NCBI RefSeq assembly: GCF_014696135.1 | Contig: NZ_JACJPP010000029.1 | Location: forward strand, 1 to 64,000 | Direction of reading: 5' to 3' | DNA from: Nodosilinea sp. FACHB-141 | GTDB taxonomy: Bacteria; Cyanobacteriota; Cyanobacteriia; Phormidesmidales; Phormidesmidaceae | Length of the DNA stretch: 64,000 bases | Shown: positions 1-64,000 of the stretch, piece by piece | Layout: each line of letters starts with the position of its first letter | How positions within the stretch are numbered: the stretch's first letter is position 1 | Notes under the pieces: model-generated | Told to the model about the DNA's origin: nothing | What the model saw: the letters and a program-made list of their open reading frames with translations, nothing else | Databases searched by the model: none | Translations under genes and position numbers: made by a program

Positions 1-167
1 AGGTTCATAGCGCTGAGGGTGTGGCCGACGCCGCAGCTAAAGATGAATAGGATCAGCAGCAGCAGATTGAGCCAAATGTCGCGCTTGGCCTTTAGCAGCA
101 GCGGCAATAGAGTTAGAGGAATGATGAAATACGCCGCCGCGATCGCGCCGTTGGCAGCAATATCCAT
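1..167 (-). CDS. N-terminus of an ethylene-receptor-like (ETR1-type) membrane sensor, cut by the window edge
   Basis: Only the first 55 codons are in the window. They begin at the ATG at 165-167 and run off the left edge with no stop. The reading is hydrophobic and forms about two membrane helices, with AYFIIP in the first and a CGVGH motif in the second. In plant ETR1 and cyanobacterial homologues the second helix carries Cys and His four residues apart that hold Cu(I) for ethylene binding, and that C-x3-H spacing is kept here. The position of the ETR1 Asp that precedes IAIAYF is Asn here, so ethylene binding is uncertain. Such domains usually sit in front of GAF/PAS and histidine kinase modules, which would fit the kinases next door. 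The family call rests on a short stretch. Confidence 0.6.
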   Translation of the reverse strand, partial: MDIAANGAIAAAYFIIPLTLLPLLLKAKRDIWLNLLLLILFIFSCGVGHTLSAMN

Positions 168-362
168 GCTTAACTCTCTTCTACAACAATGCCCCTGTCC
201 GCTTTTAGCTTGGGCCTCGAAGCGGCCAAGCAGGCATAAACGTACTAATTGTTATCTAACCCTTAAGCAGGTTAAGGCCATTAGGCACAAACCTTGTGCC
301 AACCATTGCGGCCCGCCACATTGAGAGAAGATGAGCCGTGGCGATCGACATTCAAAACAAAA

Positions 363-390
363 CCCCCATGGACCAGCGGTGCCGTGGGGG
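363..390 (-). terminator. Repeated GC-rich hairpin, copy 1 (terminator-like on minus strand)
   Basis: CCCCCA at 363-368 pairs with TGGGGG at 385-390 around a 16-nt loop containing CCAGCGGTGCC. On the minus strand it is followed by TTTTGTTTTG, as expected of a rho-independent terminator. A second copy with the same loop core lies at 819-850, and both are followed on the plus strand by GGTGCATCTACG, so this is a repeated cassette. Confidence 0.5.
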
Positions 391-532
391 TGGGGAGTTC
401 GGGTGCATCTACGCAAACATGCGATCGCCGCTGTCGGTCTATGGTGCCCAGGTCAGGGAGGCGATCGCCAGCCGTGCCGATCGAAATGGGACAGCCCAGG
501 GTGCAGCAATTGAGTCTGCTGTAGTGCGTTGA

Positions 533-794
533 GAAATCTGCCGTTCGGTTGTGGCTCCTCTATAATTACGCGTGTTATCTCGTAAACGGAGAAATCAACC
601 TGACGCAGCACTAAGAAGGGTGGCAAATGATAACCAACGAATTTTGCATCTTGCTAGACGCTTACACCCAAGCCTCGAATGACGGGGACACGGGTACTGC
701 TGAAGCGTTGATGAGAGAACTAGATGGCCTAGTCATGTCATCTCGATACGATCGTATGAAGACAGAAAAAGCTAAAGGATGGACGGTGGGGTAG
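533..794 (+). repeat. 262-bp direct repeat, copy 1 (small-gene duplication)
   Basis: This 262-bp segment matches 6392-6653 along its whole length without an indel. It includes about 94 bp upstream of the small gene at 627-794. The two copies bracket the two histidine kinase genes, so they look like a duplicated gene with its 5' region, or the footprint of an insertion between copies. Confidence 0.75.
627..794 (+). CDS. Small conserved protein, 55 aa, copy 1
   Basis: Function not recognised. The 55-residue product is soluble and acidic in the middle (DAYTQASNDGD, then EALMRELDGL). It is nearly identical to the product of 6486-6653, and many differences between the copies are synonymous or conservative, which supports real coding. 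In this copy an in-frame TAA at 612-614 limits the start to the ATG at 627. In the other copy that codon is CAA and the frame stays open upstream. No good Shine-Dalgarno site is visible (GAAGGGTGGCAA precedes the ATG, giving a weak AGGG). Confidence is moderate because the protein is short. Confidence 0.5.
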   Translation: MITNEFCILLDAYTQASNDGDTGTAEALMRELDGLVMSSRYDRMKTEKAKGWTVG

Positions 795-818
795 TGCCTA
801 CGGAGATGCTAAACAAAA

Positions 819-850
819 AACCCCATGGGCCAGCGGTGCCTGTGGGGGTT
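819..850 (-). terminator. Repeated GC-rich hairpin, copy 2 (terminator-like on minus strand)
   Basis: AACCCC at 819-824 pairs with GGGGTT at 845-850 around the same CCAGCGGTGCC loop as the 363-390 copy. On the minus strand the stem is followed by TTTTTTG, a canonical intrinsic terminator shape. It lies about 330 bp beyond the stop of the minus-strand kinase gene at 1176, and the two hairpin copies flank the small gene at 627-794. Confidence 0.5.
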
Positions 851-1175
851 GGTTCTTAGGGTGCATCTACGACTTCAAGACTTCTGCCCGTTACTTGCCT
901 AGGATGCCCTTGTCAGTGGGGATGGTAGCAGGGGTAAGCTGTTTGGCGTACATGGAATTTCACATCTGCCCCTGGCGATCGCTGGGGTTTTGTTTTGCTT
1001 GGTCCTCAATCGGAAGCCAGGACATAGGCAACCTGACTAGCTGCGCGAGCAGGGAACGCCCGTTAAAGAGCGAGCCTCTCGATCACTTAGGGTTAATGGT
1101 GGCGCTAGTGGAGAAGATCGAGCTAGTGGAGCTAGCCGAGGTGGCACAGCTTGTGGCGAGGCACAATGTCTAGAC

Positions 1176-4100
1176 TCAATTCAGCTGGAGCAGGGTTACA
1201 ATTTCGCCGACAAATCGTTCTGGCTCTAACGGTTTCGTCAAGTGTGTTTGAAATCCAACTTCGAGGGCTCTTTTTTGGTCAATTTCTGCGGCATAAGCCG
1301 TGAGCGCAATCGCAGGAACCGTCCCGCCCTGAGCGGGTGGACGGGAGCGAATCTGCTGCATCAGCCCGTAGCCATCCATCTCTGGCATGCCAATATCACT
1401 AACAATCACATCAGGAACCAACCGCTCCAAGGCTTGCAGCGCCTCTAAGCCAGAAGGCACCGCCGTTACCCTTGCCCCGTATTGCTCTAGCAGAAAAGCC
1501 TGAAACTCGCGGGTATCAGCGTCGTCATCAACGAGCAAGATTTGAACGTTGTCTAGGAGTGTTTCTGAGTTGAGTTGAGGCTGGGTTGATTCAGAGAGAA
1601 CGGGTGTTGGCCGCTTCAGGACCGGTAGCTGCACGATGAAGGTTGCACCTTGCTGCTCACCGTCACTCTCTACCGCCACTGTACCGCCGTGGAGTTCCAC
1701 AATCTGCCGCACGATGGCGAGCCCTAACCCTAGACCGCCAAATTTACGGGTGGTGGAACCATCTTCTTGCCGAAAATACTCAAACACATAAGGGATGAAT
1801 TGAGCCTTGATGCCAATGCCTGTATCGATTACCCGAATTCGCGCCAATTGCTCCACTTGCCGCAGTTCGACCGTTACTTGCCCGCCCTTGGGCGTGAATT
1901 TGACGGCATTGGTCAGCAGGTTCCAGACCACTTGCTGGAGCCGGGCAGCATCGCCAAAGATGGGGGCAACTTGCGTATCGAGGTCAAGTGCAATCTCAAT
2001 ATTCTTGGCTTCTGCTGCCAACCGCACGGTTTCGACGGCCGCAGAAATCACAAACGTTAAACTGGCGTGAGTCGGATTTAAGGTCAGCTTGCCCTGCATG
2101 ATGCGGGAGATGTCAAGCAAGTCTTCGATCAGTTGAGACTGCAGTTTGGCATTGCGCTCGATCGTCGCGAGTGCTTCCGCTTGGCGGGCTTGGTCGAATC
2201 TGCCGGTTTTCAGCAACTGGGTCCAGCCCAAAATCGGGTTGAGGGGCGATCGCAGCTCATGAGACAGCACTGCGAGAAACTCATCCTTAATCCGGTTGGC
2301 GCGTTCTGCTTCTTCTCGTGCCGCTTGTTCTCGTTTTAGCAGTTGCTCTTGCTTCGATTCAGCTTGCTTTTGCCTGGTGATATCGCGTGAGATTGCTAAC
2401 AGTTGTGCAACCTTGCCAGATGCATCTTGAATAGGGGTGACGATAGCATCCCACCACTTCAAGTTGCCCTTTGCCGTGGGGCAGCATCCTTGAAGTTGAG
2501 CAGCATTGCCTGCTTTGGCGGCTATAAACGCTGCCTCTGCATTTTGACGATCTTCGTCTTGCCAGAAATCGAGCCATTTGGCGTTCAAAACAGAGGCCGG
2601 ATCGTCAATTTCCAGGAGATTAAAGCCGCCTGTATTCAAGTAAACGAGTCGGCCCTCTAACGTTAAAACTTTGATACAGTCTTGACTGCTCTCCAAAATG
2701 CGTTGCTTTAGTTCTTCACTCTCTTGCAAGGCAGCTTCTGCCTGTTTGCGATCGGTAATATCGCGACTGACGGTGGCTAACCCGATCGGCTGGTTGTGCT
2801 CATCTTTGATATGAAAGACGTTGTAGATCATCCACAATGCTTCGCCTGTCTTGAAATGACGGAACCGAATTTCTACCTCTGCTTGCCCCTCCTGCAATAC
2901 ATGGGGAAGAAACTCATTGATGATGAAGTCTTGATCTTCAGGGAAAAAGAAGTCTCTAACTGAGGTTTCAATGTATTGCTGGACATCATCCAGTCCCGCT
3001 AGTTGCTGACCCGCTGGATTGACATAAAACGGGACAAAATTCATATCGTACATGCCGATAAATACCCCACTGTTATCGGCTAGGGAAACAAACTTTTGAA
3101 TTTCAAGTTCTGCCTGCTTGCGCTCGCTGATATCGCGGGCTGAACCAACAACAGACTCTACAGTGCCATCGGCGGCAAACACTGGGCTAAAAATATACTC
3201 AAAGTAGCCCTCAGTTCCGGCTGGATTTGTGTGAGTAATTTCGTTTTTGACGGTATCTCCGGTCTCAAAGACTCGTCGCATATCGTCCAACGCTTGCTGC
3301 TCAACGGCTGCGGGATAATTAAGTTCAGCCATCGTCTTGCCGATCGCCTCTGCTGCGGTGACTCCCCACAAATCGAGCAACACTTGATTGGCGTAAAGAA
3401 ACCGCCCATCGAGGTCAAAGCTAAATACAAAATCGGTGAGGGTCGAAAGCGTAGCATCAAACTTTCGTACTTCACGTTCGAGGTCGGCTGATGTTTGCCG
3501 CAACGCTTCGTCTATTTGTTTGCGATCGCTAATATCTTTGAATACGATCGCCACTTTTCGGTCTTCCGGTTGTCCAGTGCGGCAGGCATAAACATCAAAC
3601 CAGCGGTTCATCGGTGCAGAATGATTCTCGAAGCGAATCGGTTCTCCCGTTAAGGCAACTCTGCCGTAGGTTTCGATCCAGAAATATTCTGGATCGGACA
3701 CTAACTGACGCGCTGTTTTACCGACAGCTTGTCGTAAACCGGTTTGCTGCTCAAACACGGGATTAACTTCTAAGATGCGGTAATCAACGGGCGTGTCGTT
3801 CTCGTCAAACAGCACCTCGACAATGCAAAAGCCCTCGTCGATCGACTCAAACAAGGTGCGATATTTGGCTTCCGACTCACGCAGTGCGGCTTCGGCATAG
3901 GCCCGTTCAGTGGCTGCCCACGTCTGTTCTGCGGTTTCTTCAACTAGTTTGACCTCGGTTTCCGTCCACTGACGTGGTGTTGATTGCTGAGCGGCCAGTA
4001 GGGCCACAAACTGACCTTTTTTGATTAGCGGCACATCAATGTGGGCCGCGATATCAATCTCGCGGTATTTCTTTTTCTGAGCGTCTGTATAGGTGGAGTC

Positions 4101-4604
4101 GTTGGGAATATCGGTGACGACTTGAGTGCGCCCAGCCTCATGATCAGCCGTCAGATTGCGCTGGTAGTCCTCCAATCGGTATCGTCCGCTCAAGGAGGCT
4201 ACACCATTGGTGTAGTTGCAACGAACGACGACCTCCTCACCCTCCGACACGACTTCGATATAAATGACGCGAGTTGCGCCCAGAGACTCACCTAAAATGC
4301 GAGCGGCGATCGCCTGAATTTCTGACGCATCAGTAATCGGCCGCAGGGCCTCTGCTAGTTTGACTCGAAACGCATTGAGCTGATTGGCCTGGTGTAAGGC
4401 ATGATCTTGCGATCTCTCTGGGGCTGACTGTACTTGCTCTAGCTCGGTCAGTAAAATTTGCGCTGCCGTTTTCAAGTCGTCTGACCAGGTTTCAACCGCT
4501 CCTAATGGCGTTTGCGACCAGTCGTGCGAGCGCAGGAGTGTTTCTATCTCACCACCGCTTCCAAAGAGCTTGTCAGGCATCTCTCGGTGTTGCTCTGACC
4601 TCAT
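1176..4604 (-). CDS. Multi-PAS hybrid sensor histidine kinase with C-terminal receiver
   Basis: A 1142-residue soluble hybrid kinase. In order: a short N-terminal region, a GAF domain (about 80-235), four PAS domains (about 245-365, 380-500, 500-620, 625-745), and a HisKA domain whose SHELRSP motif places the phospho-accepting histidine at His782. An HATPase_c domain follows with NAVKF (N box), DTGIGI and GLGLGLAI (G boxes), then a receiver (about 1015-1135) with the phosphorylated Asp at 1070 in [11 protein letters not shown]. It should autophosphorylate in response to an unknown GAF/PAS ligand and pass phosphate to its own receiver. No membrane segment is seen. Its ATG overlaps the stop of the upstream XRE gene by 4 bp (ATGA), indicating translational coupling and a two-gene operon. 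Confidence 0.93.
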
Positions 4605-4900
4605 GCGTTTAGCCTCCTTGGAGGCAAATATTTTCTTTGGATTGCCTGGCTGCTTTCCTGTAAAGCCCTATCAGGTGACTCCGCCAATTGGTTCAGTAAG
4701 GTTTCAAGTTGTTTGAGTGCCAAGGGAGAAGGGGTGGCATGTCCGTTTTCCCAACGATTGATGGTGGGAAAGGAGACTCCAAGCTGAGCCGCAAACTTCT
4801 CCTGGGTCAGTTTTAAGGTTTGCCGCAGCTCTCGAATCAATTGACCAACGGCGGGCTGTTTGATCCCTAAGTAGTCCTGATGAAAGGCCACAGCGCTCAC
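4601..4900 (-). CDS. XRE-family HTH regulator coupled to the hybrid kinase
   Basis: A 99-residue DNA-binding protein. Residues about 20-75 form a Cro/C1-type helix-turn-helix: LRQTLKLTQEKFAAQLGV is the first two helices and SFPTINRWENG the recognition helix. The rest is a short polar tail. It probably acts as a transcription regulator of its own operon or as a small partner of the kinase. The ATGA overlap with the kinase start at 4604 suggests they are made together. XRE-kinase pairs of this kind are common in cyanobacteria. The target sequence is unknown. Confidence 0.85.
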   Translation of the reverse strand: MSAVAFHQDYLGIKQPAVGQLIRELRQTLKLTQEKFAAQLGVSFPTINRWENGHATPSPLALKQLETLLNQLAESPDRALQESSQAIQRKYLPPRRLNA

Positions 4901-4974
4901 ACTTTATAAAGTCCTTTACTGCTGTCAGCATAATTGGTTTTAGGAAAAGTTAAGAGCTTTGTGCCTACGATTTC

Positions 4975-5004
4975 GGAGTAGCTGCCCTGCGCCATAGAGC
5001 AGCA
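4975..5004. repeat. Short intergenic repeat, partial copy
   Basis: GGAGTAGCTGCCC followed by GCGCCATAGAGCAGCA matches the start of the 15193-15252 copy, with related copies at 10724-10778 and a fragment near 15556. It lies just after the stop of the kinase at 5010-6197. The family always sits in intergenic or gene-remnant DNA. Confidence 0.5.
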
Positions 5005-5009
5005 GAACC

Positions 5010-6197
5010 TTACGCTAACTGCCGCTCGCCCCCTACCGGGCGCAGCTGTGGCAGGCGGACGGTGAAGGTTGTGCCCTCCTCCGCTGTCGAGGTGACCTCT
5101 ACCGTACCTCCATGGGCGACGACGATCTCACGCACGATGTACAACCCTAAACCAACACTGCCTGGAACTCGTTGCGCTGTCGATTCTGGCAAGGTGTGGC
5201 GCGTGAGTGGATCAAAGATTACGTCCACCATCTCTGATGGAATTGGCAGCCCTTCGTTATGTACGCTCAAAACCACGGTTGATCCCTCTGAAGTGAGCGA
5301 TAGGTCCACCGGCCCCTCGTCTGATCCATGTTGAATTGCGTTGCCCATTAGGTTGGAAACGACCTGGCGGAGTCGAGCCGCATCGCCGTCGCACGTGAGG
5401 TTGCCGTCTGAGTGAAAGCGCAACGTGCGCTGCGGATGGGCAACACAAAATTCCTCGAAGACTTGGCGACAGAGGATTTCTATATCGACCAGATCGCACC
5501 TCAGCGGCATCCTGTTGCCCTGCCCCGTCGAGGCAAAGTCGAGCAGGTCGCGGATCAACCGGGTGACCGCCTCCGTGTTCGTCTGGATCACCGACAGGGC
5601 TCTAGGAGAGGCTGGGTGTTCGCCTGAGGTGCGCGAGATGAGTTGTGCCGCCATGCTGATAGAGTTCAGCGGGCTGCGCAAGTCGTGGCCGAGAATCGCC
5701 AGGAACATGCGGCGCGACTGATCGACGCGGCGCGTGTAGCTGCCGACAGCGGCGGCGAGCGATTGATCGATCGATTCGTTGAAGCGGATGATATCGTTGA
5801 CATCGTTGATGTCGAATTGCGGGTGGCGCTCAGTCCACAGGCGGAGCACGCTGGCGCGCAGGGCGCGGTATTCGGAGATGACCTCCATGATGTCAAAGCC
5901 CGAGCCCATGCGGGCCACACCGTGCAGCACTGAGGCGTGGTCGAGGCCATCGCTCTCTTCACCAACAGCGCCGCCGTGGCCCTTGGACTTGCTTGCCTGC
6001 TGCGCGAGGCTCTGACCGCTCTGCATATCTAGCGCGGTGGCCCGCAGCATTGCCTCAGCATCGTTACGCAAGGCGAGCTTGGTCATCTTTCCCCCTGGCG
6101 CGAGGCTGCGCGCAAACGTCTCCCATTCCGAGAGAATCAGCTCGACGTTCCCGAGAATGAAATCTGCCAGTCGCATCGATTTTTCTGTTGGGAGCAT
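5010..6197 (-). CDS. Cytosolic sensor histidine kinase with RsbR-like N-terminal domain
   Basis: A 395-residue kinase. Residues 1-160 are an all-helical sensor region resembling RsbRD-type N-termini, without PAS or membrane segments. HisKA follows, with LGHDLRSPLNS and the phospho-accepting His171, then HATPase_c with NLMGNAIQHG (N box) and GLGLYIV (G2 box). No receiver is attached, so it must pass phosphate to a separate regulator; the stand-alone receiver at 6792-7190 is the nearest candidate. The start could also be the Met at codon 8 (ATGCGACTG). Base composition is visibly GC-richer and free of HIP1 compared with its neighbours, suggesting acquisition from another bacterium. Confidence 0.88.
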   Translation of the reverse strand: MLPTEKSMRLADFILGNVELILSEWETFARSLAPGGKMTKLALRNDAEAMLRATALDMQSGQSLAQQASKSKGHGGAVGEESDGLDHASVLHGVARMGSGFDIMEVISEYRALRASVLRLWTERHPQFDINDVNDIIRFNESIDQSLAAAVGSYTRRVDQSRRMFLAILGHDLRSPLNSISMAAQLISRTSGEHPASPRALSVIQTNTEAVTRLIRDLLDFASTGQGNRMPLRCDLVDIEILCRQVFEEFCVAHPQRTLRFHSDGNLTCDGDAARLRQVVSNLMGNAIQHGSDEGPVDLSLTSEGSTVVLSVHNEGLPIPSEMVDVIFDPLTRHTLPESTAQRVPGSVGLGLYIVREIVVAHGGTVEVTSTAEEGTTFTVRLPQLRPVGGERQLA

Positions 6198-6391
6198 TTT
6201 GGGAATAGAGGCCTGATATCCATAAGAGTGCTCAAAAGGATGCCACCTGTGGTGATTTGGCCGAGCTTGCTTTGTGCCCTATTTTAAGCCGTTCGGGATT
6301 CAAAAGACCAAAATAAACCCACCACCAGCATCTTTTCTAGTACAGGCACTCGATTGCTAGCGCAGTCAGCACCAATAGGAGGACTTCCTGG

Positions 6392-6653
6392 GAAATCCGC
6401 CGTTCGGTTGTGGCTCCTCAATCACTACGAGTGTTATCTCGTAAACGGAGCAATCAATCTGACGCAGCATCAAGAAGGGTGGCAAATGATAATCAACGAA
6501 TTTGGCATTTTGCTAGACGCCTACATTCAGGCCTCGAATGACGGAGACATGAGTACTGCTGAAGCGTTAATGAGAGAACTAGATGGCCTAGTCGTGTCAT
6601 CCCGATACGACCACATGAAGACAGAAAAAGCTAAAGAATGGGCGGTAGGGTAA
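6392..6653 (+). repeat. 262-bp direct repeat, copy 2
   Basis: Colinear match to 533-794 without gaps, about 5.86 kb apart in the same orientation. Upstream of position 6392 the two sequences diverge completely, which gives a sharp left boundary. Confidence 0.75.
6486..6653 (+). CDS. Small conserved protein, 55 aa, copy 2
   Basis: This is the paralogue of the gene at 627-794 and has the same length (MIINEFGILLDAYIQ at the start). Here the upstream frame is open to about 6354, so a longer 99-residue protein is formally possible. The matching ATG is preferred because the other copy has a stop just before it. An alternative is that the longer form is ancestral and copy 1 has lost its N-terminus. 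No domain is recognised. Confidence 0.5.
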   Translation: MIINEFGILLDAYIQASNDGDMSTAEALMRELDGLVVSSRYDHMKTEKAKEWAVG

Positions 6654-6791
6654 TGCCTGTCGAGATTCGCCGCACCGTAGATGAAGATTTGCCCTTTAAA
6701 CTCAATCATCCAAACACTCAAGGAATAATCAGGGCGGAGGCGTCATGAACAATTGCTAAAGGTGGATTACAAGCTGTAATAAGCTTAAACA

Positions 6792-7190
6792 TTAAGAGGA
6801 TATGGCTTGTTTCCCAAACCGTAAAAAGCTTGCAACTCTATCTAAAATCTCATCAATCTCTATTGGTTTACGAATAAAATCGTTTGCACCCACTGCCAGC
6901 CCCTGAATGCGATTAGCATCTTCATGGGCAGTCACCATTAAAATAGGAATAAATGGTATGTTTTTGTTTTGACGAATCTTTTCAACTGTCTCATATCCAT
7001 TCATTTCAGGCATCATCACATCCATCAAAATCAAATCGGGTGGCGAAGCTTCTACTTTCACAAGAGCTGTTCTGCCGTTGTCCGCTGTGTCAACCTGGTA
7101 CCCTGCTGCTTCCAAAACAGTTTGCAGCAGAAATAAGTTGTCAATGATGTCATCCACAACAAGTATACGGAAGGTTTGAGCGCCACACAT
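6792..7190 (-). CDS. Stand-alone CheY-like response regulator
   Basis: A 132-residue single receiver domain with no output domain. It carries the acidic pair in ILVVDDI, the phospho-accepting Asp57 in LILMDVMMPEMNG, the conserved Thr/Ala in MVTAHED and the Lys in IRKPI. Such proteins act by protein-protein contact or as phosphate shuttles. It lies between two histidine kinase genes on the same strand but is separated from each by 0.5-0.6 kb, so it is probably transcribed alone. The partner kinase is inferred only from proximity. Confidence 0.9.
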   Translation of the reverse strand: MCGAQTFRILVVDDIIDNLFLLQTVLEAAGYQVDTADNGRTALVKVEASPPDLILMDVMMPEMNGYETVEKIRQNKNIPFIPILMVTAHEDANRIQGLAVGANDFIRKPIEIDEILDRVASFLRFGKQAISS

Positions 7191-7676
7191 TCGAGAGGCT
7201 TACCTAGAGACGATGGACAAGAAAAAACCTATCACAATTTTCCTGCCTACTCTGACTTAAATGATGAAGCTTCACCCTCTACCTTAGATAGATATTTTTC
7301 TTATTTATTAAAGTACATATTTACAATTTGTGAATGAGTTATCTGACGAGCGCACAGACTACCTTCAAGGGTGAGCATGAGGACGTTACAAATTCATCTT
7401 CTACGACCAAAATATTTTTCCTCCATAGGAGCCTACGCAGGAAAGGTAATTTGAAAAGCAGCGCCAATAGGTTGGAGTGCAACGACGGCACTAGTTCGTT
7501 GAAGTAGGAAGGCTTCAAAGCATTGGAAATTAAGCAATTCATGCATTTAGATTGGACAAGTGATTAAGCCCAGTGTCATCGCTGGGGTCATCTTTTGTAC
7601 CACACTCCAGTGCAGTCGCAGCATCTGAAACCGCAGCTGCTCTGAAATAGGCAGGGAAGGGCCGGCACGGTCATAG
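7191..7676. other. Intergenic, no gene seen
   Basis: This stretch of about 490 bp between the receiver gene and the next kinase has an AT-rich part near 7260-7330. Short open frames here show no recognisable domain or ribosome binding site. Confidence 0.5.
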
Positions 7677-10313
7677 TCAGTGTGGCGCAGCCAGCGCATC
7701 ACGAATTTTTTGCGAGAGTTTGACTCGGCCATAGGGTTTACTCAACAGCTGTACCCCAGGGTCTAATCGGCCTTGATGGACAATGGTATTCTCGCTATAG
7801 CCCGAAGTATAAAGCACCTTTAACTCTGGTCTAAATCGCCGGGTCAGATAGGCTAGCTCACGTCCGCTCATGCCGCCGGGCATGACCATGTCGGTAAATA
7901 GCAGGTCGATGTCGTCTCGCTGACGCAGCAGAATCAGGGCAGTGGGACCATTGGTGGCCACCAGCACCCGGTAGCCCAAATCCACGAGCTGATCGTGGGC
8001 ATAGCGGCGCACCAATTCGTCGTCTTCAACCAGCAAAATTAGCTCTGAGCCACCCACTACGGAGCTATCTACCTGACGGGGCTGAGGCCCGGTGTCGCCC
8101 GAAAATCGGGGTAGGTACATTTTGATGGTGGTACCCTGGCCCGGCTCAGAGTAGAGCTTGATGTGGCCCCCCGACTGCTTAATAAATCCGTAAACCATGC
8201 TCAGGCCCAACCCGGTGCCCTTGCCCTTTTCTTTGGTCGTAAAGAAGGGTTCAAACACCCGCTCCAGATTCTCGGGGGTAATGCCCAACCCTGTGTCTGA
8301 CACCGTCATCATCACGTATGGCCCCGGCGCCACTTCTGCCTGCTGGTCGGTATAGTCTTGGGTGAGATCGGTGTTGGCGGTTTCAAGGGTGAGCTGCCCC
8401 CCCTGAATCATGGCGTCGCGGGCGTTGAGGCAGAGGTTGAGCAGGGCACTTTCAAGCTGGACCGGGTCAACCAAGGCAGGCCACAGCCCGGCCTCAAGTA
8501 CCATTTCAATGTCGATGTGCTCACCCAAGGTACGGCGCAGTAGCCCGTCCATGGTGGTCATCAGCTGGTTGACATCCACCGCTTCGGGGGCGAGGGCCTG
8601 GCGACGGGCAAAGGCTAGTAGCCGCTGGGTGAGGTTGGCTCCCCGCTGAGCGGCGCTGGCAATCATCTCCGCTAGGGGCTGAAGTCGAGGGTCGGGGGCC
8701 AGCATTTCGCTGAGCAACTCAGCGTTGCCCAAAATGACGGTGAGTAGATTGTTAAAGTCATGGGCAATGCCACCCGTCAGCTGGCCGATAGATTCTAGCC
8801 GCTGGGACTGGTGCAGCTGCTCTTCTAGGGCAAGGCGCTCGGTGACGTCTCGAAAATACACGGTCAGGCCCTCGCTGGAGGGGTAGGCTCGTACATCTAA
8901 CCACGCATTTAGAGGCGAATAAAATTCTCGGAATTCAACCGAGCGCCCCTCTTTAATAGCCGTCTCAAACTGCTGATGAAAGACACTGCCGACCGCTTCT
9001 GGAAACTCATGCGAGACATACTTGCCGAGTAGATCAGACCGCCGGCGCTGCAAGAGTTCTTCGGCCTGACGGTTGAGAAAGGTGAAGCGCCACTCGTGAT
9101 CGAGGGTAAAAAAGGCGTCGGTGATGCTCTCTAGAGTGGTGTTAAGGTGATCGGCAGTCTGGCGAGCTTTATGTTCAAGCTGCTTTTGCTCGTGAATTTC
9201 AACCGCAGTGCCGTACCACTTGATGATAGTGCCGTCTTGATCACGAACAGGGACAGCCTGCACCTGGTGCCACCGGTAGTCCCCGTCGTAGCGCCGCAGA
9301 CGCAACTCAAAACGGTAGGGCATGGAGCTTTGCAACGCTGCGGTCCACGCGGCCAGGCAAGGGTCACGATCGTCGGGATGCAGCAGCATCGGCCAGGTTT
9401 GACCGGGATGGGGTTCGGGTTCATAGATGCCGGTGTAGACCCGCAGAGCGTAGCAGGTGTAGTCAATAGTGCCGTCGGGTTCGGCAGTCCAAACGAGCAG
9501 GGGCATGGCGTCGGCCAGCTGACGAAACCGCTGCTCGCTATGCTCTAAGGATTCTTCGGCCTGCTTTTGGGCCGTAATGTCTTGGAAGGCCCCCTGTATT
9601 GCCACAATTTCTCCCTGGTCGTCGCGCACGGGCTGACCAATGGCGCGCACCCACACTCGGCGCTGGCGGGCAGTGATAATTTGCAGCTCTTCATCAAAGG
9701 GCAAGCCAGTCTCGATACAGGCTGTAACGACGGTGGCAATGCGATCGCGATATTCGGGCGAGTAAAACTCGATTGCCTGGGCCAGGGTAGGGGCAAACCC
9801 CGACTCGACCTCGTGGATGCGACACACCTCTTCCGACCAGATCACAGTGGGGCTATTGAGGGGCACCAGCCAGCCCCCAATGCGGCCAATTTCGCCTGCA
9901 ATTTGCAGCAGGGTCCGCTGCGAATTCAGGGTGTCGTAAGCGTCGCTAAGCGCTTGCTGAGAGGTGTCGACCTGCTTGATGTATCGCAAAACTTCTAGGG
10001 TGAGGCCGCTGGTTATAGCGATCGTCATAGCTGCCAGCAGTCGATTGCCAATCACATAGGCAATGGCAAAATCGGGGGGAGCTGGCGGCGACACAAAAAA
10101 GCCCGCCACCGTCAAGCCCAGACTGGCAACGGCAGCCATTCGCACCCAGCGATCGCTGCGAGAGAAGCCCGCTGCCGCCACAATCAGCGGGTACAGGTTA
10201 GCGTGGGCAAACCCCAAAGGCGTCAAGGTATCAGTGGCAAACGCCAACGCCAGCCCAGCGAGGACAAACCTTTTGGTGAGACGAGGGGAGGGAATGGGAA
10301 CTGGGGAGGTCAT
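7677..10313 (-). CDS. Membrane-anchored PAS hybrid histidine kinase with C-terminal receiver
   Basis: An 878-residue protein. The N-terminus (about 10-110) has three or four hydrophobic helices, typical of a membrane sensor or anchor domain. A short coiled region is followed by three PAS/PAC domains (about 130-255, 260-380, 385-490). The HisKA domain is of the GGIAHDFNNLL class, with His518 as phospho-acceptor. HATPase_c follows (NLCLNARDA, DTGLGI, GTGLGLSMVYG), then a receiver with Asp808 in LLFTDMVMPGG. The HDFNNLL class commonly pairs with an attached receiver, as here. Upstream lies a broken receiver remnant (10341-10520) of similar sequence, which suggests this locus once held a further hybrid kinase or regulator. 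Confidence 0.92.
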   Translation of the reverse strand: MTSPVPIPSPRLTKRFVLAGLALAFATDTLTPLGFAHANLYPLIVAAAGFSRSDRWVRMAAVASLGLTVAGFFVSPPAPPDFAIAYVIGNRLLAAMTIAITSGLTLEVLRYIKQVDTSQQALSDAYDTLNSQRTLLQIAGEIGRIGGWLVPLNSPTVIWSEEVCRIHEVESGFAPTLAQAIEFYSPEYRDRIATVVTACIETGLPFDEELQIITARQRRVWVRAIGQPVRDDQGEIVAIQGAFQDITAQKQAEESLEHSEQRFRQLADAMPLLVWTAEPDGTIDYTCYALRVYTGIYEPEPHPGQTWPMLLHPDDRDPCLAAWTAALQSSMPYRFELRLRRYDGDYRWHQVQAVPVRDQDGTIIKWYGTAVEIHEQKQLEHKARQTADHLNTTLESITDAFFTLDHEWRFTFLNRQAEELLQRRRSDLLGKYVSHEFPEAVGSVFHQQFETAIKEGRSVEFREFYSPLNAWLDVRAYPSSEGLTVYFRDVTERLALEEQLHQSQRLESIGQLTGGIAHDFNNLLTVILGNAELLSEMLAPDPRLQPLAEMIASAAQRGANLTQRLLAFARRQALAPEAVDVNQLMTTMDGLLRRTLGEHIDIEMVLEAGLWPALVDPVQLESALLNLCLNARDAMIQGGQLTLETANTDLTQDYTDQQAEVAPGPYVMMTVSDTGLGITPENLERVFEPFFTTKEKGKGTGLGLSMVYGFIKQSGGHIKLYSEPGQGTTIKMYLPRFSGDTGPQPRQVDSSVVGGSELILLVEDDELVRRYAHDQLVDLGYRVLVATNGPTALILLRQRDDIDLLFTDMVMPGGMSGRELAYLTRRFRPELKVLYTSGYSENTIVHQGRLDPGVQLLSKPYGRVKLSQKIRDALAAPH

Positions 10314-10340
10314 AGCGGTACGGTGAGAAATATCTCATGG

Positions 10341-10520
10341 TTAGCCTCCGGTGAGAGCTTGATGGATTTTGTAGGCCGACTCGGCCTGCTGGTAGGGTTT
10401 GTGCAGCAGGTATATCTCTGTCTCTAGCCCTTTCAGTGGGGCAAGATGTTCTCGGCATAGCCAGAGGTGACAGCACCCGCAGCTGGGGGTGGCGAGCTTT
10501 CCTAACCAAGGGAGGCAAGG
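10341..10520 (-). pseudogene. Frameshifted remnant of a response-regulator receiver
   Basis: On the minus strand three different frames give consecutive pieces of a receiver C-terminus: ARHPQLRVL, then VTSGYAENILPH, then LLHKPYQQAESAYKIHQALTGG (shown as overlapping short pieces). These correspond to the usual VLxTSGYxEN and LxKPY elements of HDFNNLL-kinase receivers. At least two frameshifts separate them and no N-terminal half is recognisable. It is a decayed copy and not a functional gene. Confidence 0.65.
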
Positions 10521-11308
10521 GTATTGATGTGGTAAAAGCCGCCTGCCGATGTGGCTCTCTATCAGGCTAAGACCAGAAGACGTAATTGGGTGGTGGTCCA
10601 CAGTGCCTGCAACGAAAGTGGCTAAGCTTCTTATGCAAATCTCAAGATTACGGTGGAGTGGTTGTTTCCTAAAGCTCCAGCGACTGGGACTAGCCTTGGT
10701 CAAGCCACAGAATTGCCTAGAATAGTTGTCCCGCGCCACAAAGCAGCATCAAAGCCTCTCTTGGCAGCTCTTTCGTGAGTACAGGCGTGGGGTAAGCCAG
10801 ATTGACTCATTGCGCGCAGGCAACTATTCATCACAGGAGCAACTATTTATCACAGCTAGAGGCCCTAAAGTAGCGAGGTTGCGCTTTTGACCTATTCGGC
10901 CGCATGTTTTGACAGACAACAGGCAGCTATCCAACGAAAGAATTGAGGATGTCAGTGCCAAAAATAGTCGAAAACGAGCTGTGTACTACTCAAGTTTGGA
11001 CACATATCAGTTCATCGTTAACTGAAAGGGCGCACTGCCTGAATGGCTTTAACCCTCCGGCATCGACAGATGAGGCCTATGAGCAAGTTATTTTAGTGCT
11101 GGTGTACGGAATACCCCAGGTGTACAAAGACCTTGAGACTGAATTTTTCTCTCACCGCTTTACCAACAGTCGTAGATCGTAGATCTTTGCCGTAAACCCA
11201 CAACTGGGGCGGCCAGCAAAAAGGCTAAAACAGGTTCGCTGTAGAAAAACCATTAAGAATAGGATCCAATGCAGTGAAGGGGACGATAAGCATTAACTCT
11301 GATGAGAC
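10521..11308. other. Gene-poor interval with small repeats
   Basis: It holds the short repeat at 10724-10778 and two tandem copies of GCAACTATT-C/T-ATCACAG (10820-10836 and 10839-10855). A plus-strand open frame at 10943-11182 (79 codons) has no recognisable domain or ribosome binding site, and I do not call it. Confidence 0.45.
10724..10778. repeat. Short intergenic repeat, copy 2
   Basis: The 55 bp running from AGTTGTCCCGCGCC to CAGCTCTTTCGTGA is about 84% identical to 15198-15252. It occurs next to a receiver remnant here and next to a GGDEF remnant at 15.2 kb. Confidence 0.55.
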
Positions 11309-14300
11309 TTAACTCTCAGGTGAAATGGTACCCCTAGCTAGCAGCGGTGGAATTTCATGGGCTGGCAGAGGTCTAGCGAAGTAGTAGCCCTGCCCCTGTT
11401 TGCAGCCCATCGCTTTTAGCAAAGCTAGTTGGTCAGCGGTTTCAATCCCTTCGGCTACTGCCTGCAGTCCTAGCCGCTCCGTTAGCGTCAGGATAGTAAC
11501 TACGATATCGCGATTGATCTGGTCCTGGTGCATCTGCTGAGTAAAGGATTTATCAACTTTAAGCGAGTTGATCGGCAGACGGTGCAGGTAGCTAAGGGAA
11601 GAGTAGCCTGTACCAAAATCATCGATCGCAACGCGAATATTCAGGGATTGCAGCTGATTAATCAGCTCAATGATGGCCTCGGTGTTGCTGATCAGCATGG
11701 TTTCAGTAATTTCTAGAGTCAGGTGTTGGCCATCCAGACCGGTCTGGTGGAGCACCTGCTCGACTTCAGACAAGAAGCCCTGGTGGTTAAGCTGCTCAAC
11801 CGATAGGTTGACATTCATTCTTAGATGACTCAGGGTCGGAAACTGCTGCCGCCAGACCTGCAGTTGCTCACAGGCGGTGCGCAAAATCCAGCGGCTCAGA
11901 CCAATAATCAGTCCGGTTTCCTCAGCGATGGGAATAAAGTCACAGGGAGGAACCAGCCCCAGTTCAGGATGTTTCCACCGCACTAGGGCTTCGAACCCGG
12001 TGATATCGCCAGTACTGAGGTTAACAACCGGCTGGTAGTAAAGGGTGAACTGCTCGTGGACAATGGCCTGCCGTAGCTCGTGCTCAAGCTGCATACGATG
12101 CACCACCCGAGTATGAAAATCAGGGTCGAACAGGGCATAGCAGTTTTTCCCCTGAGCTTTGGCCTGATACATTGCAATGTCAGCATCGCGCAGCAGATCT
12201 GAGGGGTGGAGATATTGGGCGGAGGCTAGCACAATCCCAATGCTGACGGTAATGTAAACCTGCCGTCCCTGAATCTGAAAAGGTAGGCAGAGGGCATCCA
12301 GCAACCGTTCTGCAATCTGGGTAGCCTCTGAGAGGCCATCAATGCCATCTAGGAGAATTACGAACTCATCGCCACCCAAACGGGCGGGGATATCGAGCGG
12401 GCGAACGATGTGGAGAATTTTTGCAGCGGCGGCTTTCAGCAGTTGGTCCCCGGCCTGGTGCCCCATGCTGTCATTCACCAGCTTGAAGCGGTCTAAATCC
12501 AAAAACAGCACCGCAAACTGAAAATTGGGCTGCCGCTGCTGCCGCTGGAGGGCAAATTCCAGACTCGACATCAGCAGATTGCGGTTGGGCAGGTCGGTAA
12601 GGGCATCGTGCATGGCCGAATGGCGCAGTTCCTCAACAGCGGTAAAGCGGTCGGTTATGTCCTGAACCTGAGCAATGAAATAGAGAGGCTGCTGGTGCTG
12701 GTCTCTCACCAGAGAGCCCGTCAGCAAAACCCTCACGACAAACTCCTGCTTGTGGTGGTAACGCTTCTCCATTTGATAGGACGGAATCTCGTCAGCCAGG
12801 AGCCGCCGCATCAGGGCCAGGTCGGCCTTCAGATCATCCGCGTGGGTGATGGTTTGAAAGTCCAGCAGCAGTAGCTCTGCCTCGGAATAGCCAGTAATGT
12901 AGCAGAATGACCGATTTACCCGGAGAAACGCTCCCTCCAGCCCCACTAGCGCCATACCGATGCCAGCATGGTCGAAGGCACTTCGAAACCGCTCTTCACT
13001 TTCTTGCAGGGCAGATTGGGCATGAATGCGATCGCTGATGTCGCGATGGGTGCCGACCATCCGCAGGGGGTTGCCCTCGGGATCTTGGGCGATTACTCTG
13101 CCATAGGTCTCAACCCATTTCCAGTCACCGGATTTAGTGCGCAGTCGATACTCAAACCGATAACCAGAGTTCTGCTCCCGCAGATGGGCCGCCAGCTCTG
13201 CCATTGCCCTCGGTTTATCGTCTGGATGAATCAGGTTCTCCCAGGTGCTGACATGCTGGGGCAGTTCCCCTACGCCATAGCCCAGCATGGCGAGCCAGCG
13301 CTGGTCATAGAGAGTCCTGCCTGTGTCGATAGTCCAATCCCATAGCCCATCCCCGGAGCCTTCCAGGGCCAGTTGAAACCGGTTTTCGTGCTCACGGTAC
13401 CGGGTGATTTCCTGGCTCAGGAGGGTGGATGCCTGCACCAGTGCAGCTTTGTTCTGCTGCGCTTCCGTCATATCCATCTGGATACCGGCGATGGCATAGA
13501 GTTCGCCGTTGTCATCCAGAATCATCTGGCCCTGACTGCGCAGCCAGCGAACGCTGCCATCGGGCAGCCGCACCCGATAGTCTATCTGCATGTCGTCCTG
13601 GGAACTTAAAGCCTGCTGAATCTGTTCGTTCACCCGGGGCCAGTCCTCTGGATGAATGGCCTGTCTCCATACATCAAAGGGTTTATCGTCGCTGCTGGGC
13701 TCATAGCCTGTGAGCCGATAGTTGGTGTCAGACCAGTGGATGATGTTGCTGGTGAGATCCCAGTACCAGATACCGATCTGGGCCGATTCCAGGGCCTCAT
13801 AGAGCCGTTGCTGGCTGGTGCGGAGCTGAGATTCGCTGCGTTTGCGCTCGCTAATATCCGTATGGACACAGGTGACCCTCCAGCACTGGGCTTCGGTATC
13901 GTAGCGGCTGGCGTACCGGGCCCAGATCCACCGCAGACTGCCATCCCAGTGGTGAAATCGGTATTCTTCCTCGGTATTGTGCTCAGCATAGACGCTCTCA
14001 TAGAGGCGGGGTACCAGGGCTTCGAGGTCCTCTGGCTCTACTCCATTCATCCACAGGTGTTGATCCGCCATGACGGCTTCGGCAGAGAAGCCAAATAAGT
14101 CCAGGCTGCCCGCCGAGCAATAGTCATAGACCCAATCGCCATTGGCAAACACTCTGAAGCAGCCGATACAGGCAATGGCGTTATCCAGAACCACTTCCAG
14201 CATGGCCCGAGACTCTCTCAGACGCTGTTCCGTCTGGTGGTGCTGTTGAATCTCGGCCTGCAGCTGTGCATTACTCTGCTGCAGGGCGGCGGTGCGTTCC

Positions 14301-14809
14301 GCCACCCGCTGTTCCAGCTCCTGGTTGAGCTGGTGTAACGAGCGCTCCAGCTGCTTGCGCCGGGTGACATCGCGCATCACCGACAGGTGGCGATGGGGCA
14401 AAAAATTGGCCGTGGCAGCGAACTCGACCTCCCGCACCGTGCCATCGGCCCGCAGCAGCTCGATTTCTCCCGTCAGGCGCTCATCGTCTAGAAACTGATG
14501 CCAGACATCGGTGTATTCTGTAGCCCGCACGAACCGGCTGACCTTTTGGCCCAGCAACTCCTCCCGGGGAAGCCCCAGCAGCTCACAAGCGGCGGCATTC
14601 ACATCCAGGTAATGCCCCTCATCGTCGCAGACCACCATGGCATCGAGTGCCCCTTCAAAGAAGGCCCGCAGCTGCCGGTCCCGGAGGCTCTGATCCAGGT
14701 CATTTGCCTGCTCGTTCTGCGCAGAGGTGTCTTGAATCCTACGGTTTTTATCCTCAGCAGAAGACCCAATCCCAGGCCTAGAAGATTCTGGCGGGAACGG
14801 TAGAGCCAT
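11309..14809 (-). CDS. PAS-GGDEF-EAL bifunctional cyclic-di-GMP signalling protein
   Basis: A 1166-residue cytosolic protein. About five PAS/PAC modules (from about residue 45 to 760) are followed by a GGDEF domain with an intact GGDEF signature (Asp814 central) and an EAL domain with EALVRW at 940-945 plus DDFGTGYSSL and KVDKSF near the end. GGDEF domains make cyclic-di-GMP and EAL domains hydrolyse it. Both signatures look intact, so either activity could dominate under PAS control. Cyclic-di-GMP controls motility, phototaxis and biofilm formation in cyanobacteria. It appears to be a single-gene transcription unit, since flanking genes on the same strand are hundreds of bases away. Confidence 0.93.
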   Translation of the reverse strand: MALPFPPESSRPGIGSSAEDKNRRIQDTSAQNEQANDLDQSLRDRQLRAFFEGALDAMVVCDDEGHYLDVNAAACELLGLPREELLGQKVSRFVRATEYTDVWHQFLDDERLTGEIELLRADGTVREVEFAATANFLPHRHLSVMRDVTRRKQLERSLHQLNQELEQRVAERTAALQQSNAQLQAEIQQHHQTEQRLRESRAMLEVVLDNAIACIGCFRVFANGDWVYDYCSAGSLDLFGFSAEAVMADQHLWMNGVEPEDLEALVPRLYESVYAEHNTEEEYRFHHWDGSLRWIWARYASRYDTEAQCWRVTCVHTDISERKRSESQLRTSQQRLYEALESAQIGIWYWDLTSNIIHWSDTNYRLTGYEPSSDDKPFDVWRQAIHPEDWPRVNEQIQQALSSQDDMQIDYRVRLPDGSVRWLRSQGQMILDDNGELYAIAGIQMDMTEAQQNKAALVQASTLLSQEITRYREHENRFQLALEGSGDGLWDWTIDTGRTLYDQRWLAMLGYGVGELPQHVSTWENLIHPDDKPRAMAELAAHLREQNSGYRFEYRLRTKSGDWKWVETYGRVIAQDPEGNPLRMVGTHRDISDRIHAQSALQESEERFRSAFDHAGIGMALVGLEGAFLRVNRSFCYITGYSEAELLLLDFQTITHADDLKADLALMRRLLADEIPSYQMEKRYHHKQEFVVRVLLTGSLVRDQHQQPLYFIAQVQDITDRFTAVEELRHSAMHDALTDLPNRNLLMSSLEFALQRQQRQPNFQFAVLFLDLDRFKLVNDSMGHQAGDQLLKAAAAKILHIVRPLDIPARLGGDEFVILLDGIDGLSEATQIAERLLDALCLPFQIQGRQVYITVSIGIVLASAQYLHPSDLLRDADIAMYQAKAQGKNCYALFDPDFHTRVVHRMQLEHELRQAIVHEQFTLYYQPVVNLSTGDITGFEALVRWKHPELGLVPPCDFIPIAEETGLIIGLSRWILRTACEQLQVWRQQFPTLSHLRMNVNLSVEQLNHQGFLSEVEQVLHQTGLDGQHLTLEITETMLISNTEAIIELINQLQSLNIRVAIDDFGTGYSSLSYLHRLPINSLKVDKSFTQQMHQDQINRDIVVTILTLTERLGLQAVAEGIETADQLALLKAMGCKQGQGYYFARPLPAHEIPPLLARGTISPES

Positions 14810-14997
14810 GGTACTCCTCAGGATGCACCTGTATACCTTCTAAGTTAGAGGTGAAAAGAGCAGGGCATGATTTAGGATGGGCCATCTGCTAAGGGTGAGA
14901 ACAAATCAAGCCAATGTCTTAATGCTTCGATACACGCTTTAGCAGTTCGCAACTAAAGCGATGATGACAGTGTATTGATGGGGCATGGAAAAAGCAG

Positions 14998-15120
14998 CGG
15001 GCTCAGCGGCACCAGCAACCCATTGGCGTCATTATGGTCGATGTAGACCACTTCAAGCGGTTCAACGACACCTATGGTCATGAAGCGGGAGACCATATCT
15101 TGCAAGTCATCGAAATCTCG
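14998..15120 (+). pseudogene. GGDEF-domain fragment
   Basis: The plus strand encodes a typical first part of a GGDEF domain ([20 protein letters not shown], then [16 protein letters not shown]). It stops matching at about 15120, long before the GGDEF signature. No upstream sensor is attached. The break coincides with the start of the intergenic repeat at 15193, so the gene was probably truncated by a rearrangement there. Confidence 0.75.
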
Positions 15121-15192
15121 TTGAGCCGAGCTCGTCTACTAAAGCTCGCGCTATCCCCTTTCTGTCTCGGTTCTAGCCCTCTGGTCGCCTGT

Positions 15193-15252
15193 GGAGTAGC
15201 TGCCCCGCGCCGCAGAGCAGCATCACAACCGCTCTCGACAGCTCTTTCGTGA
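15193..15252. repeat. Short intergenic repeat, copy 3 (longest)
   Basis: GGAGTAGCTGCCCCGCGCC through CAGCTCTTTCGTGA. It shares its left half with 4975-5004 and its right part with 10724-10778. It lies exactly between two gene remnants (GGDEF to the left, TPR to the right), as if it marked a junction. Confidence 0.55.
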
Positions 15253-15288
15253 AACGTTCCAAAATTTGTCCGACACTACACTCAGCTA

Positions 15289-15510
15289 TGTCAGCTCCTG
15301 CTGATGAAGCAGTCCTTGAGCGAGGCCCATCCCGCTGTCGCCCGAAGCCTCAATAACCTGGCTTTGCTTTACGAATCCCAAGGGCGTTATAAGGAGGCCG
15401 AACTCCTTTACCTGGAAGCTTCAGCGATGATGAAGCAGTTCTTGGGCGAGGCCCATCCAGAGACGATAACTGTTCGTCAGAATCTGGAACGACTGGTGGC
15501 GGAACTATGA
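15289..15510 (+). pseudogene. Fragment of a TPR (kinesin-light-chain-like) repeat protein
   Basis: One and a half 42-residue TPR units are readable (AVARSLNNLALLYESQGRYK and EAHPETITVRQNLERLV), ending in a stop at 15508-15510. The consensus SLNNLALLYxxQGRYxEAE is the same as in the two TPR-CHAT proteins at 19.9-29.4 kb. There is no plausible N-terminus, and repeat and GGDEF debris precede it. It most likely represents the 3' end of a lost gene. A short functional protein starting at the ATG at 15304 cannot be excluded. Confidence 0.6.
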
Positions 15511-15656
15511 GTCAGTTGCAAGAGGAGACACCTAGTGAAACAACTCTAAGTCCTGGTTTAGTTACCCCGCGCCGCGACCACTCATCAGCACAAAAGTACT
15601 AAATAGGCCTAAATCGCCAGCTTCGCTACTTATGGCTAAGTACTGTCATTCGTTCG

Positions 15657-16043
15657 TTATAGGGAGTTATCTACCCATCCACAGTGCTCACAATCCCAGT
15701 GGATGCGAGGAGTCGGATAGGTCTGTTTAAGAGGCCTCTCACAATGGTGACATCGGCCTGTAAAGAGAGGATGGGTGTCAAGTAAATGAAGCCGCTGGTC
15801 AAGCGTAAGGCGCTCCACAGGATCTAAGAAGAGGTCACCAGCATAGTAGCTTGCCCCTGCGGGGTGCCATTGCTCGTCGTCGTCGTACCAGGCAAGCGGA
15901 TCATCTATCTCGCGAGCATCCTCACCCCTAAGGCTAAAGTCGTCGCAGATGTGCCCATCAACGCCGGTAGGGTGCTCAGCACAGACAAGGTAAAGACTAT
16001 GAGCAAAGTACTTACACCGATCACAGCAGGAAAGCTTTGGCAT
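15657..16043 (-). CDS. Small zinc-ribbon protein of unknown function
   Basis: 128 residues from the ATG at 16041-16043, chosen because AAGAGG stands 8 nt upstream; the frame is open further upstream. The N-terminal part has CCDRCKYFAHS, then LVCAEHP and GHICDDF. The C-terminal part has a second cysteine pair set, CHHCERP followed by CEHCGW. The two Cys pairs at the end are a zinc-ribbon signature. The middle is acidic (WYDDDEQW). I recognise the general pattern from uncharacterised cyanobacterial proteins but no function. It may bind nucleic acid or a protein partner through the ribbon. Confidence 0.7.
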   Translation of the reverse strand: MPKLSCCDRCKYFAHSLYLVCAEHPTGVDGHICDDFSLRGEDAREIDDPLAWYDDDEQWHPAGASYYAGDLFLDPVERLTLDQRLHLLDTHPLFTGRCHHCERPLKQTYPTPRIHWDCEHCGWVDNSL

Positions 16044-16208
16044 ACTTTGCCTCTTCGTAAACCTCATCGTCACTCGCTTCTGATAGTACCCTCTCCAAAA
16101 AACAAATATTCCAGCTTCTAGTCTAGGCAGGCTTCCTCTGTGTTTCCGATTCATAGACTATTGTCCATAGTCTTGGCTTGCCTTGCACATGGCTCCAACA
16201 ACGCAACA

Positions 16209-16740
16209 TTAAGTAGCGTTACCGCTCCATGATTTCGCTAGCTTTTGGAGAGCCTCCTCGGCGCTCTCCTGCGCCACTCGCGAGGTGATTTTTTGGTAGA
16301 TAAGTGTCATCTGAATCTTTTCGTGACCAAGCAGCGCTCGTAAGACTTCTAGGAGGATTATCTGGGCTCGCTCGGTAACAAAGGTGTGGCGGAGGTCATG
16401 GAACCGAGTACCCTTGAGTGACTTGTACTGGTCGATGGCCTCTCTCAAGTCTCGGTGAGCGATGGCGTAGGAAAGGGGGCACACGTAGCACGATCGCGTG
16501 AGTCGTTTGGTGAAAAGCGCACCGGCCGTCCACTAAAGAAGCACAGCCGATTTTTGTTGCCTTTGTCTATCACCTGAACTTGGCGTTCCGCTAGGTCTAC
16601 ACTTATGAGCGGAAAGGCCAGCATTTCTGCGATTCGGGCGCCACTTTCATAAAAAATCCACAGGAGGGCATTGATTCGAGGATTGGGGTTTGCAGCATGG
16701 TACGGAGCTGCGCTTGAGTTAGGTACTTAACTACTCTGGT
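16209..16740 (-). pseudogene. Broken tyrosine recombinase (XerC/phage-integrase type)
   Basis: The C-terminal third is open from 16484 to 16209 and contains the HDLRHTF box (catalytic His and Arg) and LLGHEKIQMTLIYQ with the last catalytic His and the nucleophilic Tyr. Upstream in other frames come LTQAQLRTML and ALLWIFYESGARIAEMLAF (with the first catalytic Arg), then LAERQVQVIDKGNKNR (β-strand Lys region). At least two frameshifts separate the pieces and the N-terminal DNA-binding domain is missing. It is an inactive relic of a mobile element or integron-like system. Confidence 0.8.
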
Positions 16741-17203
16741 CTGTGGAGTAGCTCACGCGCGACCCCTGCCAGGATACGAGATGTGGCCATATGCATCCCT
16801 ATTACTAGCGGCATCACGATGCCATATGTAGAGCGATGTACGAAGCAAAATTACTCCGCATTAGGCGTTTAAGAACCCTATGGCACCCACACCTACAGCA
16901 ACGCTTAATCTCCAGCGCCAGTCGCTTAGGACATACGTAAAGCGTGTGCGCAAAACTCGGCAGATAACGAAGACCAAGTTAGCCCGTCGCGCCCAGATTA
17001 ACCTCCCTACGATCCTTCGACCGGAGAACGGCAGGGTGGAGGGGTAGAAGCTCAAAGGCTGGGTACTCAATCGGATCGCCATAGCACTTCAGGCGCCCGT
17101 TGAGTATCTTCGAGTTGCGTATTCGGAGGCGGTGTTCAGGCGCTGCAATCCCTTCAGATCTGCCCACGCTGCTAGGTGCCGAGCGCTCTGCCTAATAGCT
17201 AAT
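16741..17203. other. Intergenic, no gene seen
   Basis: Several short open frames in this stretch of about 460 bp lack recognisable protein features or ribosome binding sites. It begins with GTGGAGTAGCTC, echoing the short repeat family at 15193. Confidence 0.4.
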
Positions 17204-17251
17204 GAATTTCCGTCATTTCAGCTATTCTCCAGCGAGAGTAACAAAAGAGAG
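17204..17251. repeat. 48-bp direct repeat, left copy
   Basis: GAATTTCCGTCATTTCAGCT followed by ATTCTCCAGCGAGAGTAA and AAAAGAG matches 18829-18876 at 44 of 48 positions in the same orientation. The pair brackets the haloperoxidase-like gene at 17364-18485, leaving about 1.6 kb between them. Confidence 0.7.
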
Positions 17252-17363
17252 AGCGGTTATGTTTTCAAGGTTCAATTGTTATTTATATAACTTTCGCTCC
17301 CCTTTGACTTTTCAAGCAGAAAGGCTAACGAGGAGGGAAAGTTATTGAGCTTGTAGAAGCTCT

Positions 17364-18485
17364 TTAGAGGTTCTGAATAACTTCAGGCTGTGTTGAGCAA
17401 TCTACACCGCTACAGAAGTTATTGTCAGCTTCTCCGCAGTTGCTATCAAACTGTTTAGCTGCTGCCTCTAATTCGTCTCGCGCTGGTACTTCTGAATTTG
17501 GCTCTGGGCAAACCACGATCCCGGACTTATTGAGCTGCCTTATTACCAGTTCTCCTACAGTTCTGCCTACAAGCTGACCAAAATCGTGATCACTACGCCA
17601 GTGAACCCCACCCCAGATGCGGGCTTCACCAATGTTGTCAGCAAGCTTATCAAAGTCCTCCTTGAACTCCGGCAGTAAACAGCCAAGTACATAACTTGCC
17701 GCTGCCGAATAGGTGCTATGCCCAGAAGGGTAAGCAGGATGGCGAGGAGTTCCTGGGGAAGGTTGTGGCTCTAATCGTTTCTCTCCTCTTGTGAGACTGC
17801 CATCTTTGGTCTCATCATTACTCATGAAATCGTAGACAATCTCTAAGCTTGGGTCAGCTTCAGCAGGACGGCGACGAAATGCAACCCGGTCAAGCTTTGT
17901 GCCATCTGCTTCTACTGCTACCCACTTGTAGTGCCATGCAGCCATAAGAGCACTATGGATCGCCACATCAAGCGTAGCCCAGATGAGAGCATGACGAGGT
18001 GGTGACAGCCTTAAGCCTAAGCTAGACTCAGGTTCTGGAGCAAGAATGAAGTTCAAGATATGGCGATGCCATATTCCAGGGGTCTCTGATTGAAACAGGT
18101 ATGCCAACTCAAGCCCGTTACGAATAATAGGACTGTTAGTATCTGTACGTTTACTTAGAACAGCCCCGGCAGGTGGAGGAGATACAAAACGACGATTCGT
18201 TAAGAAAGCGCTTAGAGAGTTCTGGTCAAGAGCATTAGCGTCTTCAGCGTTTGCGGCAAACTGACGAAGTTCTTCAAGCTCTTTTTGTTCTTCCGGTGAA
18301 CCAATCTCAGGGTATGAGTCAGTTTTGCCTTGAAGTCGTTTCGTAACTCTTTCGTAAGAAACAACAGTTGGAGTAGGACAGCGGAACCAAGCACTTGCAC
18401 CAGGCTCTACTTGTGGAAGATTTTCTATTCCCGGCAAACTATATTGGGTAGATGAGCTTTCCGGAGCACCTGCACTATCGGTCAT
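17364..18485 (-). CDS. Vanadium-haloperoxidase / PAP2-family protein
   Basis: A 373-residue protein with the active-site blocks of the vanadate-dependent haloperoxidase/acid-phosphatase fold. These are a Lys-Arg rich block before RRRP (about residue 200), PSGHSTYSAA (about 255), and R-x5-H-x3-D in ARIWGGVHWRSDHDFG (about 290-305). The length and the long N-terminal helical part match cyanobacterial and actinobacterial haloperoxidase-like members better than short lipid phosphatases. No signal peptide is evident, although a cysteine-rich C-terminus (DSNCGEADNNFCSGVDC) could form disulfides. The reaction (halide oxidation or phosphate ester hydrolysis) cannot be told from sequence. Flanking 48-bp direct repeats suggest it arrived as a unit. 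Confidence 0.8.
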   Translation of the reverse strand: MTDSAGAPESSSTQYSLPGIENLPQVEPGASAWFRCPTPTVVSYERVTKRLQGKTDSYPEIGSPEEQKELEELRQFAANAEDANALDQNSLSAFLTNRRFVSPPPAGAVLSKRTDTNSPIIRNGLELAYLFQSETPGIWHRHILNFILAPEPESSLGLRLSPPRHALIWATLDVAIHSALMAAWHYKWVAVEADGTKLDRVAFRRRPAEADPSLEIVYDFMSNDETKDGSLTRGEKRLEPQPSPGTPRHPAYPSGHSTYSAAASYVLGCLLPEFKEDFDKLADNIGEARIWGGVHWRSDHDFGQLVGRTVGELVIRQLNKSGIVVCPEPNSEVPARDELEAAAKQFDSNCGEADNNFCSGVDCSTQPEVIQNL

Positions 18486-18828
18486 GGGTGTTATTCCTAT
18501 AAGTCTGAGAAAGCCCCTTCATTCTATTTGAAGGGTTACTGTTCCCCGAAAAATACTTTTAACTTCATAAGTTCTTGTAAAAATTACTCATTAATTAGAT
18601 GGCGATACCCATGAAGGTTATTTTTGCTACGTTGACAACTAAAGTAGCATTTCAGCTTTACTGATTTGCTTCCAATCTGGTTGCCAATTTTTATACAGAT
18701 TGCTCTTTAAGTACTGATAAGAATTTATCAGCAAAGTATCTAATCCCTCTTTAATCCTCTCGGAAGGGGATTAAAAATTATGTTTTTTTACTCTCAGTTT
18801 TCATCAATTTACCCAAACCATGACGAAC
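18486..18828. other. AT-rich upstream region of the haloperoxidase-like gene
   Basis: No gene is seen. The region holds the gene's probable promoter and a small inverted repeat (CCCTTC at about 18513 with GAAGGG at about 18528) in the 5' leader. It ends at the right copy of the 48-bp repeat. Confidence 0.4.
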
Positions 18829-18876
18829 GAATTTCCGATATTTCAGCTATTCTCCAGCGAGAGTAATAAAAGAGGG
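18829..18876. repeat. 48-bp direct repeat, right copy
   Basis: Second copy of the repeat at 17204-17251. Its right end lies 26 bp from the left end of the IS630 element. Confidence 0.7.
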
Positions 18877-18902
18877 TTGTATTGCAGTGGACGGGATGGT
18901 TA

Positions 18903-19809
18903 GGACAGTTTTCTGAAGGCATCATCAACGGCATTCTAAAGAGTATCGAAGGCGCTAAGCATCTTGCGGAGATGATGTTTCAACCGCGCCCAAAATTTTT
19001 CAATTTTGTTAAAGTCTAGCGAATAGGGTGGTAGGAACAGAACGATGCAACTGGCCTGCTCAATTAAGTTCTGAGTGTGCTGAGATTTGTGGAATCTGGC
19101 GTTGTCCATCATGACAATCTGCCCAGGGTTCAGTTCAAGTACGAGATAGCGCTCAACCCACGCTTCGAACAAGCGGGTGTCGCAGTGTCCTTGATAGGTC
19201 ATTGGGGCGAGGACCGTCCGATTGCACCGGCCCGCCACCATACTGATGCGCTGGGTTCGATGACCCAATTTGAGGGCATAGAACCGCTCGGTATGAGGAC
19301 AACATCCATAGGGATAGTCCTCGGTATCATCAACACCGGCTTCGTCGAGGTACACCACTTGGGCGTCCTCATACTGGGCAATTTGGGTCAAAAAGGCTTG
19401 GCGTTTGGCCTCGCTGCGTTCTCGGTAACCATAGGTCTTTTTTCACGGGTGAACCCAATGCACTTGAGCGCTTTGCCAATAGTGCGATTGGTGATTGGTT
19501 CAAGCTATAGGTCAGCCGTTTTTTGCTGAGTCAGATGACCATGAGTCTGGGCAAAGGCTCGAAAGGCCTCTAGATCATTAATTTTTGGCTCTGGCCCTCG
19601 ATAGTAGTGGCGAATGGGAGCGGCGCTGCCCATCACCTCGCGCCGTTTCAGCCACAGGTCGAGAGTGTTGCGACTAATGCTAAACGTACAACTGACGTGG
19701 CTTTTGGAGTCACCTCGATCAACAGCAGCAAGCGCTTTTTCACGTAAATCGTCACTATAGGCAGCTGGCATCGCTATTCAAGCAATATTCCTACTCCCCT
19801 AGAATGTTC
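18903..19809 (-). mobile_element. IS630-family insertion sequence, decayed, flanked by TA
   Basis: About 907 bp between TA dinucleotides at 18901-18902 and 19810-19811, as expected for IS630 target duplication. The ends are weakly inverted (GGACAG-TTTTCT on the left, GAACAT-TCTAG read on the minus strand from the right). The transposase inside is interrupted. The boundaries come from the TA sites plus the short inverted match, so they are approximate. Confidence 0.6.
18936..19771 (-). pseudogene. IS630 transposase, interrupted
   Basis: The first part (19771-19505) has the N-terminal helix-turn-helix: YSDDLREKALAAVDRGDSK, then ISRNTLDLWLKRR. It ends at a TAG in a position normally inside the winged-helix domain. 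The second part (19391-18936) has the DDE catalytic core: VVYLDEAG (first Asp), VMMDNARFHKS (second Asp) and LPPYSLDFNKIEKFW (Glu). Between them is a run GAAAAAAGACC, a typical A6G slippery site used by this family for a -1 frameshift. The frameshift may be native and the TAG is the actual lesion. Confidence 0.8.
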
Positions 19810-19923
19810 TAACTACATCTTCATCTGCAATGGTGAACCGCTGCTGCTCTAAGCGAAGTTTTGTCCAGAGTGTGGAAAAAGATGTTGTGGCCATTAGTCA
19901 TGAGTTACGCTGTCAAGCACCTT

Positions 19924-22900
19924 TTACTCCAACGGCCGCCAATCACCAGAACCGATGAACGCCGCCCAGTAGTAAGGGTGCGCATAGTCAGGCTCTTGCA
20001 AAAACGCCAACTGGGTGTCCCGCAGGGAGGCATCGCGGGGCGTGCCCGAGAGCAATGACTGGTAGTACGCCACCATCAGCTTCTGAGTCGCATCATCACT
20101 TACTTTCCAGAGGCTAATGACCTGACTTTGAGCACCAGCCAGCATCAAGGCCCGTCGCAACCCGTACAGCCCTTCCCCAGAAGAGAGTTCTCCTAATCCA
20201 GTTTGACACGCTGAGAGCACCACCAGCTGGGTACCGCGCAGGTCTAACTCCGTCACCTCTAGGGCGGTAAGAATGCCGTCTTGGTCAAGGCCACTCTGGC
20301 CATCAGCGGCCCCAGCCAAAACTAGCCCCGATTGCAGCAGGGGGTTGAAGGTATCTTCATTCGGCTCAAAGAAACCATGGGTGGCGATGTGCAAAATGCT
20401 GGGCTTAGTCTGCTGCTTAATGACCGCTTCGGTCGCGTTGGTCTGGGTGTAAACCCATGGGCTGGGGAGTAGAGGAGCAATCAGATCAACCTCTGCCTGA
20501 GTACCCGGCAAAGCGGGAAAAATGCGGCTTTTAAAGTCAATGGTGCGGGTTTCTGCCTGGGCCACTAGGGAACCAGGACGGCCATAGGTAGGGTTGCCCA
20601 TCAGCACAGCCGGATTGTTGCTAGGGGCAGTATCGGCTATCCGCATCAGGTCACGCCCTGAGGTGAGGTAACGGAACTGGTAGGTCTCAACCAGGTACCG
20701 ATTGGATTCATCTACCAAGGCTTCAAAAGGAATCAGGCTGAGAGCATCGTCGGGGGAGAGAAACACTGTCGTGGTATTGCCCAGGGCTGCTCGCACCGGA
20801 GCCATCACCAGGTCATCCAGGACGCGAGCGTCTTCCTTAACTTGGAAAAGTGCCGTATCGGGCGAGGCCAGGCTCGTGGAGAAGGTCCGAACAGCCGCGT
20901 CCACCGCATCGGCAGGCCCCAGATCTAGGCCTTGAATGGTGCCATCCGCCGCGAGGATATAGGCGGCATAGCGAGAGGAGTCAAAGCGCTCTGACGCTAA
21001 CGCGGCGGGATTAAAAGGCCGATAGCGGATGAACTCAACCAACACAGTACCCCTGGGGAGCGTGGCCTGAATGTCCTCCACGGTGGGCGACGCCGTTATG
21101 TCAGCAAACGCTGAACTACGGCGACTAAGCTGATCTTCAAAAGTGGTGAGCTGTTCTTCGAGGAACTGGCGCTGGGCTTGATAGGCCTCGGTGGAGAGAT
21201 CCAGCGGTGGGTTGGTGGTCAGATTAGAGAGTTGGGTGCTGGTGGCATTCAACTCATCCAAAAGAGTAACAGCTCCAGGGTCATCGGCTAGTTGGGCGCG
21301 CAGGTTGGTAAACAGGTCGAGAATGCGACCTTTGCGCTGCAGAAGGGTGGTCAGCGCCAGTTGTGCCGCCGTTGCATCGGTGGGCAGGTCATTGAGATGA
21401 AGGCTGATAGCAGCATCAGTCGTGCCTGCCATGGTGGCCAGGTACTGACGCTTGTGGGCATCAGAGCCCCCAACCAGGTTGCGACTGAGAACCGTTTCTT
21501 CCATGGCCAGGCCTCGGCTCAGATAGGTGAGAGTCGGTTGGAGTTGGCCTTGAGCATAGGAGAGTACGGCCAGATTATTGAGGCTGGTGGCGGTATCGGG
21601 ATGGTTGGAACCTAAGACTTGCTCATTAATCGCCAGGGCGCGCTGATAGAGCGGTTCGGCCTCCCCGTAGCGCCCCTGCAACCGATACAGCACGGCCAGA
21701 TTGTTGAGGCTGATGGCGGTATCGGGATGGTCGGGGCCTAAGGCTTGCTCAGTGATCGTCAGGGCGTGCTGATAGAGCGGTTCAGCCTCCCCGTAGCGCC
21801 CCTGCAACCGATACAGATCGGCCAGATTATTGAGGCTGGTGGCGGTATCGGGATGGTTGGAACCTAAGACTTGCTCATTAATCGCCAGGGCGCGCTGATA
21901 GAGCGGTTCGGCCTCCCCGTAGCGCCCCTGCAACCGATACAGCACGGCCAGATTGTTGAGGCTTCTAGCGGTAGAGGGATGGTCGGGGCCTAAGGCTTGC
22001 TCTCTAATCTCCAGGGCGTGCTGATAGAGCGGTTCGGCCTCCCCGTAGCGTCCCTGCGACCGATACAGCTCGGCCAGATTGTTGAGGCTGGTGGCCGTAT
22101 TGGGATGGTCGGGGCTTAAGGCTTGCTCAGTGATCGCCAGGGCGCGCTGATAGAGCGGTTCGGCCTCCCCGTAGCGCCCCTGTGACTTGTACAGAAAGGC
22201 CAGATTATTGAGGCTGTCAGCGGTAGAGGGATGGTCGGGGCCAAAGGCTTGCTCTCTAATCTCCAGGGCGTGCTGATAGAGCGGTTCGGCCTCCCCGTAG
22301 CGCCCCTGCGACCAATACAGCTCGGCCAGATTATTGAGGCTGGTGGCGGTAGAGGGATGGTCGGGGCCTAAGGCTTGCTCGTTAATTGCCAGGGCGCGCT
22401 GCAAGAGCGGTTCGGCCTCCCCGTAGCGCCCCTGCGACCGATACAGCATGGCCAAATTATTGAGGCTGGTGGCGGTATCGGGATGGTCGGGGCCTAAGGC
22501 TTGCTCATTAATTGCCAGGGCTTCTTCGGCCCGTGGAATTGCCTCACCATAACGACCCGCCTGGTAGAGCTCAGTCACCCGCTGGTTGAGTTGATTCGCT
22601 GGCTCTAGGGCTTGCTCGGTAGCGCTGGCTGCTCGCGTCTCTAGTCGGTAGGAGCCGGTTTCTCTAGACCCATAGCTATTGACCAGTAGGGTATAGGCTC
22701 CGGTGGTCGGTATCGTTAGGGTAATACGGGCAAGGGTGCCCCCAGCGCCATCGTCATCCTCGGCAATCCGCTCTCCCGTCGGGCTCACTAAGATCAGGTA
22801 AGCATTAAAGTCGTCGCTGATCAAGTCAATGGTCAGGGCTTCTCCAGCTGTGCCTTCAAAGGGATGGACTTCGTAGTAGCTGCCGTCATCTTCCACCACC

Positions 22901-23082
22901 GGCGAAGTAGGGGAGAGTTCTCCTGTGATGGTCTGTGGTGTGCGCTCTGTTACCTGAGCAATTGGCACGGGCTGGGCACGGCTGGCGCCGCTAGTGCTTC
23001 CGAGCAAGGTTGTACATAGCCCCGCCAAAACCAGAGCATGGAGCCATCGTCCCTGACTGCGCTGCGGCCATGGGTTCAACAT
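19924..23082 (-). CDS. Exported TPR-CHAT protein (caspase-like protease domain), 1052 aa
   Basis: Signal peptide (RSQGRWLHALVLAGLCTTLL, residues about 8-27), then a pre-peptidase C-terminal type β-domain (about 45-150) with DDDGAGGT. A block of eight near-identical 42-residue TPR units follows (about 180-520; consensus SLNNLAxLYRxQGRYGEAEP), then a linker and a C-terminal CHAT domain. The CHAT catalytic pair is present: His902 in HIATHGFF and Cys959 in LSACQTGLG. CHAT domains are caspase/separase-like proteases and TPRs select partners. It is the last of four same-strand genes; its ATG lies 2 bp after the stop of the secreted TPR gene, implying an operon. Substrates are unknown. Confidence 0.92.
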   Translation of the reverse strand: MLNPWPQRSQGRWLHALVLAGLCTTLLGSTSGASRAQPVPIAQVTERTPQTITGELSPTSPVVEDDGSYYEVHPFEGTAGEALTIDLISDDFNAYLILVSPTGERIAEDDDGAGGTLARITLTIPTTGAYTLLVNSYGSRETGSYRLETRAASATEQALEPANQLNQRVTELYQAGRYGEAIPRAEEALAINEQALGPDHPDTATSLNNLAMLYRSQGRYGEAEPLLQRALAINEQALGPDHPSTATSLNNLAELYWSQGRYGEAEPLYQHALEIREQAFGPDHPSTADSLNNLAFLYKSQGRYGEAEPLYQRALAITEQALSPDHPNTATSLNNLAELYRSQGRYGEAEPLYQHALEIREQALGPDHPSTARSLNNLAVLYRLQGRYGEAEPLYQRALAINEQVLGSNHPDTATSLNNLADLYRLQGRYGEAEPLYQHALTITEQALGPDHPDTAISLNNLAVLYRLQGRYGEAEPLYQRALAINEQVLGSNHPDTATSLNNLAVLSYAQGQLQPTLTYLSRGLAMEETVLSRNLVGGSDAHKRQYLATMAGTTDAAISLHLNDLPTDATAAQLALTTLLQRKGRILDLFTNLRAQLADDPGAVTLLDELNATSTQLSNLTTNPPLDLSTEAYQAQRQFLEEQLTTFEDQLSRRSSAFADITASPTVEDIQATLPRGTVLVEFIRYRPFNPAALASERFDSSRYAAYILAADGTIQGLDLGPADAVDAAVRTFSTSLASPDTALFQVKEDARVLDDLVMAPVRAALGNTTTVFLSPDDALSLIPFEALVDESNRYLVETYQFRYLTSGRDLMRIADTAPSNNPAVLMGNPTYGRPGSLVAQAETRTIDFKSRIFPALPGTQAEVDLIAPLLPSPWVYTQTNATEAVIKQQTKPSILHIATHGFFEPNEDTFNPLLQSGLVLAGAADGQSGLDQDGILTALEVTELDLRGTQLVVLSACQTGLGELSSGEGLYGLRRALMLAGAQSQVISLWKVSDDATQKLMVAYYQSLLSGTPRDASLRDTQLAFLQEPDYAHPYYWAAFIGSGDWRPLE
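21640..22560. repeat. 126-bp tandem coding repeats (TPR array)
   Basis: About seven to eight units of 126 bp encode the 42-residue TPRs of the gene above. Nucleotide identity between units is very high; for example the segment CGGTTCGGCCTCCCCGTAGC recurs in nearly every unit. This points to recent unit duplication or gene conversion. Confidence 0.8.
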
Positions 23083-23084
23083 CG

Positions 23085-24197
23085 CTATATCTCCTTCTCT
23101 AGGGTTTCAATGCGCGCCTGCAACGCCTCAACCTGTTCGCGCTCACCCAACGTCTCGTACAATTCTTGAGCTGCTTGCAGATGGGCAATCGCCGCATCGT
23201 ACTCCGTCTGCCCCTCCGCCACCGTCGCCAAGCCCAAATGGTTATCAACCTGCAGCTCTCGCTGCCCCGATGCTTCAGCCAACGCCAACCCCTGCCCATA
23301 GCGCTCCCGCGCCAGCAGCGGCAACCCCACCGCTAGGTAAGTCTCTGCTTGTAGCAGGTAAAGCTGGCTATTTTCAGACCCAGCCAGAATTCTAGTCTCT
23401 AGAACATCCAAAGCCGATTGGTTCAACGCGTAGCTTTGGCGATTGGGGTCGCTGTGCTCAAACCCCAAATACACCAGCGCTAGGGCAATCGCTTCCACGT
23501 CGGGCTCTAGCTGCCGCGCCTTCACCTCGGCCACCTCAGCGTTAATGCGATCGCGCTCAGCCTGGGGCAACATTGCAAAACCCACATCTGGCCCCGTAGC
23601 GGAAGAAAGACCACTATCCGTCGTCACGACAATGGTGTAGCGATAGTCAGGTTTTAGCTGGTCTACTTCATCGTAGGTAGCCTGAGGTTCATTCACCTGG
23701 GTCGTCCAATTCACCCCTGAACCCTGGATCACAACCGTGTAAGATGTCGCCCCTTCTACGGACTGCCACTGAAGTGTCAGGGGCTCTGTTCCGAGAAGAA
23801 CCGTGTTGCGAGGGCTAAGGACATGGGGTAAAGAGACATCAAATGGAGCTCGTGATGGATTATTTGCAGATCCAGGCCGTCTCCTGGCAGCAGATCGGCA
23901 ATAGTCAGCCACAGTGTACGTGCCGACATTATCAAAGTTGTGCCTGCCGCCATTACTGCAATTTAGAGTTACCCGACTATTACGACCTAGCCGAATCTTG
24001 TGCGTAGTTGGCAGCAGCATTCCCTCAGAAGCCGGATCGGGCGTGACTAAAAATTGCCCGACAACAACATCACCCCGGACACCATGGATGTAATGAATCC
24101 CTTGGTTTTGGCTCCAAGCAGGTGGGGCGATCGCCCCGATAATTCCCAGCGTTAAGCCCGTAGAGGCCATTAGAGCGGCGTAGCGGTAGGTCGGCAT
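23085..24197 (-). CDS. Secreted TPR protein, partner of the CHAT proteins
   Basis: 370 residues. An N-terminal signal peptide (PTYRYAALMASTGLTLGIIG, cleavage near APPAWSQ) is followed by a β-rich domain (about 30-100) and a fibronectin-like segment (about 125-200; LTLQWQSVEGATSYTVVI). The C-terminal half is TPR-like and helical. The start at 24195-24197 overlaps the upstream gene by 28 bp and gives a charged signal-peptide n-region. The alternative ATG at 24168-24170 overlaps that gene's stop as TAATG, a coupling arrangement, so either may be used. Its position between membrane TPR and CHAT genes suggests an extracytoplasmic complex; this is inference. Confidence 0.8.
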   Translation of the reverse strand: MPTYRYAALMASTGLTLGIIGAIAPPAWSQNQGIHYIHGVRGDVVVGQFLVTPDPASEGMLLPTTHKIRLGRNSRVTLNCSNGGRHNFDNVGTYTVADYCRSAARRRPGSANNPSRAPFDVSLPHVLSPRNTVLLGTEPLTLQWQSVEGATSYTVVIQGSGVNWTTQVNEPQATYDEVDQLKPDYRYTIVVTTDSGLSSATGPDVGFAMLPQAERDRINAEVAEVKARQLEPDVEAIALALVYLGFEHSDPNRQSYALNQSALDVLETRILAGSENSQLYLLQAETYLAVGLPLLARERYGQGLALAEASGQRELQVDNHLGLATVAEGQTEYDAAIAHLQAAQELYETLGEREQVEALQARIETLEKEI

Positions 24198-25462
24198 AGG
24201 TCGTTGTAGTCTAGGGTTGCAGATTCAAAACGTTCGCGGGCTAGCATCAGCCAGGCATTTTCTTCGGGGTTACCGCGATCGCCCAGTTGGCAACAGCGCT
24301 GCCAGACCGGCAGAGTATCCGTTTCACCCTGAGCTTGAGCCTCCAGGGTTTGGGCCAGCAGACAGTGGGCCGAGCCAGGGTTGTTAATGTGAGGCTGGGC
24401 CTCGCGTTCTGCACTGAGTACGATCGCGGTCTCCAACGCTGATTGAGCAGATGCATATTGCTCCTGCCGAAACAATGCCCAGCCCAGATTTTTATAGAGG
24501 CTGTACTTAGTTTCTGGAAAGCTCTGCTGCTCATCCGCCAACGTTAGGCCCTGATTTAATAGCGCTAATGATTTATTCAGGTTAGGTTCTGGCTTTTCCA
24601 GATATAATCTGGCCAAATTGTTATACGCCTCTGGCAAATCGCCTCGAATGGCAATTAGATATTGGGTTTCGGCTTGTTCTAGGTTTTGGATGTCTTCGTA
24701 AAGGGTGCCGAGGTTATAGTGGGCATCCACATTGTCTGGGTTAAGGGCAATGGCGCGGTTGTAGTTTTGCTCTGCAGAGCCCAGCTTGCCTGCCTCTTGA
24801 GCAGTTTGCCCTCGCTGGTTGTACTGCCTTGAAATGCTGGGCAATGCCAACCAAAAAGCAAACAAAACTCCAGCCAACAGCGCCGTAGTACCAAACTTAG
24901 CCCTTAGCCGCCAGGGATTTGAGACCTTGAAGCGGTCAAAGAAAAACTGCACCCCTTCGCCACCGGCATCTGTCAAATCGCTACGGGCCTGCAGCAGCGT
25001 CAACAGGTTCGACAGCGCAATGGCAGATAGCCCGGCCACTCCAGCCCCACCCAGCAAAAATCGACCGCTAATGTTGATCAGCAGGCCAACAATAATAGCC
25101 CAGGTTAAGGTTGTCAGCCCTTTGAATACCCAGTCGTCAGGATTTGAGCTTGGAACCTTCAATGTTTCGTCTAGAAACCACCACCACTGCTCTGGCGATT
25201 TTGAAAAGCTTTGGCGATAGGTGCTGAAATTGAGCTGTTCAGCCATAACCGCCGCCTGGTCTTTAAGCTGGCGATCGAGGGCATGAATTTCACTCAGCAG
25301 ATGGGGCTTGGGCGGGGGCGATTGCTCTATCCCTACATACAGCACATCGCGAGCATTCAAGACTTTCAGCACTTGCTGTTCCTGAGGGCTTTGATCTGCA
25401 ACAAAAGAAGATAGGGCCTCTCGATAAGCGGTTAGGGCGGCACCAAGAGCGTGAGGGGGCAT
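24170..25462 (-). CDS. Membrane-anchored TPR protein
   Basis: 430 residues. After a helical N-terminus of about 120 residues come two adjacent hydrophobic segments (WAIIVGLLINISGRFLLGG and VAGLSAIALSNLLTLL), a short loop, and a third (LLAGVLFAFWLALP, near 205-220). TPR units fill the C-terminal half (YNRAIALNPDNVDAHYNLGT is a canonical unit). It is probably an inner-membrane scaffold that presents TPRs to the secreted TPR and CHAT products of the same operon. The stop overlaps the start region of the next gene. No enzymatic motif is visible. Confidence 0.82.
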   Translation of the reverse strand: MPPHALGAALTAYREALSSFVADQSPQEQQVLKVLNARDVLYVGIEQSPPPKPHLLSEIHALDRQLKDQAAVMAEQLNFSTYRQSFSKSPEQWWWFLDETLKVPSSNPDDWVFKGLTTLTWAIIVGLLINISGRFLLGGAGVAGLSAIALSNLLTLLQARSDLTDAGGEGVQFFFDRFKVSNPWRLRAKFGTTALLAGVLFAFWLALPSISRQYNQRGQTAQEAGKLGSAEQNYNRAIALNPDNVDAHYNLGTLYEDIQNLEQAETQYLIAIRGDLPEAYNNLARLYLEKPEPNLNKSLALLNQGLTLADEQQSFPETKYSLYKNLGWALFRQEQYASAQSALETAIVLSAEREAQPHINNPGSAHCLLAQTLEAQAQGETDTLPVWQRCCQLGDRGNPEENAWLMLARERFESATLDYNDLCRPTATPL

Positions 25463-25519
25463 GGGCTACAACAGAGGCAATGAACTTATCCTAAATGAGG
25501 GAGTGGAACGCACCTCCCT

Positions 25520-28500
25520 TTATGGCTGCAAGGGTCGCCAATCACCAGAGCCGATAAACGCCGCCCAGTAGTAAGGGTGCGCATAGGCAGGCTCTTGTAA
25601 AAATGCCAACTGAGTGGCTCGCAACGCCTCAGCACGAGGGGTGCCCGCGAGCAATGTCTGGTAGTACGCCACCATCAGCTTTTGGGTCGCGTCATCGCTC
25701 ACCTTCCAGAGGCTAATCACCTGGCTCTGAGCACCGGCCAGCACAAATGCTCGACGCAAGCCGTATAGCCCCTCCCCAGTAGAGAGTGCTCCCAGCCCAG
25801 TCTGGCAGGCCGAAAGCACCACCAGTTGAGTCCCGCGCAGGTCTAACCCCGTCACCTCCAGGGCAGTGAGAATGCCGTCTTGGTTAGGCCCACTCTGTCC
25901 GCCATCAGCAGCCCCGGCCAAAATCAGCCCTGATTGCAGCAAGGGATTGCTAGCGTCATCGGTAGGTTCAAAGAAGCCATGGGTGGCGATGTGCAGAATG
26001 CTGGGTTCAGCCTGCTGCTTAATGACCGCTTCGGTGGCATTGGTCTGCGTGTAAACCAATGGATTGGAAAGTAGGGGTGCAATCAGATCAACTTCTGCTT
26101 GGGTGCCTGGTAAAGCCGGGAAGATGGAATTTTTGAAATCAATGGCACGAGTATCGGCCTGGGCCACCAGTGCCCCGGCACGGCCATAGGTGGGGTTGCC
26201 TATCAGCACAACTGGATTGTCATTGGCGGCAGCATCGGCTATCCGCATTAAGTCACGACCTGAGGTGAGGTAACGGAACCGATAAGTCTCCACCAGATAC
26301 TGGTCCGCTTCATCCACCAGAGCTTCAAAGGGAACCAGGCTGAGGATACCGTCGGGGGAGATAAACACCGTCGTGGTATCGCCCAGGGCCACTCGCACCG
26401 GGGCCATCACCAGGTCATCCAGGACGCGAGCGTCTTCCTTAACTTGGAAAAGTGCCGTATCGGGCGAGGCCAGGCTGGTGGAGAAGGTACGGACAGCCGC
26501 GTCAATAACCTCAGCAGGCCCTAGATCTACGCCTTGAATGGTGCCATCCGCCGCGAGGACGTAAGCGACATAGCGTGTAGGTCCAAAGCGCTCTGACACT
26601 GATGCTGTGTGGATGAAAGGCTGATAGCGGATAAATTCAACCAAGGCTGTACCCTCGGGGAGCGTTGCCTGAATATCCTCTACAGTGAGCGAGGCCGTGA
26701 GGCCTGCGAACTCTGAACTACGGCGGCTGAGCTGGCCTTCGAGGGTCGTGATCTGGTCCTGCAAAGACTTGAGCTGGGCTTGATAGGCCTCAGAAGACAA
26801 GTCGGGCGGTGGGCTAGACGTTAGGGTGGAAAGTTGGGTGTTGGTGGCCCTGAGGTCATCAAAAAGAGTAACCGCTTCAGGGTCATCGGCTAGTTGGGCC
26901 CGCAGGTTAGTAAAGAGATCGAGAATGCGCCCTTTGCGTTGCAGGATAGTGGTGAGGGCCAGGTGAGCGGCCTCACCACTGATGGGCAGGTCATTGAGGT
27001 GGAAGCTAATTGCCCCATCAGTGGTACCAAAAACCGTGGCCAGGTAGTCGCGTTTGTTAGCATCTGAGCCCACTACTAAATTGCGGCTGAGGACCGTTTC
27101 TTCGACCGCTAGGCCCCGTTGCAGGTAGTTGAAAGCGGGCTCCAGCTGCCCTTGAGCCCAGTACAGCGCCGCCAAATTATTCAGACTCACTGCCGTATCG
27201 GGATGGTCGGGCCCCAGTTCCGCCTCTCGGATAGCCAGAGCGCGCTGAAACAACGGTTCCGCCTCGCTGTAGCGACCCAGCGAATCGTACAGCTCCGCCA
27301 AATTATTCAGACTCAGAGCCGTATCGGGATGATCGGGCCCCAGTTCCGCCTCTTGGATAGCCAGAGCGCGCTGAAACAACGGCTCCGCCTCCCCATAGCG
27401 CCCCAGCGAACGGTACAGCAAGGCCAAATTATTCAGACTCAGAGCCGTATTGGGATGGTCAGGACCCAGTTCCGCTTCGGCGATAGCCAGGGTGCGCTGA
27501 AACAAAGGTTCCGCCTCCCCATAGCGCCCCATTAAATCGTATAGCCCAGCCAAACCATTCAGACTCTGCCCCGTATCGGGATGGTCGGGGCCGAGTTGCG
27601 CTTCTCGGATGGCCAGGGCTCGCTGATACAGCGGTTCCGCCTCCTCATAGCGACCCAGCGAACGATACAGCAAAGCCAAGTTATTCAGACTCTGAGCCGT
27701 ATTGGGATGGTCGGGCCCGAGTTGCGCTTCTTGGATGGCCAGGGCGCGCTGATACAACGGTTCTGCCTCGCTATAGCGACCCAGCGAATCGTACAGCCCC
27801 GCCAAATTATTCAGACTCGTGGCTGTCTCAGAATGGTCAGGCCCGAGTTGCGCTTCTTGGATGGCCAGAGCACGCTGAAGCAACGGTTCCGCCTCGCTGT
27901 AGCGACCCAGCAAATCGTACAGCCCCGCCAAATTATTCAGACTCGTTGCCGTATCGGGATGGTCAGGCCCGAGTTGCACTTCATGGATGGCCAGAGCACG
28001 CTGAAGCAACGGTTCCGCCTCGCTGTAGCGACCCAGCGAAACGTACAGCAAGGCCAAATTGTTTAGACTCGTTGCCGTATCGGGATGGTCAGGCCCGAGT
28101 TGCGCTTCATGGATGGCCAGAGCACGCTGAAGCAACGGTTCCGCCTCGCTGTAGCGACTCAGCAAACGATACAGCTCCGCCAAATTATTCAGCCTCAGAG
28201 CCGTATTGGGATGGTCAGGCCCGAGTTGCGCTTCATGGATGGCCAGAGCACGCTGAAGCAACGGTTCCGCCTCGCTGTAGCGACTCAGCAAAACGTACAG
28301 CAAGGCCAAATTATTCAGACTCGCTGCCGTATTGGGATGGTCAGGCCCCAATTGCGCTTCTTCGATGGCCAGGGCGCGCTGATACAAAGGTTCCGCCTCC
28401 TCATAGCGACCCAGCAAACGATACAGCTCCGCCAAATTATTCAGACTCGTTGCCGTATTAGGATGGTCAGGCCCGAGTTGCGCTTCAGTAATGGTCAAGA

Positions 28501-29368
28501 CGCGCTGAAGCAACGGTTCCGCTTCGCTGTAGCGCCCCATCAAAACGTGCAGCAAGGCCAAATTATTCAGACTCGTTGCCGTATTGGGATGGTTAGGCCC
28601 CAATTGCGCTTCGCGGATAGCCAGGGCGCGCTGATACAAAGGTTCCGCCTCCTCATAGCGACCCAGCAAACGATACAGCTCCGCTAAATTATTCAGACTC
28701 GTTGCCGTATCAGGATGGTCGGGCCCCAATTGCGCTTCAGTAATGGTCAAGACGTGCACGGCTAGGGGAATAGCTTCGCTATAGCGACCTGAACCATAAA
28801 AATCTGTCACCTGTTGATTCAGCTGATTCGCCAGGGCAAGATCTTGCTCTTGAGCGGTTGCAGTTCGCCACTCAAGCTGATATTGCCCGGTCTGCCCCGC
28901 TTCGAAAGAGCTGGCAATCAAATTGTAGGTACCAGTGATGGGTAAGGTAACCACAATTTGAGAATTGGTGCCCCCGGCTCCATCGTCATTCTCAGCAATC
29001 GTTGCCTCATCCGGACCAACCAAAGTGAGATAGGTATCAAAATTCTCACTAGTTAGTTCGATGGTAAGAACTTCGCCAGCCATGCCCTCAAAGGCGTGGG
29101 TAGCATAGTAACTGCCATCGTCAAGTTGATTAGAGTTTTGGTCTAGGTGGCCCTCTACAGTTTGAGGCGTGCGAACAGTCGTTTGTTGCGCCACCAGCAC
29201 GTGGGCTGCCCAACCAACGTTACTGACACTGCCCAGCAGGACCGTGCAAAGACTGGTCACAGCCAGGGTGTTTTTCCAACCAGAGGGCTCAACCACAAGA
29301 ACACCATTAAGATCAAGGGCTGTGCAAGAAAAATGGACAAAATGGTTATGGCATTTGCAACTGTGCAA
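25520..29368 (-). CDS. Exported TPR-CHAT protein, larger paralogue, 1282 aa
   Basis: Same architecture as the protein at 19924-23082: signal peptide (NTLAVTSLCTVLLGSVSNVG), PPC-like β-domain with NDDGAGGT, thirteen TPR units, and a CHAT domain with His1130 (HIATHGFF) and Cys1188 (LSACQTGLG). The CHAT halves of the two paralogues are very similar, while the TPR arrays differ in length and helix sequence. The first about 24 residues (MHSCKCHNHF...) precede the signal peptide and are unusual. A GTG at 29294-29296 (before VEPSGWKN) is a plausible alternative start. Gene duplication within the locus is evident; different TPR arrays suggest different recognition with a common protease. Confidence 0.9.
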   Translation of the reverse strand: MHSCKCHNHFVHFSCTALDLNGVLVVEPSGWKNTLAVTSLCTVLLGSVSNVGWAAHVLVAQQTTVRTPQTVEGHLDQNSNQLDDGSYYATHAFEGMAGEVLTIELTSENFDTYLTLVGPDEATIAENDDGAGGTNSQIVVTLPITGTYNLIASSFEAGQTGQYQLEWRTATAQEQDLALANQLNQQVTDFYGSGRYSEAIPLAVHVLTITEAQLGPDHPDTATSLNNLAELYRLLGRYEEAEPLYQRALAIREAQLGPNHPNTATSLNNLALLHVLMGRYSEAEPLLQRVLTITEAQLGPDHPNTATSLNNLAELYRLLGRYEEAEPLYQRALAIEEAQLGPDHPNTAASLNNLALLYVLLSRYSEAEPLLQRALAIHEAQLGPDHPNTALRLNNLAELYRLLSRYSEAEPLLQRALAIHEAQLGPDHPDTATSLNNLALLYVSLGRYSEAEPLLQRALAIHEVQLGPDHPDTATSLNNLAGLYDLLGRYSEAEPLLQRALAIQEAQLGPDHSETATSLNNLAGLYDSLGRYSEAEPLYQRALAIQEAQLGPDHPNTAQSLNNLALLYRSLGRYEEAEPLYQRALAIREAQLGPDHPDTGQSLNGLAGLYDLMGRYGEAEPLFQRTLAIAEAELGPDHPNTALSLNNLALLYRSLGRYGEAEPLFQRALAIQEAELGPDHPDTALSLNNLAELYDSLGRYSEAEPLFQRALAIREAELGPDHPDTAVSLNNLAALYWAQGQLEPAFNYLQRGLAVEETVLSRNLVVGSDANKRDYLATVFGTTDGAISFHLNDLPISGEAAHLALTTILQRKGRILDLFTNLRAQLADDPEAVTLFDDLRATNTQLSTLTSSPPPDLSSEAYQAQLKSLQDQITTLEGQLSRRSSEFAGLTASLTVEDIQATLPEGTALVEFIRYQPFIHTASVSERFGPTRYVAYVLAADGTIQGVDLGPAEVIDAAVRTFSTSLASPDTALFQVKEDARVLDDLVMAPVRVALGDTTTVFISPDGILSLVPFEALVDEADQYLVETYRFRYLTSGRDLMRIADAAANDNPVVLIGNPTYGRAGALVAQADTRAIDFKNSIFPALPGTQAEVDLIAPLLSNPLVYTQTNATEAVIKQQAEPSILHIATHGFFEPTDDASNPLLQSGLILAGAADGGQSGPNQDGILTALEVTGLDLRGTQLVVLSACQTGLGALSTGEGLYGLRRAFVLAGAQSQVISLWKVSDDATQKLMVAYYQTLLAGTPRAEALRATQLAFLQEPAYAHPYYWAAFIGSGDWRPLQP
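27160..28760. repeat. 126-bp tandem coding repeats (TPR array of the larger paralogue)
   Basis: About thirteen 126-bp units with near-identical segments such as GCCAAATTATTCAGACTC. Antisense open frames in this interval are by-products of the repeat and are not genes. Confidence 0.8.
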
Positions 29369-29538
29369 CCCACAGGATTAGAGCGTAATGCCTACTACCC
29401 ACAAACGAACTACACACACCATGGCGAGGATTAGTCTTGGTTTACCCAAGCAGGGCAATTAATTAAGCTTGCCAGAAAATTGCTATGAATCATACCTCAA
29501 CATATTAGGGTCCATCTGAATACTTCGGCTGAGCGAAA

Positions 29539-29580
29539 GGTGGCTAGAGTCCACACAGTATCGTGTGGACTCTAGCCACC
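29539..29580. terminator. Perfect 18-bp inverted repeat
   Basis: GGTGGCTAGAGTCCACAC at 29539-29556 is exactly complementary to 29563-29580 with a 6-nt loop (AGTATC). There is no T-run on either side. It stands between the divergent CHAT gene and the small exported gene at 29702. A bidirectional terminator or a protein-binding/recombination site are both possible. Confidence 0.55.
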
Positions 29581-29701
29581 CGGCCAAAGCTATATCCATC
29601 GACAAGATTCGTTACTTAATAAATGTCAAGGCCTGTTGAAAGCTCCTCAGTAGCGGGAAAATTGGGCACTCTAGAGGCACGTCCACCCCGTTTATCTATT
29701 T

Positions 29702-29935
29702 ATGAGAGAGCTACTTCTAATTCCAATGCTCCCATTTCTCCTGACAGCAGCAGACCACAATCTCACAAAGGCTGCTGAAGCTGACTGCGACCCAGCGTAT
29801 CCAGACGTTTGCATCCCCTCACCACCACCAGATCTCGACTGCGGCGACATAACCCACCGCAACTTCACCGTCACCGGCGACGATCCGCACGGCTTTGATG
29901 GCGATAGCGATGGTATGGGTTGTGAGGCTCGATGA
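29702..29935 (+). CDS. Small exported excalibur-like calcium-binding protein
   Basis: 77 residues. A hydrophobic signal sequence (LLLIPMLPFLLTAADHN) is followed by a cysteine-containing domain: CDPAYPDVCIP, then PPPDLDCGDI and DDPHGFDGDSDGMGCE. The DxDxDGxxC loop is the excalibur-type (EF-hand-like) signature found at the C-termini of secreted nucleases and surface proteins. Here it stands alone after a signal peptide. It overlaps the next gene by 4 bp (ATGATGA), so the two are translated together. Role unknown; a secreted Ca2+-binding accessory protein is likely. Confidence 0.75.
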   Translation: MRELLLIPMLPFLLTAADHNLTKAAEADCDPAYPDVCIPSPPPDLDCGDITHRNFTVTGDDPHGFDGDSDGMGCEAR

Positions 29936-30183
29936 TGAACAACAAATCGCATATTCGTTGGAATCGCATCACCTGGCTCGTAGCTCCTATAGCCGCTCTT
30001 GTTGGCGGCTTCGTGCTCTATGCTCAACTCACCACCAAGGGAGTAGCATCTGCGCGATGCGTAATTATTCACGCAGATCAGACGATCGCCAAAAGAGCTG
30101 GATCCCAGTGCCGGGATAGGTTGCCGGGTGAGCAAGTTTTGAATGTGGTGAAAGACAGCAATGAAGGTCAATCAGCGAAGTAA
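29932..30183 (+). CDS. Small single-pass membrane protein
   Basis: 83 residues. One transmembrane helix (WLVAPIAALVGGFVLYAQL, about 14-33) is followed by a short extracytoplasmic domain with two cysteines (SARCVII, SQCRDR) that could form a disulfide. It overlaps the preceding excalibur-like gene by 4 bp, and the adjacent second ATG would remove the overlap. Function unknown; the pairing suggests it anchors or partners the exported protein. Confidence 0.65.
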   Translation: MMNNKSHIRWNRITWLVAPIAALVGGFVLYAQLTTKGVASARCVIIHADQTIAKRAGSQCRDRLPGEQVLNVVKDSNEGQSAK

Positions 30184-30196
30184 ACAATCGCTCCAC

Positions 30197-30700
30197 TCAA
30201 ATTACGTTAAAAAACTCATTGAATGTTTTGACTCTAACCGGAAATTCACCAAGAGTTCGCCACAGGCCAATAAAACCGTTAGCTTCCTCAAGAGTGATTT
30301 TCTCCTGCTTGATATTCCACACAACAATATCTGCCGTTGAGTAGAGAAAAATGCCTCTACTCAACGCCTCTCTACATGCTTTTTTATCATCCAGGATAAG
30401 TTCATATCCGTTGCCTGCTGCAAGAATTATTGAACTTGCTTCCCCGCGTCCGAGCCCCCTCTGATAGAGAGCATCAACTTCCTTATGATGTGCTGGCTCC
30501 GTTACCGCAATCTCAACAATCTTTCCCGCTTGGCAGAGTTCTTCAAAAACAGACCGAGGATAGAGCACCTCAGACTTTACAAAATCAGTGCAGGCAATTG
30601 TTCGCCCGAGATTCGCCAATAGGTCAAAGCGATCGATTTTGAGAAATGAAATAAGCGGTGAAGCATCTGCAAGAAGCAACGTTTTTTCTGAGCCAGACAC
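30197..30700 (-). CDS. PIN-fold DUF3368 protein, probable toxin
   Basis: 167 residues. The PIN-like nuclease fold is indicated by LLLADASPLISFLKI (first acidic strand), GLGRGEASSIILA (Glu), and ELILDDKKACREA (Asp pair), the arrangement of DUF3368 proteins. PIN proteins cleave RNA using a Mg2+ cluster held by these acids. It lies 8 bp downstream of an XRE-ImmA/IrrE gene on the same strand, a combination known from predicted toxin-antitoxin loci. The toxin role is inferred from family and context. Confidence 0.8.
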   Translation of the reverse strand: MSGSEKTLLLADASPLISFLKIDRFDLLANLGRTIACTDFVKSEVLYPRSVFEELCQAGKIVEIAVTEPAHHKEVDALYQRGLGRGEASSIILAAGNGYELILDDKKACREALSRGIFLYSTADIVVWNIKQEKITLEEANGFIGLWRTLGEFPVRVKTFNEFFNVI

Positions 30701-30708
30701 AATAAAAA

Positions 30709-31956
30709 CTATTCTTCAGGAAGTAGTCCCGCCATCGCAACGGGGATTAACTCTTCATAAGGAATATCAGCTAGCTGACACACCTCACGGAATCGCCCCT
30801 GAGATATCTTCTCCTGCCTGAATGCCTCAATAGCAAGGAGAATAAGCTGCCTAACAAGGTATGGCTGATTCTCTCTCTCTTGTTCTGAGCACTGAAAGTC
30901 ATATGAAAGTTTTAACGCACGCAGAAGCTGGTTGCCCTGATCCTTTTGTTCAAGGAGCATTTTAAGCTCCTTCTGAAAGATAGCATTAATGTCTCGAAGC
31001 CGAATAGCTGCTACGTCATAGCTAACCATGTATTCGTGTGCGATAAGCGCAACATCAGATGCACAAATTTTATGTGCCAATGCATTACTGCGGACTTCAT
31101 GATGCATCGCTTCGTCAGTTGCCGCATCCCAAATCCAAGAAGAAGCACGGCTTGGCTTGCCTTTATGCATGCGCTCAAGGGTCTCATAGACTCCCGCCGC
31201 TGGAATAAGAAACTCACTCGCAAAAGCATTTGCTCGCTTCTCTATGAAGTCATTTCGATTCTTTGTGGACGTAGGCTCGTGCTCCCCCCGGCTGCGATCA
31301 ACTAAGACATGCGCATACTCGTGGGCATAAGAAAATCGTTGCCGCACAGTCGCGTGTTCTTGATTGACGAAAATAGCAAGCCCGTACTTTTGGTGAGCGA
31401 TAAACAACCCAGATACATCAGAGGGAAATGGCACTGCAGCGGTCCATACCCCTTGAGAGGCAATGAGAGAAACAATGTCAGGGATAGGACCGGAACCGAA
31501 CTTGAGTCGTTCCCGTTCAAGAACAGCTATTTCTTTTCCCTGTTCAACTGCCTCCTCATATGTCCGGGGAGATGGTAGCTGATAAGACGGTGGTACTACG
31601 TTGGCCTTATCACCGAGCAACTCTCTTAGCCGAACGGCCTCCTTCAAAATCTCCACGTTGTGGGCTACCTCTTGAGTCCACTCAACGGACGCATTCCCGT
31701 CAATCCGTCCAATCGTGATAAAGGGGTCTTCCTGTAGCGGCTGGTCAGCAAGGAAGTCGCCCGGGTCGCGGCGATAAAGCCGAGCGAGCTGCTGAAGTTC
31801 AAGGCCAGTAACGGTTCGAGTCCCTTTTTCGATCTTGGTGAGGGCAGTCCGGTCTATACCTATCGCCGCTGCCGCCATCTCTTGGCTTAAGCGCACATTT
31901 TGCCTTGCCTCTTTAAGCCTTTCTCCAATTGTTTCGTATGTCAGTGCCATGGTCAT
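30709..31956 (-). CDS. XRE HTH - ImmA/IrrE metallopeptidase fusion, antitoxin/regulator
   Basis: 415 residues from the ATG at 31954-31956, chosen because GGAGGG stands 4-5 nt upstream and the following sequence begins the HTH; an open frame continues upstream into the promoter. Residues about 5-65 are a Cro/C1 HTH (LSQEMAAAAIGIDRTALTKI). Residues about 170-300 are a COG2856 ImmA/IrrE domain with the zinc-peptidase motif HEYAH. The rest is helical. Such proteins repress their own promoter and can be inactivated by self-cleavage or damage signals. The DUF3368 PIN gene follows directly. Operator-like repeats lie in the divergent promoter region just upstream. Confidence 0.88.
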   Translation of the reverse strand: MTMALTYETIGERLKEARQNVRLSQEMAAAAIGIDRTALTKIEKGTRTVTGLELQQLARLYRRDPGDFLADQPLQEDPFITIGRIDGNASVEWTQEVAHNVEILKEAVRLRELLGDKANVVPPSYQLPSPRTYEEAVEQGKEIAVLERERLKFGSGPIPDIVSLIASQGVWTAAVPFPSDVSGLFIAHQKYGLAIFVNQEHATVRQRFSYAHEYAHVLVDRSRGEHEPTSTKNRNDFIEKRANAFASEFLIPAAGVYETLERMHKGKPSRASSWIWDAATDEAMHHEVRSNALAHKICASDVALIAHEYMVSYDVAAIRLRDINAIFQKELKMLLEQKDQGNQLLRALKLSYDFQCSEQERENQPYLVRQLILLAIEAFRQEKISQGRFREVCQLADIPYEELIPVAMAGLLPEE

Positions 31957-31977
31957 ACCCTCCCTCTTATGTGCCAT

Positions 31978-32067
31978 GATCGCACATTTTGGCAACCCTA
32001 AGCAACATAATGTTGACATAGCCGCACATTTTGCTATACTTAGGATGGAGATGTGCGATAGTCGCAC
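31978..32067 (+). promoter_or_regulatory. Divergent promoter with repeated CGCACAT operators
   Basis: A good sigma-70-type promoter faces right: TTGACA at 32013-32018, 16-bp spacer, TATACT at 32035-32040. Four related boxes surround it: ATCGCACATTTT (from 31979), GCCGCACATTTT inside the spacer (from 32021), and an inverted pair GTGCGA-TAG-TCGCAC at 32053-32067. The spacer box would block RNA polymerase when bound. The XRE-ImmA/IrrE protein made leftward is the obvious candidate repressor; this is inference. Confidence 0.7.
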
Positions 32068-32105
32068 TATCCCTGAAAATCGTTTACTAACCAAAAGGCA
32101 ACAAA

Positions 32106-32330
32106 ATGGCTAAAAACCCACAACACATTGTGCCCCACCCCAAAGGGTGGGCCGTAAAGTCAGAAGGGGCGTCTAGAGCCTCTTCTGTGCATCCGACGCA
32201 GAAAGAAGCAATCGAGCGAGGTCGAGAGATCGCCCGAAACCAAAGCTCTGAGCTCTTCATCCATGGTCAAGATGGGCGCATCCGAAGCCGTGACTCTCAC
32301 GGCAATGATCCTCATCCGCCTCGAGGGTAA
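32106..32330 (+). CDS. DUF2188 small protein
   Basis: 74 residues, basic and hydrophilic. The pattern HIVPHPKGWAVKSEG, then ASSVHPTQKEAIERGREIA and ELFIHGQDGRIRSRDSHG is characteristic of DUF2188: a small β-hairpin-helix fold with a conserved W-x-V-K start and HGxDGxI end. Its biochemical role is not established. It is the first gene downstream of the operator-controlled promoter at 32013-32040 and lies 11 bp before the next gene, so both are probably one transcript controlled by the XRE regulator. Confidence 0.85.
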   Translation: MAKNPQHIVPHPKGWAVKSEGASRASSVHPTQKEAIERGREIARNQSSELFIHGQDGRIRSRDSHGNDPHPPRG

Positions 32331-32341
32331 CTAGTACTACT

Positions 32342-33280
32342 ATGCGTATCCAAAAGACCCGAGTGAAAAACCTCGAAAAAAACCTCCCCGGTATCCAGGG
32401 AGCGGCAGAGCTTGTCCTGGTAGTCCCGGTAAGTGAAGTCTCTCCAGAGCGTAGAGAGCAGATAGGCTTCTCAAATACCCCTCAAATTGGGCAAAGAGTT
32501 CTGCCAGCGGCTTTAGGCCCTATCTCACGATTAAACGCTGAAGGTTCTTTTATAAGACACCGCGATCAGCCGAAGGAGACCTGTTACCGACAACGAGAGT
32601 GGCAGTACACGGAACTACACGGCAAAGACAAAGTCGAAGCCACAAAGATTGTGGATGTTCCCTACCAACAGTACCCACGCACACTCATTCCGCCTCCAGG
32701 GGTAGAACTCATAGTAACCGCGCTTCCGGATGGTGTTCTAGCTTTCGCAACAGAAAGCATCGTCCCACTGAAGCTCGACAACCCAGACGAGCTCCGGCAT
32801 GCCATCAACCTCATGCTAGAGCTGTTCAGGTTTTGCGACGTTTTGGGCAAAAACCTACTACCTGCTGGAGTAGTACCAGTCACCTCGCTTAACTGGCAGA
32901 TTCTTCCACCCGGCCGAATGCCGTGGGCAACACTGCAGCCGCACATCCAGCCAGTAATTGATCGCCAAAAGCCTGGTAATCGGCCAGTAGTAGCTCATCG
33001 ACTTGCGCTTATACACAGCTACAGTCCAGAGTTTGCAGCTGTTGGGCACGGTGGCTTTAGCGGATACGTCATCTTTGGCTTCCCGGCTAGAGACATCTAC
33101 ATATGCGAGTGTGCCTTCTACGAGAATGCAACCTATGTCTTTCGCAGTCGATGGGAAGAACTCTCTCGGCTTACAAAAGCCGAGATTCTAAACGACAACC
33201 GGCATCTCGCGCGGTTCATCCATCGTCCAAACTGGAAAGGCCTCATCCGAACGCTCTTTAAGGAGGCGCAGGCAGCATAA
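32342..33280 (+). CDS. Conserved protein of unknown function, second gene of the regulated operon
   Basis: 312 residues with no family I can name. The N-terminus is basic. The segment RQREWQYTELHGKDKVEATK, then IVDVPYQQYPRTLIPPPGVE looks structured (β-rich), and the middle (about 120-190) alternates β-strands with one helix (LRHAINLMLELFRF). No membrane helix, Walker, HTH or nuclease motif is evident. There is no clear ribosome binding site, so coupling to the DUF2188 gene 11 bp upstream is likely. The operator-controlled position opposite a toxin-antitoxin-like pair makes it a candidate effector or immunity component of that locus; this is speculation. Confidence 0.7.
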   Translation: MRIQKTRVKNLEKNLPGIQGAAELVLVVPVSEVSPERREQIGFSNTPQIGQRVLPAALGPISRLNAEGSFIRHRDQPKETCYRQREWQYTELHGKDKVEATKIVDVPYQQYPRTLIPPPGVELIVTALPDGVLAFATESIVPLKLDNPDELRHAINLMLELFRFCDVLGKNLLPAGVVPVTSLNWQILPPGRMPWATLQPHIQPVIDRQKPGNRPVVAHRLALIHSYSPEFAAVGHGGFSGYVIFGFPARDIYICECAFYENATYVFRSRWEELSRLTKAEILNDNRHLARFIHRPNWKGLIRTLFKEAQAA

Positions 33281-33295
33281 ACCAGCGAGGCTAGA

Positions 33296-34057
33296 TTACA
33301 GCCGTATACGCTCTATGCCCGGCGAGAGAATACAGTCTCGCTCGCCGGGCATAGAGCGCCGTTGTTCGTAAAGTGATAGCTCAATGTCTCTGAGCATTTT
33401 GATAAGGCTATTCGCTATTCGCAAATTTCCATACGAAAGGAATTGAAAAACTTGCAATGTCTCTTCACACTTCGAGTGCACCAATCCCATTTCAATGAGC
33501 CTTCTAATATCTAAGGCATCCTGTTTACCGTCCCTACTTCTCATTAAATTTAGCTTATAGAAAGCAATAAATGCTGGATGGGCAAGTTGTACATCACCAA
33601 AACCAGGAATACTTGTATTTCGCGACAGTTGAAATAATGTGTCCTTAAAGACAGGATAAATATAGCAATGATTAGGAAATGTATTATGGTTTCTGGGAAA
33701 GTGAGTTGCCATTGCTCCTGGCACGAAATCAACAGGAAAATTGTTGATTGTCTCTGCTTCTATAATTGGTCCTTTGAGGAAAAAAGACTGGTGCCATCTA
33801 TCTTCTAGTTTAACTGTTAACTGCGAGAAATGAGATTTACCGATGGAGAGTGCCGACCGTAAGATGCTATCTGTATTTTCAAATCCCTGAAATATAATGT
33901 CGAGGTCAGTTGGGATTCTATCCGCCAAACAACCGATACTCAGCTGATATAAGTGAACAGCTCCACCAGAAAATATGAAGGCGCTACGTTCTGAGATGCA
34001 AAGCTCACGGAGAAAGTTTTGAGATGAGCGAACAGCTTCAAGAAAGTTATTATTCAC
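33296..34057 (-). CDS. Nucleotidyltransferase-fold protein (AbiEii-like)
   Basis: 253 residues. The nucleotidyltransferase signature is FSGGAVHLY (GG-x-h) followed by RIPTDLDIIF (D-x-D), about residues 29-56. The rest is helical, with ALDIRRLIEMG as in AbiEii/MNT-type proteins. Related enzymes transfer NMPs to tRNAs or proteins and serve as toxins. No obvious antitoxin gene is adjacent; the gene is alone on its strand next to the recombinase. The last 25 codons run through a perfect 18-bp inverted repeat, so the C-terminus may have been changed by insertion. Upstream (34058-34263) is AT-rich with a GCATCAC/GTGATGC hairpin (34139-34160). Confidence 0.72.
   Translation of the reverse strand: MNNNFLEAVRSSQNFLRELCISERSAFIFSGGAVHLYQLSIGCLADRIPTDLDIIFQGFENTDSILRSALSIGKSHFSQLTVKLEDRWHQSFFLKGPIIEAETINNFPVDFVPGAMATHFPRNHNTFPNHCYIYPVFKDTLFQLSRNTSIPGFGDVQLAHPAFIAFYKLNLMRSRDGKQDALDIRRLIEMGLVHSKCEETLQVFQFLSYGNLRIANSLIKMLRDIELSLYEQRRSMPGERDCILSPGIERIRL
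33309..33358. repeat. Perfect 18-bp inverted repeat inside a gene end
   Basis: CGCTCTATGCCCGGCGAG at 33309-33326 is exactly complementary to 33341-33358, with a 14-nt loop. It lies within the 3' end of the nucleotidyltransferase gene, reading through as SMPGE...SPGIE. It resembles an intrinsic hairpin, a REP-like insertion or a recombinase site. Confidence 0.7.
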
Positions 34058-34263
34058 TTCAAAAATGGTTATAATTATTTAGTTTGAATTAAACGTAATT
34101 CATTTAATACCACCTTAAATTGAGTCGCTGTGTGTTTCGCATCACGTAAAATAGTGATGCTAATCATAGAGAGATGTTCTTATCTTACAAACAAGCAAAA
34201 TTATTCAAGAGCCTCCTAGTTCATAGGCTTATATTCTGCTTCGACGTAAATTTAGCGGATTTT

Positions 34264-35247
34264 CTATAACCGGATTCGCTCAATTTCATCCAGCGAAATC
34301 GCATCTTCCCGCCTATCATACAGCGTGGTTGTGCGAACATCCTCGTGCGCTGCAATCCTTTGAGCATTATCGCGGCTACCGCCGTTGCGCAGGAAATTGG
34401 TAATTCCACTCGCACGAAATGTGTGGTTACACGCATCGGTACTCACACCAGCAGCAAGCGCACGGCGCTTCACCATTGCCCATGCTTCCTGGCGCTGTAA
34501 CCGAACACCAGTGAGTGTGCGAGAACGTCGAGGTGCTGTTTGGAAGAGGGGAGTAGTCTTCTCATCCCACAGATTCGCCTCATCCATATAGAGATCAAGA
34601 TACTCCTCCGCTGTGTGGTGAACTGGTACCTCATGGTACTTGCCGCCTTTTTCATGAAGTCGAAACCAGTAGCGTTTGCCCTTAGAGAAATAGTCACCCG
34701 TGTTCATTCCAAGCACAGCACCAACTCGGGCAAAGCTGAAAAACATTGCCGCAATAAGCGCCCGATCGCGTAGGCCGACGATATCGTCGGTGCTGATGCT
34801 TGAGAGGAGCTCCTTCATCTCTTCATCGCTAAGCACCGACGTCTTACCGCGCTTCACTCGATGCTTCACACCACGCACTTCTCCAGCTGGGTTCTCGCGC
34901 ATCAAACCACCGGTAATCAGCCAGCGGAAGAGCGAGCGAATGGCAGAGAGGTGCTGATTTCTCGTTTGCGCAGACCCTGGGTGAACCTCTACGTACTGGG
35001 CCACGACAATAGAGTTCACCTGGTGGAGGCCGAGTCCGGGGTAACACTCCTCAAGCCAGTCAAAGAATCGAGTGAGGGCTCGGTAGTAGGCAAGCCGGGT
35101 GTTCGGGTTTCGGATCCCAGCAGTGAAAAACTCAAGGTAGCGATAAGTGGTTCGCTCACTAGCCCGGCTCACGATAGCGGGCAAGAGAAACTCAGTGCCC
35201 GAAAGTATGGGTGAACTACTGCTTGGAGGCCGAATGAGGTTACTCAC
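34264..35247 (-). CDS. Tyrosine recombinase (integrase)
   Basis: 327 residues. The N-terminal core-binding SAM-like domain (about 30-110) is followed by the catalytic domain. All catalytic residues are present: Arg174 (FARVGAV), Lys in the HEKGGKYHEVP hairpin (about 200-203), His275 and Arg278 (NHTFRAS), His301 (AAHEDV) and the nucleophile Tyr310 (TTLYDRR). It should perform site-specific strand exchange for integration, excision or dimer resolution of the element. Its stop codon context (GAGCGAATCCGG) resembles the 3' end of the neighbouring nucleotidyltransferase gene. The attachment site is not identified. Confidence 0.92.
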   Translation of the reverse strand: MSNLIRPPSSSSPILSGTEFLLPAIVSRASERTTYRYLEFFTAGIRNPNTRLAYYRALTRFFDWLEECYPGLGLHQVNSIVVAQYVEVHPGSAQTRNQHLSAIRSLFRWLITGGLMRENPAGEVRGVKHRVKRGKTSVLSDEEMKELLSSISTDDIVGLRDRALIAAMFFSFARVGAVLGMNTGDYFSKGKRYWFRLHEKGGKYHEVPVHHTAEEYLDLYMDEANLWDEKTTPLFQTAPRRSRTLTGVRLQRQEAWAMVKRRALAAGVSTDACNHTFRASGITNFLRNGGSRDNAQRIAAHEDVRTTTLYDRREDAISLDEIERIRL

Positions 35248-35431
35248 AGTGGATCCATTTAGAGTACAAAGATCACATGTATTAGTCAGCGCTTATTGTA
35301 TGACATAAAAAGGAATTATGTAATGGAAAAAATTATGGATAGGAGAGTTGGATCCTAAATAATTCTCTGGAATTAGTGGATCCGTTTTGAGCAGGCAGTA
35401 TGAAGCCTAGTCTCCTGCTATAGTCTTCTTC

Positions 35432-36502
35432 ATGCCGAAAGAGTCCCCCCTCTCGTTAGATAGCAACTACACTGCTTTTCTTGATGGATTAAAGCGGCGC
35501 ATTCGCACAGCGCAGGTCAAAGCAGCCCTCGCTGTCAACCAAGAACTCATCCTTCTCTATTGGCATATTGGGCAAGAGATCATAGCCAAGCAGAAGCAGG
35601 CAAGCTGGGGCAGTAAGGTCATTGACCATTTAGCTCGGGACTTGAAGCGCGAGTTCCCAGATATCAAAGGTTTTTCCCGGTCAAACCTCAAATCAATGCG
35701 GGTGTTTGCCGAGGCCTACACCGAGGAGCAAATTGGCCAACAGGCTGTTGGCCAAATTCCGTGGAGCCACAACATCCGCATCATAGAGAAGGTAAAAAAT
35801 CCGGAGGCACGGCTCTGGTACGTTCAGCAAACTGTTGAAAACGGCTGGAGTAGAAACATCCTTGAGATGCAGATCGAAAGCGGCCTCTTTGAACGAACAG
35901 GTAGTGCTGTCACCAACTTCGAGCGAGCGCTCCCTGCTCCTCAATCTGACCTCGCACAGCAGCTCCTCAAAGACCCGTACAACTTTGATTTCCTTACCCT
36001 CGGCAAAGACGCACAAGAGCGAGAACTTGAGCGTGGGCTCGTTGATCACATCCGCGATTTTCTTCTCGAACTCGGTATGGGCTTTGCTTTCTTAGGCAGT
36101 CAGTATCCCCTCGTGGTGAGTGATAAAGAGTATCGCCTCGATCTCCTCTTCTACCATGTAAAGCTCCACTGCTACGTTGTGCTGGATCTCAAAATGGGCG
36201 AATTCGAACCGCAGCACTCAGGCCAGATGAGCTTCTATGTTGCTGCGGTCGATAACCTCATGCGCACCGAACGTGATGCCCCCACGATCGGCATTATTCT
36301 CTGTCGAAGCAAAGACAAAACCATTGTGGAATATGCGCTCCAGGGGACCCAGCAGCCGATCGGAGTTTCAACCTTTCAAACCCAGGGACAACTTCCGCCA
36401 GATATCCAAAGCAGCCTACCTACGGTGGAACAATTCGATCTGGAACTAAGCACTGCTATTGAGGAGATGGAGGACGGTGAAGCCGACACTACCGACGATT
36501 AA
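35432..36502 (+). CDS. DUF1016 (YhcG-type) PDDEXK nuclease-domain protein
   Basis: 356 residues. The N-terminal helical domain (about 10-160; LLYWHIGQEI, then KGFSRSNLKSMRVFAEAY) is the DUF1016_N module. The C-terminal domain (about 170-340) is a PDDEXK nuclease fold, with GMGFAFLGSQYPL, RLDLLFYH (Asp237) and VVLDLKMG (Asp252, Lys254) and then GQMSFYV. Members occur on plasmids and in defence islands; a nuclease role in DNA processing or defence is expected, but no specific reaction is established. It is transcribed alone and followed by an intrinsic terminator. Confidence 0.9.
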   Translation: MPKESPLSLDSNYTAFLDGLKRRIRTAQVKAALAVNQELILLYWHIGQEIIAKQKQASWGSKVIDHLARDLKREFPDIKGFSRSNLKSMRVFAEAYTEEQIGQQAVGQIPWSHNIRIIEKVKNPEARLWYVQQTVENGWSRNILEMQIESGLFERTGSAVTNFERALPAPQSDLAQQLLKDPYNFDFLTLGKDAQERELERGLVDHIRDFLLELGMGFAFLGSQYPLVVSDKEYRLDLLFYHVKLHCYVVLDLKMGEFEPQHSGQMSFYVAAVDNLMRTERDAPTIGIILCRSKDKTIVEYALQGTQQPIGVSTFQTQGQLPPDIQSSLPTVEQFDLELSTAIEEMEDGEADTTDD

Positions 36503-36522
36503 TTAATTAGCGCGAATACGCT

Positions 36523-36545
36523 CTCGCACCACTGGTGCGAGTTTT
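36523..36545 (+). terminator. Intrinsic terminator of the DUF1016 gene
   Basis: CTCGCAC at 36523-36529 pairs with GTGCGAG at 36535-36541 (loop CACTG), followed by TTTT. It lies 21 bp after the stop codon of the nuclease gene. Confidence 0.75.
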
Positions 36546-36708
36546 GCGTGCGCCCTCTCTACTCGTCCACCGACAATACCTCCTAATTCGTTTTCTCCCA
36601 TGACTGTTATCTAGCGAGCTGCGTAGACCACCTCACCATTGAACCCGCATAAAGCTTTCGGCCACTGCCGTGCAAGCCAAGTGTACATCCGGCCCACTCT
36701 TAGCCCCC

Positions 36709-37101
36709 TCACTTCGACTGAGATCCAAATTGCTCTCGACTCTGATCAAGTGCCCTCTGAGCCCCAGCTGTAAGGACCTGAGCAACATTGTTTTTACCGG
36801 CAGCACTGAGGTCAGCTAACGCGGCGAGCACCTCTTCAAGGTCATCCTTAAAGCTGCCCACAAGCACTTCTTTGATGCACGCCACATTGTACTCTTCATG
36901 TTGATAGGCATAGGCAATCTCTCCGCTCAGCAATCCAGCGTCCACCATATCGTTCTGACAGGCTATTGCCCTCGCTAGCTTGCGAATATTTTCGAAGTTA
37001 GAGAGATCAAAAAGTGGGTTTGATGCCTCTTGATCTGTGGGCCAATCCTCATCGGGCCAATCAGCGCAGCCAGGCGGTTGTACCGAAATATATTCAGCCA
37101 T
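36709..37101 (-). CDS. Hypothetical acidic helical protein
   Basis: 130 residues, not recognised. The N-terminus is rich in Asp, Pro and Trp (CADWPDEDWPTDQE) and the rest is predicted helical with several acidic stretches (VGSFKDDLEEVLAALADLSA). No membrane helix or catalytic motif is visible. It lies on the same strand as the conjugation genes, downstream of a small DNA-binding protein. It is probably a plasmid accessory gene. Confidence 0.5.
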   Translation of the reverse strand: MAEYISVQPPGCADWPDEDWPTDQEASNPLFDLSNFENIRKLARAIACQNDMVDAGLLSGEIAYAYQHEEYNVACIKEVLVGSFKDDLEEVLAALADLSAAGKNNVAQVLTAGAQRALDQSREQFGSQSK

Positions 37102-37225
37102 AGTATTACCGTTGTTGAATGTGGATATGTGCGGAGCTGCGAATTACGCGGGTTCTAAGTTTTGCGTTAGTGCAGTGACAGTTGCCAGCTCCTTTTTCCT
37201 TTTCTGCTGCTTGTAAGCGATTATC

Positions 37226-37501
37226 CTACCCTCGCCTTTCCCTCTCCACTAAATACGCTTCAATCCTCCTCAAATGCACCTTCGGACTCCCCCGGTTGGC
37301 CACCCAATCGCACAGCAGTTCGACGTTATAGAGAATCATCCGCCGGCCTGAATTCGTATACACCCAGTAGATCCCTTTGATTAGGTATCCCTGCTTCAGC
37401 CAGTAGTTCTTCAGGCACGAAGAGGATAACCCAATGAGCTTTATGGCGTCTGCCGTTTTGACCCACACTGGAATCGCTTTATCGCCATCCTCAATGAGCA
37501 C
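37226..37501 (-). CDS. Small putative DNA-binding protein (excisionase/MerR-like)
   Basis: 91 residues beginning with GTG at 37501. The segment VWVKTADAIKLIGLSSSCLK, then NYWLKQGYLIKGIYWVY fits a winged-helix excisionase-type domain: the first helix-turn, a recognition helix, then a β-hairpin. A basic C-terminus follows (LRRIEAYLVERERR). Excisionases and plasmid copy or transfer regulators have this size and shape. The cruciform-like repeat at 37547-37652 directly upstream is a possible target. Confidence 0.6.
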   Translation of the reverse strand: MLIEDGDKAIPVWVKTADAIKLIGLSSSCLKNYWLKQGYLIKGIYWVYTNSGRRMILYNVELLCDWVANRGSPKVHLRRIEAYLVERERRG

Positions 37502-37546
37502 TATCTTACCTGGTGCGAAGCTCGGCCCGAGCTCAATGAGCTACCG

Positions 37547-37652
37547 CTTACGGAAAGATGTTGGCAGAAGTAGCCCTTGCAGCGTTCTCAGTAACAACTA
37601 TTAAGAATGCTGCAAAGACCGACCGCTCCTTCCCCAACATCTCTCCGTAAAG
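37547..37652. repeat. Nested long inverted repeat (106 bp)
   Basis: Outer arms: CTTACGGAAAGATGTTGG at 37547-37564 against 37634-37652 (one bulge, one mismatch). Inner arms: TGCAGCGTTCT at 37578-37588 against 37604-37614 (one G-T pair). It sits between two minus-strand genes and could act as an attenuator, terminator or processing site. Confidence 0.6.
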
Positions 37653-37660
37653 ACGCCTAT

Positions 37661-38311
37661 TTACTCCTCCGCTGATATATCAACAGTAGTGTCGCCGTCT
37701 CCATCTTTGACGGAGTCTCCATCATCCTCATCACCATTTTTAGAATCCAAATGTTCCTTGTCTTTATTGGCTTGAAGCAGAAATTCAGCACTTCGTCGCT
37801 GCGCAAAATACTCCCGTAGCCTGCTATGAAAGACGTCTCGAATCTGCCCCGATTGAGCCGCTTCCGCGAGCGCTTTGGCAACCATAGCAGGAATGAACTG
37901 TACGATGTCTCGCGTAGCATCCTGTACGGCACTTTCAATAGACTCTCTTATTCCTGCATTAATAGCATCTTCAAAAGAGCCCATTCCAGCAATCACAGCC
38001 TCATCTGTCTCAAGCGCCGACGAGGAGTCCGGTGGCTGGAAACCTCCTCCACCCGGCCAATTTTCCTGGGTAGAGGAACTTGCTTGTCTCATTCTACGCG
38101 CTGCACAAATTTCCTCGTGTGTGCGGCCAGCATCAAGCATCTTCCGTACCGGTACAAACCGCTCAAGCAGTTCAGAACCTGTATAGAATCGCTTACTTGT
38201 TGAGAGCCCCGCAGTTTTAAGGCTATCCGTCACTGTGTTAGCTGATAATTCGGTAATTTCAGCAATTTCTTTCTTTGAATAATCACGGTCTGGGTCAAAA
38301 TTGTAGTTCAT
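37661..38311 (-). CDS. MerR-like HTH protein of the conjugation block
   Basis: 216 residues from the ATG at 38309-38311 (MNYNFDPDRDYSKKEI); 13 further upstream codons are open but look non-coding. Residues about 10-75 form a MerR-type winged helix (YSKKEIAEITELSANTVTDS, then FYTGSELLERFVPVRKML). A Gly/Pro linker, a helical region (ESAVQDATRDIVQFIPAMVA) and a very acidic tail (GDEDDGDSVKDGDGD) follow. It is probably a regulator or a TraM-like partner of the coupling ATPase encoded just upstream (start at 40015, stop at 38360). The function is inferred from position. Confidence 0.6.
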   Translation of the reverse strand: MNYNFDPDRDYSKKEIAEITELSANTVTDSLKTAGLSTSKRFYTGSELLERFVPVRKMLDAGRTHEEICAARRMRQASSSTQENWPGGGGFQPPDSSSALETDEAVIAGMGSFEDAINAGIRESIESAVQDATRDIVQFIPAMVAKALAEAAQSGQIRDVFHSRLREYFAQRRSAEFLLQANKDKEHLDSKNGDEDDGDSVKDGDGDTTVDISAEE

Positions 38312-38359
38312 GGCAGTTACCACAATGAAAAGAACATCAGAGCAAATCACTCAACACAA

Positions 38360-40015
38360 TTAGTCAGCTGTGTTATCGTCGGGAATCTCCAGGTAAACGG
38401 CCATATCTTTAATGACATTCAATACTTCGTCATAGACACAGCCACGTAGTTCGCTCTCAAAGATTTCAAAGTTATCCATGACACCTTGATTCTTTGGACG
38501 ATTAGTAGGTTTTGGCTCATCTTCACTCGGCCTCTCACCAGTAATTAGCCAGTCGCTTCGGGCATTACTCCAAAGGCTTGGTAACTCCTGATCTGGTGGA
38601 AGAGGGCGAAGAATCACTTTTTTTGTGCGGGGCGGATGACGCTTCACTACCTGATCCCAAGGGAGATGCTTTTCTAGCTCTTCTCCCCACTTCGGTGTCT
38701 TGAGATAGAGAGTGATACCATGCGCCTTTGATGGAAGAGGCAGATTGAGGAAGGTTCGTTCGTGGACAATGTTCTCCACTGATCGACGATTTTCTTCCTT
38801 TCCACTAGTTCCACGTTTGTCAAACGAGACTCCTACATCGGTCTCGCGCACCACGTCACGGCCAAACTGACTCGCACACCACCGAGCTGTTTCAGGAGAA
38901 GATGCCCGGAGCATAATTTTCCAACTAAAGTTCGCAAGGACTGCCTCCGCCCGATCATCGTAGGAGTCCTTAGCTCGTAATCCCTCAATGGATTGAAACA
39001 ATATAAATAGAAGTCCTCCGCGCCCACGAATAAGCTCTGATGCCTCACGAAATTTTGGAATAGGACCGTAAAAATTGAAGTCGTCAGCCACAACAATCTT
39101 GTCTTTTTTGTCACTCTCGGGAGAAGCCATAATGATGTCCAAGCTTCGAGAAATAATGGCTTGAGCGATTGGACGCTCGACGTCGTATTTTTCAGGGTTA
39201 ATCTTCACGACGAGGATAGAAGCTTCCGTATGCCCCTTCCAAAAGTCCACAAGGCTTATGCCTGATTCAGAGTGTTGGTACTTTGCGGCAGGCGTCATAA
39301 GATAGAGCCACACGCGCGACATAACCTCAGTTCGAACCTTATTGAGATGCTCCTCTCCATCCTTACCTGCAAAGAGCGTATTAAGTACCCACTGGCCCGG
39401 TTCGCTCTGCCTAAGTATCCTTTTAAGAATTACTGGATCAGCAAGAGCGACATTCACTAAGTCATCCATGCCCCATACTCCTTCAGTTACCTGGTGGATC
39501 GAGATGACACTTGCAACAAACAGCGCTCGGCCAGCGTTGCGGAAAAACGCATTATTGCCTTCCATTTCAGGGAAAAGCACATATCCAAGCTGAGCAATAA
39601 GCTGGGGAGAGGCAAAGTCACGAGCAATATTCCAAGTCTTGCCGTCCTTGTAGGTAAATGTCACAAGCTCATAGAGCACACCTCCTGCCCGTACTGCCTT
39701 TAAAAAATCCTCCTTCGTTTCTAAAATGAGCAGTCGTCTCGACGGGTCAGCACGGACTGCTTCAATCAACGTTCGCGCTGTTGGACCCATCGTAAAGTTC
39801 TTTCCGGCACCACTTGCTCCAACGACTGCGACATGACCAAGCTCATCCAGACCAACTTTATGCCCAGCAAACGATATGGGCGGTCCGTTAAGCATTTCGT
39901 ACGCATCTTGATAGTGGTGTGTAGGGCGTTGAAGAGTGCTATCGCCAAGTCTTTCTGCCCTAATAATCCGACGAGCCACATCGCTCGGCGTTTCAGCAAA
40001 AAAATCACCATGCAT
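38360..40015 (-). CDS. Type IV coupling-protein-like ATPase (TraD/VirD4 group)
   Basis: 551 residues. A P-loop (VGASGAGKN, Lys72) is present and Asn73 replaces the usual Ser/Thr. Walker B is IVVADDFNFYG (Asp311-Asp312), followed by RGRGGLLFILFQS as in VirD4/TraD proteins. It lacks an N-terminal membrane domain; the separate membrane protein at 40005-40835, whose gene overlaps this start by 11 bp, may supply it. Coupling proteins bring the relaxase-DNA complex to the secretion channel. No type IV secretion channel genes are in the window, so the element may be mobilisable or the channel genes may lie outside. Confidence 0.88.
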   Translation of the reverse strand: MHGDFFAETPSDVARRIIRAERLGDSTLQRPTHHYQDAYEMLNGPPISFAGHKVGLDELGHVAVVGASGAGKNFTMGPTARTLIEAVRADPSRRLLILETKEDFLKAVRAGGVLYELVTFTYKDGKTWNIARDFASPQLIAQLGYVLFPEMEGNNAFFRNAGRALFVASVISIHQVTEGVWGMDDLVNVALADPVILKRILRQSEPGQWVLNTLFAGKDGEEHLNKVRTEVMSRVWLYLMTPAAKYQHSESGISLVDFWKGHTEASILVVKINPEKYDVERPIAQAIISRSLDIIMASPESDKKDKIVVADDFNFYGPIPKFREASELIRGRGGLLFILFQSIEGLRAKDSYDDRAEAVLANFSWKIMLRASSPETARWCASQFGRDVVRETDVGVSFDKRGTSGKEENRRSVENIVHERTFLNLPLPSKAHGITLYLKTPKWGEELEKHLPWDQVVKRHPPRTKKVILRPLPPDQELPSLWSNARSDWLITGERPSEDEPKPTNRPKNQGVMDNFEIFESELRGCVYDEVLNVIKDMAVYLEIPDDNTAD

Positions 40016-40835
40016 CTTTTCTTACCTCATCATCTTCAGGTTTATTCTTTTTGGAAGAATTCTTCCGTCGCTCATCCAAAGCCTTCTTCAATCGTGGGAT
40101 TATTACCCCTGGATTCTGCACCTCGTACTCAAGACGTCGCGGCTTAAACACATCAGTAAGTACGGTCCTTGTACCCAGGGCTACTAATTGCCAGCCACTA
40201 GCAAGCAGCAAGAGCAAAAGCCCTACAACAAACCAGTTCCTAGAGACAAGAAACGGTAGAAATGGCCAAAATAAGCATCCGGCGACAAACGACCCGGTCA
40301 TGATCACAAAGCCCGCTAGATAGCCCCACAAGATATCCGTGAGCCATCCCCCTGTCGGGCGAGCAACTTCGTAAAATTCGCCATACAGGTCGGAGTGAGC
40401 CCTTCGAAGCTTTAAGAGTCGCTCATAGTGTTCGGCGGCTACCCATCCGGAGACCCCCCATACAAGTGCACAGAGCCACTGTAGAATCCCTTCCCACCAA
40501 TGGAGCGGAACTGGATGGAGCAGAAGGTTTGCGGTCCATGCCTCCATAACAGGACCGAAATGTGGCCCATAGGCATAGCCAAGCAGCATGCCCAGTAACA
40601 CTGCTGTGGGTCGATTGATGGCTGAGAGAAGATCCCCTGTTGATCGGAGCATCTCGTGCTCAATGCCTTGAAACACCCTTATGTAGACGGTGATGACTTC
40701 TTTTAAATACCTACTTGTCTGAATCACTAGCGAGTTGAAAGATTTGCCAAGTTTCTTCACAAACCTGAACATTCTGCTTTGAAGCTTACGAAGCTCGCCT
40801 TGCGAAGGACGTTTCAGTCTAAAAAAGTGACGCAT
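40005..40835 (-). CDS. Polytopic membrane protein between relaxase and coupling ATPase
   Basis: 276 residues. Hydrophobic segments lie at about 90-110 (AVLLGMLLGYAYG), 125-150 (WWEGILQWLCALVWGVSGWV), 190-215 (LAGFVIMTGSFVAGCLFWPF) and 220-240 (WFVVGLLLLLLASGWQLVAL). Both ends are basic. Its stop overlaps the coupling ATPase start by 11 bp, and it begins 14 bp after the relaxase stop, so the three form one operon. It is probably the membrane anchor that the neighbouring soluble ATPase lacks. No named family is recognised. Confidence 0.72.
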   Translation of the reverse strand: MRHFFRLKRPSQGELRKLQSRMFRFVKKLGKSFNSLVIQTSRYLKEVITVYIRVFQGIEHEMLRSTGDLLSAINRPTAVLLGMLLGYAYGPHFGPVMEAWTANLLLHPVPLHWWEGILQWLCALVWGVSGWVAAEHYERLLKLRRAHSDLYGEFYEVARPTGGWLTDILWGYLAGFVIMTGSFVAGCLFWPFLPFLVSRNWFVVGLLLLLLASGWQLVALGTRTVLTDVFKPRRLEYEVQNPGVIIPRLKKALDERRKNSSKKNKPEDDEVRKDAW

Positions 40836-40849
40836 TTATTGTTGCCTCC

Positions 40850-42544
40850 CTAGTCGTAGGAATGTCGAAAAGTTCTACGGACACGAATCTCAGGTGAGTT
40901 TGGCTTGATGTGCCGGTTCTGCTTCAAAAGAACTAGCTGCTGAGTACGGCTAATCTGGCCCGTCGCGTAAGAAAAATTAATTGCGAGTCGGCTTTTAGGA
41001 ACCCCGTACCGTGGAGTCCTATGGCCGCTGTATGAATGCAGAAACAGCCGCTGGCTTTGGCTTATTTGCCCAGTCCAGTACTTGGTCTCAATTGCAAGCC
41101 GTGTCTGTTTCTTTGGCGGACGAGTGTATTTCTTATACGTCGCGTGATCGATCTGAGAGGTGTAATAGAGAAAGCGAAGCTTGGTGCGAAACCGTTGTGC
41201 TCGCTTCTGGCTCTTTGCGCGCGCATCACTGAGCGCCCCTTCAAACGAATACTGAGGCCGGTTCTTTCCCTGGGGGTTACTACTATGCCGCCTTACAAGA
41301 GAGCGGGTAAGAGCCCAAATATCCCTTTTGGGGGCCGACGCCACCTTACCGCTTGGTACCGAAGCACTCCTTCGACGGTCTTTCGCAAGTGCACCAGCCC
41401 GACGGTTGATAGCCGCTGCCTGCTTTGACGCTTTTGCCTGCCAGGACGGAAAGGTTGAAGGTTGCGGCTGTTGAAGTTGCTGCCTTTCCTTTACGCGATC
41501 CCGTAAGACCGCAAACACTGCCTGGTCAGTAGCCTGTTTTATGTACTGATCGCGCGATCGCCCCAAAAACGAGTCTGTGTCAAATTTAAACTCCTTCTTT
41601 GCGATCGTTTGCCACTCTTGCTGACGGAGCGCAGCTGTCTCTACAGGGGGTTTTTCAGGCCTTGTCCTAAGAACCGCTGCTTGCACCTCCTTGGAGATTG
41701 GATTAGGCACATTACGGAGAGCCTCCCGAATCGTTTTACTTCGAGGGCTGTACCTATCAAGAAGCCCTTGGGGAATCTCCTCACCTCCGTATCCCTGAAC
41801 CGTAAAGCTCCGCCCATTCTTAATAGGTACATTTGGAAACTGGAGGTACGACGACTCAAACTCCCTTGCAAGATGACCGCGCAGCGAATCTCGAAATACC
41901 TGCCCTATCTCAAAAATTGTCTCTCGCTTAAGAAGTGGCCTTAAATCAAGTGCTCCATACTTGCCATCTTGCCGAACCGCACTTGTAAAAAGAACGTTAT
42001 GGACATGTAGTTGTGGCATCCCAGCGCGATCTTCTATATGGGTAAAGCACCCCCATATAGGCAGAGCTTGTGTGCGTACACTTCCCCCTGCACCGGTTCG
42101 AGTGAAGCAATAGTTCTTTTCAATATGCGCGCGCGTGTCTTTTGCCGCAGCCTCAAGAGAAGCTAAGACCCTTATCCTAGTTTCGTGGCTTCCAGCAGCA
42201 AACATGGCAGTTGCGGCTGGTGGAGCGGAAAATACGATGTCATCTGCAACGACGGCTTTTCGAGGCTTGCCATCGTACGTGCGCTCGGTAAGCCCTTTAC
42301 GCATTGGATCATAGGTCTCTGGATGAAGCCCTTGAAACAGTGCGGCGAAGCGTTGATCGTTCTCACGTATGGGCTCTCCAAAAAGCCCGAGAACTTTTGC
42401 CCCCTCTCCATCGAAGTGACCAAGTGAAATCTCGTCGTCGTCGTCCTTGTTAGGAGACAAACCAAGATAATGCTCAGGACCTAGCTTGGTGTAATACGGA
42501 GCTTTCGCACTACCTAGATGAAGAAGCATTTCCGTGGCTACCAT
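40850..42544 (-). CDS. MOBF (TrwC/TraI-type) conjugative relaxase
   Basis: 564 residues starting at the ATG at 42544, which has GGAGG 6 nt upstream; an internal Met at codon 6 would give the classical N-terminus. The relaxase domain occupies about 1-300. It has the N-terminal tyrosine pair Tyr17-Tyr18, DIVFSAPPAATAMFA, CFTHIEDRAG and the metal-binding PQLHVHNVLF histidines. The enzyme nicks oriT and stays covalently attached to the DNA. Unlike TraI and TrwC there is no helicase domain; the C-terminal about 200 residues are basic and repetitive (KKYTRPPKKQTRLAIETKYW, then related ATGQISRTQQL units). It overlaps the preceding gene by 7 bp. Confidence 0.9.
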   Translation of the reverse strand: MVATEMLLHLGSAKAPYYTKLGPEHYLGLSPNKDDDDEISLGHFDGEGAKVLGLFGEPIRENDQRFAALFQGLHPETYDPMRKGLTERTYDGKPRKAVVADDIVFSAPPAATAMFAAGSHETRIRVLASLEAAAKDTRAHIEKNYCFTRTGAGGSVRTQALPIWGCFTHIEDRAGMPQLHVHNVLFTSAVRQDGKYGALDLRPLLKRETIFEIGQVFRDSLRGHLAREFESSYLQFPNVPIKNGRSFTVQGYGGEEIPQGLLDRYSPRSKTIREALRNVPNPISKEVQAAVLRTRPEKPPVETAALRQQEWQTIAKKEFKFDTDSFLGRSRDQYIKQATDQAVFAVLRDRVKERQQLQQPQPSTFPSWQAKASKQAAAINRRAGALAKDRRRSASVPSGKVASAPKRDIWALTRSLVRRHSSNPQGKNRPQYSFEGALSDARAKSQKRAQRFRTKLRFLYYTSQIDHATYKKYTRPPKKQTRLAIETKYWTGQISQSQRLFLHSYSGHRTPRYGVPKSRLAINFSYATGQISRTQQLVLLKQNRHIKPNSPEIRVRRTFRHSYD

Positions 42545-42909
42545 CCGGCACCTCCCCCCGCAAAAAGCTCCTCCATAGACTCATGAGCCTCATCAGGAGA
42601 GAGGCCACTGCCGTGGATAAGGATTAGTTCCATAGCAACGTAGTGCGCTACCTTAAGCGCCCCGACGTCTTGGCGTAGCGCCTGAACCTCGTGCTTTAAG
42701 TGCTGCAACTCTTCAACCTGAAGAGTGAGGATTTCGGCTATTATTTTTTCTGGTGACTTGTCCGGATTTTGATTCGCATCCAGCGAAGATGTGGGAGTCA
42801 TAACGGTTAGCAGCGGTAAGTGGGTTACATAAATGGGTTCTCGTGGGGCAACGGTTTCTTTGGTTGCGAGTGCGCCAGTTTTAGTTGGCAGACTCGCTCT
42901 TTGCCCCAC
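42538..42909 (-). CDS. Small coiled-coil accessory protein of the relaxase operon
   Basis: Up to 123 residues. The start is uncertain, because the Met at codon 37 (42801) begins a better-looking protein. Residues about 50-100 are a coiled coil (ILTLQVEELQHLKHEVQALR) and the C-terminus is acidic (SPDEAHESMEELFAGGG). It overlaps the relaxase start by 7 bp, so it is translated with it. Relaxase accessory proteins that bind oriT are often small and encoded just before the relaxase; a similar role is inferred, not shown. Confidence 0.55.
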   Translation of the reverse strand: MGQRASLPTKTGALATKETVAPREPIYVTHLPLLTVMTPTSSLDANQNPDKSPEKIIAEILTLQVEELQHLKHEVQALRQDVGALKVAHYVAMELILIHGSGLSPDEAHESMEELFAGGGAGW

Positions 42910-42959
42910 GCGCTTATCGCTTGGTTACTGTGGTATTTGAGGCCTTATAGTGGTCCTCG

Positions 42960-43136
42960 CTATTTCTCAGCGTCCTCGGCGTGGCTACCTGCAAGCAGGC
43001 GCATAAGGAGAGGGCTAAGCAGTGGTTGCTCATGGGCATGCCATCCTGCCTTAAAGCAGGTGAGCCCAAACCAGCCGATAACCAAAAGCGAAATGATGAG
43101 CGAGATGATGTTGCTCAGCTGTCGTAGCGGATTCAT
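42960..43136 (-). CDS. Small single-pass membrane protein
   Basis: 58 residues from the ATG at 43134-43136, preceded by AGGAAG; a GTG three codons upstream is an alternative. There is one transmembrane helix (IISLIISLLVIGWFGLTCF) and a short tail. It lies between a protein kinase gene and the relaxase operon on the same strand. Entry-exclusion and mating-pair proteins are often of this kind, but no family is recognised. Confidence 0.5.
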   Translation of the reverse strand: MNPLRQLSNIISLIISLLVIGWFGLTCFKAGWHAHEQPLLSPLLMRLLAGSHAEDAEK

Positions 43137-43178
43137 GGGTGCCACTTCCTAGGAATAGTTATTGGGCATCGAGAGAAA

Positions 43179-44774
43179 TTAGCGTTCAAAGCCGTTTGGC
43201 ATCCGGGCATCTCGGAACGAGGTAAAGAACGTAAACGTTCCATCAAGATTGGCCATCTCAAAGTTCGCCCCCTCAAATTCGGCGTTACCGAGATCGGCAT
43301 TTGATAAGTCCGCACTAACAAACGTGCTGCCTGGAAGAATGCCGCTACCAAAGTTTGTATGGGTCAGGACTGCACCTTGAAATACTGCTTCTGAGCCATT
43401 AACCCGCTGGAGCTGGGCTCCTTCCATATAGGCGCCAGAAAAATTGGCATTGGAGATATTCGAATCGCTCAAATTTGCTTCTGTAAGCACTGCCCCCGCG
43501 AGATTTGCTCCCACTAAGCGCACCGATTCAAGCTTTGCTCTCGATAGGTCAGCATTGCGAAGGTCAACCCCCTCAAGATCCAACCGGGATAAATCGACCT
43601 CTCTGAGGTCGCACCCATTACACGATCTGGTTTGCACGAGCTGTTCTACGTTCCACTGTCTTTGATCGAGAATCGCCTGAGCGGCTTCTTCTTCTCGGCG
43701 TTTACGTTCTTCCTCTTGGCGTTTTAGCTCTTCTTGACGACGCTGCTCAGCTCGCTCTTCGGCTGCACTCAGCTGCGCCTTGCTTTGAGCCTCTAGTTCG
43801 GCCAGCTCCGCCATGTGCTTATCGATTGTTCGGGTCTGGTATCTCCAAAACCCTCCGACAATGATCGTGCCTAGCAGTAGCCCTAAAGGAGGTGCAAGCC
43901 ACCAACGGAAAGTGCGAGCTTTCTGATGCCTTTGTTCACTGACTTTCAGCGCCTCGTGGGCAACCCGAGCCGATTGATACCGGTCAGCGGAATTTGGCGA
44001 TACACACTTATCAATCCACTTTAGGAAATACTCAGGAGGTGCTGCTGCTGCTGACCCTTTCAGTGACTCCCGATAGCTGTATCGAAACGTCCGAGGGTCT
44101 CGAAGCGATGCAATATCACCAGGGTCTTTACCGGTTAAAAGACAAATTGCAATTACGGCTATGCCGTAAATGTCACCGTGAGCTTCTGCCTGGCGATTAA
44201 GCACCTGGTCGGGAGCGGTAAATCCTGGTGTGCCCCCGAGCGCCGTAGTGACCGCCACTGAGTCACCGCTTGAGCGTGCAAGCCCAAAGTCGATTAGGTA
44301 CACCGATATACCGCTACTCAGGTCAACAAGAACATTCCCAGGCTGAATATCGCCGTGGCACAGGTGGCCCTTCTCATGAACGTACTGAAGGATAAGCAGC
44401 AGCGACGTTGTAATCGCACGCACCTCGGCTTGGGTAAACACCCGATGGCGCATCTGCGCTGCAAGCGAGGTAGCGTTTACATACTCTTGAACAAGGAGAA
44501 ATCCATCATCCGTCTCATGAGTCTCAAGCAGCTTAGGGATTGCCGGATGATTAAGCTTCATTAGCGCTCGGATTTCTCGCTGATGAAACTCCCAACCTGA
44601 CCAGTCACTACTATTCGCAAACCGGAATTGCTTTAGGACGAAGGCGTTCTTGAGCGCTATATCGGTCGCTTTATAGGTGATTCGGCCACCTTCGCGATTA
44701 CGCGACAGCTCTTCCAACCGAAACTTACTCGGTGGGAATTTGTCCTCTAAGGTGACTTTTGTACTTGAAGTCAT
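43179..44774 (-). CDS. Ser/Thr protein kinase with pentapeptide repeats (SpkB-like)
   Basis: 531 residues. An N-terminal kinase domain (about 15-285) has VLKQFRF (ATP-anchoring Lys), HGDIQPGNVLVD (catalytic loop, HGD in place of HRD), YLIDFGLAR (DFG) and GTPGFTAPDQ. A transmembrane helix (WLAPPLGLLLGTIIVGGFW, about 295-315), a charged coiled coil (KRQEEERKRREEEAAQ) and a C-terminal pentapeptide-repeat domain (CNGCDLREVDLSRLDLEGVD onward, about 385-525) follow. The order kinase-TM-pentapeptides matches cyanobacterial SpkB-type kinases. It sits at the start of the conjugation block. Targets are unknown. Confidence 0.9.
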   Translation of the reverse strand: MTSSTKVTLEDKFPPSKFRLEELSRNREGGRITYKATDIALKNAFVLKQFRFANSSDWSGWEFHQREIRALMKLNHPAIPKLLETHETDDGFLLVQEYVNATSLAAQMRHRVFTQAEVRAITTSLLLILQYVHEKGHLCHGDIQPGNVLVDLSSGISVYLIDFGLARSSGDSVAVTTALGGTPGFTAPDQVLNRQAEAHGDIYGIAVIAICLLTGKDPGDIASLRDPRTFRYSYRESLKGSAAAAPPEYFLKWIDKCVSPNSADRYQSARVAHEALKVSEQRHQKARTFRWWLAPPLGLLLGTIIVGGFWRYQTRTIDKHMAELAELEAQSKAQLSAAEERAEQRRQEELKRQEEERKRREEEAAQAILDQRQWNVEQLVQTRSCNGCDLREVDLSRLDLEGVDLRNADLSRAKLESVRLVGANLAGAVLTEANLSDSNISNANFSGAYMEGAQLQRVNGSEAVFQGAVLTHTNFGSGILPGSTFVSADLSNADLGNAEFEGANFEMANLDGTFTFFTSFRDARMPNGFER

Positions 44775-44878
44775 AGCTGCATCCTTCTTTTTCTATCTGT
44801 ATTTGGGCCAAGAACAGACAAAATGGGGAAACTGTAGGAGAAAACGCTCCCCCATTAACGAATTACCTAGCTTCCGCG

Positions 44879-45499
44879 CTATTGTTGGCGGGGCTTACAC
44901 ACACCAGGCAGTGTCCGCAGATCAACAAAGGCATCTACTTCGTCTTTGATTTCCTGAGACGTGCTGTTGGGAAACCCCCAAACCTCTACTCGCTTGCCAA
45001 GCGATCGGAGGTACCTAAAGGCGTGGAGGTAATCGAGATCTCCGCTCAGGACGACGCAGGTGTCAAAGCGCTCTGGGTGGGCCAGAATGTCAGTGATAAG
45101 CAAACAATCAATATCGGGATGCTGCTTACCGTTTTTAGGCCTTCCTGGGAGCGCCTTAATCGTGGTGTAGCCAGCAGATTCAATCTGCTGTAGGAAGCGC
45201 TCATGCTCCGCACTAATTCCAAAGGCCTGAGTAAAAAAATGAGCTTCTGCAACACCCTTAGTCCCCTGCCCAGCCTGCCGCAGCACTTTATCGAAATAAA
45301 CATGCACGCTATTCTCACGCGCAGCTGCCAAAATATTGGGGTTATCAACGGCAAGATAAATTCGCCCACGAGGGCCATACTTGAGTTGTCGTTGTTGTTG
45401 TTGAGCTATCAATAATAATGGGACCGAAACCCTGCTAAGTACTACCGCTATCAGGGCGACAACCGAATCATGTATCGCAACAACCAAAGCATCTAGCAT
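44879..45499 (-). CDS. NYN-domain (LabA/DUF88-like) ribonuclease-fold protein
   Basis: 206 residues. A short hydrophobic N-terminus (VVALIAVVLSRVSVPLLLIA) may be a membrane anchor. The PIN-like NYN domain follows, with IYLAVDNPNIL (first Asp), KQHPDIDCLLITDIL (Asp) and CVVLSGDLDYLHAFRYLRSL (SGDxD motif), ending with KRVEVWGFP and DEVDAFVDL. NYN proteins are predicted RNases; LabA acts in cyanobacterial circadian output. With the kinase 104 bp downstream it may form one transcript. The upstream 45500-45935 interval has no gene I can support. Confidence 0.85.
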   Translation of the reverse strand: MLDALVVAIHDSVVALIAVVLSRVSVPLLLIAQQQQRQLKYGPRGRIYLAVDNPNILAAARENSVHVYFDKVLRQAGQGTKGVAEAHFFTQAFGISAEHERFLQQIESAGYTTIKALPGRPKNGKQHPDIDCLLITDILAHPERFDTCVVLSGDLDYLHAFRYLRSLGKRVEVWGFPNSTSQEIKDEVDAFVDLRTLPGVCKPRQQ

Positions 45500-45935
45500 T
45501 CGCCGTATACTCCACTTTCGTTTGGTCTAGTTGGTTTATCTGCGTACACAATCTCGCCTTCTACTCTGTCGAGTCGAAGGGAAAACAGGCTATGTACAGC
45601 ACACGCTAGGGTGAGCTTGGGGAAAATCTAAAGGGGCAAGTGATGAACCTTGCACATTGACACCTATCCGTTGGTCCCACGCGTTGTGGGTAATCCGACA
45701 TGCAGGTGGGTTTAGTTAATTATGAGCACTGGGGAGACGAGCTTTTGAATGCATAATGCATCTCCTGAAATCAGAGAACGTTTGATCAATCCAAGGAAAC
45801 TCTTCCCGTGAAGCTGTCCTCATAAGCTTGATTACTAAAACTCAGCGGCTCAGTCGACAGATTATGCTCTAAGAAGGCTAGTACATTAAAACTAGCTTTC
45901 AGAGATGAAATTAGCATAAACCATATTTTTGCTGT
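45500..45935. other. Intergenic, no gene seen
   Basis: About 430 bp separate the divergent NYN gene and the gene at 45936. No hairpin, RNA gene or convincing open frame was noticed; promoters for both sides are presumably here. Confidence 0.4.
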
Positions 45936-47114
45936 GTGGAAGCAAAACTAGTACAAGCACTTCGTTTGCTACCAACTTGGACCGCATTCTCAACTTGTGC
46001 TTCACGTTGTCTTAAAGACTTCAAAAACTATGCTGGCCAGCCTATAAAGATTCCCGGACAAAGGATTTTGCAATGTGAAACAGTGAACAGCACACCGCAA
46101 CTTGGCCCCAACTTGGGCTTCCCACCTTATCTTATGGCAGACCCAGTCATCACTTTATCGGAAGAAGAATGTGAAAGGCTTCGGCAGGACTTCCGCGATA
46201 CGTTCGCAGGAGCAGGTTACGTAAATCACACCTCCTTTATAAAGAAATGTATCGAACTTAAACATTGCACCCAAGAAGACGTGTGTACGGCGAAAACCTG
46301 CAAAGCCATAAGCCATCAAACTCGTCGTAGTTTCCTTTCAAGTACTTCGGTTCGGTTCCGTCAATCAACAGTCGAAGTACTCTGTAAATTTCTTTACCAA
46401 AAGTCATATTTTGAGTGGAAGCAATCGATAGAACTACTTCCTCCACCAGCTGAACCCCAACAGAAAACAACCTCTCGGTCTGGCTTTGTGCAGATTCACT
46501 CCAAGGTCGAATATTACAATCAGGCTGTTTCTATACTGCAACAAGCAACGGAAGAAGTCTGGCTTTATGATTATTCTTTGGAGATAAGTCTTAGTCCTAC
46601 AGAAGATGAATTTCTGCAATGTCTGCATAGAGGGGTCAGCATAAACGTCCTTTTTCTAAATCCTGAAAGTGAGCAGATTCCTAACCTAGCGCGCCTTTTG
46701 AATGAGGAAGAAAGTATATTGAGGAATGCTTGTAAAAACAGTGTCGTTCGTGCACTTCGACGTCTTAAGCAATTCCACTCGGATTTAGAATCCCGAAATA
46801 AAAATTATCATAGAGCATTCAATGTAAGGGTAACCGAAGATCTACCACGCCTAGGTGCTTATCTTTATGATCCAGAGAAAAGCAGTGGCAAAAGTTTCTT
46901 CCTACCATCAGTTAATCGGGTTCCTACGATGAAGCTCCCTATATTTGAATTTCAAAACCTGCCCGAAGGTGTAAGCAGTCTTTACATGAAGGGAATCAGG
47001 AAGGAATGGGCAGCAGCAACTACACTCCACAGTTTCCTTACCCAAAATCCCCACCATTTAGAGGAGCATTATCCAACGTTCTTTTTGGATTATCCAGAAC
47101 ACCCTGAGAGCTAA
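45936..47114 (+). CDS. Unrecognised protein, possibly PLD/DUF5919-like sensor
   Basis: 392 residues from a GTG at 45936; the ATG at 46134 is an alternative, and the first about 60 residues look poorly structured. Residues about 70-165 are helical (LSEEECERLRQDFRDTFAG, then FRQSTVEVLCKFLYQ). Residues about 200-385 look like an α/β domain of the phospholipase-D/DUF5919 type (ATEEVWLYDYSLEISLSP, GVSINVLFLNPES, then GAYLYDP), but I see no HKD motif, so catalysis by a PLD mechanism is unlikely. Such domains appear in regulators and defence proteins. The assignment is tentative. Confidence 0.6.
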   Translation: MEAKLVQALRLLPTWTAFSTCASRCLKDFKNYAGQPIKIPGQRILQCETVNSTPQLGPNLGFPPYLMADPVITLSEEECERLRQDFRDTFAGAGYVNHTSFIKKCIELKHCTQEDVCTAKTCKAISHQTRRSFLSSTSVRFRQSTVEVLCKFLYQKSYFEWKQSIELLPPPAEPQQKTTSRSGFVQIHSKVEYYNQAVSILQQATEEVWLYDYSLEISLSPTEDEFLQCLHRGVSINVLFLNPESEQIPNLARLLNEEESILRNACKNSVVRALRRLKQFHSDLESRNKNYHRAFNVRVTEDLPRLGAYLYDPEKSSGKSFFLPSVNRVPTMKLPIFEFQNLPEGVSSLYMKGIRKEWAAATTLHSFLTQNPHHLEEHYPTFFLDYPEHPES

Positions 47115-47326
47115 TGTCAGTTAATCATGTCTAAAAGGTTGTAGTGACTTTTAAAGGAGCCTTTAAGTCACCTTGGCAGTTGCTCGATCTCAGAGCACTT
47201 TAGTGCATTGGTGTGGGGACTCTAATTGGCTAATAAATGGGGCCTTAAGGTGGTTATCAATTGGTAAATACGCTGGTAAGTCGGTGGGGAGAGCTGGGGT
47301 AAATGACTGGTGAATTACCCAGAATC

Positions 47327-47360
47327 ACCCAGTGAGTACCCTGTAGGGTACTCACTGGGT
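47327..47360. other. Perfect 15-bp hairpin between convergent genes
   Basis: ACCCAGTGAGTACCC (47327-47341), loop TGTA, then the exact complement (47346-47360). It lies between the ends of the convergent genes at 47114 and 47368, so a bidirectional terminator is likely even though the flanking run is A on the plus strand and not T. Confidence 0.6.
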
Positions 47361-47367
47361 AAAAAAC

Positions 47368-47622
47368 TCACGACGATTCAGTTGCTGATTGATCAGGCTT
47401 CTTACCTGTAACACCAAAAGGTATTGTGTCATCATCATCATCATCTTCGGGGAAAGACACAAGCTTACAACCACCTTCCGCCGCACGCCTTTCCTGCTGC
47501 TCTATCAAATCAGCCACAATAGCATCGACATCGTAGTTAAATTTTTGCGCGTGCACGTCACGCGCTTCGCGTACCTCAGCGATTATTGAGTCTTCCCTTT
47601 GATTAACTTGTTCCTTCGACAT
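47368..47622 (-). CDS. Probable antitoxin of a PIN toxin pair
   Basis: 84 residues. A helical N-terminus (EDSIIAEVREARDVHAQKFN, then YDVDAIVADLIEQQERRAAE) is followed by an acidic tail (PEDDDDDDTIPF). This resembles small antitoxins that accompany PIN-domain genes in cyanobacteria; the N-terminal helices would bind the toxin or DNA. It overlaps the upstream PIN gene by 20 bp, so it is translationally coupled but placed after the toxin. Function is inferred from context. Confidence 0.7.
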   Translation of the reverse strand: MSKEQVNQREDSIIAEVREARDVHAQKFNYDVDAIVADLIEQQERRAAEGGCKLVSFPEDDDDDDTIPFGVTGKKPDQSATESS

Positions 47623-48112
47623 AATCCCACCAATCCATCAACTCTAAAGGTGTACATATTGAGGGCATTAAATACCCTGCATCACCGCATACCTTACGAA
47701 TAGCTCGTTCCATCAATGCATTTGCGATATGTTTACAGTTCCACGTAAGCAAAAAATCAATCCCATTAACGGCAGCAAGCGCAATATGAACAGCATCCTC
47801 GGCGGCTTTTTGAGGGACTATACGTCGTTCCACCAATTGTTTTGCAAGATCCGCTGCTCTTGCATCAATAGTGAGAGATTCAATTTGAGCAATCAACGAA
47901 ATTCTCCGATTCCGGGCTTCGTCATCACCTATATTCGCCTCCTGGTACACCAATTCCGAAACAAATAATCGGTAATGGGCTCTCTGAAGCGTCCACCACT
48001 CAGACGTAATTTCTTGATGAGCGGCTATAACTAAATCCCGACTACCCTTGCTCGCCAAATAGCTCACAACACTTGTTTCAATATATACAAACGGCTTTCT
48101 AGTCATATTCAT
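47603..48112 (-). CDS. PIN-domain toxin (VapC-like)
   Basis: 169 residues from the ATG at 48110-48112 (AGGG 7-8 nt upstream). The PIN signature is FVYIETSVVSYLASKG (first acidic strand), VSELVYQEANIGDDEA, KAAEDAVHIALAAVNGIDFLLTWNCKHIAN (given here as overlapping short pieces: AAEDAVHIAL, DFLLTWNCKH). These provide the acidic residues for Mg2+-dependent RNA cleavage. The small acidic protein encoded immediately downstream, overlapping by 20 bp, is the likely antitoxin. The family is abundant in cyanobacterial genomes. Confidence 0.85.
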   Translation of the reverse strand: MNMTRKPFVYIETSVVSYLASKGSRDLVIAAHQEITSEWWTLQRAHYRLFVSELVYQEANIGDDEARNRRISLIAQIESLTIDARAADLAKQLVERRIVPQKAAEDAVHIALAAVNGIDFLLTWNCKHIANALMERAIRKVCGDAGYLMPSICTPLELMDWWDYVEGTS

Positions 48113-48218
48113 ATTCGACCCTGTGTAGATAGACTCCTCCGATAAACAAGGAACCATCTGTTCAATCAAGGCGAGGCCCCCGCATAGAGGGAGCCTCGCC
48201 ACTTAATCATTCACAACT

Positions 48219-48683
48219 TTAGTACTCGCTCGGTAACAGAAGAACTCCGGTGCTTGGCCTTAAGAAACCCAAGTCCTCGTCGCCATTCTTCTTTGAGCGG
48301 GCCTCCCAGTGGCACCACATATGGGCTAAGTAAAAGCGCATCTGTGAAAGCGGAAAGTCTGTGTAGCCGATTGTTTGTTCAACGACTACATCATTTTCAT
48401 CGCGCTCACATCGCATCACCGCACCAGAACCGTGCTTATCCTTCTCAAACGTCCAGAACTGCATATCCTGAAGCCTCTTATTCTTCTTCACCTTCGGATC
48501 CGTTTGCCAAGAACCAATCACGGTGAGCATCCAGAGAGCCTGGCCACGGTGCACCACGTGGCGCACTCCGTCGGTGTAGACAAACGGATGCCACGGCATT
48601 CCCGTTTTCCAGTACTGTTCAGTGCATCTGAACTGGCGAAGGTCTTCCTCTCGAAGCGAACCCTCGGTATAGTCAGCAGTCAT
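48219..48683 (-). CDS. DUF6876 family protein, copy 1
   Basis: 154 residues from the ATG at 48681-48683 (AAGG 8 nt upstream). The conserved pattern is LRQFRCTEQYWKT, FVYTDGVRHVVHRGQALWML, then MRCERDENDVVVEQTIGYTD and FPLSQMRFYL, with LLLPSEY at the end. The same pattern occurs in the gene at 52849-53223. Function of this family is not known; members are common on plasmids and mobile elements. The copy here has an extra acidic/basic insertion near its end (HWEARSKKNGDEDLGFLRP). Confidence 0.8.
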   Translation of the reverse strand: MTADYTEGSLREEDLRQFRCTEQYWKTGMPWHPFVYTDGVRHVVHRGQALWMLTVIGSWQTDPKVKKNKRLQDMQFWTFEKDKHGSGAVMRCERDENDVVVEQTIGYTDFPLSQMRFYLAHMWCHWEARSKKNGDEDLGFLRPSTGVLLLPSEY

Positions 48684-48759
48684 AGCAATGCCTTTTTTTG
48701 GGGCCATCCATAGTCGGTTGTGCGCTTGTGGATGGCCTCGTTTCTTTCTTTGGGCTCAC

Positions 48760-49247
48760 TTCCGAAACTCGTTTTCGGAAAGTGTGCCGCGCACACTTTC
48801 CTTAACAGCTGGATTTTTTAAGGCTGGGTGAATCGTCAAGGGGAAGCTTCACTAGAGAATTTTGGGGGGTACCCGCATGGAGCGAAGCGACAGGTGGGGG
48901 GAGCCAAAATTGTCTAGTGAAGTCCCTTGACGAGAGGGGCCGCCGTAGAGGCCCCTTTCCTAAAGGAAGCGTCCACACAAAGAACAGCAGTGGAAAGCGA
49001 CCACAGCAGTCCCAAAGCAGCACTTTATTCCCACAAAAACAAAGATCTCGAAGGTTTTTGCGGGCAGTGCATTCTTGCCAGGTAAAAGGCTCCGCTGCTG
49101 CTCACGTTACCCGGAGCAACGCTCCAAAGAACTTCTCCTCGCGTGAGGGATCGGAAGGGGCCGCCTTGGCGGCGTCCGCTAGGACCGAGCGTCGTCTCGA
49201 CGACGCGAAGCCCTGGAAGAGCCCGGTCCCCTGACAGCAGTCAGGGG
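48760..49247. other. Non-coding block dense with hairpins
   Basis: No credible gene. Paired elements in order: TTCCGAAA/TTTCGGAA (48760-48780); perfect 11-bp stem GGAAAGTGTGC (48777-48801); a large inverted repeat, CGTCAAGGG...CTTCACTAGA...AATTTTGG at 48834-48865 against 48904-48932; AGGGGCC/GGCCCCT (48935-48956); GCCGCC/GGCGGC (49160-49173); GCGTCGTC/GACGACGC (49189-49206); CCCCTGAC/GTCAGGGG (49228-49247). This could be an origin of transfer, a single-strand origin or a structured transcript. The first elements overlap the leader of the DUF6876 gene. Confidence 0.6.
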
Positions 49248-49686
49248 GCACGCCCTACTCTTTCTTCCCATTAATGCAGTTCTTTCTCATCTATGGCTTC
49301 TTACTTCCTATCTGGAACTCGCTTGACTCAAACACCATACGGGTCTTTCGACTTCAAATGGTGACCAGAGAACGGCTCCTCAGACGAATGGTTGAAGCAG
49401 AATAGAGAAATAGAGCGAAACCTGAGGTCGACGGCTACAAAGCGACTTTTGGCAAAGCTTTGAGATCATAATCTGGTGGGCCTAACGAGAGTTCATCAGG
49501 ACCGCGCTCATACTGCTTTAACACGTTGGTTAAGTGCCTTTTCAAAATTCGGGTGAAGAACCCCCCAGTTTTGCACTAGGGGCAGCATTACAAATCGACC
49601 TATTAGCTAAGAGACGTTTGCTATCTCGGCCCACATTTATCTCAGATAATTGCTAACCCTCGCTGGTAAACCTGAGACATCAGAAA
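49248..49686. other. Intergenic, no gene seen
   Basis: About 440 bp with no open frame showing protein-like composition, between the hairpin block and the small membrane protein gene. Confidence 0.4.
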
Positions 49687-49887
49687 TTAAGGATTCGTGC
49701 TGTTGCCTTCATCATTATCGTCAAGCAACCCAAAAAGCGCTGTTGCCCCAGCGATCGCGATCGTGTTCGTCGTGTTACTCAGCTGTTTTTGAACATCGGT
49801 GGGGTTAGGCAGGGTACCGATGTAGAGGCTGATGCCAGTGGCGCTGGTGGTGATAACTGTAGCAAGAGTAAGTAGTGTTCTTTTCAT
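49687..49887 (-). CDS. Small exported or membrane protein
   Basis: 66 residues. The N-terminal hydrophobic stretch (LLTLATVITTSATGISLYIG) could be a signal peptide or membrane helix. A second hydrophobic patch (TIAIAGATALFGLL) is followed by an acidic tail (DDNDEGNSTNP). It is divergent from the NACHT gene and shares the intergenic region with the phased TGTYCA repeats, so the two may be co-regulated. Not recognised. Confidence 0.55.
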   Translation of the reverse strand: MKRTLLTLATVITTSATGISLYIGTLPNPTDVQKQLSNTTNTIAIAGATALFGLLDDNDEGNSTNP

Positions 49888-49942
49888 TGTTTGGTTACCT
49901 GGTCAACTTACTCTCAGTCTGTCAAAGCCCTATGGAACAGGC

Positions 49943-50000
49943 TGTTCAGCACTTGTTCAGCCAGTGTTCAGAGTTGTTCACGAGTGTCCAGATGTGTCCA
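49943..50000 (+). promoter_or_regulatory. Six helically phased TGTYCA repeats upstream of the NACHT gene
   Basis: TGTTCA begins at 49943, 49954, 49965 and 49975; TGTCCA begins at 49985 and 49995. The spacings are 11, 11, 10, 10 and 10 bp, so all boxes face one side of the helix. A reverse half-site (TGGAACA, about 49933-49939) precedes them. This is the layout of a cooperative operator. The NACHT protein carries its own N-terminal HTH and is the nearest candidate binder. Confidence 0.75.
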
Positions 50001-50047
50001 TGTGGATAGAATGATGACCAGGCTGGAATAGCGGAGCAGTGGGATGG

Positions 50048-52411
50048 ATGGAGCGATCGCGCAAGTTGGCTTTGACAAATTGGACACAAGCGAACGATGC
50101 ATTGAATCTATATTTCGAGGGCAATAAATCGAAGCTGACAGAGCACGTTAAGATGTCCCGCACCACCATCACCGCTTTTTTCAATCAAAAGCCTGTGCGT
50201 GAAGCGAAGTTCCGTAAGATCTGTTTAGCTTTGCGGCTGAATTGGCAAGAAGTTTCTACGGTTCAGGCGATTCCTGCGGAGAGCTTTGCTAACGCTTCCC
50301 AATCCGAAAAGGAGACTGCTACACTCCAGCACATTCGAGAACATTGCCGTCAAAAAATCTTTAACCTTCACAGTCGGATGAGATTGCTGAGTGGGGAGGA
50401 GATTGGAGTTGATCAGCTTTATGTCGATGTCTGGTTGCTGAATCGCTCGCCTCGTACCTTTCAGGTGTCTCAAGATAAGCTGCTGCAAACCTTTGATTTG
50501 CGGAACGATCGGCTGGGGTTAGGCGATCGCATCAAACGCAATCCGAGTTTTGAGGTTGCCAATACTAATGCAAAACTTCTGATTCTGGGTAAACCCGGTG
50601 CAGGAAAAACAACCTTTCTCAAACACTTGGCAGTGGACTGGTGTAAGGAACAGTTTCAGCCAGATCTGATTGCGGTCTTCATCGAACTTCGTCGCATTCG
50701 GGATGGGGAATGGAAGTTACTGAACGCGATTCGCCAGGAATTGGGACTGGAAACTTCAGAGCAAACTGAAGAGTTGCTGAAGCAAGACAAACTCCTGGTG
50801 CTGATGGATGGATTGGACGAAGTGCCAACGAGTGAACTGCGACGCAAGGCCCAGAATCAATTTCTAGAGATGGCAAATCAGTATGCCAATAATCGATGGA
50901 TTTTGACCTGTCGCACCCAGATTATTGCATCGATTCCGGATTGGCTCACCTCAGTGGAAGTAGCAGACTTCAGTTCAGAACAAGTGCAGCAGTTTGTCCA
51001 GAACTGGTTTCAGGCAAGCGGAGAATCGGATGCAGAAGTGTTGCAGCAGTGGGAGAGGCTCAACAATGCCGTAGAAAAGAATCCGGCACTGAGGGAGCTG
51101 ACAGTGACTCCGGTGTTGTTGAGTCTGATGTGTTTAGTCCTCCACGACGAAGGAGAAATGCCCCCACGAATGACTGATCTTTACAAAAGAGGGATTCGGT
51201 TACTGCTAGAGAAATGGAATGATACCAAGGCAATCGAAGGGTGGGAGGTAGGTAGTGACACCTACCGAAAATTAAGTGTGGAGCAAAAAGAATCACTACT
51301 GCTTGAGATTGCCGCCCGCAAATTTGAGAACCCAAAGAACTTTGTTTTATTTGAACAAGCAGAGATTGGCACTCAGGTTGCCCAATTTCTCCACCTCGCT
51401 AGCCACAAAGAAGGTGTTGCAGTCCTGAAAGCAATGGAAGCTCAGCACGGGTTGCTAATCGAACGGGCAGACGAATTGTGGTCTTTTTCCCACCTCACGT
51501 TTCAGGAACATTTTACCGTTCAATGGCTGACTCAACTGTCCCCAGCACAACTGGCCGAGAAGATTGCAGACTCGCAATGGCAGCAGGTTGTCGAGCAATT
51601 AGTGAAATCACAGCAGCCTGCCGATCGCTTATTGCGCCTGATTAAACAATCCATCGATCGGTCAATCGCAGGTGAACTAACTTTGAATCGATTTTTAAAC
51701 TGGGTTTTGCAGAAAGCAGGCTCGATCCGAACAAACGATAAACCTGCCGCCCTTCGGGCCTTCTATTTTGCCTTCGGTCGCGACCGCGCCCGCGACCTCG
51801 ACCTCGACCTCGCCCGCGACCTCGACCTCGACCTCGCTCTCGCCCTCGACCTCGCTCTCGCCCGCGCCCTCGACTTCGACCTCAACTTCGACCTCGCCCG
51901 CGACCTCGACTTCGACTTCGACCGCGCCCTCGACTTCGACCTCGACGACCTCCTCGACGACCTCGACCCCGGACTCGACCCCGGACTCGACCACGCCCGC
52001 GTCCGCGCCCTCGACCGCGCCTTTACTCTTGACCGCGCCCTCGATCGCGCCCGTGTCCTTGACGATAAACTTGCAGTCAAACTGGAGCAGTTGAAAACTA
52101 GATTACCTTTATCAAAAAATTGGCAGCACTTTCAGCAATGGTGGCAAGCAGAGGGTCGACAGTGGCTGGAGGACCTGCGGCAGGCAATGATTGAGCACCG
52201 CAACATAGGGCATGACTGGCAGTTTAATCAGCAACAGAAACAACAACTGCAACGCTACTACGATGCCAATCACTTCCTCGTTAAACTAATGCAAATTGAG
52301 GGTGCAGTGAGCCCAGATGTTCGAGCTGACATTGAAGATAGCCTGCTGCTACCCTGGGATGAACTGCAACACCGCTATCCAGATATTTATGTCTATAATT
52401 CCCTCAATTAA
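50048..52411 (+). CDS. HTH-NACHT NTPase (bacterial NLR-like) with a low-complexity tract
   Basis: 787 residues from the ATG at 50048 (a GTG at 50039 is an alternative). Residues about 10-70 are a helix-turn-helix (SKLTEHVKMSRTTITAFFNQ). A linker leads to a NACHT domain: Walker A GKPGAGKTT (Lys187), Walker B LVLMDGLDEVP (Asp254), and the sensor region NRWILTCRTQ. A helical part containing LWSFSHLTFQEHFTVQWL is characteristic of the NACHT winged-helix region. Residues about 577-676 are a simple-sequence tract of Asp, Arg, Leu, Ala and Phe; the C-terminal about 110 residues are normal. NACHT proteins sense invaders and trigger effectors; no separate effector domain is visible. Confidence 0.88.
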   Translation: MERSRKLALTNWTQANDALNLYFEGNKSKLTEHVKMSRTTITAFFNQKPVREAKFRKICLALRLNWQEVSTVQAIPAESFANASQSEKETATLQHIREHCRQKIFNLHSRMRLLSGEEIGVDQLYVDVWLLNRSPRTFQVSQDKLLQTFDLRNDRLGLGDRIKRNPSFEVANTNAKLLILGKPGAGKTTFLKHLAVDWCKEQFQPDLIAVFIELRRIRDGEWKLLNAIRQELGLETSEQTEELLKQDKLLVLMDGLDEVPTSELRRKAQNQFLEMANQYANNRWILTCRTQIIASIPDWLTSVEVADFSSEQVQQFVQNWFQASGESDAEVLQQWERLNNAVEKNPALRELTVTPVLLSLMCLVLHDEGEMPPRMTDLYKRGIRLLLEKWNDTKAIEGWEVGSDTYRKLSVEQKESLLLEIAARKFENPKNFVLFEQAEIGTQVAQFLHLASHKEGVAVLKAMEAQHGLLIERADELWSFSHLTFQEHFTVQWLTQLSPAQLAEKIADSQWQQVVEQLVKSQQPADRLLRLIKQSIDRSIAGELTLNRFLNWVLQKAGSIRTNDKPAALRAFYFAFGRDRARDLDLDLARDLDLDLALALDLALARALDFDLNFDLARDLDFDFDRALDFDLDDLLDDLDPGLDPGLDHARVRALDRAFTLDRALDRARVLDDKLAVKLEQLKTRLPLSKNWQHFQQWWQAEGRQWLEDLRQAMIEHRNIGHDWQFNQQQKQQLQRYYDANHFLVKLMQIEGAVSPDVRADIEDSLLLPWDELQHRYPDIYVYNSLN
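51779..52072 (+). repeat. GACCTCGAC-type simple-sequence repeat inside the NACHT gene
   Basis: About 290 bp made almost wholly of interchanging GACCTC, GACTTC, GCCCGC and GCCCTC hexamers, in phase with the reading frame, so each unit adds or removes two residues. Slippage or recombination would change length without a frameshift. Confidence 0.85.
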
Positions 52412-52848
52412 AACTTCAACCTAATATGAAATCCTACTGTGGGAGCGAGAGCGAGCGTTGCTGAATATTGGAATGAGTTGTTGAGGCAGCGCACCTCATG
52501 AAACTTTAGATAGAGCAGTAGTAAGCGGAGCGAGTGTGCCAGCAAAAAGCCCCTAGGTAAATAGCCAGAGGCCGCATTAGGTGGATCGCGCTAGATACAG
52601 GTTCCTGAGGATATACCAAAGTCCTGCGATGATGGCGATCGCACTCGCTAACATAATTACAATCTAGGCAAAGAGGGCTGCGAACAGCAGTGGTGCTCCG
52701 ATTCATAGGGGCGCAGTTGCGCCTAGTGCCAGAGCCATAGGGGCGTTTGCTAGAAAACAGAGCACTAGACCAGGGGATCATGCAGGGGAGCAGCGAAAAA
52801 CCTTCACACTCCTACCACCTGCATGACAAAGACGGCTCTCTCACTGGC
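52412..52848. other. Intergenic, no gene seen
   Basis: About 440 bp between the convergent NACHT and DUF6876 genes. A minus-strand open frame (52506-52781) encodes a Cys/Arg/Ser-rich sequence without domain or ribosome binding site, and I do not call it. Confidence 0.4.
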
Positions 52849-53223
52849 TCAATACTCAGAAGGGAGTAGCACTACCCCATTCTGAAAGTAGAGCCGAAGT
52901 TGTTTGAGCGGAAAATCCGTAAGTGGAATCCGTTGGGAGACTGCGACATCGTCAGTATCCCGCTCACAGAACATGGTAGCTGAACCATCATCGTGAACGA
53001 TGAGCTTCCAGAATTGGATCTGCTGGAGCATAGGATCGAGAGCCACTTGCGGATGCAACTGCCACGCAGCAATCACATCGATAATCCAGTACCCACCGCC
53101 TCGCTCCGCCATGTACTGCACACCATCGGTGTACAGCACGCCTAACGGGTGCTGGTAGTACTGTGATGTACCGGTAAACTGCGAAAGCTCGTCTTCAGTC
53201 AGCGAATATGGTGGATTCGCCAT
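52849..53223 (-). CDS. DUF6876 family protein, copy 2
   Basis: 124 residues. ELSQFTGTSQYYQHPLGVLY, TDGVQYMAERGGGYWIIDVI, MFCERDTDDVAVSQRIPLTD and LLPSEY show the same architecture as the protein at 48219-48683, without its C-terminal insertion. This one follows the canonical family pattern (FTGTxQYY) more closely. No biochemical function is established. It is transcribed alone, convergent with the NACHT gene. Confidence 0.82.
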   Translation of the reverse strand: MANPPYSLTEDELSQFTGTSQYYQHPLGVLYTDGVQYMAERGGGYWIIDVIAAWQLHPQVALDPMLQQIQFWKLIVHDDGSATMFCERDTDDVAVSQRIPLTDFPLKQLRLYFQNGVVLLPSEY

Positions 53224-53551
53224 CGGCTAAAACCCTCTCTACACGCAAAGGACATTCCTGCTAATACCGCAGGCCCATGCGGAAGATAAAAAACCCTCAA
53301 TAGGAAAAAACCGTGGGGCTATCTACCCTGCATGGTCTCCTGGCCCAAGGAGCTACAAGCCGACTTCTACCCGTGTCGATATGGTGCGCAGTGAAAATAA
53401 CGAAATGTGTAGTGGTGGTTCAAGAAAAAAGTGAGTTGTCTAACCCTGTGTGCAAGAAACGTCACTACCCGCCGATTTGGATAAGAGTGGAGAGGCGGTC
53501 TAGATCACCCCTCGGTCGGTCGGTCAGTCGAACGAGGGTTATCTTTGGTTG
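53224..53551. other. Intergenic, no gene seen
   Basis: About 330 bp. The only notable feature is a short tandem GGTCGGTC run near 53511-53522, with no open frame that looks coding. Confidence 0.4.
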
Positions 53552-54244
53552 TCAGCGAAGCTGCGCTACCTCAAGAAGGAGTCTTTTCACCCTGCCAATA
53601 GCTGAACTACCTTCCCAACCAAGATGAGAAATAAGTAACTCTTCAAAATCCAAATCTGCAATAAGTCTTCTCGCCTGCTCCCCCAGGAACGACCTTACCG
53701 TGACAGGAGCTACGGCAACCTTAGAGAGTAGGTCAACACATCCCTCGATCACCAAGAGAATGTCTTCAAGATCGTGAGCGGTACGCCAATCGCTTCCTCC
53801 GCGATCCCTGAGGGCTGCAAACTTGGTCGCGAGAAAACATGCGATAGGGAAAACAAAAATACTCCGACCGCTCGGAAGAACTCGCTCTTCTTTAAGACGA
53901 AGCCCTTGCACATACCACTGATGAATAAATCCAAGTATCAGACCACTTGTGGGCATCACATCTATCTTCAAGTCACCAATTTGCCAACGACAGATGCAAG
54001 GTGACGTGTGATCCTGCCTCAGACCCAACCCCCGAAGCTCCTCCTCTAGCTCGGCATACTGATCTAGTGAAGTGATCTCAACAACACAATCAACATCCTC
54101 AGTGGGCCGTAGAGGGATGGCAGCAGTTGCATCAACGTAAAGAGCTGCAACTGCACCACCAACAAAAGCGATCTGATTGAGGAGAGGCTCCAACACACTG
54201 GATGCTTCTTCTAACATTGCAATTGCGCCGCTATCACCCATCAC
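53552..54244 (-). CDS. Nucleotidyltransferase-fold toxin candidate (AbiEii/MNT-like)
   Basis: 230 residues. The nucleotidyltransferase core is FVGGAVAALYVD (GG motif) and RPTEDVDCVVE (D-x-D), residues about 27-55, followed by LKIDVMPTSG, which carries the third acidic residue. The C-terminal half is helical with a conserved KFAALRDRGGSDWRTAHDLE patch. Such enzymes modify nucleic acid or protein by NMP transfer and act as toxins. It overlaps the upstream HTH gene by 4 bp (ATGA), as in toxin-antitoxin pairs. The role is inferred. Confidence 0.82.
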   Translation of the reverse strand: MMGDSGAIAMLEEASSVLEPLLNQIAFVGGAVAALYVDATAAIPLRPTEDVDCVVEITSLDQYAELEEELRGLGLRQDHTSPCICRWQIGDLKIDVMPTSGLILGFIHQWYVQGLRLKEERVLPSGRSIFVFPIACFLATKFAALRDRGGSDWRTAHDLEDILLVIEGCVDLLSKVAVAPVTVRSFLGEQARRLIADLDFEELLISHLGWEGSSAIGRVKRLLLEVAQLR

Positions 54245-54780
54245 ACCGCCAGTTCCCGAAGGATTCTCGATCTAAGTTCCTGCTCTGCTAGCTTTCGCTC
54301 CCGCACCCTCCCAATCCGAATCGCGTCACAAAGGGCCAGTAGCTCATAGAGCTTTGAGCATCTAAGCGCTGCTGAAGGAACGCTTGGGTAAAGAGGCCGT
54401 AAGGCATGTCCCCTAATGGACCCACTCTCGTGAGCCCACACATAGTGATCACCCGCTGTAGTCATAGTGAGCAATGCAACAAGAGGTGGAGCTGAGTGGG
54501 CGGTCGGGATCCCACGAGTCGCAGCTTCTACCTGAGGGGGAAAAGCATACTTGAGCCCATGAACCAAAAATTCAATGGCGTTGAGCACGAGAGGCTTTCG
54601 CGTCTCAGCCGCGATAAGCCGGGAGGACTGCAACCGCGATAACCCATGAGAAACCTCAGAGGCACTCACCTGAATTCCGTGGGCAAGGTCAATAATGCGA
54701 CACTGCTCTTCCGGACAAGCCAAGAGCTTTAAAAGCAGCAAAACGTCTTGGGGTTTTAAGGGTACCGATTTAGAAGCCAT
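54241..54780 (-). CDS. MarR-like HTH protein, probable antitoxin
   Basis: 179 residues. An N-terminal winged HTH (residues about 8-65: PQDVLLLLKLLACPEEQC, then IQVSASEVSHGLSRLQSS) resembles MarR/Lrp-type regulators. The C-terminal part (AIEFLVHGLKYAFPPQ, then RCSKLYELLALCDAIRIGRV and RERKLAEQ) resembles proteins that accompany AbiEii-like nucleotidyltransferases. It probably neutralises the toxin and represses the operon through the perfect palindrome 30 bp upstream of its start. Coupling to the toxin by the 4-bp overlap supports this. Confidence 0.8.
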   Translation of the reverse strand: MASKSVPLKPQDVLLLLKLLACPEEQCRIIDLAHGIQVSASEVSHGLSRLQSSRLIAAETRKPLVLNAIEFLVHGLKYAFPPQVEAATRGIPTAHSAPPLVALLTMTTAGDHYVWAHESGSIRGHALRPLYPSVPSAALRCSKLYELLALCDAIRIGRVRERKLAEQELRSRILRELAV

Positions 54781-54809
54781 CGATGTAGGAATACCCTAAC
54801 TACCGACGA

Positions 54810-54838
54810 TTTGCAATTCGCGAATCGCGAATTGCAAA
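54810..54838 (-). promoter_or_regulatory. Perfect palindrome, probable operator of the nucleotidyltransferase pair
   Basis: TTTGCAATTCGCGA at 54810-54823 is exactly complementary to 54825-54838 around a single central base. It lies 30 bp upstream of the HTH gene start and 10 bp beyond the end of the upstream gene, in a 67-bp gap. Its symmetry suits a dimeric MarR-like repressor. Confidence 0.75.
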
Positions 54839-54847
54839 CACCACCCC

Positions 54848-55507
54848 TCAAACCAAAATCCCAACCATCCGCCGGTTCGGATGAAGGGCCGAGAGACCAG
54901 CCAAAAATTCTCGGATAAATTTGGGCGATACCCGACTCTGCATCCGTACTGCAAGCGCCACCCGATTTCCAGGCGTTAGGCCAACCACCACTGTCGCTGG
55001 GGGCAGCAGCGAGACAAGCCCAAGCTGACAGGTCGTTCGGTGGGTCACCAGGTACAAGAGCTCCCGACACCGACCCTTTCGACACCGAGGAAACAATCGC
55101 CCTGTGGAACAGAGTTCCTCCACCTGCGCCTCAAAAGTAAGTCCCAACCGATAAAACACCCGCCGCACCGTATCTACCGAAGGGGGATAAGCCGGCAGCA
55201 CCTCTCTAAGTTCGGTGACCAACTGGGGAAGAGTCCAGATGGAAGGAGTGCTGCTACCACTACTACCATGGCCCACGAGCCGACCAAGCAGCCGCACCCC
55301 ATCCTCTTTCTCTATGCTCCAGGGAGGGCGACCGACGGGGCGCTTTACCCCCTGAGGCCCGTCCTTTCGTCTATCCGTCGGTGGCGGTACCGGGAGGAGC
55401 AGCGCCATCACTGCATCAAGTCCAAGTCCCAGGCGCTGGCAGATTTCCGGGGTTGTTACTCCTGTCGAATGAAGTGCACGCGCCGTTTCGCGTAAGCCAG
55501 AATCCAT
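54848..55507 (-). CDS. HTH protein resembling the DNA-binding half of an IS630-type transposase
   Basis: 219 residues. The N-terminal HTH (RALHSTGVTTPEICQRLGLG) is followed by a Pro/Arg linker (KRPVGRPPW) with the AT-hook-like GRP core, and a winged-helix segment (LPQLVTELREVLPAYPPS, then VDTVRRVFYRLGLTFEAQ) as in IS630 transposases. No DDE motif follows. The rest (CRELLYLVTHRTTCQLGLVS) is unassigned. It may be a domesticated transposase DNA-binding protein or a regulator; truncation by decay is also possible, although the frame is clean for its whole length. Confidence 0.55.
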   Translation of the reverse strand: MDSGLRETARALHSTGVTTPEICQRLGLGLDAVMALLLPVPPPTDRRKDGPQGVKRPVGRPPWSIEKEDGVRLLGRLVGHGSSGSSTPSIWTLPQLVTELREVLPAYPPSVDTVRRVFYRLGLTFEAQVEELCSTGRLFPRCRKGRCRELLYLVTHRTTCQLGLVSLLPPATVVVGLTPGNRVALAVRMQSRVSPKFIREFLAGLSALHPNRRMVGILV

Positions 55508-56109
55508 ACCTTCACCAAAGAATCGGTAGCCAGCTAATGTTTATTGCGGCAAAGTCTACGGGTGTTCCACAGGTATGTCACCCCGAAAAGCCTCCTTAAG
55601 GAAGACCCAGAAGTATGCAGGAAAGCTTTTATTTCAAAGACTTAGCAGCCCCAACGCGACTCCAAAAATCGTCGTGCGATCGCGTCCTCCAAAAGTGCGT
55701 GGAACACTCTAAACCCGAAGCCGCCTTGGCCCCCGCCCAGTACGTTCATCAAAGAACGCACCTTTACCACCTAAATCAAACCTTATCCCACTGATCGCGC
55801 TCACTATTTTTCTTCCTCTCGCCTAATCTTCCGTGCTAAGGTCTCCCCCGGTTGGTTTTTTTACGGTTCATGGGGACATACCCGTGAGCTGTCTTTTTTT
55901 TCTTCGCGGGTGTGTCCCCGCCTTTCTCTCTCCCTCTCGTCGCTACTGTTGAGCGACACAGGCCTTCTGAGCCCATACTCCCCCGGTCTGCAACTATCTA
56001 TTATCTCGTCACTTTTTCCTGTAAATCCTTAACCCCATGGAGTACCGTTCCTCGCCAGAGGCTGTGTCTACCAGTTCGCTTAAACAGAGCAACGAGTTCA
56101 GCTACCAGA
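55508..56109. other. Gene-less leader with a 13-bp stem
   Basis: No credible gene in about 600 bp. The clearest element is GGGGACATACCCG (55872-55884) pairing with 55907-55919 (one G-T) across a T-rich loop. It lies immediately before the structured region that begins near 56110 and could be a terminator or part of the same RNA. Confidence 0.5.
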
Positions 56110-57200
56110 TCGTGTGACGGTGGAGCCCGGTAAACCTTGGCAACAATATTACCAAGCCAAGGCTAAGGGCGTGGGACTAACCCACCCACAACCCACTGCA
56201 CCTTCGCGCCAGGTGCCTCGAGAGGGGCTTGCCTGTGCGTAACGAGGGCTTGGGAGACTAATCCCTTACTTGATGGAAGCAGCGTCTTCCGGAGTAAGGA
56301 GTAACCCTTCCATTCGACTCGGTGTTGTTTTAGCGGGAGGAATTCTCCCTTCAGTTGTTTTCTTGAAGGTTGGCGACCAGGGAATGCCTTGCGTCAGAGC
56401 GGCAGCGTAGTCGTCGCTTGTGCGTAAGGTCGTGGCAACCTGAAGGCTCCAATCCTCTTCGGGGGTAAAAGTGAGTCGTAGGGAATAGCAGTCGAAGCGG
56501 TGAAATCCACATCGGGCCACCGATGTGCGTCGGGTTAAACCCCGACTAATCCGTGGTATGGGACGAGCTGTAATGGCGCGTAACGTATCCCAGGGCCGGG
56601 AGGCTGGGCACAGTAATGTGGCCCACCGGAGGATGGTAACTTCGGGGACTCTGGAAATCAGAGCCGCTAAAAAGCTCAACGGTGAAAGGGGCACCAAGTT
56701 CACACAAATGAACCATGCCCTTCCTGGTAACTGCGTGAGAAGCTGATGCCGAACTGCAAAAACGGTGCGTGCTTGTAAGGGGGAGCTTTCCGCTTTCTGC
56801 CCCCGAAAACTGCAAGGTGAGTGGGTAAGCCACCAGCACGATTACCACTGCGGATAGTAATCCGCTAGCGACAGGATCTCACGTGGAACGACTGACACGA
56901 ACTGGGGAAGGACTTCGAGGCTGGCGGGTGGTTCCCGCAAAGGTTGGCCAAACGCTAGGCCAACGGTCAAACCTCAAAGTCTGGGAGCGTGGCGCAAGTA
57001 GGTGGTCCCACTCGACGTCGAGTGGGGCGTGTCAGCGGGGGAGTAGGCTGCTCCCAATGGCATTCTGGATGCGGGGTGGTAGCCGCATCTTTTGAACAGA
57101 CTACGAAAGCGCTGAGGGGTCTCACACGATCGGTAGTTCATCTCGCCGCTTCTGGGCTTACCAGGCACTCTGAAACACGGGTGCCTGGTAAACCAGCACG
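56110..57200 (+). ncRNA. Candidate large structured RNA, about 1.1 kb
   Basis: No credible gene, but closely packed exact stems. Examples: GTGGG 56171/56181; GCACCT 56198/56211; CACATCGG 56508/56520; GTCGGG 56529/56541; CTCTG 56649/56659; GTTCA 56698/56709; GCGGA 56850/56861; GCGGG 56924/56934; GTTGGCC 56943/56958; CCCACTCGA 57007/57018; GGGAG 57039/57051; GATGCGG 57068/57083; TTACCAGGCAC 57158/57181 (left-arm and right-arm starts). Loops are short and purine-rich (GAAA, TAGTAA, TTAAAC). This is the look of an ornate ribozyme-like RNA. A group II intron lacking an ORF (GTGTG at 56112), or a GOLLD/ROOL-type RNA, are candidates; I could not identify a domain V. Strand is inferred from GNRA-like loops and is not certain. 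Confidence 0.55.
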
Positions 57201-57572
57201 GCCATTAACAACAATTGTCTGCTTATTGCAAGGGAAGGCATATGGCAAAACGGAAACTCGAAAAGACAGCTCACTAGCTAGCAACCAAGACAGTTCAAAC
57301 AACTGTTGTTTTTCAAAGCAAAACGGAAACAAACCTTGTCTTTTAGTTTTTCTAACTGATTGAAAAGACGCGGTTTGTTACTGCTTATAGGAAAGTGGAT
57401 CCGGACGGCTCGACGCACCCAAAGGTTCGAGTCTTTGTCCACCCGACATACGGACGTATGGACGGACGCGTTCCCGCAGGCCCTGTCTGGTCTGCGTGTG
57501 GCTATCGTTTGTTCATTAGTTCGTTCGTTGAAGGGTAGGCATCCACAGGTTCTATAACGGCTTTTTGGTTGG
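57201..57572. other. Gene-less interval with T-arm-like hairpin and short repeats
   Basis: Two copies of GCAAAACGGAAAC (57245-57257 and 57318-57330). GTGGA (57395-57399) and CAAAG (57420-57424) pair with CTTTG (57433-57437) and TCCAC (57438-57442) around a tRNA-like T-loop GTTCGAGTC. A complete cloverleaf cannot be drawn because the anticodon arm region is missing. CATAC/GTATG follow at about 57447-57460. Confidence 0.45.
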
Positions 57573-57632
57573 TTGAGCCTATCAATCAACCTTCTCGGTG
57601 ATGCCTATTTTACGAGGCTCTCTCTACTCTGT

Positions 57633-58253
57633 ATGGAAGCACGTACTCTCGGTGATTTTCTCCGGCGCATCGCTATCGACTACGTTCGCCACGGCTGGTT
57701 CAGATACGCGGTAAGGACCATTCCTCATGGGAAAGACATGCTGGCTGTCGACGCCAAGATGAAAGCTACGTACGGGGTCACCTCATGCCGCACGACCCGG
57801 ATGCGCAGCCGGAAAAAGGGCATCGCATCTGTCCAGTACCTGCGTTTCGGCCACACGTTCGTTCTGCTCGCAACAGATGGCTATCAGGACGCACTCGGCC
57901 GCATAACAATGCGGGATATTAGGGAATCTCCGCTTCACTTCGGCGGCTACTCAGTCGGGCTCGCCCGGGGCACAGTCGTTGTAGAAGTCGAGCGCAAGGT
58001 CTGGCAAGTAACTGAGGCACAGCTACACAACCTCTCACTTATAGGCAAAGAACCTCTTGAGAAAGCGCTATCATCTCTCCCCTTCTACCGCTTCCCAGGG
58101 GTAGTGCGGCAGAAACTCAAGCTCTTTCAAGCCATCAACCTAAAACGAAAGGCCGCAGGCCTTCCCCTGCTAACGATAGAAGCAAGTAAAGTCTTTCCAC
58201 CACCTCCTCCTACGGGTAATAGACCGCGCCGAAGGAAGTCTCGCTTTGGGTAA
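57633..58253 (+). CDS. Conserved plasmid protein of unknown function
   Basis: 206 residues from the ATG at 57633 (MEARTLGDFLRRIAIDYVRH); 20 upstream codons are open but do not look coding. Conserved-looking parts are WFRYAVRTIPHGKD, RTTRMRSRKKGIASVQYLRF, FVLLATDGYQ and PLHFGGYSVGLARG. The C-terminus is basic and proline-rich (PPPPPTGNRPRRRKSRFG). I recall similar proteins on replicons from several bacterial groups but no function is known. It lies between the structured RNA candidate and the replication origin and may handle one of them. Confidence 0.65.
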   Translation: MEARTLGDFLRRIAIDYVRHGWFRYAVRTIPHGKDMLAVDAKMKATYGVTSCRTTRMRSRKKGIASVQYLRFGHTFVLLATDGYQDALGRITMRDIRESPLHFGGYSVGLARGTVVVEVERKVWQVTEAQLHNLSLIGKEPLEKALSSLPFYRFPGVVRQKLKLFQAINLKRKAAGLPLLTIEASKVFPPPPPTGNRPRRRKSRFG

Positions 58254-58294
58254 TGCATCGATCACCCTGATAAAACATAATTTTAAATATTTCC

Positions 58295-58310
58295 TATTTT
58301 CTAGAAAATA
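58295..58310. promoter_or_regulatory. TATTTTCTAGAAAATA palindrome, site 1
   Basis: A perfect 16-bp palindrome just downstream of the plasmid protein gene. It is one of seven sites between 58.3 and 61.7 kb; see the other sites and the finding. Confidence 0.75.
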
Positions 58311-58383
58311 TTTAATTTTCGCCATAGGGCTTTAAGCGAGCGGCTATTGAGTCAAAGCTTAAGCCTCTTTTAATTCATAGAAA

Positions 58384-58401
58384 CTATTTTCTAGAAAATA
58401 G
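58384..58401. promoter_or_regulatory. CTATTTTCTAGAAAATAG palindrome, site 2
   Basis: Perfect 18-bp form of the repeated palindrome, 89 bp after site 1. Confidence 0.78.
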
Positions 58402-58727
58402 CTAGTTGGGATACCTGTTTCCTCTCTGACCCATTAGAACTTCGTCTCGCGTCCAAAAAGGTCCAGTGGGTGCTGAGCCCGCAAATGCCACTAGAATCGC
58501 TTCCAGCCTTTGCCCCTATTCTCCCCCTAGGCCCAGGGGAAATCGACGACCACAGAGCCTTCTAGAGGCTAAGAATTCTGTTGGCCATACCGATCCGAAG
58601 AATCCCGCCTCTGAGAAAGCCCAAATTGGTCCAATTGGGTACAGTTGGGGTTCTCCTGAAATCCAGGTTCAAAATCTAAAGCGTTGCTTTTGCCCCCGCT
58701 ACTCCCAATCGGGTTTCTCCCAAAGTC

Positions 58728-58743
58728 TATTTTCTAGAAAATA
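58728..58743. promoter_or_regulatory. TATTTTCTAGAAAATA palindrome, site 3
   Basis: Perfect 16-bp copy about 340 bp after site 2 and 230 bp before the iterons. Confidence 0.75.
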
Positions 58744-58971
58744 TATTATCTTGCAGACCTGGCTGAACCCTACAGACCGACTAAGCGCCTTAAAAGCCTG
58801 CCTTTCTGTGATTCAGACACACCTTCGTGCCTAAGAGAGCATTCCTTGCCTTCAGGGGGAGCCAGCTAAGAAGTTAAAAGGTTTTATAAGTTAAAAGAAA
58901 CGCGCGCGCGAAGTTAAGGGATCCAAAATCACCTCTAACTACCTGTAATCACTTTGAGAAAAATTACTCTC

Positions 58972-59055
58972 GGTGGGTGAAATACCGAAGTCGCCACCGC
59001 CTCCGGTGGGTGAAGTACCGAAGCTTGAGCGCTTGTTGGTGGGTGAAATACCGAT
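58972..59055 (+). repeat. Three iterons, 33-bp spacing (origin of replication)
   Basis: GGTGGGTGAAATACCGA begins at 58972, 59005 (one change, AAG) and 59038. The spacing is 33 bp each, close to three helical turns, so a Rep protein can bind the copies on one face. This lies 313 bp from the stop of the Rep gene. It is the strongest candidate for the replicon's oriV. Confidence 0.85.
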
Positions 59056-59056
59056 A

Positions 59057-59098
59057 CAATCCACAGGTTGTTCACATGATACCAACAGGATATTCACA
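59057..59098 (+). promoter_or_regulatory. DnaA-box-like sites next to the iterons
   Basis: Measured against TTATNCACA: TTGTTCACA (59068-59076) and ATATTCACA (59090-59098) match at 8 of 9 positions, and CAATCCACA (59057-59065) at 7. Host DnaA boxes beside iterons are usual in iteron plasmid origins. Confidence 0.7.
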
Positions 59099-59195
59099 GC
59101 CCAAAGGATCCTGCCGATGGGCCAGCTCCTTGCACCACAACGAGGGGAGCAGCACATCTACATAAAGCCCAAAGCCAACTTTTCACCTAGATAAT

Positions 59196-59223
59196 ACAAA
59201 CTATTTTCTATAAAATAGTTTGT
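59196..59223. promoter_or_regulatory. Extended palindrome, site 4 (12-bp arms)
   Basis: ACAAACTATTTT (59196-59207) and its exact complement (59212-59223) around CTAT. This is a longer version of the same core, downstream of the Rep gene on its 3' side. Confidence 0.75.
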
Positions 59224-59322
59224 GTAGTTCATTGCTGTAGGAGGATTTCCGCACCTCACAGTAAGCTGGGAGCCCCAACCCCAGAGGCTTTTGATTACTT
59301 TCTAGTTTATAGAATAAATTTC

Positions 59323-59333
59323 CTAGAAAATAG
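59323..59333. promoter_or_regulatory. Half palindrome, site 5
   Basis: CTAGAAAATAG with a degenerate left half (AAATTTC), 35 bp after the stop codon of rep on the minus strand. It is the weakest of the seven sites. Confidence 0.5.
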
Positions 59334-59367
59334 AAACTATGTTTTACTGCCCTTATTACCTTCCTAC

Positions 59368-60225
59368 TTATAGGTCGAGGAACTGTCTGATAGCAGCTCT
59401 TGCCTGCGCTCGCTCACTTCTACATTGAAACAGTACCGAATCGGATGGCTCATCAAAGCTAAGAAGATAACCGGGTAGATGGTCGGCCTCACAGATATTC
59501 CTCGCCATGCGCCGAAACTCTTTGAGAGAGGAGCTAGAACCAGATTTCTTGTGTAGAAGAGCGAGTCCTACCTTCCACTGTGGCTGGCTGCCGCAGTGCT
59601 TGCGGGCAAGCTCATACAACCGCCTCTCTAAGCCTTTCCCCAGGCGGAAGTAATCGCGGTGCAGGGTAAGCACCTCTTGCGAGCACACTGCCTGAAAAAG
59701 CCACTCTGAAAGAGTCACCTCAACTGCCACCATACGAGCATGATTAGGACTCTTCTCGATAATCCGGTAACTCTCAATTAACCCAAACCCCTCACGGAAC
59801 CGGCGGCCACCCACCACAATATTGGTGAAAATCTTCGTCCCCGTAAGCCGCTGGAAGGCCTGTTCCAGGAGCTGGTAGCTTCGTCCCCCGGTATCGCGGT
59901 TAGTAGCGACCAAAAAATCATAGGCTGTGAGGCGTACCGTTCTACTCACGTCACGCTTACGGTTGATAGCCTCCGTAAGCTGGCTCACGCAATAGATCAG
60001 GATGTCTTTGTCAAAGATTGTCGCAAGCCCAAGCACGCTCGGCACAATCTTAACCGTATTCCCGTTGTGCTCGTACAGCCGAATGCGCGTATCAGGGTTT
60101 TTCGCCAGCGTAAAAAGCGGATGCTCCATACTGCCCAGATCGTCCTTGGGCGCAGTATCGATGATGTCGCACACAAAAAAATCAAGCTGGCGGTGCCGAT
60201 CAGGAAGGAGACTTCTATGAGCCAT
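59368..60225 (-). CDS. repA: Plasmid replication initiator, RPA family (PF10134)
   Basis: 285 residues from the ATG at 60223-60225; the frame is open 18 codons upstream. It shows the RPA family pattern throughout: DFFVCDIIDTAPKDD, GSMEHPLFTLAKNPDTRI, YEHNGNTVKIVPS, DILIYCVSQL, VEVTLSEWLFQAV, LHRDYFRLGKGLERRLYELA and LHKKSGSSSSLKEF. These proteins bind iterons and open the origin; the winged-helix part is in the C-terminal half. Family members known to me are mainly proteobacterial, so this replicon's initiator looks imported. It is divergent from parA, and the iterons lie on its 3' side. Confidence 0.9.
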   Translation of the reverse strand: MAHRSLLPDRHRQLDFFVCDIIDTAPKDDLGSMEHPLFTLAKNPDTRIRLYEHNGNTVKIVPSVLGLATIFDKDILIYCVSQLTEAINRKRDVSRTVRLTAYDFLVATNRDTGGRSYQLLEQAFQRLTGTKIFTNIVVGGRRFREGFGLIESYRIIEKSPNHARMVAVEVTLSEWLFQAVCSQEVLTLHRDYFRLGKGLERRLYELARKHCGSQPQWKVGLALLHKKSGSSSSLKEFRRMARNICEADHLPGYLLSFDEPSDSVLFQCRSERAQARAAIRQFLDL

Positions 60226-60315
60226 AGTGCGATCCCGTTGCCGAACCTTTAGGTGGAGACACCTCTTGCAGCCACTCACTATGAGGTACGGCCCATGCCC
60301 TGTCTATGCAGCTTC

Positions 60316-60331
60316 TATTTTCTAGAAAATA
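60316..60331. promoter_or_regulatory. TATTTTCTAGAAAATA palindrome, site 6, between rep and parA
   Basis: Perfect copy in the 191-bp rep-parA divergent promoter region, 86 bp before the parA start. Its position suggests it is an operator for both divergent genes. Confidence 0.78.
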
Positions 60332-60416
60332 TATTCTGTGTTGTAGAGTTTATTTTATAGTTTATAATTCCTATGTTTGGCCTTCTAACTACCGCACTTC
60401 TTTAAGGAGCAGGGCC

Positions 60417-61184
60417 GTGCCAGCACATACCATTGCCGTTTTTAACGCCAAAGGTGGGGTAGGAAAAACTTCTACTTCGTACAACCTCGCCGTTGGCCTC
60501 CAACGGTTCCACAACCTGCGCGTACTACTGGTTGATATTGACCCGCAAGGCCATGCTGGTGTCGCGCTCGGCGTTAATATTGCCGATCTACAGCACCGTA
60601 TTGACGAGGTGCTGCAAGAGAAAGCCTCTATTAAAGACACAATCGTTAAGACCGAATCAGGGGTTGACGTGGTCCCCTCAAATATCCTTCTTGCTGAAGC
60701 GGAAATTCCTATCTCTGGTCTTCATGGCCGCGAGGTGCTTTTAAGAAGGGCTATTTCCTCGGTCATCAACGAATATGACGTAATTCTGACCGATTGCCCT
60801 CCAAACGTAGGCATTCTGTCGGTTAACGCCCTCATGGCCGCTAAACAGGTGCTAGTTCCAGTCGATATGAGTTACCTAGGCCTCTTAGGAATTCCTGTAA
60901 TTGAGCGAATCCTGGGCTTGATCCAAAACCGCCTCGAACATCCAATTGAGATTTTGGGAGTGTTAGCGACTCGCTATGATAGCCGTCTCAATATCGCCAA
61001 AGACGTGCTCGACTCCCTCGAAAAACATTTCGGTGATCGCCTGTTCGAAACGGTGATCCCTGAAACGGTCAAGATTCGAGAGGCTCCTAGCTTTCAGGCC
61101 TCCATCTTTGACCACGCTCCAGGTTCCTCTGGAGCCATGGCCTACCAGCAGCTAACGGAGGAGGTTATGAAGCGTGTCAGATAA
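60417..61184 (+). CDS. parA: ParA partition ATPase
   Basis: 255 residues starting at GTG 60417, chosen because AAGGAG stands 8 nt upstream; the frame continues to 60306 without being coding-like. The deviant Walker A KGGVGKTS (Lys12 signature, Lys17 P-loop), VDIDPQGHAGV and VILTDCPPNVG (Walker B) identify a ParA/Soj ATPase. It lacks an N-terminal HTH, so it is of the small ParA type. It segregates the plasmid by forming a gradient on the nucleoid with the partner encoded 11 bp overlapping downstream. The repeated palindromes around rep-par are candidate centromere or operator sites. Confidence 0.93.
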   Translation: MPAHTIAVFNAKGGVGKTSTSYNLAVGLQRFHNLRVLLVDIDPQGHAGVALGVNIADLQHRIDEVLQEKASIKDTIVKTESGVDVVPSNILLAEAEIPISGLHGREVLLRRAISSVINEYDVILTDCPPNVGILSVNALMAAKQVLVPVDMSYLGLLGIPVIERILGLIQNRLEHPIEILGVLATRYDSRLNIAKDVLDSLEKHFGDRLFETVIPETVKIREAPSFQASIFDHAPGSSGAMAYQQLTEEVMKRVR

Positions 61185-61650
61185 ACAATCAGCTAAGAAA
61201 AGGTCCGGGTTGGGAGATAGCCCTCTTAGCCTGTTCTCACCGACGACTGATCCAGAGGAAAGGGTACCTGCCCAGGTTGAGCCCGAACCAGAACCGGAAT
61301 CAGAGCAGCTAGTGGAGAAGGTCGTCTCCATTGCTGCTAAACCAAGTGAGCTCCAAAAACCACTACAGTCCCCTACCTTGCAGGAAACAACACCAGAGTT
61401 TTTGGTGGGGGTCGAAGGAAGTGATAAGGAGTCTATTGGTCTTCAAGTCACACGCGATATCAATGACTGGCTCGATGAGGTAGTCAAAGAAGGCCGGCGC
61501 AAACACGGCAAGAAACTTAAAAAACAGGTCATCATCCAAGCAGGCATCGAGCTCCTTCGCGCAATGCCAGTCGATTGGACCGACATCGGCGACCTAGACG
61601 AACTGCGAGCTAAGCTCAGTGAACTTAAGGAAAGTTGCAGGAGAAAATAG
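61174..61650 (+). CDS. Small ParB-like centromere-binding protein (ribbon-helix-helix-like)
   Basis: 158 residues from GTG 61174, preceded by AGGAGG, overlapping parA by 11 bp. The N-terminal half is acidic and disordered (EPEPEPESEQ). The C-terminal about 70 residues (SIGLQVTRDINDWLDEVVKE, then LKKQVIIQAGIELLRA) resemble a ribbon-helix-helix DNA-binding domain, as in small partner proteins of type Ib ParA systems. The N-terminal tail would contact ParA. It is not a classical ParB with KilA/CTPase motifs. The 18-bp palindromes are its likely DNA target. Confidence 0.78.
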   Translation: MSDKQSAKKRSGLGDSPLSLFSPTTDPEERVPAQVEPEPEPESEQLVEKVVSIAAKPSELQKPLQSPTLQETTPEFLVGVEGSDKESIGLQVTRDINDWLDEVVKEGRRKHGKKLKKQVIIQAGIELLRAMPVDWTDIGDLDELRAKLSELKESCRRK

Positions 61651-61660
61651 AAGTTATTTT

Positions 61661-61692
61661 CCACAATCTATTTTATAGAAAATAGATTGTGG
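61661..61692. promoter_or_regulatory. Extended palindrome, site 7 (14-bp arms), 3' of the par operon
   Basis: CCACAATCTATTTT (61661-61674) and exact complement (61679-61692) around ATAG. This is the longest copy, between the convergent parB-like and radC genes. It may double as a terminator, though no T-run follows. Confidence 0.78.
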
Positions 61693-61715
61693 ATAACGAC
61701 TCCTCCCACTGCCTA

Positions 61716-62579
61716 TTACGTTTCCTCCTGCCACAACCCCGTCGTCTCCCTCAAGCTCCGGTATGTGCCTCCGCCCAGAATGAGATGATCGAGCACCGGC
61801 ACCCCAATAATGTTTGCGCCTTGAAGAAGTTGCCTGGTGAGGGCCAAGTCCTCTGGGCTCGGTTCAAGGCTCCCTGAAGGGTGATTATGCGCAACGATTA
61901 TCCGTGCTGCTCCAGCTTTAAGCGCAGCCTGAAAAATATCCCTCGGATGTGCCAGGGTCTCTGTCTCCGTTCCTATCGTGAGCACTTTCGTTGAGAGAAG
62001 CTGATGCCGCACATCGAGGCACACCATAGCAAAATGCTCTCTGGGCTCCCACATAAGATACGGGGTAAGCGCCGCTACTGCAATTGCTGGATCATCCACA
62101 ACAGTTCGATAAGCAGGAATGTGGTGAAACACTCGCTTCCCAAGTTCAATCGCGGCTACGATACTGGCTGCCTTCGCTAGTCCCACACCTGGCACGTGGA
62201 GTAGCTCCTCAACAGTAATCTTCTGAAGTCGCTTGATGCCGTCAGCAGCATCGCTATCGTGGAGAGTCCCCAGGAGCGCATGCGCTATCTCGATACTGGA
62301 GCGGCCCGGTAGTGCCTGCCCTGGCCCAACGAGAATAGATAAAAGTTCTGCTAGTGAGAGCGCCTTAGGACCCAATTGCCTAAGCCGCTCCCGAGGTCGT
62401 TCCTCTGCGACCATGTCTTTAATCCGAAGGGTGTATTCGGGCCTCGATAGATCCGCTGCCGCATAGTTGGCTTCGTTGCCAGTTTCAGAAGTGATCCCAA
62501 AGGCGAAGTGCTCAAGCGCTGAGGGGAGGGGAGGAGTAGGGGGATCGAAAGAAACGAAGTCTGGAGATTGCCCCGTCAT
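61716..62579 (-). CDS. radC: RadC family JAB/MPN-domain protein
   Basis: 287 residues. A helix-hairpin-helix-like N-terminal region (GPKALSLAELLSILVG, then VEELLHVPGVGLAKAASIVA) is followed by the JAB metalloprotease-like domain with VAHNHPSGS (H-x-H-x10-D, ending in SPED). The true function of RadC proteins is unsettled; they are frequent on plasmids and mobile elements and probably act on DNA. It starts directly after the stop of the upstream gene, so the two are translated together. The N-terminus has 40 residues more than most RadC proteins. Confidence 0.9.
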   Translation of the reverse strand: MTGQSPDFVSFDPPTPPLPSALEHFAFGITSETGNEANYAAADLSRPEYTLRIKDMVAEERPRERLRQLGPKALSLAELLSILVGPGQALPGRSSIEIAHALLGTLHDSDAADGIKRLQKITVEELLHVPGVGLAKAASIVAAIELGKRVFHHIPAYRTVVDDPAIAVAALTPYLMWEPREHFAMVCLDVRHQLLSTKVLTIGTETETLAHPRDIFQAALKAGAARIIVAHNHPSGSLEPSPEDLALTRQLLQGANIIGVPVLDHLILGGGTYRSLRETTGLWQEET

Positions 62580-62927
62580 TTATTCATTGCCCTTCGTTTC
62601 GTTGTGCTCCTCGGGCGTTTTCAGCACCGCCTCAACAAGCCAGACGGTAAACTGCTCTCGCTCCCGCTGGGAGAATCGCTCAAGAGCCTCAAGGAGGGCC
62701 TTAAACCGGAATCGTAGTAAGAAATAGCGCTGATCTTCTTTTGGCACCTCATTAAGCACCTTGGTCACGAGCGCTTCTACCTGGTCATCAAGAAGGACAT
62801 CTCCCTCAGTCCCCCCTGGTCCTTCCACATCAAATAGACAGAGCTGCTCTGCCTGGTCGTTGTCTGGGCAAAATGTCGCCCCCGTAGTAGCGACCGCACC
62901 CGGCAGCGAGGAAGCGTTATTTCGCAC
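62580..62927 (-). CDS. Hypothetical protein upstream of radC
   Basis: 115 residues, not recognised. The C-terminal half is helical (LLDDQVEALVTKVLNEVPKE, LRFRFKALLEALERFS). The N-terminus includes a short SSLPGAVATTGATFC segment. The stop codon abuts the radC start (TAA ATG), so they form an operon. A DNA- or RadC-associated accessory role is possible but unsupported by motif. Confidence 0.5.
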   Translation of the reverse strand: MRNNASSLPGAVATTGATFCPDNDQAEQLCLFDVEGPGGTEGDVLLDDQVEALVTKVLNEVPKEDQRYFLLRFRFKALLEALERFSQREREQFTVWLVEAVLKTPEEHNETKGNE

Positions 62928-63438
62928 TTACCACTCAATAATCTAGTCAATATCGCTTTTTAATTGCCCTGAAATAACGCTAAGTGCAAGAAGTTTTTCC
63001 GGGTTCTTAGCACTGGTCAAAGCCCGATCTCACAGGGGTAGCTGACTTCTGAATTGGTCAGTGAGCTGATTCATGGGGGCAGCTTAAATGGAGGAACAAC
63101 AAGGCAAAGGCTTTGAAAGGTTACTAGCCCAAAGGATAAAAGATCACATCAACGCTCAAGAGCCCCTACAAATTTCATGGTCATACAATCAGTGCCTAAA
63201 ATGCCCATAGTAGCCAAGCTGCGATTTGAACCCTTTTAGTTCCGTTGTAGTTGTCTTGATAGCTGCGCCAAGAGGCAACTAGCCGAGTTGCACATGAGGC
63301 AACTATTCAACCCTCATGCAGACAGTCACAGCCAGACCAGAAGGGAAGAGTCGAAAATTCGAGGCGCTGACACGCCAGGGGGAGCAAGCCCTATTTTTCT
63401 TTTTTAGAGCAAAAGTGCAAAAGGGTAAAGGGCAAGGG
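62928..63438. other. Intergenic, no gene supported
   Basis: A 40-codon frame at 63088-63210 (MEEQQGKGFERLLAQ...) has no ribosome binding site and no family. AGGCAACTATTCA at 63297 recurs at 10818, and AGTAGC...TGCG...TTTGA-CC type sequence is shared between 63209 and 10868. This suggests a dispersed element, not a gene. Confidence 0.4.
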
Positions 63439-64000
63439 CTAGCCGGTAGGCAGATGAAGAGCCCTGGGGGCCGAACACACAACCCGAAAACCGAGAAAGT
63501 AGCTGAGGTAGTCGGGCACGTAGGGGTAGCGGTGCGCGGATTGGCAGTACCTCGGAAGGTCGTACCAGGAGCCGCCGCGTAGGATCCGTTTATCGGGATT
63601 TCCGCCTTCTATCCAGGCACTGCCGTCAGTCGGGGCACCTGCATAGCTGTCATGCCAGTGGTCTTGGCACCACTCATTGACGTTGCCATGCGTGTCGCAA
63701 AGGCCAAAGGCATTGGCAATGCCAAAGTGGTCTACAGGGGTGGTCTCTGCGCGATATTCTCCTTCAGGGCCATCGGCGTAGGTGGAGTTGCCTTTGTAGT
63801 TGGCCACTTCGGTTGTCAGGGTGTTGCCAAAGTAGAAAGGCGTAATGGTGCCAGCCCGGCAAGCATATTCCCACTCAGCTTCAGAGGGCAGGCGATATTG
63901 ACGGCTTGTATGGGCCGAGAGACGGGCACAAACCTCTACCGCGTCGTACCAAGACACCTGCTCCACAGGGCGATTGTCGCCTTTGAAGCGAGAGGGGTCT
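63439..64000 (-). CDS. Formylglycine-generating-enzyme-like (SUMF1/FGE-sulfatase) domain, truncated at right edge
   Basis: At least 187 codons are in frame up to the window edge; no start can be assigned. The domain is clear: PVEQVSWYDAVEVC, RLPSEAEWEYACRAG, NAFGLCDTHGNVNEWCQDHW, RILRGGSWYDLP and LGFRVVC are the characteristic SUMF1-fold motifs. In cyanobacteria such domains often sit at the C-terminus of larger signalling or kinase proteins. The usual active-site cysteine pair of true FGE is not identifiable in the visible part. The protein end (APRALHLPTG) is a normal terminus. Confidence 0.88.
   Translation of the reverse strand, partial: DPSRFKGDNRPVEQVSWYDAVEVCARLSAHTSRQYRLPSEAEWEYACRAGTITPFYFGNTLTTEVANYKGNSTYADGPEGEYRAETTPVDHFGIANAFGLCDTHGNVNEWCQDHWHDSYAGAPTDGSAWIEGGNPDKRILRGGSWYDLPRYCQSAHRYPYVPDYLSYFLGFRVVCSAPRALHLPTG

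Follow-up and report, generated by a model that had tools for sequence, protein, structure and literature searches.

The window (the whole stretch of DNA analysed here, 64,000 nt from Nodosilinea sp. FACHB-141) carries at 56100-57138, on the forward strand, a large structured RNA rather than a gene. Its limits are set by a helix that joins both ends. Past the 3' end, on the same strand, lies acpG, a gene whose product we predict to be a degenerate reverse transcriptase (RT), and smaller elements stand ahead of the RNA and between the RNA and the gene (Table 1).

Table 1. Features of the RNA, of acpG and of their flanks, in window coordinates
Feature	Position	Strand	Basis
Upstream hairpin GGGGACA..UGUCCCC, U-rich loop	55872-55919	+	Sequence and alignments; kept in close relatives and in G068
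5' arm of closing helix	56100-56117	+	Pairs with 57122-57138; 17 bp; 0/60 shuffles; same place in other groups
Domain 5 (D5): GAGA tetraloop, 5-bp upper stem, UU bulge, CGC triad	56206-56240	+	R1, 81.6 bits, E 1.6e-18 (R1 was built from 14 sequences including the window)
Domain 6 (D6); putative branch A 56317 and 3' splice site after 56323	56244-56323	+	A9 covariation; register from pPNAP05; branch A and splice site by analogy with PMC8637638
Linker, predicted 47-nt circular product, with hairpin GGGAGGAAUUCUCCC	56324-56370	+	Read by eye
D1-D2-D3 region, starting UGGCGACC at the putative 5' splice site	56371-57121	+	Alignments; R2 model
3' arm of closing helix	57122-57138	+	Helix-length test
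3' hairpin with conserved CUGAAA loop, candidate D4	57150-57199	+	Sequence and alignments; name D4 putative
H-type pseudoknot GGCU-UUUU-GGUUGGUUG-AGCC-UAU-CAAUCAACC ahead of acpG	57559-57591	+	14/17 loci
acpG, 206 aa, predicted degenerate group II intron RT/maturase (palm and thumb)	57633-58253	+	Linkage, AcpG membership, predicted fold

The RNA and its relatives

An earlier note on this DNA had seen more than a dozen exact stems without a credible gene, and took them for a possible large, ribozyme-like non-coding RNA on a plasmid, beside a conserved plasmid gene. Both observations hold. Non-overlapping exact stems of at least 5 bp with loops of 3-10 nt number 15 in 56110-57200, against 6.5 +- 2.2 in dinucleotide shuffles, and stems of at least 6 bp number 8, against 1.8 (0/200 shuffles reach either count). 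The minimum free energy of 56100-57090 has a z of -3.39, with 0/20 shuffles equally good; two 600-nt tiles within the RNA have z of -2.5 and -2.8, and four of the 25 tiles of 600 nt taken elsewhere in the window (starts 13000, 33000, 55500 and 60500) lie at or below -3.3, with eight shuffles for each tile. The tile starting at 55500 adjoins the RNA. Fold energy by itself does not set the RNA apart from the rest of the window; we regard the comparative data, compensatory changes in homologues, as the decisive evidence for a structured RNA.

For open reading frames (ORFs) of at least 70 aa inside the RNA, the comparison of eight genomes gives matches solely to ORFs of the three close relatives. 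A tRNA/tmRNA search of the window finds none. An Rfam scan of the window gives 0 matches at the gathering cut-off, and at E <= 5 no meaningful match in the RNA stretch. Rfam includes models of GOLLD, ROOL and OLE, to which the earlier note had likened the RNA; these classes, without a match in the scans, are rejected.

The helix that closes the RNA was examined in 12 RNAs by a helix-length test, which was used because the duplex energies of long arms failed to separate cognate from shuffled arms in several of them: shuffles as good number 156 of 200 in G068, 149 in K2D, 102 in F63, 17 in Lege and 8 in Lbor, and 0-5 of 200 in the remaining seven. By the helix-length test, the closing helix measures 14-18 bp in 8 of the 12 (at most 1/60 shuffles reach this) and 12 bp in K2D (reached by 4/60); the test failed in G068, L. 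boryana and FACHB-63. The 5' arm stands 95-106 nt ahead of D5 and the 3' arm 20-23 nt past a GAAAGC motif, and the sequence of the helix differs between groups. It may be the equivalent of the pairing between the P1 loop and the 3' end described in PMC8637638. A perfect 14-nt complement also flanks the whole RNA, with GUGAGCUGUCUUUU at 55884-55897, within the upstream hairpin, and AAAAGACAGCUCAC at 57261-57274; it is partly kept in G068 and G026.

Run against 143 related genomes, blastn with the RNA recovers the window, three close copies at 91-95% identity and a single match of 38 nt; against the plasmid collection it returns nothing. The 38-nt match lies in G068, at the 5' end of a distant homologue that is present in full length. 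A conserved 22-nt pattern (at most two mismatches) occurs in 8/388 genomes of the class. Over the 11-17 kb compared, the only gene family beside the RNA in 8/8 genomes is the downstream, same-strand gene that is acpG in the window; replication, ParA, RadC and HTH genes around the RNA are shifted or absent in some of the eight. A search with this protein finds 10 loci in genome contigs, at least five of them from genomes already found (duplicate genomes among L023-L032 counted once), and six plasmid records, of which four are from Leptolyngbya boryana and the others are Calothrix sp. NIES-4101 plasmid5 and pK2D_1 of Planctomycetes bacterium K2D, whose protein is 24% identical to the G068 query. 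Directly ahead of acpG, the L. boryana plasmid pLBX, plasmid5 and pK2D_1 have about 1.4-1.7 kb without listed genes.

Other observations concern the contents of the window and of related contigs. An ORF of 790 aa at 50039-52411 of the window includes a long low-complexity stretch of Asp, Leu, Ala and Arg; judged by eye, its product is perhaps of the NACHT type. At 58970-59055, beside an RPA-type rep gene, stand three GGTGGGTGAA(A/G)TACCGA repeats, perhaps iterons. A second acpG copy in another genome (G298:C26:3795-4249) is split in two, an in-frame stop interrupts one of the pieces, and no RNA above chance is found in the 4 kb around it.

Group II domains in permuted order

CP (circularly permuted) group II ribozymes, or "T-large" RNAs, were described in 2021 by Roth et al. 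(PMC8637638); about 290 of these RNAs are published. According to that paper, their D5 bulge is "UN", the 3' end of the intron is AY, and a loop-loop pseudoknot between P2 and D2 is a feature of the class; plasmid pPNAP05 carries such an RNA near its origin, with a predicted 32-nt circle, and five CP RNAs are active in assays. The mark of the class is the placing of D5 and D6 ahead of the remaining RNA. By its sequence, the window RNA is a member of this known class, with D5 and D6 at its 5' side.

In distant copies, D5 appears as a 34-nt hairpin with a 9-bp lower stem, a U.G wobble at the elbow, a 2-nt UU or UC bulge, a 5-bp upper stem, a GNRA loop and an AGC or CGC triad, and a D6-like stem with a bulged A comes directly after it. 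The RNA has features by which we recognise the class: at the 5' side, a D5-like hairpin with triad, 2-nt UN bulge, 5-bp stem and GNRA loop, and right behind it a putative D6 with a bulged candidate branch A. The window clade has one additional bulged U in the D5 lower stem. The earlier note had found no domain V; this was mistaken, as D5 is present and covaries together with D6 at the 5' side. Among 14 cyanobacterial sequences, 93.5% of the 418 cells of the D5-D6 structure are paired and 20/30 pairs have changed on both sides (0/500 shuffles); slid versions of the structure are 34-51% paired. The D5 helix (helix 1 of the D5-D6 alignment, A9) has 98.5% of its cells paired and 8/14 pairs changed on both sides. 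Alignments A9 and A10 are without G019, which is near-identical to the window, and hold two Calothrix copies as two rows. Compensatory changes are present also within the window clade. The earlier note had set covariation in homologues as a test by which the RNA might be refuted, and the RNA passed it.

We built a D5-D6 model, R1, from 14 cyanobacterial rows, two of them from one Calothrix plasmid. On eight unseen loci it finds three: K2D (pK2D_1; E 3.7e-20), Planococcus pA26H1 (2.6e-5) and pPNAP05 (3.2e-4). With filters on, it finds 0/5 Thermus loci; without filters, it gives weak matches there (E 0.024 and up), some at the expected place of the RNA. In a scan of the class, 32/388 genomes match R1 and 11 score at least 69 bits, most of these being sources of R1 itself; the next score is 48. 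Conversely, the Rfam model of group II introns (RF00029, Intron_gpII; cut-off 40 bits) is passed, at the place of R1, by 2/3 CP homologues (L086 with 47.6 and L077 with 43.6 bits) and does not match the third, L080, the copy of G068; it is also assigned to 9/9 weaker R1 loci examined. The RNA's link to group II introns is thus visible from both sides. The plasmid pLBX of L. boryana, a cultured cyanobacterium, carries a CP RNA, with a predicted circle of 12 nt, and acpG; Calothrix NIES-4101 plasmid5 (L034) has two CP D5-D6 copies (4637-4737 and 6788-6879) within 16.5 kb, with one acpG there. A 3.3-kb contig labelled as a Rhodobacteraceae MAG (L026, PUNI01000500.1) has the 3' portion of a CP RNA and encodes an AcpG that shares 52% identity with that of the window; the contig is perhaps cyanobacterial and misbinned. 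The 5.5-kb Planococcus plasmid pA26H1, with four annotated genes, has a CP D5-D6 at 3080-4524 (L042), together with an AcpG that is divergent and shares 16% identity with that of the window.

The boundaries of the intron lie in reversed order. The 3' splice site rule was set so that pPNAP05 yields the predicted 32-nt circle of PMC8637638, and 32 nt is therefore no independent check. By this rule, the intron starts GGGCGA and ends AU in 14/14 copies outside the window clade, G027 being left out of the count; linkers there measure 12-41 nt, against 47 nt in the window. An AU end fits the AY that PMC8637638 gives for the class. In the window clade (four copies, their rows read by eye), the first intron nucleotide (56371) is U and the penultimate one (56322) is G, against G and A in the 14 others. 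This alteration probably arose in one evolutionary event, and the two changes, U with G for G with A, look coordinated. The GGCGA boundary comes after D6 in 18/18 copies where it was located, and the D1 core comes after D6 in 15 copies, so that reversed splice-site boundaries, a short linker and a D1 behind D6 are all found. Within the D1-D2-D3 region stand a conserved AAAAGCUCAAC core (56670 ff.) and AGUCUGGGAGCGUGGCGCAAGUAG. A model of the D1 core (R2, from 56598-56733 and relatives), run on nine loci, matches K2D (E 1.6e-13), Planococcus (0.056) and the published pTT8 (0.55) at the expected places, and finds no match in pPNAP05, G027 and 4/5 Thermus loci; on nine loci of canonical introns, it gives two matches (E 0.27 and 0.29).

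Two readings of the RNA can be set aside on these data. The earlier note thought that it may be a new class, and the missing Rfam match of the window would suit a large RNA that forms a class of its own, without relation to group II introns; this is refuted by the D5-D6 covariation, the R1 match to pPNAP05, a host already published for the CP class (PMC8637638), and the RF00029 matches of two homologues, and we hold it to be extremely improbable. The same note also named a group II intron without an ORF, which came close: the group II kind stands, as the D5-D6 does resemble that of group II introns, but the order is permuted. An ordinary ORF-less intron is rejected on domain order, boundary and D1 core both following D6, and on the pairing of the RNA's ends with each other in 8/12 RNAs; we leave it hardly any probability.

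AcpG and its predicted fold

By sequence, the gene downstream of the RNA is an AcpG, of the family of TTHC007. In hhalign, a profile of the downstream protein's family (A5) matches five Thermus AcpGs at E 1.2e-6, and at 1.2e-4 over gap-trimmed columns, where 0/200 column shuffles score as high; one of the five is the pTT8 protein, taken as TTHC007 from its length and place (PMC8637638). Gap trimming for the AcpG shuffle tests dropped AcpG columns of more than half gaps. In a search of the ORFs of 10 loci with A5, four Thermus proteins rank directly behind the members, with E from 4e-4 to 0.029, and the pTT8 protein comes later (0.46), behind an unrelated ORF (0.03). The scan of the class finds AcpG in 13/388 genomes, which are the 11 strong CP genomes, G027 and G180. 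AcpG stands downstream on the same strand in 11/11 genomes with R1 scores of at least 69 bits. Counting G027, whose RNA R1 finds with filters off (E 2.8e-5), a CP RNA lies near AcpG in 12 of the 13; in G180, the AcpG match is a 45-residue piece only, with no RNA within 5 kb. No AcpG is found in the 50 kb of pPNAP05 examined, and in viral contigs, searched with the AcpG profile, 32 stretches matched a pattern, of which 0 were confirmed.

According to PMC8637638, no homology was found for AcpG, CP RNAs without acpG are also reported, group II protein genes are said never to have been observed in or near CP RNAs, and the genetic link of acpG and RNA need not imply a physical interaction. In T. 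thermophilus HB8, acpG is upstream of the CP RNA and divergent (PMC8637638), so the gene order is not universal. Among the matches listed in a search of the literature (without preprints and with few subscription journals), there was no further publication on AcpG. A feature new to the locus is a putative covarying pseudoknot ahead of acpG. Its first stem is GGCU/AGCC or GGUU/AACC, and its second stem has 8-10 bp. It is present in 14/17 acpG leaders including that of K2D, the 14 being partly close relatives and not independent, and in controls it appears in 80/5100 shuffled leaders and 9/532 other window tiles. The test was negative in Cyanocohniella, Calothrix and Planococcus.

Predicted structures relate AcpG to RTs. 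The AlphaFold model of the window's AcpG (model 1, 8 sequences) has a pLDDT of 70 and a pTM of 0.58, and that of a relative, L032 (model 2, 13 sequences), 86.5 and 0.76. In Foldseek, group II RTs are best for model 1 (E 3.1e-3) and group II-type RTs fill ranks 1-6 for model 2 (best E 2.2e-3); no match is at or below 0.001, and TM-scores are low, 0.27-0.51 on the query in the first three rows. In VIA, which re-aligns Foldseek's own top 1000 only and whose notes call Z of 7-8 common, a group II RT is best for model 1 (Z 9.5, 182 residues, rmsd 4.1), and ranks 1-13 for model 2 are all group II-type RT/maturases (Z 9.5-8.2, the top one over 171 residues). Among the best 50 VIA matches listed, right-hand polymerases make up 49 for model 1, the other being a ribosomal protein, and all 50 for model 2, including 4xpc and 6b1s, which are host-guest crystals of MMLV RT. 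On these models, the match covers nearly all of AcpG against RT residues of about 104-423; the predicted fold has the palm and thumb of the right hand, as in RT/maturases, and is without fingers.

Sequence comparison gives a fainter signal. Profiles align AcpG QYLRFGHTFVLLA / QYLRFGHTFVLLAT on the RT5 motif RYADD (E 0.02-0.04), the catalytic YADD being replaced by FGHT. The RT profile used, A6, holds nine hand-picked RTs out of 10, and the larger RT set 23/30 RT loci (ORF of at least 300 aa and a recognisable motif). The hhalign probability of AcpG against RTs is 0.8-2.3%, and 2/300 and 6/300 column shuffles reach the score; five unrelated families score below AcpG in the same comparison (E 0.12-0.73). 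Pfam assigns no family to the window protein, NCBIfam gives three members nothing meaningful and no RT family, PHROGs gives no family for AcpG, and an hmmsearch of PDB sequences gives no RT. In model 2, the stretch aligned on RT5 is predicted to be a beta hairpin with its turn at the RT5 place, so that sequence register and fold agree. None of 17 AcpGs, read by eye, keeps DD at this turn, and for that reason we file AcpG as a relic and not as an active RT. On these models, AcpG is most likely a catalytically dead, free-standing maturase. The predicted RT/maturase fold is new for a protein to which PMC8637638 assigned no homology.

Mechanism, meaning and known systems

Five CP RNAs were active in the assays of PMC8637638, and by analogy we expect the window RNA to back-splice. 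Branch A would attack the 5' splice site, before 56371, the freed 3' end would then attack the 3' splice site, after 56323, and the products would be a released circle of about 47 nt and a branched, T-shaped RNA left behind. The window copy may react poorly, and we are less certain of activity here than in its relatives, because its clade differs at both intron ends. AcpG, as its predicted fold suggests, would be an RT relic in which palm and thumb are retained and the fingers and the catalytic aspartates have gone. In ordinary group II introns, maturases help folding and reaction, and in canonical introns the maturase gene lies inside D4. From its fold and linkage, AcpG would likewise bind the RNA and aid its folding and reaction. 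Permutation by a break in D4 would put the maturase gene just outside the RNA ends, and the position of acpG past the 3' end is the place expected for a D4-encoded protein after such a break. AcpG or the RNA could control acpG translation through the leader pseudoknot, and the circle or the branched RNA might, as a guess, contribute near the origin to maintaining the plasmid.

We judge it likely that the RNA is a CP group II ribozyme and that the gene encodes a degenerate maturase belonging to it, although neither the window copy nor that of G068 has an Rfam match and predicted folds are the main ground for the RT link. The ribozyme could be right and AcpG an unrelated plasmid protein that merely resembles RTs in its predicted fold. 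The weak sequence signal to RTs, the missing homology and the caution on physical interaction in PMC8637638, and a pPNAP05 stretch without AcpG would all suit such a protein; models of two members nevertheless put group II RTs on top, right-hand polymerases take nearly all or all of the best matches listed, and the sequence register falls on the RT5 hairpin, which makes it rather unlikely. We give a similarly small chance to the window copy being a CP group II RNA that no longer back-splices and is retained for another structural role. The changed nucleotides at the intron ends in 4/4 clade members, the altered D5 lower stem and the missing Rfam match point that way, but the clade has compensatory changes, has kept D5, D6, branch A and acpG, and altered both intron ends in what looks like a coordinated manner.

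The ribozyme with its own degenerate maturase, extended to the class, leads to a broader proposal, to which we incline with less assurance: CP group II ribozymes would be two-part ribonucleoproteins, and AcpG the ancestral intron-encoded RT, stripped to a non-catalytic maturase and left outside when the RNA was permuted at D4. If true, the CP class has kept its protein, contrary to what was thought, and AcpG would form, together with the leader pseudoknot, a control circuit for small RNA circles on plasmids of several phyla. An RT-derived AcpG would account for the protein, give the ribozyme a likely helper and tie the origin of the class to a broken intron.

The CP ribozymes of PMC8637638 resemble the RNA in size, in a plasmid setting near replication genes, in domain order, in a U-containing D5 bulge, in the D6 branch A and intron boundaries, in a short linker and in having acpG nearby. 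They differ in hosts, which here are Nodosilinea, Leptolyngbya, Calothrix, Cyanocohniella and a planctomycete, of phyla absent from the main text of that paper; in the orientation of acpG, which varies in the published cases and here is downstream on the same strand wherever both were found outside Thermus; and in the predicted fold of AcpG and the pseudoknot ahead of its gene. Cyanobacterial and planctomycete members are new relative to the main text of PMC8637638, and the cyanobacterial ones may stand in its Data S1. Canonical bacterial group II introns (RF00029, TIGR04416) are alike in that two homologues exceed the cut-off of the same Rfam model with their D5-D6 and in that the RTs of these introns are closest to the predicted fold of AcpG; here, by contrast, the order is permuted, no exons were found, and AcpG is without fingers and catalytic aspartates. 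MatK and Prp8 are RT relics of splicing, in which the RT fold was kept after polymerisation was lost. An RT-derived AcpG would be a further case of a dead RT retained for splicing: it shares with them an RT fold kept for RNA splicing without polymerisation, and differs in being much shorter, at about 206 aa, and in its link to a permuted ribozyme.
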